Below, one piece after another: positions 1-64,000 of a DNA stretch of 64,000 nucleotides. Every line of letters starts with the position of its first letter. The stretch's first letter is position 1. Both the position numbers and the translations under genes were made by a program. The DNA comes from Obelidium mucronatum (Eukaryota; Chytridiomycota; Chytridiomycetes; Chytridiales; Chytriomycetaceae): contig JAIVFH010000077.1 in assembly GCA_025765595.1 (NCBI GenBank), forward strand, positions 108,152 to 172,151, written 5' to 3'. The notes under the pieces are model-generated. The model had not been told where the DNA came from. It was given only the letters and a program-made list of their open reading frames with translations, and did no database searches.

Positions 1-1285
1 CAAGATTTCCTGGCATCTGAAAATCCACAGCAGGAACGAAACAGGAATGGAGACATGAATGGTGGATCGAGTATTCTGCATCGAAGCAGACAAATTTCAA
101 TGCATGGAGGACAGCAGATTGATACTGTTGAGAGGCCTCAAACTCGGTCTCCATCGCGTCAAGATTTCCTGGCATCTGAAAATCCACAGCAGGAACGAAA
201 CAGGAATGGAGACATGAATGGTGGATCGAGTATTCTGCATCGAAGCAGACAAATTTCAATGCATGGAGGACAACAGATTGATACTGTTGAGAGGCCTCAA
301 ACTCGGTCTCCATCGCGTCAAGATTTCCTGGCATCTGAAAATTCACAGCAGGAACGAAACAGGAATGGAGACATGAATGGTGGATCGAGTATTCTGCATC
401 GAAGCAGACAAGTTTCGGTGCATGACGGACAACAGAATCAAGATGTACAGAGGCCTCAAACTCGGTCTCCTTCGCGTCAAAATATCCTGGAATCTGAAAA
501 TGCACAGCAGGAACGGAAAAGGAGTGGGGATGTGAATGCCGGCGGCTCAAGTATTCTCCATCGAAGCGGACAACTTTCGGTGCCTGGAGGACAACAGATT
601 GATACTGTTGAGAGGCCTCAAACTCGGTCTCCGTCGCGTCAGAATTTCTCAACAGATGATTCGCTGCAGGCACGGAATAGGAGTGGGGATATGAATGGTG
701 GATCAAGTATTCTGCATCGAAGCAGACAAGTGTCGGTGCATGGAGGACAACAGAATCAAGATGTACAGAGGAAACAGGAACCACCAGCAGAAATTTGGTC
801 AAGGCAACAATCTCGGTCTCCCTCACGTCAAAATTTTTCGGCGACTGATGATATGCAGAAGGCGTTGAATGGGGACGGGGAAATGATTGGTGGTTCAAGT
901 ATTCTGCGCAAAAGTAGGGATGGTTTGAGTTACTCCACACAGCAGTTGGCTCAAGACCAACTTAGGATGCCGCAGGACCAGCAACCGCTTGAAGCTTGGT
1001 CAAAACAACAATCGCGCTCGCCGTCACGTCAAAATTTTGCGGCAACTGATGATACGCAGAAGGGGTTGAATAGGGACGGGGAAATGATTGGTGGATCAAG
1101 TATTCTGCGCAAAAGTAGGGATGGTTTGAGTCACCCCACACAACAGGTGGCTCAAGACCAACTGAGGATGGAGCAGAGCCAACAAACGCTTGAAGCTTGG
1201 TCAAGGCAGCAATCTCAGTCTTCATCACGTCAAAATCTTTCAAAATCCGACGATGGACGGATGGGATGGAATGGAGAAGGTCGTA
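1..1285 (+). repeat. Coding tandem repeat, 159-bp unit grading into ~200-bp units
   Basis: Units begin at about 55, 214, 373, 532, 690, 883 and 1084, with a partial unit at the window start. The first three starts are exactly 159 bp (53 codons) apart and the units are nearly identical at DNA level. Later units lengthen to 64-67 codons and diverge, but keep GGSSIL at the front and an S/T-R-SPSRQ block in the middle. The gradient from identical to diverged units suggests recent expansion at the 5' side. The array continues beyond the left edge, so copy number is unknown. Confidence 0.9.
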
Positions 1286-2574
1286 GACACAATAGTTTTG
1301 AGGCTTTACAGCAGCAGGAAGCTGAAGAGCAAAGGAATAGCTCACTTGCGATAACCTCCGAAGCACTAGCGTCCTCTGGAAAGTTGTCGTCAGGAAAAAG
1401 TTCGGGTTCCGTTGGTCGGAACGCAGAAACGGTTGGACGTGATACGAGACCGATCTTGCCCGCACGGACAAGTGGGTCCAGCGCGGAAATATACACAGGA
1501 AATCAAGCTGATAGTGGAGGATCGTTGAAAGGAGAATCTATAGCCGATGGCGTCTATACTTTCCAGAAACAACGCCAAACGTCAACGAATGTACTAAACG
1601 CGCAGTCTGCTAAAGATGTTACATCTGAAAGAAAGACGGCCAGTCGAAGTCACTCACGGTCTCCATCACGGGAAACTCTCAATGAGGCTTTTCATAGGCA
1701 GCTTTATAGAACTGTAGGAGGGTCATCATCACGAGAATTTGTAGGCGATCCTCTACTTCAACAGAGATCTCGAGCTTCATCAAGGTCTCCATCGAGGCCT
1801 ACCTTATCGCCAGATTATGAATTGAGACCTGGAGCAGAAGTGAGGGAAGCAATGCATGCTGGCCCACCTTCAGAAAGTGGTGTCACGGAGGCTTACTATT
1901 ATTCGCGGCAATCGCTTGACAACACAGCAGCAGCAACTGAACAAAAGCCTACGCAGTCACCAACAAAAACAGCGCCACCACCGCAGTTTGGAAGTGTGGG
2001 ATACATATCAGGAAGGAACAGCATCTCGCAAAGCACGCCAATGTTGAGAAGCAAGTCCCCATCGTCTTCAAATGCTTTGCGAGAGATTGCTGGGTCTTTT
2101 AGTCAAGAGCATGCTGCATCGTCGCCTTCCATGAATGCGTATCCGAACTTCCTTGAACGGCCTTTGGGTGGTGGTGGTGGTGGTGTTGGTGTTGGTGTTG
2201 GTGGAGGAGGAGGAGGAGGAGGAGGAGGAGGATTGAGAAACGAAATCCCAACAGATTTTGAGGCTCGGAAAAGAAGCCGCTCTCAGAATCGGTTGGGCGC
2301 CAGTGGTAGTAGGGCTGGACCCAAAAGCCCGTTGAGTAGAGCTTTAGATATGGAGAGCGAGCCAGAGAATTTTGAGCGGGCTTCTCCTGCTAGAATGGAT
2401 CCTTTTGTCATGGCTGATGAGAGGAAGGAAGCTCGTCCGTTTGTGAAGCCGCCGCTTCCACCACCGATTCATACCGGCGCTGCTCCAGCAGCTGGTGGTG
2501 GTGGTAGTGGAAGGGGTGCGTCCGTTATATCTGATGGAAGACGGAGTGGGTCTGTTCTGGACGTGTCACCGCCA

Positions 2575-2628
<54 letters not shown>

Positions 2629-5431
2629 CAGCAAAATCAGCCCATCTCAGCTTTATCAAATACTTCTCGCCAGAGCTCACACCACAGCCTGCAATCTGTG
2701 TTGATGAAATCGACCCCTAATTTGGCCACGATTGCGAACCCGCAAGTGAAACATAGTATGATGAACCTAAATAATCAAGGGCATGCGATTATACCAAGTG
2801 TTGTTGATAAAGTGGAATCCGGGGTGAGCAGGAAAGCAGTGGGGCATTTACCGGAAGATGAAGGAAGTCGAGGTAAACCAACAGTTATCCCAAAAAAGAA
2901 TCGAAGAAGCCTCTTGCATCTAAGCAGCGAATTTTTTTTTTTTGACATGATTATTAGCGGTTGTGAATGCACTTCGAACACTTCAAGAGAAAGTTGCGAA
3001 ACTTGAAGGGGAAAAGGAGCAAGCCAAGGCCAAAATTGAAACATTGGAATCTGATTTGGTGACGACCAAGCATCTTTTACAGCATGAGCGAACGAGGGCG
3101 AATACTGCTGAGCCTCTGGCTCCACCGCCGCCCATGAACCGTGCGCCGTCACCAGTTGGTACCAAAGGGGCTCATACATATTATCATCAAGAAGATGCAG
3201 AAAGCAGTGACGGAGATTTTACGCGGAAAATTGGTGAGAATTCAGATAGGAACCTCTGTACATGAATCTTGACCTGTGTTTTTCTTTTCCTTCGTTTCTC
3301 CTCAGCCCTGGAAACCGAGCTTCAATCTGCCAAACGCAAAGCATTCATTTTGGAGAGACAACTCGAACGGTTCCGAGACCTTCAGCATTTGACTGCTTCT
3401 GAACGAGATGAAGCGATTTTGGAGCTGAATTTATTAAAGGATGAGATTCGAATGGGAGAGTCACGGCTTTCCGGTGTTGGAAAGACGGCGGCTACTGCGA
3501 CTCGAAATGGTGGGAGAAACCGGACTCGGTCGCCATCAGCCAGGGCGAGAAGCCCGCCAAGGAAGCAGCGGCAACAGTCCCAGCAGCCACCGCATTGGCG
3601 GATTCCGTCTCCTGATAAAAGGAAGCAGGAGGAGGATGCTGGTGTTGATGCTGATAGGGAGGATTCTGAGTCATATGTTCTTCCTCGTCCGCGAAGTGCC
3701 TTGGGTAGTAGTGCAAAACATCAGCAGAATAAACAGCAACAGCAACGAAAGGAACAACAACAACAACAGGAGAAGGAGCAGTTGGAGCAAACGCAGGAGA
3801 TCCGGCCTTCTCAGAGGGAGGAAGATGAAAGCAGCTTTTTGGAAAAGGAGGACATTCAAGGGCTCTTGAGTGAAATTGAGTTTGTTCGTCAGCGAGGGAA
3901 AGATGGACACATGCGTGTTCAAGCGGCTGTGAGAAGGCAGAAACAGAATGAAAGCAGTAGCAACAGTAGCACGATGCATGCAAGAGAGAGCAGCAGCTCG
4001 AAAGCCAAGAGACACTCCTCATTGGCGAAGTCTGAACATGTGGAGGTATACTTTGTCCATAACGTTTAACTATCACTTCCCATCTCACTCCTAATTTTTT
4101 TTGCTCAGGATCCTCATTGGCGAAGGATAGATGCATCCCGACCGCCAATACCGCTCTCGTCTATAGGAAAGAGTCCTTTGGCGGCCAAGTCACCACATAA
4201 TCGATCTCTCTCCAGGTCCAGAGCAGACTATGAAGAAAATGAGACGGGCTATGCGAGAGACATGCCGTTTGTAGTTGGAACGGTGAGATGTGTTTTTGGA
4301 TATTTTTTTTTTTTCAAATGACTAACAAAATGCGGTTTTAAAAAGAGCACGAATAAGTCTCATTCTGTGACTGCCAACTTGCAAACTGTGTATTCTTTAC
4401 TGAAGGCCCATAATCCAGCGTTATGTTCAGTATGCACCAAAAGGAAGAAAAATGCGGCTACCGCTGCTGGTTTGTGTTAATCCCTTTTCATGCTTGATCT
4501 ATGTTGCTGAACGTTGGGTTTTCAGACTCAACGGGATCCTACTCTCCAAGTCAGTCACATCGTTCGGATAATGAAAGCGATCATTCCCATCATCATCGTA
4601 AAATTGCTGAAGCATCTTCAGGACTGGCTGAAATGAGTAAATTGAAATCTGTGTTGGCTACATTGCAGAATGATTTCAATCGTTTGAAGCTGTGAGTACT
4701 CTGGTTTCTCTAAAAGCAAACGGTCGATGAAACAAAACTTGTTCCAAAATTACAGCCATTATCAAAGCTTGGTACAGTATTATGATTCCGTTTCAGAGGA
4801 GATGACAAGGAGTAGTAAGAAGAAGAATCACAACATGAAAGCCGAGCGCGCAAGATTACACGAAATTGGAAAGGAATTGAAGGAAGTGATTGCAAATATG
4901 GAGTCAAAAGTGAGTCATCGGTGATTCTCTTTTTTTTGTAACCTGTTGTCTTGTGATATTTGTTAGAGTGACCAGATTTCGATTTTGAGAGAAATTATTT
5001 CAAGCAACTCTAATATTTCTGGTAGTGTTGGAGGGGAGAAGACAAAAACAAGAAGTGGAAGCAGGAGCCGGCAGACAACACAGACTAAAACTGTGCGGCG
5101 ACCTGTTACTCCAGCTCATTCGTATGGAATGCACGAAAGCCAGTTTGCTGGACTTTCACATCAGCAGCAGCAGCAGCGAAGAGATGCACAGGACAGCACT
5201 TATGAAAGCGAAAGTGCGACCGATGGTTATATCTGTCGCGGTCGAAATGCCAGTTCAACACCTCGATCTCGACATGGCAGCAGCCAATCGCAACCCTCCA
5301 TGAATAATGGGAGCTGTGGTGTTTTCAAAAACGACGCAAGGAGTATGAGTCCTGCAAAGAAAGCTGCTGGGTTGACTTTGCTGAGGAGTAGCATGAAAGT
5401 ACAACAGGCTTTCGGAGATGCAATGAAGTGA
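1..5431 (+). CDS. Cep57/Ppc89-like microtubule-binding spindle-pole protein, 5'-truncated
   Basis: Eight exons can be joined in frame: <1-2872, 2958-3233, 3306-4045, 4109-4282, 4346-4469, 4526-4691, 4756-4909 and 4967-5431, all with GT-AG introns of 56-85 nt. The reading frame is open at the window edge, so the start is missing. The N-terminal ~950 residues are low complexity: tandem GGSSIL...RSPSR units, many SRSPSR motifs, Gly runs and 20 Gln. Exons 2-3 carry coiled coil starting ALRTLQEKVAKLE. Exons 5-8 carry HNPALCSVC, then a helical stretch with YQSLVQYYDSVSEEM and ending KSDQISILREII. That order (CxxC, then helices ending in a KxDQI motif) resembles the Cep57 microtubule-binding domain of fungal spindle-pole scaffolds. 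The role as a centrosome/SPB or microtubule scaffold is inferred from that domain. The SR-like repeats suggest heavy phosphorylation, also inference. Another coiled-coil scaffold remains possible. Confidence 0.62.
2575..2634 (+). repeat. CAG/CAA trinucleotide tract (20 Gln)
   Basis: There are twenty consecutive Gln codons, a pure CAG core followed by CAA interruptions near the 3' end. The tract sits in the disordered part of the Cep57-like protein. A GGT/GGA-rich run coding for Gly lies at about 2167-2231. Length variation between strains is expected. Confidence 0.9.
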
Positions 5432-5683
5432 GCAGAACAGAGTGTAAAAAACAATAGATAATTTATTTAATCTTAACGAAGATCTATGTTCACCTAAGTT
5501 TGTTCCAGCCGAACAGGAAGATACAGTTCTAAACTAAGCCGAAAAGATCTTGAACAGACGTGTTCATGCAGATTCTTTGATAGCTGTGAATTCTGTTTTG
5601 CTTCGCAGTACTGCTTTGAAAGCGAAAATCCAGGGCAACTTGCAGAATCTAAAATATTTTAAATTTCCAGCTGGAACCAATTT

Positions 5684-8600
5684 ATGGCACAAGCCCAGTT
5701 CTTTACATGGGTTTTCCTGCTCTTGACTGCCTTCGCCACTGGTGATCCACTGGCGGATTGCCCATCGCTTATCGCGAAAGGGTCGATAGAGCGAATCGAT
5801 CGATCGGACCTCTCATGTTTGGAGACCAAAAATTCTGCCAAGAGTCTGTCTCCATGCGAGTATATCCAGACGGGGGACTACTACGCAATAATGCAGCGTT
5901 TGTACAAATTGAAATTCAAAAATGAAGTCGGTTTTGTTGATTGTTTGATCGTAGCTAACGCCAACTTGGTGATATACAAGGGTCTGCCTGGAGATGCCAG
6001 TTCACCTACTTGGACCACGAATCTCGACGGAAACCCAATCAATATTCAGGATTATTCTCTTACTATCGATGTGGGTGGCCTCATTTCAGTGCGGTTCCAA
6101 GGTTCTGAGATCAAGGCAGCTGCTTTGATTGCCTCCAACGCAATAACCTATCTGTGCCTCCACCCATCTGGAACTATAAGAGCTTATGACTCAAGTCTTT
6201 CATTGGCTTGGGTTAATCCTTCAACGCCTGGTTTTGGCCAATGTCTTGTTCCTGGAGAGTCCCTCCAGCTTGGTCAGTATTTACAAGCAGGATCTTATTC
6301 TGCCCGGATGGAAGGTATTTGATTTTATTATAACTGTTTTGTATTTTGTATTCTGACTCCTATCTCCTATTCTTAGTGGATGCCAATCTGGTCATCCATG
6401 ATGGAACGAGAAAAGTTTGGACGACAGGACTCGATGGAAACATATTCGGAAACTATAGTTTCGCGATGCATCCCACAAAACGAGCAGCTTCTGTCCTGGA
6501 TTCACTTGAATTTCCTGTCAGGGCCATTATGTTTGACCAAGATGTTGACGTTGTTTGTTTGAGGGAGGATGGAAATCTGTACGTGAGATATTCAAGTGAA
6601 TTTACATGGAATCCGTTTCCGTCTCTTCAATTTTCGGATGCTGGTTGTGGTGCTAGAGGTGACAGCGGGTCCAGGGCTGGTCATGCTGAGACATGTCTTG
6701 CAGTCGGCCAGACGCTGTCGGCATGCCAGTTCATGATCACAAAAGATGCAATCGCCTTTTGGGATCATGGTCGGTTTTATTTCGGAGTTTGGAAGGACTT
6801 TCGTTATTTCGGGCAATATTCTGCCGAATATTTTGGAGATTCTCCTTTGCTTGTTGCCAATAGAAATTCCACTGTCTCTGTATTTTCAAGAGATGGAGTT
6901 TCGCTGGCGGAATTAGGAGCAGCAAATGAGTTTGTTGCTACGCATTTATGCCTACAACACAGAGGCCATTTGATCTTCCACAGTGGATTGCAGCTTCTTG
7001 GTTGCCTCAAGGAACACGAACCAAAGTTCTCGAGTTTGACTTTTGGTTCACAAAAGGGTGTATGCTTGCTTCCTGGCGCCATTTTGGATCAATGCCAGTC
7101 GCTTAGGATCAATGGTCACTTACTTACAATGAAAGGTTTCTGTTTGGAGCATTTATGTCGATATAATATTCTTACCTGAATCTAGACGGAAATCTTTATT
7201 TCTATGCGTCCAATACGTTAAAGTGGACAACCGATCGACCCTTTGAGAGATTTTCAGGAAACTATATGACTGTCACGGCGGCCGACGGCTATTCTTCCTT
7301 GGAAATAATGAGCGAAGAAGGAGCATTGTTATCGGATTTTTCTGCCTACGGGAGTTTGCCAACATTATGTCTGATGACATCTGGGGAGCTTGTTTTACGG
7401 GCAGAAGGCATAGCCATTTGGTCCCCACCTCCTGTTGTCGGTTTCTCCGTACGAAGGTGCTTGCCAGTTGGTGACACAAGACGATTCTTTGGAACCAGCG
7501 CCTTAAGCTGCATAGATCACCTTTCATATGTCCGTCAATGCAGATACATAAGAAATGGAAACTTTTACTTGGAACTGAATTGTATGTATCTCTTGTTGTT
7601 TTTGCAGAGAACTGATGGTTGGTAATATAGATAATGGAGTTCTGATGATTTCAACCAAATCGGACTTTGATGAACTCTCTACAATTTGGCGGTCGAGTGA
7701 TGATGAACATGCGTTCGGAGTTTATCGGTTCAACATTTCAACGATGGGAATCTATGCTTCAAACGGATCACGAGTAGATGGCTGGGATCTGCCAAAGGGC
7801 TCACCGCCTGCTACACACTTTTGTCTTCATTTCGACGGAAATTTGGCCCTCTATTCTAACAATGATGTAATTTGGTCAAGACCCCGTATTACTGGTTTTG
7901 GGAATAATGAATGCGCTTCGAGAAGGAGTGTTGGAAAATTACGAATCCATAACGGCACTTACGTAAGTTGTCTGTTACGGGGAGACTCTATGAAGCCGTG
8001 TGACTACGTTGCGACTGGGGATACAGTCTTACTGTTCAGAGGTATCATTTCCAATCACTTTTATCAGTCGCATTTTTGGTGTCCATCTGCCATCTGACAT
8101 AAATAATGCAGCTGATGCGAATCTAATACTGTCTGACACTTCTTCAAGGCAGCAACTCTGGACAACTGGGCTGGTTGGAAACATTTGGGGTGAACGCTAT
8201 GAATTTTCCTATCAATCCGATGGAAATATGGTTATCTATGATGCAAATCTGTTTCCTCTCCTGGCCTGGAGTAATTCGTCCAGTCCTCATTCAACTGATT
8301 TGTGCGTGACGTCAAATGGCCTCGTTCTCTATGATGGAATGGACACTGTCTGGGAAGCTCCGTCGATTGAAGGCTTCAGCCAATGTCGCCCTGTTGGACA
8401 TCATGCCAAAATCAATGGCAATGAGCATACATGCTTAAGACCTGGCGAACAGCTCCTTTCATGCCAGTATCTTCGAGCTGGCTCGATTTATTTGTTGATG
8501 CAAAGTAGGAACTCTTCTTTATTTTGTTTACTGTTAATTGATTCCATTGAACTATAGCTGATGGAATTCTGTCACTCTTCTCTGACTATCCCTTCAAAAC

Positions 8601-11600
8601 CACGTTAAGAGACAGTACTGACTTTCCGTATGCGACTCGACAAAAGAGTAAATTACGCTGGGCGAGCTCTGAAACATCTTTTGATCCTGCGTGTGGTCCA
8701 TGGAATGCATCATGCGGGGGAAACTTCAAGTTTGAACTCTCATCCAATGGCACAATGTCCATTCATTCAGCGCTCCAAGCCGCAGTGGCGCAATATTCAG
8801 TAAATTCAACTTCTGAGGATTTGCAACTCTGTTTACAAAGTGATGGTGACTTTGTTTTATACGATGAGCATGTAGGCGTTTGGGCGTATCCGTCGAAATC
8901 TGGCTTTCAAGATGGCGAAAAGTGTGGTCCTCGAGGAGGTTCGCCATCATCACTTAATGATCCGTACCAGGCCTGTTTTGTGGCAGGAGATATTATTTCC
9001 GATTGCAGCTATATGCGTGTTGGGAGCTATTACTTGACAATGCATCGATTTTTGCCTGGTAATCTGGCGATTTATAACGGTACACGGGGAAGCTCTGTCC
9101 AAGTTTGGGAGTCCTCATATCCAGTGTATTCAAATCAAGAAAACTGGATCCGTATAAGTTCTGGTCTTTCGGAACCGTACCTGTTTTTTACAGAAGGATA
9201 CTGCTTGCGACTCGAAGACGACTATTTTCAAATGGTTAACTCCGGAAATAAGAAAGATCGCTTCGATCTGAGCAGTATTCGTGGCTTCATTCGTGTTCGC
9301 CCAAATACAGCTTGGAGCAACTGGGGTCCCAATATGACGACCATCGGAAGCCAATATGCCTCTTCATGGGAATATTTTTATGCAAACGAACAGTATGTTC
9401 TGATTTCGAAAGGTATCAGCACGAATTTGGATATGATTAGATATGCTCAACACTAAATTTGAGTGTAGATTGCGACCTCCAATTTTACAGCAACACCTCA
9501 TTGTTGTGGTTTTCGAATACCACGCTGCTCTCTGAATATGGGTGTGCTATCTATCTTCAAGGTGACGGTGTAGTAACAGTTGGTGTGAGATCTGGAAGGA
9601 AAGCAAGTTCAAATAATGTAGTTGTTGCTAGCGATCCAGTTGGCCCGTTTTTTAATGGGGCAGTCTTGTGTGTAGAAGTAGGAAGGGTGGTTCTGCGGGA
9701 TGCCAATGACAATATTGTATGGAATAGCTTGGATGCGAGACGGGTTAATGACACAACTACTGTCGGATTTCAGCAAAATGGAAGCATTTGCGGACCGTTG
9801 GGACATTACAAAACTTTCAAAAACGGGCTGATATTGGCAAATTGTATATTGCCCGGTCAGCTCCTCCAAGTTTGTCAATATTTGAGAATTGGGTCATACT
9901 ATTTGAATATGACGGGTAAGTTCTGTTTACAGTATAATCATCATTAAACTGGACTCATTTCAAGAATACTCGAACCTTGAACTGAATTATGGGCGGCCGG
10001 TGACAGCAGATTCCACATTAGTGTGGAAATCCGCCGACAGAACTAGGTCTAAAAATATGTACGGGGCGTACAAACTATTCTCCAACGGAAGCTTCTATTT
10101 TTGGGACACTAACCGGTCAAACCGGGATACAAGTTCAGTAGACTTGATGACTGGAATCGATTCAGACGAGTTTTGTTTACTAAGTACGGGAACGTTTGGT
10201 TTATTTTCAAATGACTCCATTGTTTGGTCTCGGCCGAACAGGAATGGCTTCAACGGATTCAACGATGATGTTTGCTGGAACCAACCAGATTCTGAGACCA
10301 AGGCGATATTATCTGTTGGACATTACCGATTACGCGAAAGAATGCAAATCTCATGCATGAAACGCGGCGAAACGATGCAGCCATGTCAGCGAATGACTGC
10401 AGGAAACTATTCCCTTGGCTTCCAGATGCTGTTTGACATGTCCTCCCCCAAACTCATCCAAACTCAAGGAAATTTGGTTTTGGTCACCGGAATCGATTTG
10501 TTTGAGAACGTAATTTGGTCGGTCAATGCCAGATTTACAGCGCGCAGGCAAATCCAATTGTCGTTTGATGAGAGTGGTGATATTGTTGTGTATGACGGAA
10601 AATCTGTTGTATCCAATTTGGGAACAACGATTGGAAAAGACTCCTCGGATTTTTGCGTCCAATCAGATGGCCGCCTTGTCTTGTATAACATTGTTGGGGA
10701 TGTGTGGGATGAAGTTTGGTCGAATCCGAAAGAAAATGGGTTCAATGGGTTTGGAGGCGATCGATGTGGCTTTGTGGGGCATAAAGAAAGCATTAATGAT
10801 CAGAACGCCGTCTGTATGCATCCCGGAGATAGTTTCCGATCCTGTCAGTTTATGAATGTTGGGGACTATTTTTTTACTATCAATGGTAATTTTTTTTATC
10901 TGCCTTCTTAATTCCAGATTCTGATCATCTTTATTGATATAAGCAAACTCCACGGCTGTGGTTTATAAAGGAACACGGGCCATGATCAAGAAAATTATTT
11001 GGAGCAGTATTATCGAATATTCTCCATCCATTGAGGCCAAGTTTGTGTTTGGCATGGACCATTATGTCAACATCACAAACGGCCAATTGTGGAATCCTAA
11101 CATTACTTTGATCGACGCGGCGATTTCAAAGCAAGCTGATCAACTGTGCCTCCTTCCTGACGGAAGCCTTTCGCTTTTCGATTCCAAAAATACTGCACTT
11201 TGGACTGCTGGCATTCCATCGCGTGCGTTCAAGAGTCAGCAATTGTTGGTTCAAGGTAGAGAATGCGGTAACGTGGGTCATTGGAGGCCTGCCATCAATG
11301 GAATATTGAGGAAGTGTATGCTTCCTGGAGAAAATCTGCGGATCTGCCAGTGGATGAATATAGATGATTTGTGGTTCACATGGGCAGGTCCGTGGTATTC
11401 TTTTTTGTTGCTTTATATTCTTAGTTGGAACTGATGTTTTATGTCCACAGCTCGCATCAATTCGTTTGATAATGTGGAATTGATGCTGTATCGAGGAGGA
11501 ATGTATTTCAAATCTGAAGTTTTGTGGTCAGCGGGTACCAATATTCCCAATTCTCTATTTTCGATGCTATATTTCGAGTACCAAACCAACGGGAACCTGG

Positions 11601-11785
11601 TACTGACGACGAATGGAACTGAAGTGGTCGGAGTCACGAATTTATTGACGGATCAAGAAAAGTCGTCCCATCTATGTTTGCAGTCTGATGCAAAGATTGT
11701 TTTGTATGATCCGTTGGAGAACGTGGTTTGGCACAACCCAGGTAACGTGACTGGGTTTAGTGGAAGCGGGAATCCTTGCGAGTAA
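5684..11785 (+). CDS. Secreted multi-module bulb-lectin-like protein, 1,844 aa
   Basis: The start Met opens a signal peptide (hydrophobic core FFTWVFLLLTAFATG). About twelve repeated modules follow. Each has a strand resembling DANLVIYDG or DGNMVIYDA, a W-x-T/S strand, and a boundary motif of the form C-L-x-P-G-E-x-L-x-x-C-Q-Y-L-x-x-G-x-Y-x-L. This pattern is that of beta-prism bulb-type (D-mannose-binding) lectins with extra paired cysteines. Ten introns (5898-5954, 6315-6376, 7136-7185, 7582-7630, 8042-8111, 8505-8557, 9413-9468, 9916-9964, 10886-10943, 11388-11450) give a 1,845-codon frame that closes exactly. All are phase 1 and all sit just after the boundary motif. NxS/T sequons are frequent. 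No C-terminal anchor is visible. Role: probably extracellular glycan binding or a cell-surface coat (inference). Ligand specificity cannot be read. Confidence 0.72.
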
Positions 11786-11898
11786 TAAATTAGTTACGGT
11801 GCTTTCTGGATTTTATTACATCGCCAAAGAGACAAACATGAATCAAAAGAAACACCAAAGTTGCAATACGAAAAAGATTTGAGTAATTTTTTGATGGA

Positions 11899-13931
11899 AT
11901 GGATGTGCCAGCGGATTTCCCGTACAGGAGCGTTGCTCTGCTTCTATTGGTAAACTTCACCATATAATCGTTGTTACAGTTGCTAAATTGTTCTTTGGTC
12001 TGGTATTGACAGACAGTTATGCCTGAGGTATTTGAATATTTGTGAATTCATTATGAGATTGACGTCTCAACGCCTAGGTTCTTATCCATTCCATGCTTGG
12101 CCCCACTTATCCGTATATGGTCAAGTTTTTACTTCCTGGAGAAGATCGAATTGGATACTTTGCAGGTCTGCTTCAGGTACTGATTTGTTAGTTTGCGCGC
12201 GAAAGGTAATAACACTACTTCTTCCGACAGAGTGCTTACTTTCTACCCACAATTGTGTGCGCTCCTGTTATGGGCTTCTTGAGCGACAAGTATGGTCGGA
12301 AGGTATGCTACAGTTCTGATCCCACACACCTTTTAAAAAAACACACCACCCACAGCCAGTGTTATTATGTGGATTAATGGGATATGGATTCGGAACAATG
12401 CTCTTGGGTCTTTCTACCTCATTCCATATGTCTCTCTTTAGCTTGTTTTTTACTGGCTGCTTTGCGGGGAACACAATTGTGGCGAAAGGAATGATTGGGG
12501 AACTTACTAAGGATGACAAGTCAAGAGCGTTGGGATATTCTTGGTATGGGATTGTGTATGGAGTCTGCGGAGTAATCGGTGCTATTATGGGTGGCGTGCT
12601 GGCAGATCCGATGTTGTATGAAGGTGTGCCAGTTCTTGAGACGCGGCCCTATCTATTAGCTTGCAGTATTGGAGTTTTTACTGCAGCTGTTGCGGGATCT
12701 ATCGTCCATTTGATGCTTCAGAAACCGTCGTTGACGCATCCGAATGATCCAATAGAACTGGAAAATAGCACCAAAGGATACAATCAAATCATGTTTGATG
12801 CAACAGAAGAACCAATTGACTTGTCGAGTAATCAGCGGGAAAAAGTGGATGTGAAGGGTTTCAGGAGGCGAACATCCGGTCCTGAGTTGGATATCACCGA
12901 TTGTGTTGAAATGGAGACCATGGAAACACTTGCGGAACCTTCGAGGAAATTCAATGCTCTTTCAAAAAAAGACGACTCGGACGCTGAATCGGATGACGAA
13001 GAAGAGGACTTGTCGTATAACGGAGGCGAATTTTACCACAATCACATCAAACCATATCTCAACATCATGACGCGGAAAACTATTGTTCCTCTTGCGTTAT
13101 ATTCACTTTTTGCCTTGTCGAACGCCATCTTTTTGACGGCGCTATCTCTGATTGCTGCGGCTCCTGTTTCTCGCGGAGGCTACAATTTGAGTCAACGCGT
13201 CGCCTTTTGGAGTATGAGTGGCTACGCGTCTGTCAAAATTTTGGTCAAGGCGTTTTATTACAGGACCAACTCGGTTTTGGGGACGCGGTGGACGTATCGG
13301 CTAGGGGTTGGGATCATGATTCCGGCGGTGCTGTTTGTTCCTGCCCGATTCGGATTGAACTGGAAAACTTATTGGGCAAGTGTATCAGAACTGGCAAAAA
13401 ATTCTACGATTGTTGTGGCTTCTTCTGCTGCAAGTACAGGATTATCAACGACGGCAGCACTAACCACTAGTGAAACTGTCGGCGTTATTGTTAAGAGGTC
13501 TCTTTCTTCCATTGGAAACAAGATCCATGATGGTGGATACGAAGTTCCCGTTGCAGGATTAGTTGTACTTACATCAATGATGGGGTTAGGCGATGGCCTG
13601 ACATACCTCTCTGTCGTGATGGTAACCGCCCTATAAAAAATGAGCAAGATTCAGTTATCTAAGCATCTGTATTCTGGCTCAGCTAATTACAGACTCGGTC
13701 CCTGACACGCAATTCGGATTGATTCACGGATTAGGTGGTTGCTTGGCTTCAATAGTGAGGACAGTCGGTATGTTATCAATTATTCTTTTTTGAGATTTCT
13801 CAATTTAAGTCCTTCCAAAAGGTCCAACCTTGGGTGGGATCTTATGGGAGGCTGGAGGTTCGAATTGGACCGTCTTTGTGTTGACTGCATTTATCATTGC
13901 ATCAAACCTTGCCATTTCATTCATTATATAA
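11899..13931 (+). CDS. MFS transporter, DHA1/ZIFL-like, 565 aa
   Basis: Seven exons close in frame: 11899-11949, 12013-12027, 12078-12176, 12231-12302, 12356-13621, 13683-13767, 13822-13931. The second is a 15-nt microexon, the least certain part. The family signature is the loop 2-3 motif A, GFLSDKYGRKPVLLCG, following PYMVKF and IGYFAGLLQSAYFLP. Twelve membrane helices are split by a long acidic central loop (SDDEEEDLSYNGG). The C-terminal half ends with FGLIHGLGGCLASIVRTVGP and GGILWEAGG, also typical of the family. Members export drugs or metal-ligand compounds by proton antiport; the substrate here is unknown. It starts 113 bp after the lectin gene on the same strand and converges on the GH26 gene, 59 bp away. 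Confidence 0.82.
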
Positions 13932-13990
13932 AAAAATAAGAATAAGAATTAGTATAATCGACGGTTAAGATATTTATTACTAATGATAAA

Positions 13991-15437
13991 TCAAAATGCA
14001 ATTGAAGCTATGACGGCAACAAAAAATAGTGAAAGTGATAACGTATTCGCGTCTCCCCCGTTATTTTTGGTAACACTGACACCAGGAAGACTTCCTTTTG
14101 ACGATTCCTGTCCCATTGCCCATAAGACAGTGCTGTTGTCGTTCAAGCTTTTGAGTCCGGCAACAAACGCTGCCAATGTAGGAGGATCAACCGTAACCCG
14201 ATAATCGTTTTCCGTATTATTGTCTTCGATCTTGTACATTTCAAAGCAAATGACCATTTTCACCAGTGGGTAGCGTTTGAGAAAAGCCTGATTAAACAAG
14301 AAAGAATTCCAAAAACTCTATAGCATGGTTGTGTCAGCACTTAGCAGTCGGTTTGAAATGAAAAAATGGTGAACAGGCTCACCATCGCTACTTTGGTTCT
14401 GCCGACACCTGCGTCTAATGGCGTGGCTGTTCCAGACACGGGATCTAAAGTTGCCACATGGAACCCGCTTCCACTCTCTGAGATCATGACTGGTTTACCG
14501 TACTTTGCCGCGTATTGCTGATAAAACGAAATTGGCCCTCCTTCCGGTCCTTGAGCATCGATAATTTGGGAAACGTAATTTGAAGGCGCGATTGTGTTGT
14601 GAATCCATGGATAATCATTGACCGACCCTTTCCAGTACAAGGAAACACCGACCCAGTCAACGTATTCGGGTCCAGGCCAATATGGATCGTATGGTTCTTT
14701 GTTATCTGGACCGTTGTAGTTGGGAGACCAGACCAATGCAACTTGGGGCGAAATTTTGTTGAGGATTGTGTAAGCGCGTTTCCAAAATGGTACGAATTCG
14801 TTGGGTTTTTGGCCGTACACGAACCAGTCGCCATTCATTTCAGGAGCTGTATTAGACACATATTTGTTGAGTTCAAGCAGGTTTTCAATATTGCAAGTTT
14901 ACCCAAACGGAGGAGAAGATTTCGATTCGTCGTTGACTGAAAAATAGCAGGTATTAGAACATATGAGTTATTACGGGAGGACTCACAGTGATCATGTTGC
15001 ATTGATTGGCAAGATCTGTCAGCATTGAATCTGTAATGTTTGATAACCCCGTAGGGTAAATCGTCAAAAGAATAGCCGCATTCGTTCCTTCGTTTAAAAT
15101 GCTGAGGTTGATTGTTCCGTCTACGTTGTGGTTGGCCAAGTCATAATCTGGAGGACCACTGACAGCTGGACGTGGAGGGAGCATCTGCCACACCTCAAAG
15201 GCGCCTTTGTTTGATCGATGAGCATTTATTCTCAAGATGTAGAATAAACAGTTGCAAACCAGCATTAAAGCCAATCCGTTTGTTGAAGGCAAGATGGGAG
15301 TCGCGACCAGAAACATGGGCATTTGAAGTGTCTACCCAGGCACCAAAGACAAGTTTGCCGTCAGGAGGCTCGTATTTTGTCAGAGCCAAGGTGCACGATG
15401 CAATCGATGCTAGAATCGCAAGCTGAAGGAGAAACAT
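13991..15437 (-). CDS. GH26-like endo-mannanase/glucanase, GPI-anchored, 396 aa
   Basis: Five exons on the minus strand (15437-15260, 15204-14987, 14936-14903, 14846-14383, 14287-13991) close in frame; exon 3 is only 34 nt. A signal peptide (FLLQLAILASIASC) is followed by FGAWVDTSN and a GFNAG-AFEVWQMLP segment. The acid/base region reads LLLRLAPEMNGDWFVYGQ, with the candidate Glu in PEMNG. Then comes VALVWSPN, YVDWVGVSLYW, and the candidate nucleophile Glu in MISESGSG. These are GH26 landmarks. The C-terminus ends in a small-residue site and hydrophobic tail (LSLSLFFVAVIASIAF), which suggests a GPI anchor. It probably trims beta-mannan or mixed glucan in the wall or in plant material. The exact substrate is not readable. 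Confidence 0.78.
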
Positions 15438-15569
15438 TTTTGGTGTTTGAGTGACCTCTTTCCCGCCTTTTTATCATTTTGCCGCTTGAACCAAAAACGA
15501 TTCAATGTGACACATGACAAATCAACAAAAGATAACAGTTATCAATTTTAGATCAATGGCTTTCAATAG

Positions 15570-17463
15570 TTAGGCCCCAAGAGCACTTTTCAAAAGGTCC
15601 TCATACTTCTTAACCATTCGAGGTCGATCCTGGGCCTTATATAATGCCACTAAACACTTGACAGATTCAATCACGTAATCTGTGTCATCCGGTCCAAATT
15701 CGACTGTTGCGTCGAAATCAAAAGCCCGCAAATACATTCTCTCTGCCTTATCCATCTCATTCGCCTCTTGATGGCCCATTCCCAGGCGAAAGTACATTTC
15801 AACTGTAAACTTTACAGCCACGTTCGGTGTCCCCATCTTTGTCAAGATTTCAGCAATGCTCTTCAAAGTGTCAACCACTACAGGATCAAACTGGCCCAGC
15901 GCCTTCTTTTGAGCATCAAGAAGTCCTAGATAGCTTTTGATGGCATCGTCCCATTCGCTGACTTTAGTATGATGCTTTGCAGCGATCTCAGCCTTTTGCA
16001 AAGCATAGTCTGGACTGCCGACCACCAATTGCCGTTTATATAGAGCCAGCAAGTGGAGCTTGTTTTCATACTTTTTAGAAAGAGTGGCGTTTCCTTGAGA
16101 CTTGTATATGTCCTTCAAGTATTTGGCAGATTCCACTACGAAATCGATAGGTTCGGATTCTCCTGTCTCTGATTCCACACCTCCTTCGCCAAATTGAATC
16201 GTTTTAAGGAATAGGGTTTCTGCGATTGTATAGTTCCGGTCTTGGAATGCCTTGACAGCCAATTGGAAGCTAGACTCGACAGCTTTTTTGGGGTCCAGCA
16301 ATTGACATACTGCAACAACTCTATTGTCGGTTTCAGCGATTCCACTCGACTTAAATGCTTCATGGCATTCGAGAAGATAGGGAATGGAAAGCTCCATAGT
16401 TCCCATCTGATGGTGAAGAGTTCCCAAGGCCAATTGATATGTGGCTCGACGGAGAGAATCTTGTTCATGTTTGAGGTAATATTCAATATGAGCCAGTATC
16501 CAGTGAGATACAAGAACAAGAATTTGGCGGTCCATTTCGCGGAGTGTGATGTTTGTTTGTATTGTCTGCAGTATCACGGCTTTATCCGATTCAAGAAGAG
16601 CGGACGAAGATTCGATTGAAAGACTGGAAAGCAAATCATGGAAATCACTAGGACTTGATTTCACAATGTTATGAAAGGTATCGGTGGCCTGAATGAGAAA
16701 TGAGTGTTAACATCATAAATAGCGCCAAACGAGTAATCAAGCACACCTCAGGACCCATGGCAATGTAAAAGCTACTTCCGGTCTGTATACAACAATAAAG
16801 CTCAAAGAGGCACCAGGATCTCTTCAACTCAAGCTCATCCTCCCAATCAGAAACAACCAAAACCACATTCTCAATTTGCTTGACAGACTTCATAAACACA
16901 GACGCCCACCAATCCGACGGCCTCGTGGATGAATTGACATGTTGAGAGATACTAAAAACATCCATCCAAATCACAATGGAATGACGATCCAACAAACCCC
17001 TTCCATCAAAGAAGGAATATAGTGCATCGACTGTATCAAGGAAACGACTTGCATGCGAATGTGAAATAAACCAGTTGGATTCATGAACCGAATCAATTTT
17101 CAAGGCGTCGTGGCTCTGAAGCAATTTGGCTGTAAATGGCAATTGTGACCTTTCCGTGAGAGGTTTGATGAATTGGCGTACGAGAGAGTGCGTGCTAAGC
17201 TCATCCAGCATTCCTCTTCCACCCCAATCTTCAATCAGCGTTTCGAGGATTGATAAACGGATCCCGAGGGTAGGCAGTGACAAGGGGTCCTATATATTTA
17301 CGAAATTAAGGGGGAAGGCGCAGACTTCAAACGACTGATCAATCTGAGAAAGAGAGTTCAGCAATACCTTGGCGCTGTCCAATAAATTGACCAGTTTGAT
17401 GCTGCTTTGATCGTTTCGGGAAACTCCTTCCAGAGCTTGCTGGATTGCAAATGTCGCCTCCAT
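15570..17463 (-). CDS. TIR-like domain plus TPR (kinesin-light-chain-like) protein, 585 aa
   Basis: Three exons (17463-17368, 17289-16747, 16688-15570) close in frame. The N-terminal third contains NWFISHSHASRFLDTVDAL, HSIVIWMDVFSISQH, ENVVLVVSDW and a KRSWCLFELY block. This is the pattern of a TIR-like alpha/beta domain found fused to TPRs in early-diverging fungi, oomycetes and algae. The remaining ~370 residues are helical repeats with Ala/Leu/Tyr spacing typical of TPR, for example ALGTLHHQMGTMELSIPYLL and repeated K-A-E-R/T-L-F/Y-L modules. There is no NB-ARC or kinase between them. The function is unknown; a signalling or protein-interaction role is inference. An NADase active site cannot be assigned with confidence. 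Confidence 0.6.
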
Positions 17464-17600
17464 CCGAGATTGACTTTAATTGTTTTTCTATACAGTTAAT
17501 TATAAGCTATAATTAAATGAGAAGGTACACTATTTAACATAAATTATTTTGGCTCAGTGATGCGTGATTCCCTTTATTTCTTTTTTGCAGGCTCAATTGA

Positions 17601-18788
17601 ATGTTGTCAAGCCAAAGCACTTGCAAGAGTCCAAACACCTGCCCATGCTGCCAGGCGGCATTCACCCAGCTGGAGTGTGTCTATCAGGAAACTCTCGATG
17701 AAATCAACATCTACCGAAAGCTGCTAAGACTCCCTCCAAAGACTGGTTTGGCCTCATCATCACCGCTATCCCAATCTCAGATCGCTCGCAGAAGCAATGC
17801 ACTCTCACTGCAAATTGTTCCGCCCGAAGTTCTAGATCGAATTGTTTGCTTTATCGATTCGGAAACCATCCTTCCCTTCTGCCATGCCATACCCTCGTAC
17901 AAACACATTTCCAAAGCCATCTACGATGTGGGCACAGCTTTCCCTGGATACTACGATGGGCCTACGCTTCTCTGGCCCAACTTTGAGTTCCCGTGCGGAA
18001 GCCTTGAAAAGAACGAAACTGAAACCAACTCGGATGATGGGTTCTCGGATGTTTATGACTACGAGGATGAGCACATCCCCACAGACATTCCCATGCGCCA
18101 CATACTCAAAATATATTCGCTCACCAAACTCTTGACACGCTATGGGGGGAGTGCAACGATTGTGCCTAGCTCTTTGGAGTACTTGGACAATATCTTGCCG
18201 CTTCTCCCAAAAACAGTCTACGTACAAGAGAATCCACAAGAATATCCGTTTGAGGGAGATTCATTTTCTGCGTATCTGGAGAAACTCGGGGAAGCTAAAT
18301 CTTACATCAAGATGTTGCATATTCCGCGAGTGTTTGAAGGCTACGATGATCATGAAGAGATGGAACAAATTGCAGAAGCTCTATTGAAACTTGAACTCGG
18401 TGGACTGGCTTTTTCAACGGCTATTCCTGACGAGATTGTGGATGTTTTGCAAAAGTTCCCGTTGTTGGCGGAGATTCATGTTGGATCGGTACAAGGCTTC
18501 CCTGTAGAAGTACTGCCGCTGTGTAAAAATCTGTCGAGCCTGATGTTTTTGGATGTTGAAGTTACGGATCGTGAGTTACTGATGGCGTTAATTGCATGTT
18601 TATCAGAATGTGCAACCTTGCGTGAAATCGTCTTTCAGTCAATCTCATTTGGGGAAGATGTATTGGCCTTACTCAACGAAACGGATCTTTTGGGCTCTGT
18701 AGGGTGGAAGCATTCACCATTGGATGCAGATGACTTGTCGCTGGGTGTGTCTTGGACGCGATTTTCGAAAACTTCCAATAATAGTTAA
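17601..18788 (+). CDS. F-box-like protein, 395 aa, single exon
   Basis: This is an uninterrupted frame starting MLSSQSTCKSPNTCPCC. After a short Cys-rich N-terminus (CPCCQAAFTQLEC) and a helix, residues ~75-115 read IVPPEVLDRIVCFIDSETIL and continue with PFCHAIPSYKHISKAIYD. That fits an F-box at the usual LPPEVLxxI position. The C-terminal half has spaced Leu-rich stretches (ALLKLELGGLAFS, LPLCKNLSSLMFLDVEV) resembling a degenerate LRR. It is likely a substrate adaptor of an SCF ubiquitin ligase (inference). It is divergent from the TIR-like/TPR gene, 137 bp between starts, so the two may share a promoter. Confidence 0.62.
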   Translation: MLSSQSTCKSPNTCPCCQAAFTQLECVYQETLDEINIYRKLLRLPPKTGLASSSPLSQSQIARRSNALSLQIVPPEVLDRIVCFIDSETILPFCHAIPSYKHISKAIYDVGTAFPGYYDGPTLLWPNFEFPCGSLEKNETETNSDDGFSDVYDYEDEHIPTDIPMRHILKIYSLTKLLTRYGGSATIVPSSLEYLDNILPLLPKTVYVQENPQEYPFEGDSFSAYLEKLGEAKSYIKMLHIPRVFEGYDDHEEMEQIAEALLKLELGGLAFSTAIPDEIVDVLQKFPLLAEIHVGSVQGFPVEVLPLCKNLSSLMFLDVEVTDRELLMALIACLSECATLREIVFQSISFGEDVLALLNETDLLGSVGWKHSPLDADDLSLGVSWTRFSKTSNNS

Positions 18789-18918
18789 TTTTGCGACAAG
18801 TAAATAATGTTGGTATTGCATTTATTTTAAAGCAAGATAAAAAAAGTCTATAAGTGGGTCGATGAAATAGCCGCTGGTAAAGATTTTCCCTTCAAATGAG
18901 TTAATCACAGTTTCCAAT

Positions 18919-19254
18919 TTACAAGAAAGCAGCGACAATGGCAACAAAAGATACAGAGGCAGACATGGCGTTCGCGCTTGAGTAGAGGGCAGTTTGGGCA
19001 GCAATAGCAGAAGTCTTGACTGGCGCGGCTCCGTAGGTTTCTGGAGCTCCATAGGTTTCTGGAGCTCCGTAGATATCAGCAGTAGTAGTGGTAGTGGCGG
19101 CAGCGGTGGTGGTGGCAGCAGCAGTGGTGGTGGTCGCAGCAGCGGTAGTGGTCGCAGCGGCAGTAGTGGTGGTAGCACCACCCATGACGACAGTGGTACC
19201 TTGAGCAGAGGCAACAGCGGCGAAGAGGGCAAGGGCAACGATAGTGAATTGCAT
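18919..19254 (-). CDS. Small secreted Thr/Ala-rich GPI-type wall protein 1, 111 aa
   Basis: The sequence starts MQFTIVALALFAAVASAQG, a clear signal peptide. A central mucin-like block of TTTAAA repeats follows, then three YGAPE/YGAA units. A conserved QTALYSSANAM precedes a hydrophobic tail (SVSFVAIVAAFL) typical of a GPI-anchor signal. It is expected to be O-glycosylated and wall- or membrane-attached. It is one of three paralogues on this strand (19819-20103, 20613-20906). A TATAAAA box lies 57 bp upstream of the start. Confidence 0.8.
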   Translation of the reverse strand: MQFTIVALALFAAVASAQGTTVVMGGATTTTAAATTTAAATTTTAAATTTAAATTTTTADIYGAPETYGAPETYGAAPVKTSAIAAQTALYSSANAMSASVSFVAIVAAFL

Positions 19255-19310
19255 TTTGGAAATTACTTGTTCTGAGTTTATGATACTTTATCGAGACAAA
19301 CGGGTCCACC

Positions 19311-19317
19311 TTTTATA
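19311..19317 (-). promoter_or_regulatory. TATA box of wall-protein gene 1
   Basis: On the minus strand the sequence reads TATAAAAGG about 60 bp upstream of the 19254 start codon. This is a canonical TATA element at a plausible distance for a strongly expressed gene. Confidence 0.55.
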
Positions 19318-19318
19318 C

Positions 19319-19818
19319 AATTTGAATTAATCAAACCCATAACAAGAGAACAAACTCGATAATGGGCCATGGCCAATTTGGGGAATCAACCTCATGGAAA
19401 CGATTTTGGAAATTAGGAATCATCTGAATTCGATGACTCATAGTGCATGTGCGAGCGGCGGCACTCTGGCGGCACTACTATTGTTGGCGATGTTATCACT
19501 AAGTATTTAAGGTGGTCAAACAGTCAAACCGATCTTAAGCAGGAAAATAATATTAATGAAAGCTGTTAAATAATCTAAGCATAACGCATCAAAGTATTTG
19601 CAAAAAGCGATGTGGGTTTGTTGTGACTGCCTTCAACAGCATCTGACAATCATGCGTCAATATTATCAAACCGAAATACGCTACAGAGTCCAATCATTAA
19701 GCAGAAAATAACGGTTAACAATTTTATTAATACTGTCTATAAACTGAATTGGATTGTAAATTTGCATAACCCCGAAATGAGAAAAACGCGTAAATGACTT
19801 TCTTGTCCACACTTTTAT
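19319..19818. other. Intergenic spacer, no feature recognised
   Basis: About 500 bp of AT-rich sequence lies between the promoter of wall-protein gene 1 and the 3' end of gene 2. I see no open frame with a recognisable start, no tRNA-like fold and no repeat. Confidence 0.5.
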
Positions 19819-20103
19819 TTACAAGAAGGCGGCAGCAACGGCAGCAAAAGCAACAGAGACAGACACAGCCTTAGCATCAGAGTAGAGAGCAGTTTGGGCG
19901 GTGGCGCTGGTAACTTGGGCAGCAACGTAGCCAGCAGTGGTAGTTGTGGCAGCAGCGGCAGTGGTGGTAGCAGCAGCAGTGGTAGTCGCAGCAGCAGTGG
20001 TGGTGGTGGCAGCAGCGGTGGTAGTGGTGGCATCAGTGGTGGTAGTACCTTGAGCAGAGGCAACAGCGGCAAAGAGGGCAAGAACAACGGTAGTGAATTG
20101 CAT
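19819..20103 (-). CDS. Small secreted Thr/Ala-rich GPI-type wall protein 2, 94 aa
   Basis: The start is the MQFTTVVLALFAAVASAQG methionine at 20103. An upstream in-frame Met adds a charged extension that would bury the signal peptide, so it is not used. The TTTTAAA block is followed by YVAAQVTSATAQTALYSDAK and a C-terminal hydrophobic run (SVSVAFAAVAAAFL). Signal peptide, mucin core, the QTALYS element and the tail are all shared with gene 1. It looks like a tandem duplicate. A TATAAATA box lies 45 bp upstream. Confidence 0.8.
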   Translation of the reverse strand: MQFTTVVLALFAAVASAQGTTTTDATTTTAAATTTTAAATTTAAATTTAAAATTTTAGYVAAQVTSATAQTALYSDAKAVSVSVAFAAVAAAFL

Positions 20104-20612
20104 TATGGAGTCTTTTTTTTGTTCCTGACTGCGTGTCTGCATGGTTCTATTTATACACAAATCAAATCAATTAATTAAAGCCGTAACAAGCATCGGGTCA
20201 ATTTGGGTCAACTTGTTCAGATGGCGAGCTTGCATTTTCGATTCAGTCAGTTGCGGCCCATCAAGGTTTTCCTCAACCCCGCCGTCCCCCACTGACATCA
20301 ACCACACTTGAATGCATTGGCGTTCTAGCCAATCGAACATCGTCTGTCGTTCCGTGTCTTGTCGCCAAAAACGTAACTGATGTAGACTCATAAGTCCTTT
20401 CGCAAGCAGTTTAAGGATAATCACACACCAAGTTGAAAACGAATCAAATCACAAGTTAGACCACATTGAATCTTTTTATTCATCTATCATTCAGCCATAG
20501 TGTGTACAGTAAAAATCTAAAGAGAGAAAACGGAAAACGAGAGTGAAACTGACTCTCCTTCAGTCGCTTAGACTGAAAAACGCCTGCTCCACAAAGGTCA
20601 CAATTTTTCAAT
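20104..20612. other. Spacer between wall-protein genes 2 and 3
   Basis: Apart from the gene-2 promoter, this ~500 bp holds only an 85-codon minus-strand frame (20167-20424) with no signal peptide or recognisable motif. I treat it as unsupported. The part next to gene 3 is probably its 3' UTR. Confidence 0.4.
20148..20155 (-). promoter_or_regulatory. TATA box of wall-protein gene 2
   Basis: TATAAATA on the minus strand, about 45 bp upstream of the start codon at 20103, in a position matching the TATA box of paralogue 1. Confidence 0.5.
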
Positions 20613-20906
20613 TTAGAAGAGAGCAGCAGCAACAGCGGCAACGGCGATGGAAGCAGTGATAGCGTTGGCACCAGAGTAGAGACCGGTTTGTGGGGCAACG
20701 TAAGCGGTGGTTGGGGCAACGTAGGCGGCAGCAGTGGTGGTGGTGGTCTCAGCAGCTGGAGCAGTGGCGCCGTAGACGGTGGTGGTGGTGGCAGCAGCAG
20801 TAGTGGTGGCAACGGCAGAGGTGGCGGCAGCAGTGGTGGTGGTTCCAGCTGGCTTGGCAGAGACAAGAGCGGCGGCAAAGATGGCAACGATGGCAGTGAA
20901 TTGCAT
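20613..20906 (-). CDS. Small secreted Thr/Ala-rich GPI-type wall protein 3, 97 aa
   Basis: The start is taken at MQFTAIVAIFAAALVSAKPAG (20906). The in-frame Met at 20978 adds a basic stretch and is unlikely. A TTTTAAAT core, a YGATAPAAE segment and two YVAPxT units precede QTGLYSGANAI and a hydrophobic tail (IAVAAVAAALF). The QT-A/G-LYS-x-A-N/K-A motif before the anchor is common to all three paralogues and marks the family. The core sequence is more diverged than between genes 1 and 2. Confidence 0.8.
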   Translation of the reverse strand: MQFTAIVAIFAAALVSAKPAGTTTTAAATSAVATTTAAATTTTVYGATAPAAETTTTTAAAYVAPTTAYVAPQTGLYSGANAITASIAVAAVAAALF

Positions 20907-21755
20907 TTTGAAGATTGTTTTTGGTGAAGGGAAAAAGCGCCATCTCGCTCTCTTTTTGTGCAATTTCGATTTAATCAAACATTATATTTGGAAAATTCTC
21001 TTATTTTACATCTCCGCCCCCGTCTGAGAGGGCACCCTGGTTCTGCTTGCGTTCTAGAAGCTTATAAGGGAGAGTTTTCACAATCGCAAAGGTGCTTCCG
21101 AGAGGGACTATTTTGGTTGATTGCCGCTGGTGTCTTTTCATTTGCAACTCATTTCAACTTTCACAAGCCCGTATGGAGCCTCCCAACATCACAAGGGCGG
21201 CTCCTTACCTGCCTCGGATACTGACTCGATGCATCACCCGTGGACTAATCCCAACTTATAAACTGACACCTGTTGATTTCAATGTGTTCCGTACCTCCTG
21301 CGATCCAGCAAGCTCGTGGGAGTGGATTGCATGAACCCTTATTTTTACAACTATTCACGAAGCACTTTATAAGAAATTCAGAGCACGCAGACGGTATACT
21401 CCTACCGCAACACTCTCGCGAGGTATGTAATGAACTGGATTCTATGTGATGGTAAAATCACACTTGAATCACAAGCCCGTGCAATCAAAATGAAACACTT
21501 TGGAAGAATAGTCATATGCATACATTAAGAAAAAGAATCGAATTGAACGAACTGCCTTTTCCGTAGTGCTGGATAGAAAATCGTTTTCAATAACCTGAAA
21601 TCAACATCGTTTTTAATTTTGAATGGAGTATGTCATCGACAGCTTTAATGATTCTTTCCGCTGTTAACTTTTTCAACAACGATGGGTGCAGTACTAATAG
21701 CAGTCTCAGCTTTCTTGCCGCTCAATTAATATCCATTACTTTTAATCAAACTTCT
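20907..21755. other. Intergenic region, no supported gene
   Basis: About 850 bp. The first part is the promoter of wall-protein gene 3; the last part would be 3' UTR of the metallophosphoesterase. Two plus-strand frames of 80-88 codons have no recognisable features. No tRNA or repeat was seen. Confidence 0.45.
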
Positions 21756-22607
21756 TCAAAGCGTTATCACTTTTTTGGGAAACCACCCCTTGTTATTGCC
21801 TCGCTCGAACAAATATCCAGGCTGATTACTTACAACTCGCGTTCCTTTGATAACCATATCATTTGTGAAGTGAGTGTGGCCATAACACCAGCAAACAACC
21901 ATTTCTCCAAACAGCCGCTCCAAATCAGATGCAAAGGCAAACTTCATCACATTATCGTCGCTCCTGAATTCCGGTGCCGAAGTCTGCTCGAAGGTGGGAG
22001 GGTGATGAGTAATGACTAGAATCCTCTCCCCCCTCTCCTTTGCGTTATTGATCTGATCTTCCAACCAAGCAACATCACTTTTGTGCCATGCGTTGTAGTC
22101 GTCCACAGTGATGCGTCTCGGTGTTTCGGCCTCAGTCCGCCCCTTGCGAGTGCCAATCATCCGGAAGTCGTTGAGGTACTTTCCAATGGCGGCCCGAGGT
22201 TCGCCGTCAGGAATGTGAGACCACAAAGTGCATCCAAGGATTCTCAGATTCGATTCTGCAACAAAGAAGTCTTGATTGTGGCCAAGCAGAAAAAGTTTCT
22301 TGGTGTGGCCAAGCAACAAGTTGAGGGAATCAATCCAGATTGTTGTGTCTCTATCGACGTCTTCCTTTGTGAGGTTGTAGTACTCGTGGTTTCCGGGAAT
22401 CAAGAAGATGGCCTTGAAAACTGGCGCAGCGAGCATAAGGAATTCTTCATAGCCTGGCGAGCCAGGTTTCCCACAGTCTCCGGCTAGAATTAAATAATCT
22501 GCGCCGCATGGATCCAAAAGGGACTTGTACGGCTCGAGGTGTAGCGCATGGCGTCCTCCGAGCTCGAGATGGATGTCTGAGAAGAGTTTGAATTTGAAAG
22601 GCTCCAT
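21756..22607 (-). CDS. Calcineurin-like metallophosphoesterase, 283 aa
   Basis: Single-exon frame. The metal-binding motifs of the family are present in order: KLFSDIHLE (D-x-H), LILAGDCG (GD), FLIPGNHEYY (GNHE), VITHHPPT (H), and CWCYGHTH (GH-x-H). The catalytic core is therefore complete and two-metal hydrolysis of phosphomonoesters or diesters is likely. The substrate cannot be deduced. There is no signal peptide or membrane segment, so it is probably cytosolic. The length is typical of small bacterial-like and fungal members. Confidence 0.88.
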   Translation of the reverse strand: MEPFKFKLFSDIHLELGGRHALHLEPYKSLLDPCGADYLILAGDCGKPGSPGYEEFLMLAAPVFKAIFLIPGNHEYYNLTKEDVDRDTTIWIDSLNLLLGHTKKLFLLGHNQDFFVAESNLRILGCTLWSHIPDGEPRAAIGKYLNDFRMIGTRKGRTEAETPRRITVDDYNAWHKSDVAWLEDQINNAKERGERILVITHHPPTFEQTSAPEFRSDDNVMKFAFASDLERLFGEMVVCWCYGHTHFTNDMVIKGTRVVSNQPGYLFERGNNKGWFPKKVITL

Positions 22608-22862
22608 GTCAAATATATTGTGAAATAATCAAAACTTTGTTCTTGTTGATCTTCTCTGTTAGCTTTCAGCCAAGATTTGGTCTGACAGCGCATCCAGATT
22701 GCCCCGTGACCGCAAGGGAAGATCAATATCAAAAGTCACTATTAAATTTTAAAGCTCTCAGCTACTGCTGATACAGTCGCGATTATCCCAACCAGCTGAA
22801 AAAAATTCTCTTCATCAGACATGATGTCAAACCGAAATGATTTTTAAGGAGAAGTCCAAGAG

Positions 22863-22869
22863 TATAAAA
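22863..22869 (+). promoter_or_regulatory. TATA box of Ser/Thr-rich protein gene
   Basis: TATAAAA lies 41 bp upstream of the ATG at 22904, as for the neighbouring small secreted wall-protein genes. Confidence 0.5.
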
Positions 22870-22903
22870 GCCTCAATTTTACTGCATCCTCTTCCTTAAA
22901 AAA

Positions 22904-23461
22904 ATGATGATAAAGCATGCATTTCTTAGTTTCGTAATTGGTACAATTGCCTCAAGTTATCCAATTCAAGTGGCAACCAGTGATGCTATACTCACCACAA
23001 GTACTGGTCTGAGTTTTGAAGCTGTCACGTCCAGTTCGATGACAACCCCAGTTCCATCAAAGACAGAAAACGTTAACCTGGAATTCCGGACTGATACTGC
23101 ACATTCAGATTCTACAAAAAGCTGTGAAGACGCAAATGTCGCCCCACCTACACCTGCTCCATTTTCACAAGTAGGGCAGCCGCTAATTTACACTCCCTCT
23201 GCAACAGTAAACCCCTTTAAACCGCACACAAGTCAAGAAAGCATTACTACACCAGGAGCCACAGGCCCAACAACCCTAACACCTCCAACAACAAAATCAA
23301 AGACAACGACAACATTGACAACATTTACAACAACGACAATCAATCCAATGTATGTTCCATACCCCATTACGAATGGGAATATCGTTGCAAGTGTATTGTC
23401 TGGCGCGACTTCCAAATGCGTTTCTCTACTTCTTGTCCTTTTGGCGCTCCCATGCATTTAG
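22904..23461 (+). CDS. Secreted Ser/Thr/Pro-rich GPI-type protein, 185 aa
   Basis: Single exon. An N-terminal hydrophobic segment (AFLSFVIGTIASSYP) looks like a signal peptide. It is followed by a long Thr/Ser/Pro-rich stretch with runs such as TTTTLTTFTTTT and only two cysteines in the mature part. The C-terminus has a small-residue site and a hydrophobic tail (VSLLLVLLALPCI), consistent with GPI attachment. It is probably an O-glycosylated wall protein. It is not obviously related in sequence to the three QTALYS-type proteins nearby. No catalytic domain is visible. Confidence 0.68.
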   Translation: MMIKHAFLSFVIGTIASSYPIQVATSDAILTTSTGLSFEAVTSSSMTTPVPSKTENVNLEFRTDTAHSDSTKSCEDANVAPPTPAPFSQVGQPLIYTPSATVNPFKPHTSQESITTPGATGPTTLTPPTTKSKTTTTLTTFTTTTINPMYVPYPITNGNIVASVLSGATSKCVSLLLVLLALPCI

Positions 23462-23805
23462 TTTTATGCGTTTATACTACTTCGCTTCAGTTTCAACAAA
23501 TAAACCTTTTCTCAGGTTATCCACTTCAAATGAATAGAATTTTAGTTGCTTGATTGTTACAATGATACCGGAAAGAAAGATATTGCATATTGGTGGTAGG
23601 CGATTCAAAAGGAATAACTAAATACTGTCACAGTTGCCAGTGTTTTAGTTGTTTGATATAGTGGCGGGGTATGGCTTATCAGAGAGTTAACGCTGCGATG
23701 ATCTCCCAAGAAAATTCAGTTTCATTTGATGAAAAGACACGACACTTGAAACTTGATTTATTTTCAGATTTAGTTTCAAAACCAATCCCAAACCAAATCC
23801 AGAAA

Positions 23806-24392
23806 ATGGTGTCTTCGTCTGCTATCGTTGCACTTGTATTCAGCTTCTGCTGCTGCCTCCGCTGTGGCACAAGCCGCCACAACTTGTACCGAAAACAAAC
23901 CAGTTGTTGCCACCACATGCACTTCAGCCGCGACTACAGCCGTTGCACCTGCTACGGTTGCGCCAACAACTGCTCCAGCCCCAGTTATTCCAACAACCTG
24001 CACCACTTCAGCCGCCAAGGGAACAACAGCTGTAGCCCCAGCACCCCAACACTCCAACAACTTGCACAGCGACTGCCAAGTCCAGTGTTGCACCAATCGC
24101 AACCACGCAAGGTCCAGCTGGTAATGTGCCAACAACCTGCACTTCTGCTCCTGTGAAGTCTTCTGCTGTTGCTCCAGTGGTTGTAACTGGCACTGGTGGT
24201 CAAACCACAACTTGTACTGGCGCCGGAGCTACTGTCCCACCAGCAGGAAACACTCCAACACCAACTGCAGGAAAATCATCTGCCTATGTTCCCCCAACTC
24301 AAGCTGCTACTACCAAAGCGAACGTGCTCGCGTCTTCAGCCAATAGATTTACTGTCGCTGCTGCCAGTGTCTTTATCCTTGCACTATTCTGA
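23806..24392 (+). pseudogene. Mucin-like secreted protein gene with two frameshifts
   Basis: A signal-peptide start (MVSSSAIVALVF) at 23806 is in one frame. The continuation ASAAASAVAQAATTCTENKP is in the next frame. A second +1 change near 24040-24055 leads into NTPTTCTATAKSS and then SSAYVPPTQAATTKANVLAS and a GPI-like tail (FTVAAASVFILALF) in the third frame. Repeated TTCT cysteine motifs run through all parts, showing they belong together. No GT-AG intron can account for the shifts. The second break lies at a CCCC run. Either the gene is decaying or two single-base errors are present. If intact it would be a ~195-residue Cys-containing wall protein. Confidence 0.6.
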
Positions 24393-24470
24393 AGTGTTTA
24401 TTCCTTTGCAGTCTCTTCTTTGTTTATGATATGAATAAAAGGCATACAGTTGTTATTCTCATCTTCCTCT

Positions 24471-27025
24471 ATGTGGCTGGTCAAAATCTTGAAACGGAAA
24501 AAGAAAGTTACAGAAAAAAAAAACGTCAACGACAGTATGGGAGTGTTTGAAGATATCAGAGTGTATGCTTCACACAAATGGCGCGGCTTCAAGAAGGGAA
24601 TGAGAGAGTCGCTTGACCAAGAATCGAATGGATCATTGCGTCCAGTGGTTGGTGAGTACGGGAGAGTTGTTTTGTTTCAAGATGTTTTTGGAGGCTGTGT
24701 CGGACTTGGGTTTTACTGGTCCATTGGCACTTACCGCCTTACTTTTCCAAAACGATAGATATGATCACAGGAGCTCAGATGCAGGGTTGCTTGATTGCAT
24801 TGCTTCCCACGTTGATTATGTTTGAGACTGGCAACATTGCTGTTGACATGTTTGTCATCTCATCGCTGGTCACCTTAATCATGGCGATTATTGGGATATT
24901 TGGATCAGTGATTCGTCAGATAATTGATGATGACACCGAGGTAGGTTTCAGTGTGGTTATCATGTCAAGAGTGGATTAGTTGAACCCCCTCCTACCGACC
25001 AACTTAGGTTCGTGCAGAAACAAATCTTAGCGTAAAGATTGAGTTTCATCGGATGGACCGCTGGAGCGAGCCGCAGGAAAACCTCCATTGGAAGGCTCTT
25101 GCTTGGCTCATCACTCTACGTTCGAAACACCAAACAAAGGGTGAATATAGAATGGTTCCATTTGTTCCAGAGAACGATGATTCTGGCTCAGAGTCCGAAC
25201 AAGAAGAAGACGGAGTCGATGTGAGCCAAGTTGACATTCCTCACTTCAACATTCTCCCACGTGGAGACCGAGAGCTGGAAATTGAGGTGATTTTCCACAC
25301 ACAAAAACGACTTGGTTTTTCTTCCAATGATCTGAATGGCATCTTTTTCCTTCATTGTTTTGATAGCATGATGGGTGCAAGTTTATCGTTCAATTTGATC
25401 TTTCTGGAAATGCCAACAACAATGATAATGGCGGCGACGACAAGAAGAACCACCGCGAAGTAAACCCAATGATCAACCGAGAGCCCCCAATTCTTATCCG
25501 TCGTGTTGACAATGAAGTTGCAACACTTGAATGGATGCAAGACTTCCTCAACAAAGTCTCCAAACTCTACGCAAAAGACCAATGCAGCAAAAAGCGCCGC
25601 GCCCGATACGAACGACCCGCCGATTACTCCTACTGGACTTTTGTACAGAACCTCCGCTCTGTTCGTGGGCTCAGCTCCGTTGCCCTTGACAAGACCCAAG
25701 AAGAACTGCTGCTCAAAGATCTGGAAACTTTCACAAACGATAAAGAATTCTACAAGCGCATGGGGCTGCCGTACCGCCGGGGTTACCTCTTTAGTGGAAA
25801 GCCAGGAACAGGAAAGACAAGTTTGATTAATGCGATTTCGGCAACCTACAACCGAGACATTTACTACATTGACTTACAAGAAATCAAATCCGACAATGAG
25901 CTTCAGAGCGCCTTTTCCTCTGTTCCAAAGAACGCGATTATTGTGTTTGAGGATATTGACGCACAAAGCGGAGAGGTTCATTCACGAGAGCGTCGCTTCG
26001 CCTTGAAGAAGGTTGATCGATTCAGAACGTTTCAAGAAAAGAGAATGGAGCGAAAGAAGAAGAAGGTTGAAGAATTGGCTGAAGAAGACTCTGATAAGGA
26101 CAGTGACGGCGAAGAATCTAATGCTGAAGGTGACGACAATGATGACGAAGAAGAAAAACCGGCAAAGAAGGACAAGAAGGCCAAGAAAACAATTGTGGAC
26201 ATTGTGGACGATATTCAAGATGATATTTTCAGCGACTTTGGCGATCCAAGTGGAGGAATGCTAGCTGGTGGTTTTGGAGGCTTTGGTGGCGGATTTGGGC
26301 CGTCCCTTCCAACCGGAATAGGAGGTATGGACTTTGGTGACCTTAAACTTGGAAAGAAATCCCTCTTCACTGGATTTACTTTGAGTATGTTGCTCAACTG
26401 TCTTGGTAAGTACATTTTACATCGGTCATCTTTGGAAAAAAAAATGCTCACAAACTCCACCGTAAAAGATGGTCATATGCTCAACGAAAATATCATGATT
26501 ATTATGACATCCAACCATCCCGAGGTCCTCGACCCAGCGCTTATCCGACCTGGCCGTATCGATCTCCACCTATCTCTGGGCTACTGTACACACTACCAGC
26601 TCAACAAAATGTACCAATCTGTCATGGACGACCCCACCGTTTCATTCGATTTTGAAAAGTACCCAGTTGCGGAACACACAATTGCACCTTGCGATGCTCT
26701 AAGAATCATGATTTTGTACCGATCGAATCCTGAATTGATCCCATTGAGGTTGTTGGAACGTGGTGACGAAATTTTGAGTGGTAAGCCGTTGACGACGGGT
26801 ATCCAGGCTGGGGAAGCTGCTATTTCACATAACAAGGATGAAGGCGGGAAGAATGGAGCAATCACGAAGGATGGGATGTCGGTGTTGAATAGTGGGAGCA
26901 ATGATGATGGTGAGAGAGACTCTTCAGATGTGATTGAAGAGGAGGTCTTGAAGGAGGAACCAGTACCAGCAGCCTTTATTGAAGGAATCAAGAAGCGCAA
27001 GAACAAGAAGAAGGGCAGAAAATAA
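24471..27025 (+). CDS. BCS1-like AAA ATPase, 745 aa
   Basis: Five exons (24471-24651, 24759-24940, 25008-25286, 25367-26405, 26469-27025) close in frame. A later ATG at 24537 is an alternative start. Hydrophobic segments around MQGCLIALLPTLIMF and VISSLVTLIMAIIGIFGSVI form the membrane anchor. The AAA module has Walker A GKPGTGKTS, Walker B AIIVFEDIDAQ, and LLNCLDG followed by IIMTSNHPEVLDPALIRPGR with the Arg fingers. An acidic and then Gly-rich insertion of about 120 residues lies between Walker B and LLNCLDG; classical Bcs1, the mitochondrial Rieske translocase, lacks it. The last intron (63 nt) is in frame and stop-free. The gene belongs to the expanded BCS1-like group rather than being clearly the orthologue. 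Localisation and substrate are unknown. Confidence 0.85.
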
Positions 27026-27195
27026 ACTAAAAAGACAGCTTTTTCATACAATTATATTATTTGCGATATTATGTAAAAGGTCCCGTGTAAGATTACAAAG
27101 TTATTCTGGCGGCTGGTTGAACATCCCCTTGGCATTGATTGACAATGCTCGCTTGCGCCTCCTTTACCTCCCTCCACAATGAAAAATAAACAGGA

Positions 27196-27400
27196 TCAGT
27201 CTTTTGGTATTGAGTCTTCTGAAAGAGCAGGTCCGCCACCGTATTGAGCCACTAATTTGATCCATGAGGTCTCAGATATAATTCCAAAGTCATGGTGTGG
27301 GGACCAATGCTGGATTCATGAGGACATGTTCATCCGAATTTACACCCCCAAGAATATTAGGTGCAACTAGAGCACTATTGTCAATCGTCCTTAGGAGGAT
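27196..27400 (-). pseudogene. Decayed DUSP tail of the second F-box/ZnF/DUSP unit
   Basis: After the stop at 27381 the homology to the other units continues in shifted frames: NSALVAPNILGGV and NPALVP in one, then HHDFGIISETSWIKLVAQYG and GGGPALSEDSIPKD in another. A third one-base difference just after that gives a TGA at 27196-27198. Compared with the gene at 30447-32020 this is three single-base shifts within ~200 bp, so the tail is no longer encoded in one frame. Confidence 0.72.
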
Positions 27401-29862
27401 CTCCGTCTCCCATAAGAAACCGTGTCCATTCTCTCAGAAAATCACGACTCAAGAAAAATAGGCGATCTCCTTCCTCCACAACATGCATCATCCTCTCTTC
27501 AATTCTTCGCGGATTCCAGGAAACTTGCTGGCGAAGCGAGCGGAAAGGCTCCTTTTGAGGGCTCAAGAATTGAGATGTGATTTGAGATAGTTTTTGCTGT
27601 TCGGCCTTGGGCTGGTAAGGATTTCCCACCCATTTTATACAAGAATAGCACCATACTTCCAGGTTGTGGATTTTGAGGGAAAGTGGGTGCTTTGTGGCGG
27701 ATGTGTGATGCAAAGCGTGTTGCTTCCTAGATCGACCACACGCAGTGCTCTGACAGCCAGGTGAAAGACACATCCAGAGATCAGGAGGTCCGATAGTGCA
27801 AGATTCGTGAGTGCATTTTACGGAATTGTAATCAGCGGAATCGAGCTTCGTTTGATAGCTTTTGGTTTTGTAGACAAAAACGTTAGCCTTGATAATCGCA
27901 ATATCCTTCAATCTTACAATTGAGTTCTCTCTTGAATCACAGATGCAGATAATGTTGACAGATGTGGACAGCAGAGGTCATAGAATTCGGGATCAAAACA
28001 CGCTGTTCGCCAATTGCCGCCCGTTTCAATGTAATTGATTCCATGCTTGTCGAACGCGAGTTTGGCCCATAAATATTGCGAGTTATTCAAAATACTCCTC
28101 ATCTTGGAACATGTTCCGATAAGCGCCAAAACGGAAGTAGCGTCCAAAAAATTGTAAGCAGTCATGAAAATAACCTGAATTCTCTGGGTCAGCACACGCC
28201 TAAAAAATGCCAGGGGCTGACAACAAACCTCTGAAGCAAGGTCTAAAATACAGAATTTTTCCTTTGCATGTTCTTCCACGCTACTTCGCCTCCGCCTGGT
28301 GGCTCCATTGGGGACGCCCGTGTTCAGAATCGGATGAGTCATTGCATGGCGGCTTTCAATCAGCTTGTAAAGGCTGCTTTTGATTATATAATGTTCACTT
28401 CTTGGACGCCCTGTTCCGGGAACTATTTTTTGTCGGTTCTCTTTGCACTGCGCAATTATTGTAGCTCTTGAAGAAGCAATCGATTCGCGAAGAGTTAAAT
28501 ACTCTGGATCATTGGCAGGGATATTGTCGAGCGAGAGTGGTGGACCATCTCCACCATAAGTTGCAAACAGATAATTCCAAGACGCCTGGAGAAAGAGTTA
28601 GCTCTGAAATCAGCATTTTTCTCATCCTTTACCTCACTAACAATCCCGAAATCCCGATGAGGAATAACGTTGTGCTTCATTAAAGCCTTTCCATTTTCAT
28701 CATAACCAGCAACAAGAGAGCCATTCTTAATTCCATTTGGGCCGGGAACATTATCCATCAAGAAAAAACTCCATTCAGTGAGAAACTCGATGGACAAAAA
28801 GTAGATTTTGTCGTTCTCGTCGAGGTTGTACACATCTCGTTCCCGAAACCTGCGATCTCTAAGCGCGGCCTCCTTTTGCAATGACAGAAACGGTTCCGAT
28901 TGAGCATCAATGAGACTTTGTATTATGCCTTTAATTGTGACTTGTTCGGCCATTGGCATACATGGATTTCCCACCCATTTGACGCAATCATAACACTGTG
29001 ATTTTAACGTTAGAGAAATTAGGTACGAATATCTCTGTTACCCATGCTTCTAACGTGGTTACACGAATTGTCATCAAATGGCGGGTTGCCTCGTGGTGTT
29101 TCAGGGCATGCTTATTCTTTGACCTGCTGCAGCCAACGCTGTCGCAATTTTCTGATAGACAAAACCATATATCCTGATTTGAAGAGAAAAACAAGATTAG
29201 GTTGTTGACAGTCGGTTGGTGGCGTGATAAAATAAAAAGAAAGAAACTGACCTGCGGGCCAAACTGACAGTCCTGATGAGTGCACTTCACAGACGTCTTC
29301 AACATGAAATTTTGATATCTGAGAGAAAGTGTTAATACACAGTTTTTTTGGTGACTCCGTGATAACTTTTTTTTCTTCTTTTTGGTTCACTTACGTTGAA
29401 GAGCGGTCGGCTATGACATGTTTCTGATTCAAAGTACTTAGATGGGGACAGCAAGCTTCGATAAATTCTCGATCAAAACAGTTCCGCTTCCAGTCTCCGC
29501 CTGGCTCGATATAGTTGATCTTGTGCCAGTGAGTCGAAAGTGCCTTCCAGAGTTGCTGTGACGACAGAATGTTTCGCAAGCGGTAGTGAGTGTGAGATAA
29601 ATAGAGAACTGATATCGGATCGAGGAACTGGATGGCCATATGCTGTACTATCTGTCAAAGGAGCAATTCTACCTATTAGTGATATGTTGAAGGAAGCAAG
29701 AAGAGGGTTCCTGTACAGAGTCCGGACCAAGTGCGATGGCTTCGCCAGCCCATCCGAGCGCCAATGGCTATTGAGGTGATTGTTTACCTCTGGCGGGAGC
29801 TGGGACAGGCTCGGTCCGGCAAAGGGAGATGCCGGATCTTGCAACATGTTTTCAATCTCCAT
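27381..29862 (-). CDS. Double-unit F-box / ZnF-UBP / DUSP protein (two tandem units in one frame)
   Basis: Eight exons (29862-29788, 29651-29395, 29318-29252, 29173-29042, 28995-28633, 28585-28229, 28174-27918, 27858-27381) read through 661 codons. Unit 1: F-box (SLSQLPPE then IVQHMAIQFLDPISVLYL), UBP-type zinc finger (KCTHQDCQFG, IWFCLSENCDSVGCSRSKNK, HALKHH, CYDCVKWVGN) and DUSP (YFLSIEFLTEWSFFL, HRDFGIVSE, ASWNYL-YGG). Exon 6 has no stop and runs into unit 2: F-box (LDLASE then VIFMTAYNFLDATSVLAL), zinc finger (WMCLSPGCQSTACGRSRKQH, VWCYSCIKWVGN) and a DUSP that breaks at 27381. Zinc ligands are intact in both fingers. No USP protease domain is present. By domain logic it may be an SCF adaptor recognising ubiquitin tails (inference). 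Two separate genes remain possible, with unit 2 starting at the ATG at 28342. Confidence 0.66.
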
Positions 29863-29950
29863 ATTTTTGGAATGAATAATATCTCCATTATTTTTGACAT
29901 GTACATCAAACAATAAAAAGATTTCAGCTTATACTTTTATTGTTGTAAAT

Positions 29951-30226
29951 CTAAACACATCCTACGTAGGGAAGAATAACTGTACACGTTGTTCCAGCTG
30001 CACAACTCGTGTGTTGGACCCAGGTGAGAGACGGCGACGTGGTCCAAAGAGAGTTGCTGATACAAATAAAGCTTCCTGGTGGCAGAACTTTTGGGTCCGG
30101 GAATAATGGCGCGTTCAAGGGGGCTGTAATATCACTTGCAGATTGGGGAGCTCCTCTTGGACTCAACTTGGGGACTGCTGATACAATCGATGCGAACGCA
30201 ATAAGAGCACTGAAAAGGAACTTCAT
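29951..30226 (-). CDS. Small secreted Cys protein, CBM19-like, 91 aa
   Basis: Single exon. The signal peptide MKFLFSALIAFASIVSAVP is followed by a short linker. The C-terminal ~40 residues contain GSFICISNSLWTTSPSLTWV, then SCAAGTTCTVILPYVGC. The order C...W-V...C-A-A-G-T-x-C...C matches the chitin-binding CBM19 type seen in fungal chitinases and small wall or effector proteins. It has four cysteines, presumably two disulfides. It lies between the two F-box/ZnF/DUSP loci on the same strand but looks unrelated to them. Chitin binding is inference. Confidence 0.6.
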   Translation of the reverse strand: MKFLFSALIAFASIVSAVPKLSPRGAPQSASDITAPLNAPLFPDPKVLPPGSFICISNSLWTTSPSLTWVQHTSCAAGTTCTVILPYVGCV

Positions 30227-30446
30227 GGCGTTCTTTTTGGAAGAGATTTACAAAGAGATAGAGCTGTATTGTTCACTCTTTATGGGGTGTAACACAATGG
30301 ATCTCATTGAGTCATTGGCTTACTTGTCAAACAATGAGAGGAGTGTTAAGACACAGCCCCAAAACAATCAACGCATCTCTTGCCATAAGTTAGCCTTTTA
30401 TTGACACTTCTGAAAGATAATTCGATGTTCACTGTAGGTCAAAAAT

Positions 30447-32020
30447 TTACACTGGCGGTCGAAAATCATTAGCAACAGGGGTAATTGCAGCTGTAGTATT
30501 CGTTGTTGACATACAGGATGAAGATGTTGAGGATCCCTGTGCATTTGGTTTTCGACCCTTGCATTGATCGACAATTCGCTGTTTTCCTGTCGCAATCTCT
30601 TGTAATAGCGGGAAATAGACTGGATTGTCTTTTGGAATATTGTCTTCTGACATGGCAGGCCCTCCACCATAGTATTTACACAGAGTAAGCCAAGAAGCCT
30701 AAATATTTGTTACCATCAACTGTAAAAACAAAACTGAAAATAGTTACCTCTGAGATAATCCCAAAATCGTGGAAAGGGGCCATGTAAGGATTCATCAATT
30801 CCAACCCCCCTGGCAAACCATCCGGAGATCCAACGTAAGCCCAATCTTCTCGATTGACCACCAAAGATTTGTTATTGATATTTTCTGGGGGCATTTCATT
30901 TCCAAGCAAGAATTTTCGCCAAGCAAGCAAGAACTCGACACTGAGAAAATAGACCTTGTCCTCCTCGTTCAGCTGATACATTTCCCTCTCCAAATGCCGC
31001 CGATCATTGAATATTTTGTGTTGCTGGAGCGATTGAATAGTTCTGGATGGTGACGATAGGTTGGAGGCAAGGAATTGGGAAACTATCTGTTCAACTCTTT
31101 GGACTTCGGAGGGGTGCTTTCCACGTTTCCCAACCCACTTGATGCATTGATAGCACTATTTATCGAAATGAGATTCTGTTTCGTGCAATCATATTGATAG
31201 AACGCGTTACCCAAACTTCCAGAGTGTTAATTTTCAGTGATATATGATGAGATTGAGCAGCGTAATGAAGCATTGCGTGTTGCCCTTTCGTTCGACCACA
31301 TCCAGTGCTTTCACAGTGTTTCGTCATGCACATCCATAGATCCTAAGTTTTAAATTAGTCCCTATTGTCAGCCGTATCTAAGTTCTATTTTTGGAATATT
31401 CACCGGTTGACCGTAGGAACACGAAGCATCTGAGCACTTGATATCATCCACACAACTCAAAGAACCGTATTGATCGAGATAGCTTTGAATAGATAATTTA
31501 ACATTCAAAAAGGGTTTAAAAAAGTGGAGATTTCCACACGTAAATTTCCTCATCACCACCATTCACCCACCCAAAAACAAAAACCGAACTTACTGCTTCG
31601 CACGGTCTTCGACAACAGCATCTGAAATATCCGACAAATGAGGACACAATTTTGCAGTTTCTGGATCGAAGCAGACTCGCTTCCAGTCCCCGGCTGATTG
31701 AATGTAATTGATCTTGTACCTGCGGTATGTAAGTGTAGACCACAATGTTTGAGAGTTGTTCAGGGTTTGCCGAAGCAATGAGCAGCATTGAATCAGGGCA
31801 AGGACTTCCTTGTATGTCAGAAAGTCGATGGCTATGTGGAAGATGACCTATGATATTTGTTAGATAAGAATCTGGTAGCAGAAGCCGTGCCAGTTACAGC
31901 TATCCCCCCAAACCAGACGAGTGGCATCGAGAGGAGGGGTAAACGCTAGGGGTTTTAGCTTAAAGGGGTGGTTACCTCTGGCGGGATCCTCAGCAGTTGG
32001 GACTGAAGCTGAATAGCCAT
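30447..32020 (-). CDS. F-box / ZnF-UBP / DUSP protein, single unit, 389 aa
   Basis: Six exons (32020-31976, 31847-31594, 31482-31404, 31342-31211, 31155-30748, 30698-30447) close in frame. F-box: LLRIPPE then VIFHIAIDFLTYKEVLAL and QTLWSTLTYR. UBP zinc finger: IKCSDASCSYG, DLWMCMTKHCESTGCGRTKG, QHAMLHY, VWCYQCIKWVG, with all Cys/His ligands. DUSP: VYFLSVEFLLAWRKFLLGNE, NINNKSLV, FHDFGIISE, ASWLTLCKYYGGGPAMSEDN. It ends in a short Ser/Thr tail. It is the intact reference for the double-unit gene next door; intron positions and phases match unit 1 of that gene exactly. It is divergent from thymidylate synthase across 176 bp. Confidence 0.72.
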
Positions 32021-32196
32021 AATAAAAAATAATTTCAGTTTGATTTTTTGAATTGCTGCGACATTGCGATCAAAAAAAGGCAACAACCAGAGTTTATCGT
32101 AGTTTTCACGCCAAAATACAAAGCAGTCGATTTGTATTTTGGTTTCTATTCTAATGGTACATGCTGTATTTTTATAGGTTTTTATATCATCAAAAA
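32021..32196. promoter_or_regulatory. Bidirectional intergenic promoter region
   Basis: A 176-bp AT-rich spacer lies between the divergent start codons of the F-box/ZnF/DUSP gene and thymidylate synthase. Both 5' UTRs and core promoters must fit here. No clear TATA box or repeated motif was recognised. Confidence 0.4.
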
Positions 32197-33454
<1,258 letters not shown>

Positions 33455-33584
33455 AAACGAGTCTTTTTTTTTGGGCCTTAAATATTTTGATTAAAATTCC
33501 GTTACAACCTTCCACCTCACTCAACAGCCCAGTTATTCGGTCACTAGGAGGATATTCTCGCGGAAAACGGAGCATTCTCTATAA

Positions 33585-36500
33585 ATGAAGGTCATCTTAA
33601 CTATAAAAAGTGGACAATTCAACGCTGTCAGGAGTTGGTTTGGCGCCGGATCCCCTGAACAAGCAACAATCCGCGTTTTGAATGCTTTCAATATGCAGAC
33701 TAAATGCAAAGACGTGGCTGACTCATCGGTTGCTTGGGACGAATCCTTTGAATTGTTGAGTTCATCACATTGTTATCAACACCCCCTTACCCTTTAATCC
33801 TGCGTTTAGCGTGTCCTTACAAAGCCATGTCACGCTAGCAATCTTAAGTAAGGCAGACGGGTTTCCGATCGCAACAACTGTGGTTCGGTTTATGCCGCTC
33901 GAGGAACAGCAGCCGTATACTGTAACCTTCTTTCAAGGAAGCAACATGTATTTCCGACTTTTCGTCGAAATTCAAGTGATAAATGTGACTCCTTCAATAT
34001 CCGATTATGGGGTTGACTTGATTTTGGAGTCTCTTGGTTTGATCACCAACTGTGCACAAGCACTGGTTGAAATGGCTAAAGAGACAGATAAGAGTCCGGA
34101 TCTTAAAGCCGAAATGAGTCCTTCTGAAAATACTTTGGGCAGCATTCTTGGGAGTAGCGATTCAGAAACTGGGACAGGTAATACACTTACGAGAATGTTA
34201 GGGTTAAAATGCGCGAGCTCACTCCAAATTTTTGTCTAGATTCTGATATTGCCGAAAACTGTTCGTATTTATTATCTTTTAATGTTTTGAATTAATCCAA
34301 GGACTTGAATACAGTGGAAGGGCTTGTCGATGTCAAGCTCTTGGCGGATCTGGTTGCTCAGTCGCGTGATTTTATTACGAAGTTCACAGGGAACCAAAGC
34401 TCAACGACACTTATCGAAGACTTGACACGCTCTGACACAACTTTATCAAATATTAATGTCGACTTGTACATCCCTCAATCAAGTACCTCGAACAGTATAG
34501 GCGGTGCAGATGCCGGCCAAGCTGGCATCCTTGATGTTCTTGGGGATATTGCTAATGTGTGTATATTCGCTTTTACGTATTCTATTTATGCACGGTGGTT
34601 GGCGACATTGAATAACAAATTTCATTTTTTCATAGTGTCACCCAATTTTGAAGTTAACTTGGTTCATTATATCTGCTGGATACAAGGTTTGTCTTAGAGT
34701 TGCACGTACCAAAAAAGAAAGTATTTAATTAAAGAGAATTTTCTAGATGGCCACACGTGCCAAACAAGAACAGGAAAAGTTACAAGAACTCTCTGAGAAG
34801 TTTATCGCGGCCTCAAAGGAAATCGATCGATTGAAATCAATCAAAATCAGTGGGATCCCAGTATCAGTTCGCGATATTTTGAGAGATAGCATGAACTTAT
34901 ATGTCCTCTGTTTGAAAAATGTTTTGAAAATCCTTTCAAAACATTTGTCGTCCCAAGGTATACAAACCAAATATAAAAGCTTGGTATTCAACTAACGCTC
35001 TTGATAGCGAAAAACATGGTTTCCTCGCTTTTTGGAAGCAACCTTGACGAAATTAATTCCGTTCTGGAGAGTTTAGATGTGGCCAAGAGCCATCTGGCCA
35101 ACACAAAGCGAGACGGGACGTTTTTCTTGGCGTTAGAAACTGTCCAGAAACTTGAGAGCATGGCTAGACAAGTGGACGATGTGGCCAAGGACGTCAAGTC
35201 TATTAAAGCCGCAATCTCCATAGTTTCCAGAAGTTCCACTGACATTGCTTCAAGATTTTTTACGTGAACAGTTGAGTCCGAATATTGATGACCATAGTAC
35301 GGGCGAAATTACTTCATTGGTTCAGAAGCGAGGTGTTGGAACACGTGATTGGATTATTTCCAGGATGATTCAGCTACTTGGAGATACATCTTATGATGCA
35401 AAACGTATTGTGTGGCTCCGAGGGGAGGCTGGAACTGGGAAGTCGGTTATTGCTGGGTGTGTTGCAAAGGAGTTGAAGAAGACCAACATTTTGGCTGGAT
35501 CTTTCTTTTGTCAACACGATAACAAAAAGAGGGATAATGTTGCGGCAATGATTCAGAACTTATCGTATCAGGTATGTACAGGCACTTTTTTCTTCGGGTA
35601 ATTGAAGTATTTTCGACAACAGTTGGCACACGCTGATGAATGCTTTAAAGACGCTTTGGGGAGATCTTTACAGGATACCCCATTGAAAGGACGAAAGAAA
35701 CGAAACACCAAGGAGCTTGTTGATCATCTTATTCTAAGTCCGATGGGCAAGTGGCCCTCCAACAAGCCATGTGTCATTGTAATTGACGCTTTGGACGAGT
35801 TGACCGATATGGATAAAGTTTCCACGATTTTCGAATCATTTCAGAGTACACCCATCAAATTGTTTCTCACAAGTCGCCACGATGTGCCGATTACATTTGA
35901 CGTGAAAACTCTTTCACACCTGGAAACTTTCAATATCAAGGATGAACGAACGCAACATGAACGATATTGAGGTTTTTACTCGAAACCGATTGACGCAAAT
36001 GCTGAGTGACTATGAAGGTCTGAAGGATGAGATTGATAGTTTAGTTCCTGCGCTGGTCAAAGAATCCAATGGGTTGTTCATTTGGATATCGTTGGTATTG
36101 GGAAACGTGGAAGAGTTTGAACGATTTGAGGTGCGCGAAGAAGACGTGAAGAAGATCCTTGTTGAGGTGGAGTACAGCTCGACCAGGATGCCTTGGTTGG
36201 ATTTGAAAAAGCGGCTTGTTGAATTGACAAAGCTGGATCTACCGTCACTGTACTGCCGTGCCCTGTTTAAGGCATATCCAACCCCGGAGTTACAACGCGA
36301 TTTCAAAATTGTTATCGGTGTGCTGTTGGAAGCCAAGATCCCACTGTCCAAAGGGCTCTCATTGCGCTGGTCACGGTAACTGCCGAGTCATCCCCACCCA
36401 GCAAACGTTGCGGATATTCTTGAACGTCTGCGATCGCTTCTTGTGACGGACGATTCCAACAAATTGAAGTTCATACACAAGACTGTCCACGATTATCTCA

Positions 36501-37045
36501 AAACCCCAATTTGTCACTCCGATTGTATTTCAGGCTATCTTTGCCAATCACTCGAGCAAGAAGGTGTCCATTGCTGTCACAATCAGGCATCCCAAATCTT
36601 TCTGGCTGATTTCAATTCGTCGTCAATAAACATGGCGGTGGCTTGTATGGCAATCGTCAATCAAATTAAGTTGGATGAGGACGAATCAATCATTCGCTTG
36701 GTTGATTTTACTGAAGAAGAAGAGTATGCTATAACATACTGGCAGTCCCATTTTTCAGACGCGTTAGGAAAAGCGCCGCGTGCCCAACAAATTGAGTTGA
36801 TCAGGTCCTTGCACACATTATCTTGCGAGAATCCAAGAAAACTGGGATACTTTGTTGAAGAATTGATGACACGTGGAAAGTTGAACGACGTGTTTATGGG
36901 TATCGCGCTGGTTACGTCGTGTTTGTCTGAAGTGGACTTTGAGAGGATGCATGTGAAAGAGATTCAAACCAGATTCAGGGAATTGACCAGCAAGCTGCAA
37001 AGACAAGGGTTATATTTGGAATTGGATGGCGATAAAGAAGAGTGA
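33585..37045 (+). pseudogene. C2-NACHT STAND NTPase (fungal NLR-like), broken by frameshifts
   Basis: The ATG at 33585 opens a C2-like domain (MKVILTIKSGQFNAVRSW, DSSVAWDESFEL, FNPAFSVSLQSHVTLAILSK). Next come an HPILKLTWFIISAGYK linker and coiled coil (KQEQEKLQELSEKF). The NACHT core has Walker A RGEAGTGKSVIAG, AGSFFCQHD, Walker B CVIVIDALDE, sensor-like KLFLTSRHD, then FIHKTVHDYL. No WD40, ankyrin or TPR repeats follow. Introns explain several junctions (for example 34925-35010, 35572-35624). At least five other junctions, near 33797, 35240, 35945, 36350 and 36405, need one-base shifts without splice sites. In fungi such proteins act in non-self recognition and cell death. This copy looks inactivated. 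Confidence 0.72.
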
Positions 37046-37090
37046 AATTGTATTGACAATAATGCCATTTTGCAATCACCTCTCACGAAA

Positions 37091-38788
37091 ATGGCATCCG
37101 AAAGAGCCATCACGAAATCAACACAGAACCCGCTTCTTCAGCCGTTGCCTGCACCAAAAAGACCCTCTGAAATCATCGAAGAAGATGAGCATCTATCGAA
37201 CGTATCGCGGATTATCGAACGAGACTTTTTCCCAAATCTCAAGAAACTCAAGACCCAAAATGAGTTTTTGTCAGCCGTTGAAGAAGGGAATCTCGCTAAA
37301 GCCAAAGCGCTCGGTGAAGATCTGAAGCGAATGGCTACTGGGTCTATTGCGAGTGGCGGGTCAGGGGAGAGACTGCGGACACCTTCTGCTTCGAGACTGG
37401 ATGAGACGCCCATATGCACTGGGTTTACTCCAGTCAGTTCTACGCCTAAATCTACATCTTCTTTGTCGCTCAATGCTGCAAAGTCGGCTGAAGAGCCTCG
37501 GGACCCCACAGAGGGACTCTCGCTGGACGCATATCAGTCCAAGTACACTTCCGAAGACAATGAGTCGTTTGCCCAACTTCTTGACGCAGAAAATGAACAG
37601 AGAAGGCAGAAGTATATTTGGTTTTTTGAAAAGGAAAAGGGGAAAGGTGGCGGGAAGTTGCTTCTGGAGGACAAAAGAGACGACGAGGAGGACACTCGCA
37701 GACGGATTGCATTGGAGGAAGGTGCAAGTGGAAATCCGGCTTTGATTGAAGCTCCGGAGCATGCAGTGGCTTCCGTTCAAACATGGAAATACAAGGTAAA
37801 ACAGCCTCTTAAACAACAACTCATTAAAAACACTGCTGACAAACGACAAATCCAGGCAAAGAACGCGCTTATGTATTATCAAGAACCAGCACCAATGACT
37901 CTCGCCGACATTCTGTCAAAACCAAATTCCAAACTTCCTCCAAAATCAATCAATCATTCTGCTACCAACTTTCCATCTACTTCCACCTCGACAAACGCAG
38001 TCCTACGTGCCGCATCGGATCGCGCGGCAGATCGTTTAGCAACCCAGGAAATCTGGAGGAATATGGCTGCTGAAACACCGCATCTGTTTCCAAACGGTGC
38101 AAACACATCTTCAGCAACTGGTTTTACCTTTGTACCCTCAACGCCATCATTGGAACCGCACGCTGATATCGATCCAGAGGATCTCATGACTTGGGGAATG
38201 ATTGAAGGAACTCCTTTGCTTGTTGATTCGGGTGGTGACCATGGGAATGCATCAAAGTTTAGAATTCCAGATACACCAAGGCGCGAGGCACTTGCTGACA
38301 AGTTAACAGAAAAGGCGAGGAGGGATATGAAGTTGCGAGCAGAAGGAAAATCCAGTGCTTCAGCCTCGTCGACGGGAAACAGTGGGCAGTTCAAGAAACC
38401 CTTGGACCCAAAGATTGCGAGAATGGCTTCTCCGTATACGGGAAGAATGTTGTCTCCGGCAGCACAAAAAATTCTCGGAAATACAAAGTCTGGGTTGTTT
38501 GGGAGCAGCAGTGTGGGAAAGATCGGCAGTGTGGATTCTCAGCTTCGTGCCAGCTATTCTCCGGCTCTTGGCAAAAGCGCATCGAGCATAACACCAAAGA
38601 CTGTTGGATTTGCGAAAGAGACTCCGATAATCAAAACTCCAGCAGGAAGGGCTTCGATAAAGACTCCCAGTTTAAACAACAATGCTGGGAAACCCCCTCC
38701 GCACCCATCTGATGTATCTGTTAAGTCAAGTAATTCGTTGTCTGGACCAGCAAAAGTTTCTCTAACTGATAACTTACTTGATTTCTAA
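37091..38788 (+). CDS. ESS2/DGCR14 spliceosome-associated protein
   Basis: ATG at 37091; two exons if the 60-nt intron 37796-37855 is removed (WKYK joined to AKNALMYYQE), or one uninterrupted frame if it is retained. Family landmarks: SRIIERDFFPNLKKLKTQNE, FLSAVEEGN, TGFTPVSSTPKS, LSLDAYQSKYTSEDNESFAQ, NALMYYQE and a TPRREALADKLTEKARR helix. These match ES2/Bis1 proteins, nuclear factors of the late spliceosome. The C-terminal third is Ser/Pro/Thr-rich, with PYTGRMLSPAAQKIL. The start codon is only 45 bp after the stop of the NACHT frame, so its promoter must overlap that gene's 3' end. Confidence 0.85.
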   Translation: MASERAITKSTQNPLLQPLPAPKRPSEIIEEDEHLSNVSRIIERDFFPNLKKLKTQNEFLSAVEEGNLAKAKALGEDLKRMATGSIASGGSGERLRTPSASRLDETPICTGFTPVSSTPKSTSSLSLNAAKSAEEPRDPTEGLSLDAYQSKYTSEDNESFAQLLDAENEQRRQKYIWFFEKEKGKGGGKLLLEDKRDDEEDTRRRIALEEGASGNPALIEAPEHAVASVQTWKYKVKQPLKQQLIKNTADKRQIQAKNALMYYQEPAPMTLADILSKPNSKLPPKSINHSATNFPSTSTSTNAVLRAASDRAADRLATQEIWRNMAAETPHLFPNGANTSSATGFTFVPSTPSLEPHADIDPEDLMTWGMIEGTPLLVDSGGDHGNASKFRIPDTPRREALADKLTEKARRDMKLRAEGKSSASASSTGNSGQFKKPLDPKIARMASPYTGRMLSPAAQKILGNTKSGLFGSSSVGKIGSVDSQLRASYSPALGKSASSITPKTVGFAKETPIIKTPAGRASIKTPSLNNNAGKPPPHPSDVSVKSSNSLSGPAKVSLTDNLLDF

Positions 38789-39292
38789 ATAAACAACAAA
38801 TTTATTGCAATAATCCCCACAGACGAAGTGTGGGTTTCCAGGCGTTTATCTGGATGGACTGAAAAAAAATTTTCACTCTCTCACTCACTGCATCTGAATT
38901 GTGAGAAACCCTAATTGACGAAACAAAAACAGCAGTTCCCAATACCATCCCCACCACCACGCTCCATCATCAACCATCAAAGCGGCATTGTACAGAGATA
39001 TCGTATCAATTCTATGGGCATGCATCAGCAATGGTAATTTATTGTATCTGTATCACATCTTTGTGTGCATCCCATCCCATCACACTTCACCTTCACAATG
39101 TGACTGGGACCAAACTCTGTGCCTTGTAAGGCACAGACTTTATTCCATGCCACTTTGCCACTTTTCCATTCATTTTTCTTGCTATATACTGGCCTCTTGC
39201 ATAGTGTTGTGTCGCTCCCAGGGCTGGCATTCAGAATGACGTATTGTTGCACCTGCACCTATGCGGCCCGCAAAATTGTGCGGAATTGCCGG

Positions 39293-39300
39293 TGACGTCA
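39293..39300. promoter_or_regulatory. Palindromic CRE/bZIP-type site
   Basis: A perfect TGACGTCA palindrome lies within the CpG-rich patch upstream of the P450 gene. This is the full consensus for ATF/CREB-type bZIP factors. A short hairpin (CCGCA...TGCGG) lies just before it, at about 39268-39283. Function is inferred from sequence only. Confidence 0.4.
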
Positions 39301-39490
39301 GCGTGGTGGCGATAACACGACTCGATGATTGATGTTTGGGGCTCTTGCCACAGGAAGATTCGCAGACTGCCGAGATGTTTCGATTGCTGGCGCGCCACAC
39401 CATGCGCTCGCCGGGGCGTACGAGCCGACGTTCGACGACATGCTGCGCCACTTTATGTTTGCGCAGTTTGCGCGAGAGTTCCACGGCTAC

Positions 39491-39519
39491 GGGGGGGGGG
39501 GGGGGGGGGGGGGGGGGGG
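39491..39519 (+). repeat. Poly-G run (29 G)
   Basis: Twenty-nine consecutive G residues. If transcribed or denatured, the G-rich strand could form stacked quadruplex structures. The length is unlikely to be reported reliably by sequencing. Confidence 0.9.
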
Positions 39520-39710
39520 AAGAAGATGAGTACGAGGAAGAGTATGAGGGGGAGTACAAGGATGAAGGGGAGAGTTGAACCATCACATTGTTCACTGGTT
39601 TCTGAGTGCGAAAGTAATGCTAAAAACCAAGTTTGCTGTTTGGGAAGCGGAGGCTGGAATACAACGAAGAGGAACAATAAACAATGCAATGCATACAGAA
39701 ATAAGCGTAA

Positions 39711-41470
39711 TTTTACACTGCAAAGAATACTACTCTTTATCCTGGACACAAAACAAATCTGTCTGTGGGGCCTCGCAGCTTCATTGATGATAACACTCCT
39801 GTTGCTGGCTACCTATCCCTCCTATCGTATGCCGTCTATACGCTCCTGATTTATCCAATATACTGCCATCCGCTGCGCCTCGTTCCAGGTCCAAAAGGCA
39901 ATCCATTCAGCATCCTTGGCAAATTCAAAGAACTCAACAGCAGGGAACCATTAGACTTGCAATTTGAATACTATCAGAGATACGGAACTATCTTTCAATA
40001 TCTTGGGCTTTTCAACCCGTACCGACTCTTTGTCCTCAGTCCAGCAGCCGTTAAAAGAGTTCTAGTGACACACACGCACATCTATCCCAAGGAAGCGTTG
40101 CCCATGAAGTTCATGAGTGAGTTCTTGGGTGTCGGTCTCGTAACAGCCACTGGGGAGATACATAAGCGCCAACGCTACGTATTGAATCCCGTGTTTCGCG
40201 TTTCAAAGATGCAAGCAATGATTCCGTTATTTATCCAAAGCGCGAACGAGTTGAAATCAATATGGATATCGAGAATTCAATCAGATGAGGCGTCCGGTGG
40301 GGATGGTGTCTTCGTCGTCAATGACACTCTGAAAGAAATGGGAAAGCCAACCCTTGACGTGATTGGCCGTGCAGGCTTCAATTTCAATTTTCAGGCTGTT
40401 TTAGGGAGCTATGGAATCGGAGATGGTGAAGATAGCGGAGATGTAGGGGGTCTGTTTGCAGCTTTGTCGGCAGCAGTGGATTCGTTTGGTATGTGGAACA
40501 TGCTGGTTCGATTATACTTTCCGTTCTTGAGATACATAGTACCGCGGTTTATCAATTCAAGAATTGAATACGAAAATGCTCTTCTGACCATTCGGAGCTG
40601 TTGCAAAGATATTTTGGACAATAGGAAAAGGGAGTTGGCTGAGAACCCAAATCGAGATGAGGATGACGGAGAAGATTTACTATCTGCTGTTTTGCGGGCC
40701 AATATAAATGAAGCGGATAATGAGAAAAAACTGTCGGATGAGGAGGTCATGGCGCAAGTTATGACATTTATGGCAGCTGGGCAAGAAACAACAGCCACTG
40801 CGTTGAGGTTGAGTGTTTTCTTTGTTTTATATCTGGTGCTTTTTCTTAATTTTTGTACAGTTGGGCGCTTTATTTTCTCACTCAAAGTTTCGATACTGTT
40901 CAAGACAAGCTGCGGTCTGAACTTGTAAACCAAATGCCAAGCCCTTCACACGACCCAAGTTTGGAATACATTTCTTCATCATCAACTTACTTAGATGCTG
41001 TTGTTCAAGAATCACTTCGATTAATACCGCCAGTGCCTTGGCTTATTCGCACATGTGGTCAAGATGATGAATTGGATGGATACTTTATTCCGAAAGGTAC
41101 AAAAGTCTACATTTCGCCGCACCTACTTCATCGAGCGAAAGAGAATTGGGGAGACGATGCACTTGAGTTTAACCCGGACCGTTGGAGCAAGACAAATTCT
41201 CCATTGCAAAAACAGTTTTGTGCCTTCTTTCCCTTTTCGGCCGGACCCAGGTTTTTTTTTGACACATTATTTCTGCAATTTCTTACGCACCCTTTCAACA
41301 GGAGTTGTATCGGTTCACGTTTTGCAATGCTTGAGTTGAAATCGATTTTGGCAGTGCTGGTTCGCAACTTTGATTTTAGAAGTGATACGGCAATTGTGCA
41401 CCGCAGTGTGTTTATTACTCAGAGACCCAAAGATCCTTTTGCCCTTCAGATCCAGCGGGCACGGATTTAA
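39711..41470 (+). CDS. Cytochrome P450, 5' exon not found
   Basis: Exons 39711?-40807, 40861-41250 and 41302-41470. Landmarks: an N-terminal membrane helix (AGYLSLLSYAVYTLLIYPIY), the proline hinge LRLVPGPKGNP, a helix-C-like HKRQRYVLNPVF, I-helix MTFMAAGQETTATAL, ESLRLIPP (ExxR), FNPDRW, and haem loop FPFSAGPR joined to SCIGSRFAMLE with the Cys ligand. It is an ER-bound haem monooxygenase; the substrate is unknown. The frame has no ATG between the upstream stop at 39708 and the conserved region, so the start lies in an upstream exon or a non-ATG start is used. Tyrosinase follows on the same strand 68 bp after the stop. Confidence 0.88.
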
Positions 41471-41538
41471 GGGGCATTTGCTGAAATAAATTTTGTGAAT
41501 ATCAATCAAACAGAATTGATTGATCCTCCTCTTCCACT

Positions 41539-43324
41539 ATGCAATTACAACAAGTCCTGCTCGCTACAGCCTTGACAGCAGCCGTTTTTGTCAGTGCCGC
41601 TTGCTCTCCAGGAAGCAGAACGACTCGCCGGGAGTGGAACGAACTCAGCTCTGGACAAAAGAGCCAATACGTCGCAGCTCTTAAAGCTCTTGCTGCAAAA
41701 CCACAGACAGGAGGAATTGATCCCAGAACAATGTCCCTGCAGGACTTTACCAACCTGCACTCGCGAGCAAGCCCTTACGCCCACGGATCAGCGCAGTTCT
41801 ACCCTTACCACCGAGCCATGACTTCTGTCTTTGAACAGGCGCTTGAAGCTGTCGGATGGAACTTTGGTGCTGTGGTGAGTGGTTCACGATGTTTTTGTTT
41901 TAATCACCGGGTGGCTAATTATTGGAGATCAAAAGTATCTCGATTGGCCCGCCATCAGCCAGTCGTGGTGGACTCACGAAATATTCACTGCTCAATACTT
42001 TGGGCCTCCGCGCAGCAATGATCCCAATTTCTGTGTGCTGGAAGGCGCTTTCAGAAAGGGTCAGTACAATGTGGCGGTGCTTGACGCTGATATTGCCGAT
42101 CGCCGCAATTACCCCAACCCAACTGAAACGTGTCTGCGTCGCTGCGGCAATAGTGGCAGTGCAATGACTCCCTCGGAAGCTGTTAATGCGCGATATGCGG
42201 CCACATCATATGGTGCATTTCGGGGAGATGTTTGGAGTGGCGACGATCGTAATGACGATTTCGTGTTCTATCACGCTAATGGCCACGTTGTGTGGGGTGG
42301 TGATGGAAAGAACTGCGATATGGCGAATGGGTCGTCGTCTCCCAACGATCCGCTGTTTTGGTTTCACCACACGTACGTCGATAAAGTCTGGTGGAGATGG
42401 CAAAATAGATGCCCTGCTTTTAAAACATCTTATGATGGGCCGATTGTGAATGGAGGTCCTGTTGGACAGGTGTTCATCTCCCAGCTTGTTGAATCTTGGG
42501 GTGTTACTGTCGCCCAAGTGATGGATACAGAAGGAGACTTGCTTTGTTACACTTACTCAACTTCTGCCGGAGATCTTCCTATGCCTTCAATTACCTGTCC
42601 TCCAGTTACGGTTCCACCAACTCCAACTTCAACTCCTTCAGCTGATGATCTTTGGATCAACGCAATGCTGATCAAACTTGTCAAGATTAAAGCTCCCGAG
42701 GCGCCGTCGTTTGGGGGAGCCGCCGCTGCCGTGGGAGGGTCCTCGGGTGCAGTAGTTGAAGACCCAGCAAATGCGATTGTTCTGGGAAGAGACATGTTCA
42801 ATTTAACATCCGCGAGGACCGCGACTGCAGAAATCTCAGCATCTCAACGTTCTGAAACCCTTGTACCTACTCCTACGGTTTCCAATTCTAGCGATTCTGG
42901 GAATGCTACAGCAACTACAACTATTGCAAGTGCTGTCGAACCAACTCCTACACACTATGACATTATTCAATCTGAAAATTCCACCATTGTTTCATTCCTA
43001 ATTGCGGATAAGAACGTGACGATTCCAACAAGCAACACAATTCTCCAAGTTTATCAAACCTATGTAGAAACCATTGACGCGGACGGTAACTTTGACCGAT
43101 TATTTGTCGAACGTGAAGCTGTAGAGTATGTACCCTTGGAAGGCGCGCCGGAAAATGTTGTTCCTGGCCAAGACCCATGTTACATAGCGCCAACTCTTCC
43201 AGTTCCTGATGAGTGGATTGACATGCACAAGCTGGATAGACAGAGAGTTCGCAACAGTGAGGCGAAGGAGAGAATGAGAATTGATGCCTGGAATGTAGAA
43301 AATTGTGGACCTGTGTCCAAGTAG
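41539..43324 (+). CDS. Secreted tyrosinase with Ser/Thr-rich C-terminal extension, 574 aa
   Basis: Two exons (41539-41874, 41936-43324) close in frame. A signal peptide (LLATALTAAVFVSAACS) is followed by the CuA region FTNLHSRASPYAHGSAQFYP with YHRAM, then YLDWPAISQSWW. The CuB region has HANGHVVWGGDGK and SPNDPLFWFHHTYVDKVWW, supplying the second set of His ligands. The type-3 dicopper centre appears complete, so oxidation of monophenols or diphenols (melanin, wall cross-linking) is expected. After the catalytic domain come a Thr/Pro linker, an Ala/Gly-rich piece with no obvious membrane span, and a ~120-residue C-terminal region of unknown type. It is convergent with the carboxyltransferase gene; stops are 40 bp apart. 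Confidence 0.9.
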
Positions 43325-43364
43325 AGTGTGTGTGGAATAAATACCATGTTTTTTGTATTTCTGG

Positions 43365-45501
43365 TTACATTCTGGAAACACCATACAGATTACCCCCCTT
43401 CACTTCATTTCCATAACACACTTCCAAACATATCCCAAGCACATCACGTGTTTGTCTCGGGTCAATGATTCCATCATCTAAAATTCGCGCACTTGTGTAA
43501 TATACGTCTTGCTCCTGGTTTACGGCTTCACGGAATAACGAGAGCCGTTGGGCCAAGTTGTCTTCATTGACTCTGCGTTTAGCACTGGATGATGAAGGAA
43601 TTTTATAGCTTTGTAAATTCGTAATTTGTACGGACGACTTACTTTGCAGCAGCTTCCCTCATGACAATTTCCATAACGCCAGTCAGTTGATCGGGACCCA
43701 TAACCGAGCATTTTGAATTCGGCCAGCTGAATAAAAATCTGATTTCGCAAGTGGTTAGAGGAACCGAGCAAATGCAACCGCGATGATAATACCGTGGCGC
43801 ATAAGCCCGACCACACATGGCGTAATTGCCCGCTCCATAGCTCGCTCCAATTACGACGGTAATATGCGGAACACAAGAGTTGGAAACAGCATTGATAAAT
43901 CGCGCTCCGGCCTTGATAATTCCTGACTCTTCGTAAGTTCGGCCCACCATAAATCCGGTTATGTTGGAAAGAAACAAAATTGGTGTATTTCTGCAGTATG
44001 ATTAAAAACTATTTCCCTAAGATCGGGAGAGAAAGAATTACAACCTGCTGTTACACAGCTGAATAAACTGTGCCGCCTTGTTCGATTCTTCTGGGAAGAA
44101 AACAGAATCGTTTGCAATAATTCCAATGTGGAATCCTGGAAAGGAAAGTTCAGAACATGAGTTCAATGATCGCGGGTTGTACCATGAATATGAGCCCATC
44201 CAGTGATTATATTAGGTCCGTATTGGGGTTTAAAATCAAGAAAGCGCGAGCCATCCACCAAACGTGCAATCACTTCTCTCGATTCGAAGGGAATGCGAAT
44301 GTTTGCCTGAACGACACCCAAAAGTGTTTCTATTGACCACTTGTCAGAAATAGTCACATAAGTTTGCTTGAACCTGTGCTATAGAGAGGCTCATCTATTG
44401 TTCCCGCAAGAACGCTCGCTGGTAGTTTACCAAGTTTATCCCAGCCAAGAGACAAGACCCTTTTGGCAAAGCTGAGAACGTCGTTCATTGAGGAGATATT
44501 TCTTACCATTCACGAGCCATTCGGATTGCTTCGACTTCCCCAACAGCCAATTGATCCGCCAAACCGCTTTTTCTACTATGCATCACAGCCCCACCTAAGC
44601 TCTCAGCATCTACTATTTCTCCAGTGGCCATCTTCACAAGGGGGGGACCACCCAGAAATACTTGAGCCTGGTCCTTGACCATTATAACGTAATCACTCAT
44701 TCCTGGCGAATAAGCACCACCAGCCGTTGAAGACCCGAATACCACATTGCATGTGGGAATATTCAACTTTGATCTGTGGGGTTGCTTAGTAGAAAAGATC
44801 CAACTTCTAAAATACGAACTTGATGGCAAGATTGCGAAACATGGCACCACCAGCATGAAAAACTCGCGACTGCTGACCCAAATTAGCTCCAGCCTATAAA
44901 ATAAGCTTTTAACACAACATATGTCCAAACCCACATGCCCCTATAACTGATTGCGTGAGCATAATTGTCGGGAGGCGGTTTTCGACAGCAATCGTGTTGA
45001 GCCGAAGAGCTTTTTGAACAGAAATCTCGTTTGATGCTCCTCCTGCATATGTAGGAACATTTGCTGATATCATGCATTCAATACCACTAATAAAACGCGT
45101 CAAAGCAATTCCAATTTGGAAGGGAGACATTGTCATTCTTTCTGCGTACTTTACAACGCCGATGCCAGCTACTATGGACCCGCCCAGAGTCATTCCATCC
45201 ATGTTATATCCAGCGAGAGGCAGCAACTCAAGGAATGGACTGCCAGGATCCAGCAGCATTTCCACTCTATCGCGCGCTATAAAATAGCACACATCAATTA
45301 ACAAGGTTCGGTGTTTTGTATCAAACCAAGCATTTGGCCTCTCTTTAGATGTCTCTGAATGTCCTTCTCGGCCCCTTGACACGTTGCTTCCTGCAGCTTC
45401 TCAGCTAGCTCTGAACAGAGATTATTCATTTGAGCCAAGTTCTCAATGTATTCCGAAGTGGACGTAAGGATCGCTGATTGAAGAGTGGGATACGACGTCA
45501 T
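43365..45501 (-). CDS. Acyl-CoA carboxylase carboxyltransferase (beta) subunit, MCC/PCC family
   Basis: A multi-exon gene. The first seven exons fit in phase: 45501-45327, 45276-44948, 44893-44820, 44773-44507, 44471-44374, 44329-44183, then on from about 44138. Landmarks: [132 protein letters not shown] and [20 protein letters not shown]. These are the two crotonase-fold halves of the carboxyltransferase. It transfers CO2 from biotin to an acyl-CoA such as 3-methylcrotonyl-, propionyl- or geranyl-CoA. The N-terminus reaches the domain within ~20 residues, so no mitochondrial presequence is seen. The C-terminus is GVSRM, where related enzymes usually end FRM; SRM fits a PTS1 signal. Confidence 0.87.
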
Positions 45502-45588
45502 TTTCGCTGAATAAATATTTTGTATTTTTATCACCATCAACTACATAACGCTATCTACTTGCTTCTAGTTACTGAATATTACATTCTT
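45502..45588. promoter_or_regulatory. 87-bp bidirectional promoter between carboxyltransferase and hydratase
   Basis: The start codons of the two divergent genes are separated by only 87 bp, containing a TGAATAAATATTTTG stretch. Such a short shared promoter implies coordinated expression. Confidence 0.5.
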
Positions 45589-46600
45589 ATGTCCGTCTCT
45601 ACCGCCAAAGCGCATGGAATCCTTACTTTGACACTCTCGAATCCAAAGCGGGCAAATGCACTCACTGAAGCAATGTGCTCCCAGCTGTTCGCCGCATTAG
45701 ACTCGGCAGAAAAAGACGACGAAATCAGAGTTGTTGTTTTGACGGGCGACGGTACGCGTTTTTGGGAGTCTATCTTCCTTGATTGCGGTCTATTAAAGGC
45801 CAACGGCCAACCACAACAGGAATGTTCTTTAGCGCAGGAATGGATCTTTCAACCGCTTCTTCTGGAGCTGCCGCGCCTTTCGATACAGCTTTAAATCTGT
45901 TTACCCGAATCGCTGAGTTCCCAAAACCAACCAGTTGAGCTTTCCTGTTTTCCAGCTTATTAAATATGTATAACCTGCTTTTCAGTTGGTAAAATCAATG
46001 GTCCTGCTCTTGGCGGCGGTGTGGGGCTGCTCTTTGTGACCGACATTCGAATTGCTGTGGATAACGCGTTTGTTCAACTTGCAGAAGTTAAACGTGGATT
46101 GATTCCCGCAATCATATCATTGTTTATTGTGCCGCAGGTGATGAATTTTGCATTCATATACTTGTGAGTGTGGCGTTGTTTTGACACAATTGTAGTTGGG
46201 ACCGTGTCTATCGAAACAGTACTTTCTTACCGGCGAAAAAGTTCCAGTTCAAAAGTTGTTACAAGCAGGGTGTATTACTGCGTGTGTTCCTGGGGATAAG
46301 TTGGATGCGGTGGTTGCTGATTTTGCTGCGGTGCTTTTGGAAGGCGGCCCCCAAGCACAGTCTACTATTAAGCAATTGGTTCGTGTTGTAGATGGAGCTG
46401 ATTCAAAGGAAGGAAAGACACTATTTGTAAAAGGTGTTTTTGAAGGAATGATGAAGAGCAAAGAGGCGGCATATGGTTTGTAAATTGCGATTAGGTTAAT
46501 AGTCTCATTCACCAATTTTTTGTTAGGCATGAAAGCCTTTTTAGACAAGAAGAAGCCAGATTGGTTGGCGTATCTTGGAAAACCATCGGCGAAATTGTAG
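45589..46600 (+). CDS. Enoyl-CoA hydratase/isomerase family protein, C-terminal AKL, 260 aa
   Basis: Five exons (45589-45751, 45820-45933, 45986-46137, 46196-46475, 46527-46600) close in frame. Crotonase features: TLTLSNPKRANALTEAM, VVVLTGDG, the oxyanion-hole loop FFSAGMDLS, then GKINGPALGGGVGLLFVTDI and FVQLAEVKRGLIPA. In this last motif a Glu sits near the usual catalytic position. It hydrates or isomerises an enoyl-CoA. The last residues are PSAKL, and AKL is a standard PTS1 variant, so peroxisomal import is likely. Divergence from an MCC/PCC-type carboxyltransferase suggests it handles that enzyme's product, for example a methylglutaconyl- or isohexenylglutaconyl-type CoA (inference). 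Confidence 0.87.
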
Positions 46601-47291
46601 TGACGAAATAAATACTAAGAATAAATAGCATGATTGTTACAATGTTAAATATGAATACATTCAGTAAATTCAATAGAAGTGGTTAAATGGAAAATATAAA
46701 CAATAGTAATTAACAACTCAAACATCCGACTTTGTGACTGCTTTTCCCTTCTCCGCCTTCCATCTTGCCCATACAGCCTGAAAGTACCCTGCATTCAACC
46801 CCATCAACATCAAGCAGAAATCTAAAGAACGAGTACACTCAATACATCGATATATTTGAGCAGAGAATGGTGGATGGAAAAATGTTGAATACCATTCGCA
46901 CAAGAATTTTAGAGAAGTCTTGGTTCAGACTTTGTCTTTGTTCGGACTTGGTTGAAATAATCGCAGTCCGCCTATCAAATGACTTAAACGGAGTTCCATG
47001 CTTGCTTGTTCAAGCGAGCATTACAGAGTTTATGTTAGGTCTGCGTTTAAAATGCAGTTGAGAGTATCTATCGGATGGCGATCGATTCTTTTATTGGAAG
47101 AAGTACAAATACCATGTACCGTGTACTTTTAGGAAAATATAGAAACTCAACCCGTAGCTTGTGAATCTTATTTAAAACGAACTTAAAACAGTCAAAGCCT
47201 GTTGTGGGATTTGGTTTCAGCCATTCCCTTTAATAAACATACAAAACTAACAATAAGAAAATCTCTTGACAATTCCATAAAAAAACGATCA
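46601..47291. other. Intergenic region, no confirmed gene
   Basis: About 690 bp. A minus-strand frame at 46718-46903 ends LMGLNAGYFQAVWARWKAEK with a short tail, and looks like the last exon of a small membrane protein. I could not link it to a start exon or a family. The 47060-47290 part is AT-rich promoter sequence for the next gene. Confidence 0.35.
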
Positions 47292-48809
47292 ATGAAACTA
47301 CTTCGTCGCGCGACTGTTGTTTCTGTTCTTGCGCTGTTTTGCCTCGAGTCGTCTTCTTTGCCGCTCGGCGAACGCGCCGCTGAGCCTGTGGTCTCCGCCA
47401 CAACAACCAAAAATGTTGCTTCATCAACAACTAAAAATGCGCCTTCAGCGGCAGCTGTAATATTAAACGGAAGCCCGAATCCTTCATCCGCTGTCTCGAG
47501 CGGGAAACCTTCCGTAGCCCCAAGTTCCAGTGGAAAACCGCCTGCGCCCCCAAGTTCCAGCGGAAAAGCTGCCTCAGTGAGCCCAAGTTCCGGTGAAAAA
47601 CCTTTCGCGTCCCCAAGTTCCAGCGGAAAAGCTGCCTCAGTGAGCCCAAGTTCCGGGGAAAAACCTTTCGCGTCCCCAAGTTCCAGCGGAAAACCTGCCT
47701 CCGTGAGCCCAAGTTCCGGTGGAAACCCATCCGTATCCCCAAGCAGAAGCTTGGCTCCTGACACCGACAGAAAATCACCTGTAACCTCTAGCACACTCTT
47801 AGCTATGACTTCCACAGGAAAGCCTTCTGCACCACAAAGTCCCAGTGGAAGCCCTTCTTTCGTCCAATACTCTAGCGGAAAGCCAAGTACCAGTGGAAAA
47901 TCTTCTCCAAGCGAAACTCACAGCGAGAAACAAGCAACGGTGAGACTATTCGCTTTTTTTCACACACAGCAGCTAATCTTGATTTGAACGCTTCAGCCGA
48001 GCCCTCCATACTCTTTCAATGGAAACCAAACCAATTATAACAATGGAAACTACAGCAACAGTTTTGGAAACCAGACAAATTACAAAGGAAACTCGACCAA
48101 CCAATACCCAAACTATCCTGGAAATTCCACGTTTTATGGAAATGGCACTAACCCATGGAACGGAAACTACACTGGCCCATTCAATGGAAATACCACATTT
48201 TATGGAAATGCTAGTGATACCACACAATGGAATGGAAACTACACGGGTCCTTACAATGGAAACGATACATTCTATGGAAACGGAAACGATACCCAGTGGT
48301 TTGGGAACTATACCAATCCGACACCTACTTCCAGCGACTGCAACGCAACGGTCCTATTCGAAACTGTTTATCAAACCGTTGTCTATTCATACGTGAACAC
48401 TTACACCTCCTGCTTGTCTACACCAACACAGTATCTAAAGAGTGTGTGCTATGAGCAGTGGAATTCAACCAAAGCATACGGATCAAGCTATGGGGTTTCT
48501 TATATGGGGAAGAATTACAAGAGTATCTACCCCTTCTCGCCAACGATGGGAAAACCGCCAAATACGCAGTTGGACAGATGGGCGGAACAAGGAAACTGCG
48601 AAAGCTCTGCAACTGTTGGTGTTGGTTATTGCGCATCATCGTGGAATTCTACCAAGCAATACGCAAAGGGCGTGGTTGTTTCTTATCTGGGTCTCAACTT
48701 TACAAGTTCGGCTGTCGCCAAGGTGGGGCAATCACCTGACCAAAGCAATAATGTTGGATGGATAAAATTAGGTGCGTGTAATTATAACGCCACCGAAACT
48801 CCGAAGTAA
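47292..48809 (+). CDS. Secreted Ser/Pro- and Asn/Gly-rich protein with two CBM5/12-like chitin-binding modules, 486 aa
   Basis: Two exons (47292-47939, 47997-48809) close in frame. A signal peptide (ATVVSVLALFCLESSSLP) leads into a Ser/Pro/Gly/Lys repeat region (SSSGKAASVSPSSGEKPFA units). Exon 2 begins with an Asn-rich block of NGN and NxT sequons (TFYGNGTNPWNGNYTGPFNG) that should be densely N-glycosylated. The C-terminus has two similar ~50-residue modules. One has CYEQWNSTKAYGSSYGVSYM with DRWAEQGNC; the other CASSWNSTKQYAKGVVVSYL with VGWIKLGAC. The W...Y...V-S-Y...W...G-x-C order is that of CBM5/12 modules, here each with a Cys pair. It is likely a wall-bound or secreted chitin-binding protein with no catalytic domain. 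Module identity is from pattern only. Confidence 0.75.
47540..47730 (+). repeat. Coding minisatellite in the Ser/Pro-rich region
   Basis: Sequences built on CCAAGTTCCAGCGGAAAA and CCAAGTTCCGGTGAAAAA alternate with a period of about 63-66 bp (two ~11-residue units). Two of the long units are nearly identical at DNA level, so the array is young. Confidence 0.75.
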
Positions 48810-48944
48810 ATCCGCCGTCAATATCTTTTAATTGGCCCAAGTTTTGTTCAATTGTTTAAAATATTCATTTTTCTACTCTTCGCGAACATGCAACGTTTAA
48901 TATCATCTTCGTTTCCTCTAATCAATAAACAAATATCTCGCGTT

Positions 48945-50148
48945 TTACAACCATACAATGCAAGTTGGTTTAAACCCAGCTTCCAATTTGAGTTCAGAAA
49001 CTTTAATCAGAGATCCGTCGAAATTATTTCTCTCGAACATTACCAACGTATCCGTTTCCTGATTTCCTACGCATAGCCAGTTACCGTCCTTTGAAATTTT
49101 GAATCCGCGTGGGAAAAACCCATCGGTTTTCGTCCATTGTGGCCCCACGGTGGCCGAAACAAGACCACTCTCTAGAATTGGAAAACAAACGAGAGTATCA
49201 TTCATGGATGGGTCTTTTCGATTGGAAAGGTAGATGAAACGAGAATCTGGAGAGAGTTCGATTGCCGCGCTTTGCATTTCGGCTTTTGGTGAGACACCTG
49301 GAGGGAGAAGGGAGTGGATGGAACAAATTTCAGGATTTGGGAACAACGAAATAACAGCAAGCTCCGAGGAAAGTTCCAGATTGACGTAAGCATGGGTTCC
49401 TGGGGTTGGGTTTTAATTATGTGGGATTGTCCATATGGGTATGTCAAACCGTTTGGGTGGAAGCAGATATGTCGCGGACCGGACTTTTCTGCGAATTTCA
49501 ACGACTGCTTGGCAAACGGGACTCCAGTTTTGACATCGAGACCAACAATGTGGAGGCTTTGAGTTTCATAATTTTAACCACGAGAAATAAAAATGCGGTC
49601 TAACCAGTCAGACCCAAGGTCAGGGATGTAAATTCTACGTGAGTCCTTTGGCTCATGTGGATTCATGATCATCATGTGAGGGTGAGGAGGGCTATCGGGT
49701 TTGAACCCTTCAAAGTCGAGAACCCGAAACTCGCTGCCGTCTAGAAGGGCGAAGTAAGCAGCAGCAAAAACTCAAGGGGGGCTTAACCCTTCAGCGCGCG
49801 CATGGATGCAGTTCCTCCGTTGTAGTTTGCAGCAAAGACAGTGTCACCTTCCAGGTCAACATCCAAGTAACAAGGATCCGCCCCTCCGCTTGGCAAATCA
49901 AAGCGGAGAACTAGTGAGTCCAGCGAGAACAAGTCGCTACTTTTGTTGCTGTCGTACACCAACACCCGTCCCTCATCGGCTTCGTTGTTGGTGATGAGAG
50001 TCAACCCGCCTGGTCTGCGTTGAAGGTGGATCCAGCTGGGGCGGAACCCAAAGTCTTTAGAGTCAGTAAATGCCAGCGAGTTGTTGCTGGTGTCGAACGA
50101 GACAGAGGCTATCTTCCTGCTGTTTGAACCAATCAGCAAAGTTGACAT
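48945..50148 (-). CDS. Lactonase-type seven-bladed beta-propeller protein
   Basis: A multi-exon minus-strand gene starting MSTLLIGSNSRKIASVSF. Landmarks: FRPSWIHLQRRPGG, CYLDVDLEGDTVFAANYNGG, then after a phase-1 intron DGSEFRVLDFEGF with SPPHPHMMIMNPHEP and YIPDLGSDW, later GPRHICFHPNGLTYP, and finally IELSPDSRFIYLSNR, DGNWLCVGNQETDTL with VMFERN. These repeating blades and the PH...DLGSD block are typical of the 6-phosphogluconolactonase-like lactonase family (Lactonase/YbhE type). The substrate may be 6-phosphogluconolactone or a related lactone. A further intron lies near 49390-49600. No targeting signal is seen. Confidence 0.8.
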
Positions 50149-50296
50149 TTGTTATCTGATGTGTTTTCTCACCTTTCAATTAGTAGGGGTACAGTTAGAT
50201 TCTGCAATAGCCCATACAAAACGCGCAAAAACGATGGCTTAAAGCAGGTTAATTGGTTGGTTGTGTGAGGAAGCAGTTGAAAAATCTCTTGGAAGC

Positions 50297-51640
50297 ATGT
50301 CAACAGATTCCAGGCCTTCTTTCTTGAAGCGGAGACCACTCGCAACACTCGCTTTCGCCACCGCATCACTTGCGATCGTGGCATACGCAACTTATGCGAT
50401 AGCAACCAGTGACTCGGCTGGAGAGCGAGAAGCCAGACTAAAAGGCCCGAAGCCATCAGCTTCTCAAGCAACTTCGCCAGCCGCTTTGCCACCGCGACTG
50501 TCAGCTCCTCGCGGATACATCATCTCGATTTCAATCAACAACGTGAGTGGCGCCTGTGTTCATGGCGTCTTTTCCAGCTTTGGTCCAAACAGACCCATGA
50601 GGCAAACAACTCATTCCTCTCTAACCTTTTCTTATCCCTTCAGATAATCATGTGGAATCCGAGTCCTTCTCCAGAAGATCCAAACTACGCCTTTTATCCA
50701 GAATCTCTGAAATTCTTGTCCGCACTCTTGTCAAGTCCGTTACGACCAACTGTTCACTTAATATGCACCGTAATTTCAGACCAGCAAAAGACCCAAATTC
50801 TCGAACTTCTTAGCTCAAACGGATTGTTTTCGAAGGGGCTCGATCAAAGACGTGTTTTATTTTGCGCAACAATTCAAGGGAGGATCCATGTCGTTAAACA
50901 ACTGGGGGTTTTGGTTCACGTTGATGATGATGATTCTGTGTTGGTAAGGAGTTGTTTAAAGAAGGGCTTTTCTTTTTGGGTTCTTCTAAAGACAATATTT
51001 ACAGTGTGATCTTGTCCCTCATGTCAAACGACTCATTCGAGTAAAGAGATCTGTCCGACTGAGTATAGAAGCGGATAAAAGAAGAATGAGCGCCACTAGT
51101 CTGCGATCTCGAAGCAACAGTTCCCCTCCTCCTGAAAATGCTTCAGCTGTTCCTTCTCCAAACCCATCTGCCAGTCCCATGTTAATGAAAGGTGGAAAAT
51201 TTTCACGAGAAGGCAGTAATATTGTCGTGGAAGATGACTCAGATGAATTGGATGAAGGTGTCGGGGGAAGTCGAGATAGTCTGGACAGCCAGAAAGATAT
51301 TAAGCAGAATGAAAAGATTCAACCGATTCCGATACCGGTACAGTCACCAACCTTTTGGCTTCTAGATAAGTTCAAGGGAATAGCGGGGGAAAAACGGCCA
51401 ATTGTAGTTGTGAATGGAGACTCAGTGGAGTCTGATAGCCAAACCGGAAAGCAAGGACCATTTCAGCGGACCCAATCTCAAGCCAGCTTTAAACTGTCTT
51501 CGAGTCCAGGATCCACCCTGTCCAGGGTTGAAGGACGTGGGACTTATCGGGATTGTGATCTGATTCCCGACTCTTTGACGAAGGCTTTGAATGTGGAGTT
51601 CGTAGAAGGTATCGAGTTTAGCACCTTGCTGAAAAATTGA
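50297..51640 (+). CDS. Pex22-like peroxisome biogenesis protein with long disordered tail, 393 aa
   Basis: Three exons (50297-50542, 50644-50943, 51005-51640) close in frame. An N-terminal membrane segment (LATLAFATASLAIVAYATYA) is followed by a Pro/Ser linker and an alpha/beta domain: RGYIISISINN, FYPESLKFLSALL, VHLICTVISDQQKTQILELL, LDQRRVLFCATIQGRIHVVK, LVHVDDD, DLVPHVKRLIRV. This matches Pex22, which anchors the ubiquitin-conjugating enzyme Pex4 on peroxisomes for receptor recycling. The ~200-residue Ser-rich tail after the domain is not part of the usual family. It sits about 3.7 kb from a gene pair that carries PTS1-like C-termini, which may be coincidence. Confidence 0.72.
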
Positions 51641-51858
51641 AATTCCGAAAAAAAAATTTGTCGAAGATTCAACGTGGTGAACTGTATCACCAACGATTAT
51701 TGAGATCATTAAGCTCTTGTCCGTCAACAGACCGGCACAAACTACAATAAACGCGTTGATGACTTTGTTTTGCGTTTTCCTTGTTGCTCACTGGCCATTC
51801 AGTTTGGGGTAACCATTGGCCGTGCAGTTTGGGCAATAAATAAAAAAAATATTTCAAA

Positions 51859-52565
51859 ATGTTAGAGACACAAATGGATGTATGGCTGTTTTTCGACTAA
51901 TGGAAGATATTGCTTCTGATTTCTTTTTGAAATAGGCGGTGTGGAAGGACTTGGCGACTGTCCGGGAGAAGCTTAATAATCCAGAGACATATTGGGAACT
52001 TGTTTCTCCGGTGGGCAAGGCTCTCTTCAAACATGACATACTGCTGTGGGCCACAGACCTTCAGCAGAAAGAGGCGGCTCTTCAGCAGAAAGAGGCGGCT
52101 CTTCAGCAGGAGAAGGTTCTTCATTTGCAGATTCAATTGGAGAAGGAGAAGAATATAGGTGATTATCTACTCTAATGCCCAACCATAATGTGGTCCCTTA
52201 TTGAATTGTTAGGCCGAACTGCTGGTTTATCATCAACCGAAATGATATTGAGAGACGAACAGGGGGCAAAGACAAAGGCTTTTGGTATGCCTGTATTGGT
52301 TTATTATTTATTGTGGTTAAGTCGTTTTTTAGAAACTCTTGAATCACAAGTGCTAGAATTAAAGAAGACCGTCTCAAGTTTTCTCCAGAAAGCGGAGACC
52401 GTGCAAATCTCGAACCTTAAAATTGAGATGCTTGAGAATGATGGCTTTGTTTGTAAAGCAGAATCCGTTTTGTCTGTTCAAAATGTAGGATTCTCGTTGC
52501 CTGATTCTTTTATTTGGCCTGTTCCCAACAAAGAACATGACAGCACCCCTGTCACACATTCCTAG
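51859..52565 (+). CDS. Small coiled-coil protein of unknown function, 182 aa, 3' end inside a repeat element
   Basis: Four exons (51859-51879, 51936-52158, 52213-52284, 52333-52565) close in frame. The protein begins MLETQMD, continues TVREKLNNPETYWELVSPVG, and has a heptad-like repeat (LQQKEAALQQKEAALQQEKV) from a tandem DNA duplication. A second coiled coil follows (ETLESQVLELKKTVSSFLQK). The last six codons, including the TAG, lie in the left arm of the inverted-repeat element starting at 52546, so the element supplies the stop codon. The original C-terminus may have been longer. No family recognised. Confidence 0.5.
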
Positions 52566-53782
52566 TCTTTCCTTATCGTTTAAATAAAGATAGTCCAGAT
52601 GCATGGGTCGTTGGTTGAGCCTGATGAGTGGTCCAGTGGCCCAGATACTCATCAGTAAAATTCGCGGCAATGGCGTACTCACGAGGAATAATTATAATAA
52701 TGATCCTAAAAGAAGAACAAGTGAAAGAACAGAATAAAAGAAATAAAATAAAAGAAATAACAGAACTTAACTGAATCCCAAATAAAATGAAATCTTCCTA
52801 TCTTTACTGTGAAGTTTACACCTTCACGGGAGGGGTTTTTGACTTTCCCGCCTAGACTACTAACTTTGACAGCAGTTTTTATTTATTAATTGTTATTTAT
52901 TATTCTTTATTGATTTATTGTGATTCTCTGTTTTGGGATTGTCGCGTCGATCAATAAAGATTTGGAGTTGTTGAGAATTGAAATGACCGGCATGGCGTGA
53001 TGGCGACCATGTCCTTCCCAGGTCGCGTCAGTGATCGCATCTCTCACGAGCGAACTTTATAAGAGAGGGCTACGTCCCTCCAAGGGGATCCTATTGTGAG
53101 TTGATCAGATTCGGTGAGTGAACGCGAGCGAAATCAGTTGTGCCAAAGGGTATTCCGGAAGATACCTGGGCTTTAGTAGCTAGCGAGTATAGCGGTCTCG
53201 AGTTGGGCGAAGTAGCGCATGGGAATGATCCCAGGAAGTCGACTAGGGAGCTTTAAAGAGTCGTAGTAGGTGTGCACCCAGTCGCTGTTGGAGAGCCTGC
53301 TATTGGGATGATGACCCAGGGTAAAGGCGACGGGTCCCATAGATCGTGCAGCCGAGCAATCAAACTAGGAGTTAGATTTAGTTTAAGGGTTGTAGGTGCG
53401 TAGGGACTTAGAGGAGTAGGGCCACCGCAGATCTCAATCTGATTGACATGGATCTGGAAGGGGTTGCGCTGGACCGCAAACCCAATGGAACCAAAAACAC
53501 TCGCGAGTGGGGTAACGTGAGTAAAGATAGGAAGATTTCATTTTATTTGGGATTCAGTTAAGTTCTGTTATTTCTTTTATTTTATTTCTTTTATTCTGTT
53601 CTTTCACTTGTTCTTCTTTTAGGATCATTATTATAATTATTCCTCGTGAGTACGCCATTGCCGCGAATTTTACTGATGAGTATCTGGGCCACTGGACCAC
53701 TCATCAGGCTCAACCAACGACCCATGCATCTGGACTATCTTTATTTAAACGATAAGGAAAGACTAGGAATGTGTGACAGGGG
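52546..53782. mobile_element. Inverted-repeat element, 263-bp arms, 711-bp core
   Basis: Left arm 52546-52808 and right arm 53520-53782 are reverse complements of equal length (263 bp) with no mismatch in the parts I compared. They enclose a 711-bp core. Each arm begins at its outer end with CCCCTGTCACACATTCC and contains a 9-bp hairpin (CTGATGAGT...ACTCATCAG at 53673-53707). The core has no long frame; its right half is rich in G/C and short repeats. I find no clear target-site duplication. It could be a non-autonomous TIR transposon or an inverted pair of retroelement ends. The outer sequence TGTGTGACAGGGG resembles a TG-starting LTR terminus. Confidence 0.7.
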
Positions 53783-54481
53783 GGCCCAACCTTTAAAAGT
53801 GAGTCTTTTTATGACTGAAACTAATGTTTTGCGCGTTTATTCCGCTTTTTTGACGTGGTCTTTGTGCCCGTTGCCCTTCGTCGGCCCCATAACAGTTGAC
53901 TTTATGTCCTGTTGCCCTTCGCGGCTTAATACAGATTATTAAAAACAGAAATAGGGGGAACCTATGCCCAAATTTGGGAATTTTTCAATGATTTTTGTTG
54001 AGTTGGGTTAGTTTAAATATTATAAGTAAAATACCCGACGCGTTTTTACGCGTTTCGAAAGTGGAAATGCAATAAATAGTATATTATTAAGCTACTCTTA
54101 AAGTTTGGGATCGATTGGAGCGTGTCTGACACGCGTTTCAGTGATTTGAAGTGTTGGTGGTGGGAAGAAATCTCACTTACAACTGAACCGCTCAATCAAA
54201 AGTTATGAAACTTTGTAAATGTATCTGAAAGATAGTTTCTATTCATTTCGCTTTGTCGAGTAACGCGTTTTCTGGTTTTCAGAAGCGAGTAGTGTTTAGT
54301 TAAACTCACCCACCTACAGAAAAGGAAATGATTGGGAATAAAAACTCGAAATATTCAACATAAATCTATTCATTTTTATTCATTGCAATTATTAAATTAA
54401 AGAAAGGGAGATAAGGGGATTATTCTGAGAGTGTTGTAGAGTAGTGATTGTCACATTTCAGACAATTCGTAAGTCAAAACA
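53783..54481. other. AT-rich region upstream of GC-rich coding block
   Basis: About 700 bp without open frames. Just after the inverted repeat it begins GGCCCAACC and contains palindromic ACGCGTTTTTACGCGT and GTGTCTGACACGCG motifs. It could be a long terminal repeat of the retrotransposon downstream, but the other LTR is outside the window, so this cannot be tested here. A primer-binding site was not recognised. Confidence 0.3.
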
Positions 54482-56589
54482 ATGATCGCTGGCATCCAGT
54501 CCCTTTCCCCCCCACTCCAACAGGATGACCGGGTCAATTTCCACCGCCTCTACGACGTCGTGTACCACCTCCGCTGGTGCCTGTTTAAGGAGGACTTTGA
54601 TGAAGTCCATGCATCTCTACTGGCCTGGGGAGAAAAGGATGAGGACTTCGTTATAGCATGTGCAAAGGCTTACCCTGACTGGAGAGGCGAAGCCAAGGAG
54701 GCATTCCGCTTGGTGAAGACCTCGAGGGCGGCCGTATCGTTCCCCGAGAAGGAGAAGGCCCGTCGCTACCTGAAAACCTGGAGAAACAACGAGGTTAAAA
54801 ATGGTAGAGGTCCTCTTACCCGCGACGCAGCCGCATCTGAGCGCGAGGCGCGCTTTGTCTCCCTCCAGCCGGGTGTCCTTGCTCCCCAACCTGTTCCCGC
54901 CGTTGTCGCCAGCAGCCCAGAAGTGGAACTCAGTGAAGCTGAGCTCCACAACGTCCCACTACCCGAGGACTCAGCATCTTCGACGCCCCGGGCTGGATCG
55001 CCCTGCTCCCGCTACCGCTGGATCCCTTGTAGAGGACGTGGTGATGGGGGAGAGCGTCAACATCAACCCCCCCTCACCTCCGGTCGCGACTGCCGATCCA
55101 GTGACCATCGACCTCACCGTCGAAACTTCGAAATCCGTAGCCGCGCCCGATGCCGTCGCTGACTTGCGGCAGTTGGTCCAGACCCAGGCGCAGGCGTTGG
55201 AGGCTCTACGTCGCCAACTTGCCAACCTCCAACCTGCCCTGGGCGCTCGATCGGCTGTTGAGGCCTGCCCCGGTTGTTGTCAACGCGCCGCCCGTGGCCG
55301 CTGTCGTTCCTACGGCCGGTCCTTCAACTGCTCCTCGCTTGATGTTTCCTGCTGTTGCTGCTGTACCATCCTCCGCTGCTCCGTCAAACGGCGCCGCTCC
55401 GATGGCGTGGGAACCACGCGCTGCACCCGCTGGAGCGAATGGAACCGGAAGTGGTCCTGGATACCATAGAGTGGATGAGTGGGGAAGTAGGTGCAAATGT
55501 GGAGTACCACCAACAAAATTTTGGTCACTCACCTGGTCGTCGCGGACGCCGCTTCAAACAAATGGCCTACCATGAGCGTGAGTATCCCTCAGCTATGGCG
55601 GTTGGAGACCAGGATGTGGTCTTGGGTTGTTTGCTGTTGGAGCATTTTTTACATTTTACATTTTTTATTTAATTTGCGAGACTTTGGCTTTTGCCCACTC
55701 GCTGGCCCGCTGTAAAGCTCGCCCCAGCCGCATATCTGCGCGCTTTAGTGCCCTCTTTATTGGGTTTTATTTCCGTTTATTAACGGATTTTTATTTTTGT
55801 GTAGGCATGGAGGCTCTTCGTGGGATCGAAGCGGCTAGGAAGCAGGAAACCTTTCGCTTCCTCATGGGAGAGGCGACGCAATTCCGAGCCCAGACTGGAG
55901 TCGAAGCACCCCTGGACTACAACTTCCGTAGTGCGCAGGTCTACAAATCGATGGGTGTTGTTGACCAGCAACACCGCACGTATACGGGGAGACAGCGCCA
56001 ACAGCGACAGCAGCGCTTCGACGCCAACCAGCGCCCACCACCACCGCCCCCCAACTACCCGCCGCCCGAAGTCGCTGGAAACGGCAGTCGTGGAGGACGC
56101 GGACGCGGAGGACACCGTAAGTGTCCAATCGCTGTGTTGGGTTTTATTGACCTTGACTTACAACAGACCCAACAATGGGCTACCGCCATCCCGAAGGAAG
56201 CCAATAATTATTTTGATAATTATCGGAGTTTTTCGCGATTAAATAAATTTATTTTATTTTTCTCTTATTTTCGAGAATTGTCTTATCATTTTTTTAGACA
56301 AATATTTTTATTTTCAATAATACAAGTGTCAACTGCCACCACCACCCATGACGTCGAGAAAGACCAAGAAGACCGCTTCAGGCGAGAAGGGGTTAGTCGG
56401 AATCTCCCAATGCCTTTTATTTTGGTCATATGTATTGGAGTGATCGCTATGGTTGGAGCGATGTTTTGGAACCAACTCACCTGGTGCATGCGATCGCTAA
56501 CAGCGCTTGTTCACAGACGCGATACCCGCAGCCAGTCAATGATGCTGGAGATCGGCTTCGGTGAGAAGGTCGATCACTTTCGTAATTAG
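54482..56589 (+). pseudogene. GC-rich degraded coding region, origin unknown
   Basis: From the ATG at 54482 (MIAGIQSLSPPLQQDDRV) about 170 codons read as a compact protein with VVYHLRWCLFKEDFDEVHAS and ARRYLKTWRNNEVKNG. The sense then moves between frames: GESVNINPPSPPVATADPVT with a coiled-coil-like LRQLVQTQAQALEALRRQLA, then Pro/Ala-rich sequence, then EYHQQNFGHSPGRRGRRFKQ. A phase-1 intron (55577-55804) joins to MEALRGIEAARKQETFRFLM, a poly-Pro run and an RGRGG tail. GC content to about 55600 is far above the neighbours, suggesting a different origin. It may be a Gag-like first ORF of a mobile element or a decayed host gene. No domain recognised. Confidence 0.4.
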
Positions 56590-56597
56590 TTTCGACT

Positions 56598-59500
56598 ATG
56601 GCGTTGAGGTCCAGACAGTCTCTGGATACGAAGCAACTCCGCTCGCGATGCCATTTGTCTACGCGGCAGCGATCTACTCGGTCGAAAATATTGATGAAGA
56701 GTTGCCCGACGAAGTACACAGATGCGAATTTTCGTTCACTGGTAAAGTTGTTGAAAGCTTCCAGAGTTGCGGGCGCAGCCATCCGCTGCAGATTTCCCGA
56801 ACGATTGACCCACCCGTCAATGGACTTTGTATCGTTCCTCGAAATGGCGCAAAGTGGTGGAGTCAGTGGCTCCACCTCAACCTATGGTACTCCATCGAAG
56901 CAGGTCTCTCAGACCCCATTCCTGCCTGGGCAGTTCCCCAAATCAGTCAAGCCTATGGAAAAATCGAAAATTAGTACGTTGGAAACGGTCAAACAAGAAG
57001 AGGGACTTGTGGAAAGCGCAAGTGGCAGTTCTTTGGCAGCACATCGCTCAGGTAGCACTGCTACATACACCGCGGTTAAAACAGAGTCGCCATCAAAGGC
57101 GCCTAGGTTATCACCCACAAAGTCAAAGACATCTACGAAAGCTTCTTCGAAAGGAAAGAAGGCGTTTATTGAATCGCTTAGTTTCCCTGAGGGCAGAGAT
57201 GATTCTTTGGGGTCTAGTGATGACTCTGAAAATGATAGCGGGGATCGCAGTGACAAATCCTCCGAGCCTTCAGGGGCCATTAGTCCTTCTGGTAGTGACG
57301 GGAGCAGTAGCGGTAGCTCTGGTAGTGAGTCGGATGATTCTGGGGTTCTTAGACAGAACCGCGCTGTTAAACGTAAAACTGAAGGTGAATATAAACCTGA
57401 CCATTTGTCAAAACTACTGTTTGATAAGTTAATATCTGCTAATATGGTAGGAAAATTGACAAGTGCCTTGAATAAAATGGCAAATGCGTCCAGTATTGAT
57501 AAGCTGTCAGCCTCAGTGACGCCTCTTGCTTCACCTGCCAACGTGAAGAACTGGTTCAGAGAAGTGGAAATTCTAAGAAATCGTCTGGTTCCGGAAACCT
57601 ATGAGACTAACGATGATTTTGTTCGAAAATTCCTCACTATGGTGCGTTATGAGGGCGCGTTTGGAACGCGTATTCGCGATGCTATTCTTCGCTTTGATAA
57701 GAAAACGGATGCGTGGAAAAAGTTGCGTAAATTAACTCGTAGTGTGGAGGGTGCAGACTTTGAATATGCGGACAAGAATGAATTGAAGCTGTCCTACAAA
57801 ATTGGTACCTATAACTCTGTGATGTTGGGTCAGGACCTGGAAAATCGAAACTCAGATTTGAGTGAACGTTTATCTGAAGCTGAGTTGAAGGATGTGTTGG
57901 TTGGACGCATTCAGCTTCAGTCCAAGACGGATTCCTATGTGTATAGAGTCTACCGGAAGTTCCTTAAGTCTCAAATCTTTGTTACCTCGAAGGATTCAAA
58001 CACGGGGGAAAAGGTTAGAAGAAAAGTTTCTTGGGACTATCGTAAGGTCACCTACGACCAAGTAGTTACTGCGCTGTTTGACGCTGGATTTGACCAACGC
58101 TTTGCTGATGAAAATGACTTCAAGTTAAGAGAGAGTGGGAAGCAGAAGGCGAAGAGTGAGTTTTATGAGGAGAGAAGAGGGGAGTTGGAAATGGAGTCTA
58201 GACGTCAAAGATCTCAGACCCCTCCTCCTAAGCCTATTCCACAAACACCCGCACCTGTTACTCGCCCTAATAAGCAGGCGCCTCCTTCTCGTATTCCACC
58301 TTTTGGGATTTACTTTGTGGATACTCATCTTTCTGACCCCGGCGATGTTTCAATGCCCAAAGAAGTTTGGATGATGGAATTTGATTCTGTGTTGGAGAGT
58401 TACAATACTCAGGTTTTGGCACCCAGCGGTCATCCCTATGATAATGCTGAGAAAGCTGTTATTTGCGAGAGCTTCATTCGCAACATCAAGTGTTATTTTT
58501 GTGGTGGACTTGGTCATTTCAGAAGAGACTGTCCTTCCTTGAACGCTAGTAAGAGTGTCGAATTAGAAAAAACTGAACTAAATATGTTGGAAATTAATCC
58601 ACAGGTGGAGCCAATCCCCTTCCACAGTGAAGAGTTAGAGGAAAACATGAAAGAATCTCCTGTTTTCTTTTCCAAATCTTCAATTTCCTCCTCTTTTCCT
58701 TCAGTCTCTACTTTGAGTTCTTTTGCTTTAACTATTTCTCAACCTGGAACGCCAACTGAGATTTCTGTATCAGAAAGTGAAACAGGGGATGATGAAATAA
58801 AGTTTACGGTTCAGATATATAATGCACTTCAAAAGAAGTTAGATGAAAACAGAGCGAAGGAGTTGGAGTACAGGAGGGTGGATGATTCCCCTATACACAT
58901 GCAGTCGGCAGGATTACAAGTTGAATCTATGTTAAGATTGGGTTTACCTGCTAGGAGTACAGTGGATCCCAATTCCCTGGCATACCAGGCGCAGCTTAAT
59001 GCAGATTATAGGAATCAATGGGATGCAATCCCTCCTTCTGAGGTTATCAGGAAATTTAGCCCAGACCACAAAGAGGCCAAGCCTCTTAAAGCCTCATTAA
59101 GAAGAGAGGTTGGTAAACTTCAACCTGGAATGTGTAAAAACGTCAAGAGATGTTCATTTGATGAAGTAGTTATAGCTCAATTTGAGGATTCTTCATTTGC
59201 TAAGACCCGCCTGAATGTGGAACCTGGCGTTAGCTATGGGAGTTGGTATTGGAATACAAAAACAGGTAGTCAGGAGCACTACCATAATGAGACTACAGTT
59301 AGAACTTATAGTGTTGCCACTATTAGTGGATGGGTAGGAGGAACACAAGTGAAGGAACTGCTCATTGATTCGGGTAGCAATCATGCAGTGATGAGTAGAA
59401 AGTTTTATGAAAGCCTTCCCAATAGGCCACAATTGGTAAGACCTCCTAAGAAGATAGTTACCTCCGGTATTGGTGGACAACAGGAAGTGGTAGGGATATG

Positions 59501-62500
59501 TTCACTACCTGTATCTCTGGGCAAGTCCCGCCTAGGCCAACAAAATATTCGTATTAGTGTCCTGGAGACCTTACCACGCCCTATAATCTTGGGAACACCA
59601 CAATGCCACCAGTTTGGAATTGATATACTGTTCTCACAAGAGATCTTGACTTGGGAAAATAAAAATTGGCCACTACAAAAGAAGACTTATGTCCACGGCT
59701 CCTCAGGTGAGAGTATTGGAAAAAAGGAACGTCAAAGCACGCCTTTGCGCTTCTATCAGGAGTATCTAACACCTGAAAGCAATAATGCTGAAACCTATCT
59801 TGAACTTGTGTTGGATAGTGATATCTACTTGGAAAGGAATGTAGAGACTAAGGTCTTGGCAAGGCTACCTGAAGGGATGGATGTTACAAAATTGCGGGTT
59901 GCAGAGGAGTGTATGATTGTTGGTTATCCTGAGCTGATGGATAAACAGGTCATTGTCAAGAAGACAATCTTCAGAACATCAGACCTTATGAAGGGAGAAG
60001 CTGTCCCTTTAGTCATGACAAACAGAGGAACCAAGAGTGTTACCTTGCCCAGTGGTTTACCTGTTGCAGATTTTGAGTCTCAAGGTATTGCTGCCATTAC
60101 TGTCCTGGACATCCCAGAACCTCTTATTCATGACACAGAAAAGTTGATTGATTTTGTCATGTTTGTTCAAATAAATGATCCCAAAAATATGGAGGAGGCT
60201 ATTGAAAAAATGAGGAAAGAGGAAATAGGGGAATATCCCAAACCGAAGATAGGTACTGACGTTGAGGAGGAAACCTTGAAGGTCAGTGTAGTTGATGAGT
60301 TAGACTATAAACCTACCTCAGAGCCACCTATCACAATGAAGAAAGGAACAATGGCGTTTGAGCAAACCTGTTTGAGTGAAACAACTGACCATATTGGGTT
60401 GTCTAAGATAAAATCACCTAGGGAATTATTTAAGAAGAGATTTACTGAATTCCCCTTGTTTAAGAGAGCAAGAACTCATGAAGCGGTTCGTCTCTTTGTC
60501 AATCTCAGAAACGAAGCCGAGAAACTGGCTTCAAGCCAGGAAATGGAATCTCCTACTGAGTTGGAGGTCGAGGAACTCCCAAATCCCATAATGAACTCAA
60601 CACCTATGCACGATGCATCGGCGGAAGATAAGAGAGATTACATTCCTCCGCCTCCGCCCTCTAGTGATGGGGAGTTGATAGGAAAGTTCAATTTGGATCA
60701 CATGAATCACCTTAAGGATCCTACAGTGAAAGAGAGACTCATTAAGATGTTAGTAAAATTTCGTGGTGTTTTTACAAAACAGATGACAACTGGTGATAAA
60801 AGGTTGCCAGAGCATGTCATTAACATTAAGGAAAATGCCCGTATACCGCGCCAACACCCTTACCCTGAAGGTCCTGGTAGGATGACAGTAATTAGGGAAC
60901 ATTGTGAAAATATGTTGCAAAACAAAATCATTTCTCCTTCGACATCGCAGTATGCTGCGCCAATTGTGTTGGCTAAGAAACCAGATGGGAAATGGCGATT
61001 CTGTGTTGACTTCAGGAAACTGAATGAGATTACAATTCCTGACAGGTATCCCCTACCTAATATAGAGGATATTTTCTCTACAGTAGGGAATAAGTACTTC
61101 TTTAGCAGTATTGATCTTGAGAGTGGGTTCTGGCAGATTCCCTTATCGGCAGAAAGCAAAGAGAAGACAGCTTTCATTAGTTCCCAGGGACTTTATCATT
61201 TTGACGTTCTGCCCTTCGGACTTACCAATGCCCCACCCAGTTTTCAAAGACTGATGGACACTGTTTTAGCAGGCTATCGCTTTGTATTTGCAATGGTATA
61301 TGTTGATGATATTATCATCTATTCAAATGATGCTGAAGAGCACTTGAAACATATCGAAATGATTCTTCAGAGAATGCACGATTATAATTTGAAGATCAAA
61401 CCTTCTAAATGTCAGTTCTTCTATACTGACTTACCATTTTTAGGACATGTTATCTCAAAGGAAGGCTTGAGAAAGGATGAGAATAAAACAGCAAAGTTGA
61501 AGGATTGGCCTCAACCTAAGAATAAAAAGCAATTACAGCAATTCATTGGTTTCGCTACTTATTTTAGGCGTTTCTTGAGAGGATTTGCATCTACGGCATT
61601 GCCCCTTTATAACCTGTTGAAGGATGATGTAGCTTGGAATTTTGATGAAAGCTGTGTGGAGTCTTTCAATCAACTAGTAAAACAACTATGCGTTGACATG
61701 GTGTTGCATAATCCAACAGAAACCGATGAATTCATCATTGAGTGTGACGCATCAGGGAAGGCTTTAGGAGCTGCCTTGTATGTTAAAGGCGAAACGAATG
61801 CAAAGAAGGATAGATTGCCAGTTGCATTCATCTCTAGAACACTGTCTGATGTTGAGCAAAGATATAGCAACACAGACCGGGAAGGTTTGGCAGTAGTTTG
61901 GTCCATAAATTGTTTTGACAAGTTCATTTGGAATCGGCCCGTGACTGTTGAGACAGACCACTCAGCCCTTATTCCACTCTTTAAGAAGGGGGATCTTACT
62001 GGCCGTTTTGCTAGATGGGCTTACCAGCTGGCTGACTATGACATAACATTAGTTCATGTGCCCGGTAGCACGCAGGTTGCCGCGGATACGTTATCCAGAT
62101 TGGACTTAAGTACGGACAATGTCCTTTCTCTGCGGAGGGAGAAAGATCTCAAAAAGGGACCCAGTATTGGCCCAGAGGACCAAAATGGTTTGGAAGAGGG
62201 GAGTGAGTCAAAACACCCACCACTTGAAACTTTATTGGACACATACATCTATGGCCACATAGAACCAACACCAGAAAAAACGGCTCATGCCATCAAAGTT
62301 TTTGAGAACTTGCATCAATCCTTGAGGCAGGAGGAGAGAGAAACAACACATGCGCTGATGAGCGACATGTCTCGTAGAATCATGAAGAAGAAGAAAGCGG
62401 AAAAGATTTTGTCTTTGGATGATATCCGAGGGACTTTACGGAAAGATGGTGGTGAGAAATGCCCATCCGTGAATATAACCACTTACAACGTTAATGGTTT

Positions 62501-62582
62501 GAGAAACATCCTGAAGAGATATGTTGAAAAGGAGGACCTTAAAAAAGGCACCACTAGTAGAACAGTTGGAGCATTTCTTTAA
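56598..62582 (+). CDS. Retrotransposon polyprotein: Gag, zinc knuckle, protease, RT, RNase H
   Basis: One 1,994-codon frame; a later ATG at 56820 (MDFVSFLEMAQ) is an equally plausible start. After a Ser/Lys-rich region, residues ~300-480 form a helical Gag-like block (VKNWFREVEILRNRLVPETY). The zinc knuckle CYFCGGLGHFRRDC is at residues 632-645. The aspartic protease is LLIDSGSNHAVMS near residue 924. RT runs from KIISPSTSQYAAPIVLAKKP through WRFCVDFRKLN to MVYVDDIIIYSN (catalytic YVDD at 61299-61310). RNase H has IIECDASGKALGAALY, TDREGLAVVW, VETDHSAL and AADTLSRL, giving the acidic active-site set. Gag and Pol share one frame with no shift. The frame ends inside the start of the endonuclease domain. 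Confidence 0.9.
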   Translation: MALRSRQSLDTKQLRSRCHLSTRQRSTRSKILMKSCPTKYTDANFRSLVKLLKASRVAGAAIRCRFPERLTHPSMDFVSFLEMAQSGGVSGSTSTYGTPSKQVSQTPFLPGQFPKSVKPMEKSKISTLETVKQEEGLVESASGSSLAAHRSGSTATYTAVKTESPSKAPRLSPTKSKTSTKASSKGKKAFIESLSFPEGRDDSLGSSDDSENDSGDRSDKSSEPSGAISPSGSDGSSSGSSGSESDDSGVLRQNRAVKRKTEGEYKPDHLSKLLFDKLISANMVGKLTSALNKMANASSIDKLSASVTPLASPANVKNWFREVEILRNRLVPETYETNDDFVRKFLTMVRYEGAFGTRIRDAILRFDKKTDAWKKLRKLTRSVEGADFEYADKNELKLSYKIGTYNSVMLGQDLENRNSDLSERLSEAELKDVLVGRIQLQSKTDSYVYRVYRKFLKSQIFVTSKDSNTGEKVRRKVSWDYRKVTYDQVVTALFDAGFDQRFADENDFKLRESGKQKAKSEFYEERRGELEMESRRQRSQTPPPKPIPQTPAPVTRPNKQAPPSRIPPFGIYFVDTHLSDPGDVSMPKEVWMMEFDSVLESYNTQVLAPSGHPYDNAEKAVICESFIRNIKCYFCGGLGHFRRDCPSLNASKSVELEKTELNMLEINPQVEPIPFHSEELEENMKESPVFFSKSSISSSFPSVSTLSSFALTISQPGTPTEISVSESETGDDEIKFTVQIYNALQKKLDENRAKELEYRRVDDSPIHMQSAGLQVESMLRLGLPARSTVDPNSLAYQAQLNADYRNQWDAIPPSEVIRKFSPDHKEAKPLKASLRREVGKLQPGMCKNVKRCSFDEVVIAQFEDSSFAKTRLNVEPGVSYGSWYWNTKTGSQEHYHNETTVRTYSVATISGWVGGTQVKELLIDSGSNHAVMSRKFYESLPNRPQLVRPPKKIVTSGIGGQQEVVGICSLPVSLGKSRLGQQNIRISVLETLPRPIILGTPQCHQFGIDILFSQEILTWENKNWPLQKKTYVHGSSGESIGKKERQSTPLRFYQEYLTPESNNAETYLELVLDSDIYLERNVETKVLARLPEGMDVTKLRVAEECMIVGYPELMDKQVIVKKTIFRTSDLMKGEAVPLVMTNRGTKSVTLPSGLPVADFESQGIAAITVLDIPEPLIHDTEKLIDFVMFVQINDPKNMEEAIEKMRKEEIGEYPKPKIGTDVEEETLKVSVVDELDYKPTSEPPITMKKGTMAFEQTCLSETTDHIGLSKIKSPRELFKKRFTEFPLFKRARTHEAVRLFVNLRNEAEKLASSQEMESPTELEVEELPNPIMNSTPMHDASAEDKRDYIPPPPPSSDGELIGKFNLDHMNHLKDPTVKERLIKMLVKFRGVFTKQMTTGDKRLPEHVINIKENARIPRQHPYPEGPGRMTVIREHCENMLQNKIISPSTSQYAAPIVLAKKPDGKWRFCVDFRKLNEITIPDRYPLPNIEDIFSTVGNKYFFSSIDLESGFWQIPLSAESKEKTAFISSQGLYHFDVLPFGLTNAPPSFQRLMDTVLAGYRFVFAMVYVDDIIIYSNDAEEHLKHIEMILQRMHDYNLKIKPSKCQFFYTDLPFLGHVISKEGLRKDENKTAKLKDWPQPKNKKQLQQFIGFATYFRRFLRGFASTALPLYNLLKDDVAWNFDESCVESFNQLVKQLCVDMVLHNPTETDEFIIECDASGKALGAALYVKGETNAKKDRLPVAFISRTLSDVEQRYSNTDREGLAVVWSINCFDKFIWNRPVTVETDHSALIPLFKKGDLTGRFARWAYQLADYDITLVHVPGSTQVAADTLSRLDLSTDNVLSLRREKDLKKGPSIGPEDQNGLEEGSESKHPPLETLLDTYIYGHIEPTPEKTAHAIKVFENLHQSLRQEERETTHALMSDMSRRIMKKKKAEKILSLDDIRGTLRKDGGEKCPSVNITTYNVNGLRNILKRYVEKEDLKKGTTSRTVGAFL

Positions 62583-64000
62583 TTCACTGCGATGTAGTAT
62601 TGTTTGCATCCAGGAGACTCGACTGGGAAAGGATAGCAAGAGTTCAAAGCTCATTGAAGCACTCAGTAGCCTCCCTCAGTGGAACTGTTCTCTCAATGAT
62701 ACGCTGACAGGATATGCAGGTGTTACCATGCTCTGGAGAAAAGAGCTCCTGGGGAGTATATCCTTAGATAAAGTTGAGGTTGACAAACTTCTAAATGGGG
62801 AATTAGATGAAGAAGGTCGCATTTTGACACTTAAACTGGCTGATATAGCAATAGTCACAGTCTATGTTCCTAGTGGGATGCGAAAGGTGGAACGCCACGA
62901 CTATAAGATGACCTTCCTGGACAAATTGAAGTCCCATTGTGAGAACCTTTTAGAGGGTCACTATGTGTTTTTGGTAGGAGATATTAACATTGCGCCTGCA
63001 GCCGAGGATGTTTTACCCTTTGTTAGCGGTGAAGGCTTGGAGTCAAGGTTCCCTTCCACAATAACTAAAGAGGAGCAAGACTGGTTTGCCTCAATGAAGG
63101 ATAACTTTGTGGATGGTTTCCGGATGAAACATCCAGGGAAGCTTGGAGCCACTTGGCTACTTAAAGGTTTGGACAGGAAAGAATATCCTTTCTGGCGCAT
63201 TGACCATGTGCTAGTGGACAAACGTATCTACCTGAACACTATGATGTGAGAGGTTGATAGCAGTAGTGATACTCTCAGTGACCATCCTGAGATTAGAGTT
63301 TCATATGAATCTCCAGAAGTATGGGCTTACCTACCTACCGGACCACCAGCAGTTGGCTGACACCTGGCAACTGAGGAATATTATGCCTTCTTCCACGAGT
63401 GCAACTTGGGATTACAGACTGCACCTCTGTTTGGGTTATGATGTCAAAAGGATCCGTGAGTTACAGTCAAAGGACCTTACTTTGGTCCTATACTTAGATA
63501 TATTCAGAGTGGAGACATAGATCTTGAGCTAGATTTTGATGTGATGAAGGCTGCTCGTTATTTTGTCCTAGACAAGCAGGACTTATTGTTCAGAGTCGCA
63601 GATGTGACGGCAAAGACTGTCAGAAGACAGCCAGGCCTTATACAGTTATGCGTTCCTGATGGAATGAGAGTGGAGCTCTTTAAGAGACACCATGATGACT
63701 TGTATGGTAGCCACTTGGGTTATTCAAAGATACTCCCCACATTGATTGATAGATTCTGGTGGCCTGATATTGTGAAGGACCTTAAGGCCTATGTGGAGTC
63801 TTGTGAGACTTGCCAGAAGTCTAAAGACCAGAGAATTAAGGTGGGTTACATGAACCCCATTCCTTTGGGAAATTACCCTAACGAAAGGATGTTTGTGGAC
63901 TTTGTTGGTCCCCTAAAAGAGGCCAGCCGCACTGGTCATAAGTACATTATGGTTTGTGTCGATAGTTTCACAAAGTGGGTTGAAGCTATTCCCATACCTG
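62470..64000 (+). pseudogene. Retrotransposon AP-endonuclease domain and integrase, interrupted
   Basis: The endonuclease starts in the polyprotein frame with TYNVNGLRN (62481-62507) and continues in the +1 frame from about 62555. Family motifs in order: CIQETRLG (62605), GYAGVT, EEGRILTL, VTVYVPSG, VGDINIAP (62974-62997), FRMKHPG, WRIDHVLV (63193) and SDHPEI (63277). These supply the catalytic Asn, Glu, Asp, Asn, Asp and Asp-His positions of APE1/ExoIII. The shift lies at CTTAAAAAAGGCA. In the +1 frame TGA stops occur at 63247, 63358, 63439 and 63457. From 63460 the frame is open to the window end and encodes integrase: LFKRHHDDLYGSHLGYSKIL, WWPDIVKDL, SCETCQKSK (HHCC finger), then FVDFVGPLKEASRTGHKYIM and VDSFTKWVEAIPIP. 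Confidence 0.8.

Follow-up and report, generated by a model that had tools for sequence, protein, structure and literature searches.

An exonuclease III/APE1-family nuclease domain inside the Pol protein of Ty3-like LTR elements from a chytrid fungus

In the usual view, to our knowledge, a reverse transcriptase (RT), an RNase H and an integrase suffice for LTR elements and retroviruses, with repair enzymes supplied by the host and at most a dUTPase of their own. The stretch of Obelidium mucronatum DNA analysed here (64,000 nucleotides, hereafter the window) raises the question of whether a nuclease of the AP-endonuclease type can be a regular part of such an element and, if so, what it would do there. 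Several families of retrovirus-like elements in this chytrid carry a nuclease of the exonuclease III (ExoIII)/APE1 family inside the protein by which they are copied and inserted.

The element in the window and its nuclease domain

The element lies on the + strand and starts with a 5' LTR of 971 bp with TG...CA ends (52808-53778; C77:160959-161929). Its identity with the LTR of the C33 copy is 99.5%; in that copy the TG...CA ends of the LTRs could also be read, and ACAG flanks it on both sides, a short target-site duplication in the one insertion with both ends read. Directly after the 5' LTR, where a primer-binding site complementary to a tRNA would be expected, stands GGGGGGCCCAACC, whose start differs from the usual TGG and whose longest complementary match with the element's own LTR is 7 bases. 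A long open frame of 1998 aa (56586-62582, +) encodes gag, protease, RT, RNase H, a linker and the very beginning of the nuclease domain, and contains the CCHC zinc knuckle of the gag nucleocapsid (58485-58538, +; PF00098, E 1.1e-6), a retropepsin-like protease with a DSG motif (59325-59597, +; LLIDSGSN in frame; PF13650, E 2e-4, 22.4 bits, just below the cut-off of 24.3), an RT with the YVDD motif (60975-61454, +; PF00078, E 5.5e-38) and an RNase H (61722-62039, +; PF17917, E 5.2e-28; C77:169873-170190). Further downstream are the integrase zinc-binding domain Integrase_H2C2 (63652-63828, +; PF17921, E 1.4e-19; C77:171803-171979) and the first part of the catalytic core of the integrase (63874-64000, +; a partial PF00665 match, E 0.0013, below the curated cut-off), the integrase being incomplete because the end of the window is the end of the contig. 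The pol order given by the Pfam profile search is RT, RNase H, integrase, all on the + strand, and an Rfam search of the window gave no match.

A sequence-only reading of the window had placed an ExoIII/APE1-type endonuclease at 62470-63291, between RNase H and integrase on one strand, on the basis of eight family signature motifs in order, and had proposed a profile search as a check. In that search, the longest readable piece (62515-63246) matched the Pfam family Exo_endo_phos with E 3.7e-8 and 33.8 bits, above the curated cut-off of 24.5, and alignment to the C33 copy (96.4% nucleotide identity, 4 gaps) sets the extent of the domain at 62460-63313 (+), which bears out the interval of the earlier reading. 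The best match in a sequence search of the PDB was a chloroplast AP endonuclease (E 1.8e-17). All eight motifs are present in the expected order, split between two frames: NVNGLR (62487-62504) is in the polyprotein frame, and QETR, GYAGV, EGRI, YVPSG, GDIN, WRIDH and SDH are in a different one, with SDH (63277-63285) lying past a stop codon at 63247-63249, so that in the window copy the domain cannot be read as a single piece. The presence of an ExoIII/APE1-family domain inside the Ty3-like element, with RT and RNase H upstream, Integrase_H2C2 downstream and all of them on the + strand, is thus confirmed.

Recurrence and arrangement in the genome

Two findings had been named that would make the domain a chance insertion, namely that no other genomic copy has it between RNase H and integrase, or that the block is a separate nested element, and the genome gave neither. 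The order RNase H, nuclease, integrase occurs on one strand in at least 16 clusters (by our own assignment, at least 14 in lineage A and 2 in lineage B), which excludes a chance arrangement, and there is no second RT match beside the block. A nested LINE fragment is an improbable reading and was rejected, given the constancy of this order, the absence of an adjacent RT match and the single open frame that spans RNase H, nuclease and integrase in C601, C33 and C625 (in C625, the end of the RNase H only). The distance from RNase H to integrase is 1188-1796 bp in 16 nuclease-bearing clusters versus 250-307 bp in 15 ordinary elements, hand-chosen from clusters without the nuclease; among the matches listed, RNase H adjoins integrase, with no nuclease match, in 53 clusters of this genome (52 of them single and one double).

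The RNase H-nuclease-integrase order is present in at least 14 lineage A copies, and LTR pairs surround 6 of 14 (C33, C183, C132, C191, C473 and C182+) in a search that covered lineage A, one scan having given a pair in 4 of 9 copies. Many of the copies bearing the nuclease, the window copy included, are broken or incomplete: C132, C191 and C473 lack at least the first third of the nuclease domain, and C33 lacks most of the RT. In another genome, the protein P0001 (45% identical) has RT, RNase H and nuclease in the same order and ends where the integrase zinc domain starts, with no Pfam match to an integrase.

A second clade of the nuclease belongs to elements of this genome with a distant RT and to one protein of Chytriomyces confervae, and in this clade the nuclease mostly precedes RT; the domain is upstream of RT in lineages C and D and adjoins RNase H in lineages A and B. 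L018-L020, considered as LINEs, were rejected as such, being Ty3-like elements in which the nuclease precedes RT and an integrase zinc domain follows it.

Catalytic residues, constraint and origin

Against the TIGR00633 (xth) profile, with a curated cut-off of 99.05 bits, the domain scores 118.6 bits in lineage A (L003), 112.4 in B, 143.1 in C and 122.2 in D, one domain each. P0001 is also above the cut-off (110.0 bits), and P0031, whose N-terminus is missing, is just below it (94.8 bits). Two LINE endonucleases, L060 and L064, remain below, at 87.2 and 86.0 bits. In a residue table of lineage A, whose 9 rows include P0001 and the window piece, the equivalents of APE1 E96, Y171, N212 and D283 are present in every row, that of D210 in 8 (L010 has Asn), those of D308 and H309 in 8 (the window row being cut) and that of N68 in 6 (three rows being cut). 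The position of APE1 Trp280 is occupied by Trp in all nine of these rows versus Ser in 8/8 LINE rows, and by Phe or Met in lineages B, C and D, so that AP specificity is argued for lineage A only. In the available part of PMC8565326, Trp280 of APE1 is linked to the kinking and flipping of abasic DNA, and L1-EN, which has Ser202 there, does not cut abasic sites. The D,D35E residues of the integrase are intact in L003, L004 and L008, so the nuclease need not replace the integrase and, judging from these residues, is probably auxiliary to it.

The substitutions indicate purifying selection on the nuclease domain. Between subfamilies with nuclease identities of 51-61%, pN is 0.30-0.33 for the nuclease, 0.24-0.30 for the integrase part and about 0.50 for the upstream linker. 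Among unsaturated pairs, the dN/dS of the nuclease is 0.087 in L003/L002, 0.108-0.139 in three lineage C pairs and 0.036 in L049/L050 (dS 1.41), with weaker constraint in L004/L007 (0.377). In three L011 pairs, with 8 to 10 changes each, it is 0.77-1.02 and constraint is not visible, perhaps because these copies are dead.

Capture from a host APE gene or from a LINE had also been suggested, and the capture of an ExoIII/APE-type enzyme is supported, the choice between a cellular and a LINE source being left undecided by an AU test in which a grouping with LINEs was not rejected (p 0.378 and 0.381). In the tree, a branch with support 71/90 sets the 19 element rows apart, which does not decide between a shared capture of the two nuclease clades and separate ones. 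The profile scores and the Trp280 position favour a cellular-type source rather than a LINE, in a comparison that is narrow on the LINE side, which consists of 8 near-copies of one family, two of them (L060 and L064) scanned by domain. Free-standing relatives number 28, at 25-31% identity; relatives were not found in bacterial and archaeal genome contigs or in IMG/VR. As a tentative proposal, somewhat more likely to fail than to hold, chytrid LTR retrotransposons may have gained ExoIII/APE-type nucleases on two or more occasions: ordinary Ty3 elements (lineage A, in the RNase H/integrase interval) would have acquired one, and a distant Ty3-like group whose RT active sites are variant (lineages B, C and D) another, with a shift in the place of the domain inside that group. 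These elements would depend on the nuclease to repair or finish their cDNA, thus forming an LTR class with a built-in base-excision-repair step.

Possible role of the nuclease and known systems

The best explanation as a whole, to which we give a little better than an even chance, is that the nuclease is a fixed part of Pol, kept by purifying selection and working on the element's cDNA. In this reading, a Ty3-like LTR lineage in chytrid fungi has taken up an ExoIII/APE1-type nuclease into Pol, between RNase H and integrase, and a second, RT-distant Ty3-like group, in the same and a related fungus, has a related nuclease, mostly upstream of RT. Inside the particle or the pre-integration complex, alongside RT and integrase, the nuclease may cut the element's own cDNA at abasic sites and strip blocked or frayed 3' ends from it, providing clean ends for the integrase, to which the insertion itself would be left. 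The part concerning architecture and selection is almost certain, the domain order, its recurrence, the LTR flanking in lineage A, the kept catalytic residues and the constraint all being demonstrated above; the proposed cDNA-cleaning role falls slightly short of an even chance.

The main rival, that the nuclease, alone or with the integrase, selects or primes the site of insertion by nicking the target DNA in the genome, like LINE endonucleases, is unlikely. It draws on the superfamily common to both, the intact catalytic residues, the LINE-like position upstream of RT in lineages C and D and the LINE grouping that the AU test did not reject, but the TG...CA LTRs, the ACAG flanks of one insertion and the D,D35E integrase point to ordinary integration, and lineage A has Trp where LINEs have Ser. 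We consider equally improbable a role in reverse transcription, such as removal of primer RNA, trimming of cDNA 3' ends or an extra hybrid-cutting or 3'-5' exonuclease activity. E. coli ExoIII is capable of such extra activities, the matching profile is that of exonuclease III and the domain adjoins RNase H in lineages A and B; yet the element retains its own RNase H, and in lineages C and D the domain is elsewhere.

Far less probable than either is that the domain came in by a chance insertion, or as a nested piece of a LINE, and spread as a hitchhiking passenger without a role. Broken copies, in the window and elsewhere, and the L011 pairs without constraint would fit this, as would fungal LTR elements that gained added domains through multiple insertions into one locus, as described in the available part of PMC3248453. 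Against it stand a pN close to that of the integrase and far below that of the linker at 51-61% subfamily identity, the preserved catalytic residues, the block without a neighbouring RT match and the matching arrangement of P0001 in another genome at 45% identity.

Compared with known systems, the elements share with Ty3/Gypsy LTR retrotransposons (Metaviridae) the LTRs, CCHC gag, aspartic protease, RT, RNase H and H2C2 integrase in the same order, and differ by an additional nuclease domain, about 850 bp long, in the RNase H/integrase interval. With the exonuclease III/APE1 family (TIGR00633 xth; PF03372) they share motifs, catalytic residues and a score above the curated cut-off, whereas here the domain is built into a retrotransposon polyprotein. 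APE-type LINE endonucleases belong to the same superfamily and are likewise encoded by the element, but they lie upstream of RT in elements without integrase, while that of lineage A lies downstream of RNase H, together with integrase and LTRs; moreover, the two LINE endonucleases scanned miss the xth cut-off, and Ser occupies the Trp280 position in the eight LINE rows, which come from one family. Cytosine methyltransferases have reportedly been captured by retrotransposons too. Chromodomains are another domain captured by LTR elements (PMC9289625, available part), and neither they nor the methyltransferases are DNA-cutting repair-type enzymes. The AlkB-type m6A demethylase of orchid Gypsy elements is likewise an outside enzyme fixed in a retrotransposon, but as presented in the same part of PMC9289625 it is a separate open reading frame and not of the DNA-cutting repair type. 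The literature searched gave no earlier account of an APE domain placed between RNase H and integrase, the nearest being one sentence in the available part of PMC11673190, which reports Exo_endo_phos in LTR elements, the Kuafuorterviruses; these, unlike the present elements, are found in animals, and there the domain is described as sporadic and perhaps host-derived.

A conserved AP-endonuclease-type enzyme, retained by selection in the Pol of two RT-distant groups, suggests a real bottleneck for such elements in abasic sites or damaged cDNA ends or, alternatively, a nuclease-assisted form of integration. The role is open to direct testing, since the domain is small and can be expressed separately. 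For automatic annotation, an APE-type nuclease alone is not a marker of LINEs.

A nuclease domain between RNase H and integrase

The window, whose end coincides with that of contig C77, contains a Ty3-like element reaching from 52808 to this end. It comprises a 5' LTR (52808-53778), a long frame with a CCHC knuckle, DSG protease, reverse transcriptase (RT) and RNase H (RNH; 56586-62582), a block of the ExoIII/APE1 nuclease family (APE; 62460-63313) downstream of RNase H and, further downstream, an integrase (IN) zinc domain followed by the start of the integrase core. In its longest piece (62515-63246), the APE block matches Exo_endo_phos (3.7e-8) and solved AP endonucleases (1.8e-17). The sequence-only reading, which placed such a domain between RNase H and integrase at 62470..63291, was correct. 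Of the eight APE motifs, one lies in the polyprotein frame and the others are read in a different one, where a stop precedes the last motif; an intact domain therefore cannot be made by this copy. Immediately adjoining the 5' LTR, at 52550-52808, 259 bp of the LTR 3' end recur in inverted orientation (100%), and thus the insertion or its neighbourhood has been rearranged.

The APE domain is a family trait and not an accident. Searched at the protein level with the APE piece, the genome that the window comes from (48.3 Mb in 694 contigs) gave 26 matches. Among 20 fetched loci, some of which overlap one another, L001-L017 carry APE downstream of RT and/or RNase H and upstream of integrase, all on the same strand, while L018-L020 carry APE upstream of RT. 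Profile scans found at least 91 nuclease, 94 integrase zinc domain and 97 RNase H matches, which were clustered when on one strand within 3 kb, all counts resting on these lower-bound scans. The sequence-only reading had looked to further genomic copies as a check, and at least 16 clusters show the order RNH-APE-IN. Among the matches listed there are also 10 APE-RNH-IN, 7 APE-IN and 2 APE-RNH clusters, 52 RNH-IN clusters without an APE match plus one double RNH-IN, and single-domain clusters of APE (40), RNH (13) and IN (6). By our assignment, 14 of the 16 RNH-APE-IN clusters belong to the lineage of the window element (lineage A) and two (on contigs C579 and C21) to lineage B, which together with lineages C and D makes up an RT-distant group of Ty3-like elements, with APE upstream of RT in C and D. 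Some of the 14 copies are near-identical, those on C132 and C191 scoring alike throughout, and may in part be assembly duplicates. The gap from RNH to IN measures 1188-1796 bp in the 16 clusters versus 250-307 bp in 15 hand-picked ordinary elements. One open frame passes through RNase H, APE and integrase in the copies on C601, C33 and C625 (only the end of RNase H in C625), with Exo_endo_phos matches on these frames of 1.4e-14, 2.3e-13 and 2.1e-15, respectively. The C33 frame (L022:1-1626) runs about 540 aa past the integrase, with no Pfam match there. Elsewhere in this genome, C167:12532-33183 holds three same-strand APE matches of the type found upstream of RT; their spacing, 8876 and 8885 bp, suggests element copies arranged in tandem.

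A comparison of 5.77 billion proteins with the APE part of a lineage A frame, at word-limited sensitivity, found a single relative among 2135 candidates scored, P0001 (1052 aa; E 7e-68; 45% identity over 96% of the query region), which contains RT, RNase H and Exo_endo_phos domains. Its alignment with the C601 frame extends to the very start of the integrase zinc domain, where P0001 stops, and it has no integrase Pfam match. P0001 does not come from the window's genome; its best long match there reaches 61% identity, and one short piece 68%. With the APE part of a lineage C frame as query, 2108 candidates were scored and two relatives emerged. P0030, a hypothetical protein from Obelidium mucronatum, holds only part of the APE domain; it aligns in five pieces (97-99%) with C4:708037-711501 of the window's genome, so that the host is probably O. 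mucronatum or a very near relative among the Chytriomycetaceae chytrids, although a protein of a transposon identifies a species less firmly than a host gene does. The other relative, P0031 from Chytriomyces confervae, has the order APE, RT, RNase H, integrase zinc domain. No account of an LTR element with APE between RNase H and integrase was found in the PMC literature searched; the closest statement there, in PMC11673190, reports Exo_endo_phos as a sporadic presence in animal Kuafuorterviruses. That LTR elements capture domains is already known (PMC9289625).

Nuclease type and ancestry

The NCBIfam model of exodeoxyribonuclease III, TIGR00633 (cut-off 99.05), scores one domain per lineage above its cut-off (A 118.6, B 112.4, D 122.2, C 143.1), and gives 110.0 for P0001, 94.8 for the N-terminally short P0031, and 87.2 and 86.0 for two LINE endonucleases of the window's genome. 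With the narrower exonuclease III models, all scanned domains, LINE endonucleases included, fall under the cut-offs. Out of 43 domain rows, the analysis used 18 element rows, together with the P0001 and P0031 pieces instead of duplicates, and 8 LINE rows. The catalytic positions are kept in lineages A, B, C and D, except for L010, which has Asn at the D210 equivalent. The position of APE1 Trp280 holds Trp in lineage A (9/9), Phe in B (1/1), Met in C (4/4) and D (5/5), Ser in LINEs (8/8), and Trp (18), Leu (9) or Met (1) in 28 free-standing relatives. PMC8565326, from which some of the other APE1 residue labels are taken, explains that Trp280 forces abasic DNA to kink and flip, and that L1-EN, with Ser202 at this position, does not cut abasic sites.

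In a tree of 59 domains, lineage A forms one clade (100/99) and B, C and D together another (100/99), and the branch carrying the LINE domains has a length of 4.15. The two element clades lie on the side of ExoIII/APE proteins, a placement under a tool warning of long branches meeting. A weakly supported branch (71/90) has the 19 element rows on one side, and a grouping of LINEs with A (p 0.378) or with BCD (p 0.381) is not rejected by the AU test. In an RT tree of 8 rows, lineage A joins the element on C49, which belongs to the same genome and is of the ordinary kind without APE, and the branch splitting both from B, C and D has 100/100 support; APE thus occurs in at least two RT-distant groups, as a result of either two captures, transfer between elements or loss from other elements. 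P0031, labelled D in the trees, groups with C by RT. The RT active sites of lineages B, C and D (L053, L039, L044, L069, P0031) read FLDD, YFDD, YADD, FVDD etc., not YVDD; for the elements that it describes, PMC11673190 reports IADD, VADD and LADD.

Terminal repeats and insertion

Repeat pairs flank four of the nine lineage A copies with fetched flanks, on C33 (974 bp, 99.9%), C182 (plus-strand copy; 997 bp, 98.3%), C191 (460 bp, 98.7%) and C183 (377 bp, clipped by the fetched stretch; 100%), and are absent from the fetched stretches of the other five (C601, C625, the minus-strand copy of C182, C128, C649). With the C33 LTR as genome query, the APE block is seen to be enclosed by LTRs in C33, C183, C132, C191 and C473, the 3' LTR being split in C191 and C473; with the plus-strand C182 copy included, 6 of the 14 lineage A copies have LTRs on both sides. 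The C33 LTR starts with TGTG and ends with GACA, and ACAG stands on either side of the C33 insertion. This copy lacks the protease-RT part, and its near-identical LTRs suggest recent movement. Three LTR copies (C191:46458-53305, C473:10982-17829, C26:652-7561) are interrupted at an identical point by about 5.9 kb, and LTR positions 459-463 occur on both sides, as expected from a 5-bp target repeat; these splits are perhaps the same nested insertion, copied along with its surroundings.

A putative role for the nuclease

The integrase core D,D35E is kept in L003, L004 and L008, which, together with ordinary ends and one ordinary target repeat, makes it most likely that insertion is still carried out by integrase, and the nuclease is therefore read, from sequence, as a candidate auxiliary enzyme of the cDNA complex. 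DNA made by reverse transcription encounters uracil, depurination and damaged ends, and a putative AP endonuclease with 3'-cleaning activity could make the cDNA fit for integration. Such a cleaning role, which we tentatively prefer, would resemble the proposed help of dUTPase or uracil glycosylase to some retroviruses. That the nuclease nicks target DNA seems unlikely, and a function in reverse transcription is similarly doubtful.

It is highly improbable that the domain is a passenger, a reading favoured by three pairs with L011 (dN/dS 0.77-1.02, on 8 to 10 changes) and by fungal LTR elements whose added domains came from multiple insertions into one locus, as described in PMC3248453. Between lineage A subfamilies, in which APE protein identity is 51-61% and synonymous sites are saturated, pN is 0.30-0.33 for APE, 0.24-0.30 for the integrase part and about 0.50 for the linker just upstream. 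Unsaturated APE pairs give dN/dS of 0.087 (L003/L002) and 0.377 (L004/L007), three lineage C pairs 0.108-0.139, and L049/L050 0.036 at a dS of 1.41. Our reading of these comparisons is that APE is under selection where a lineage is active, and that dead copies drift.
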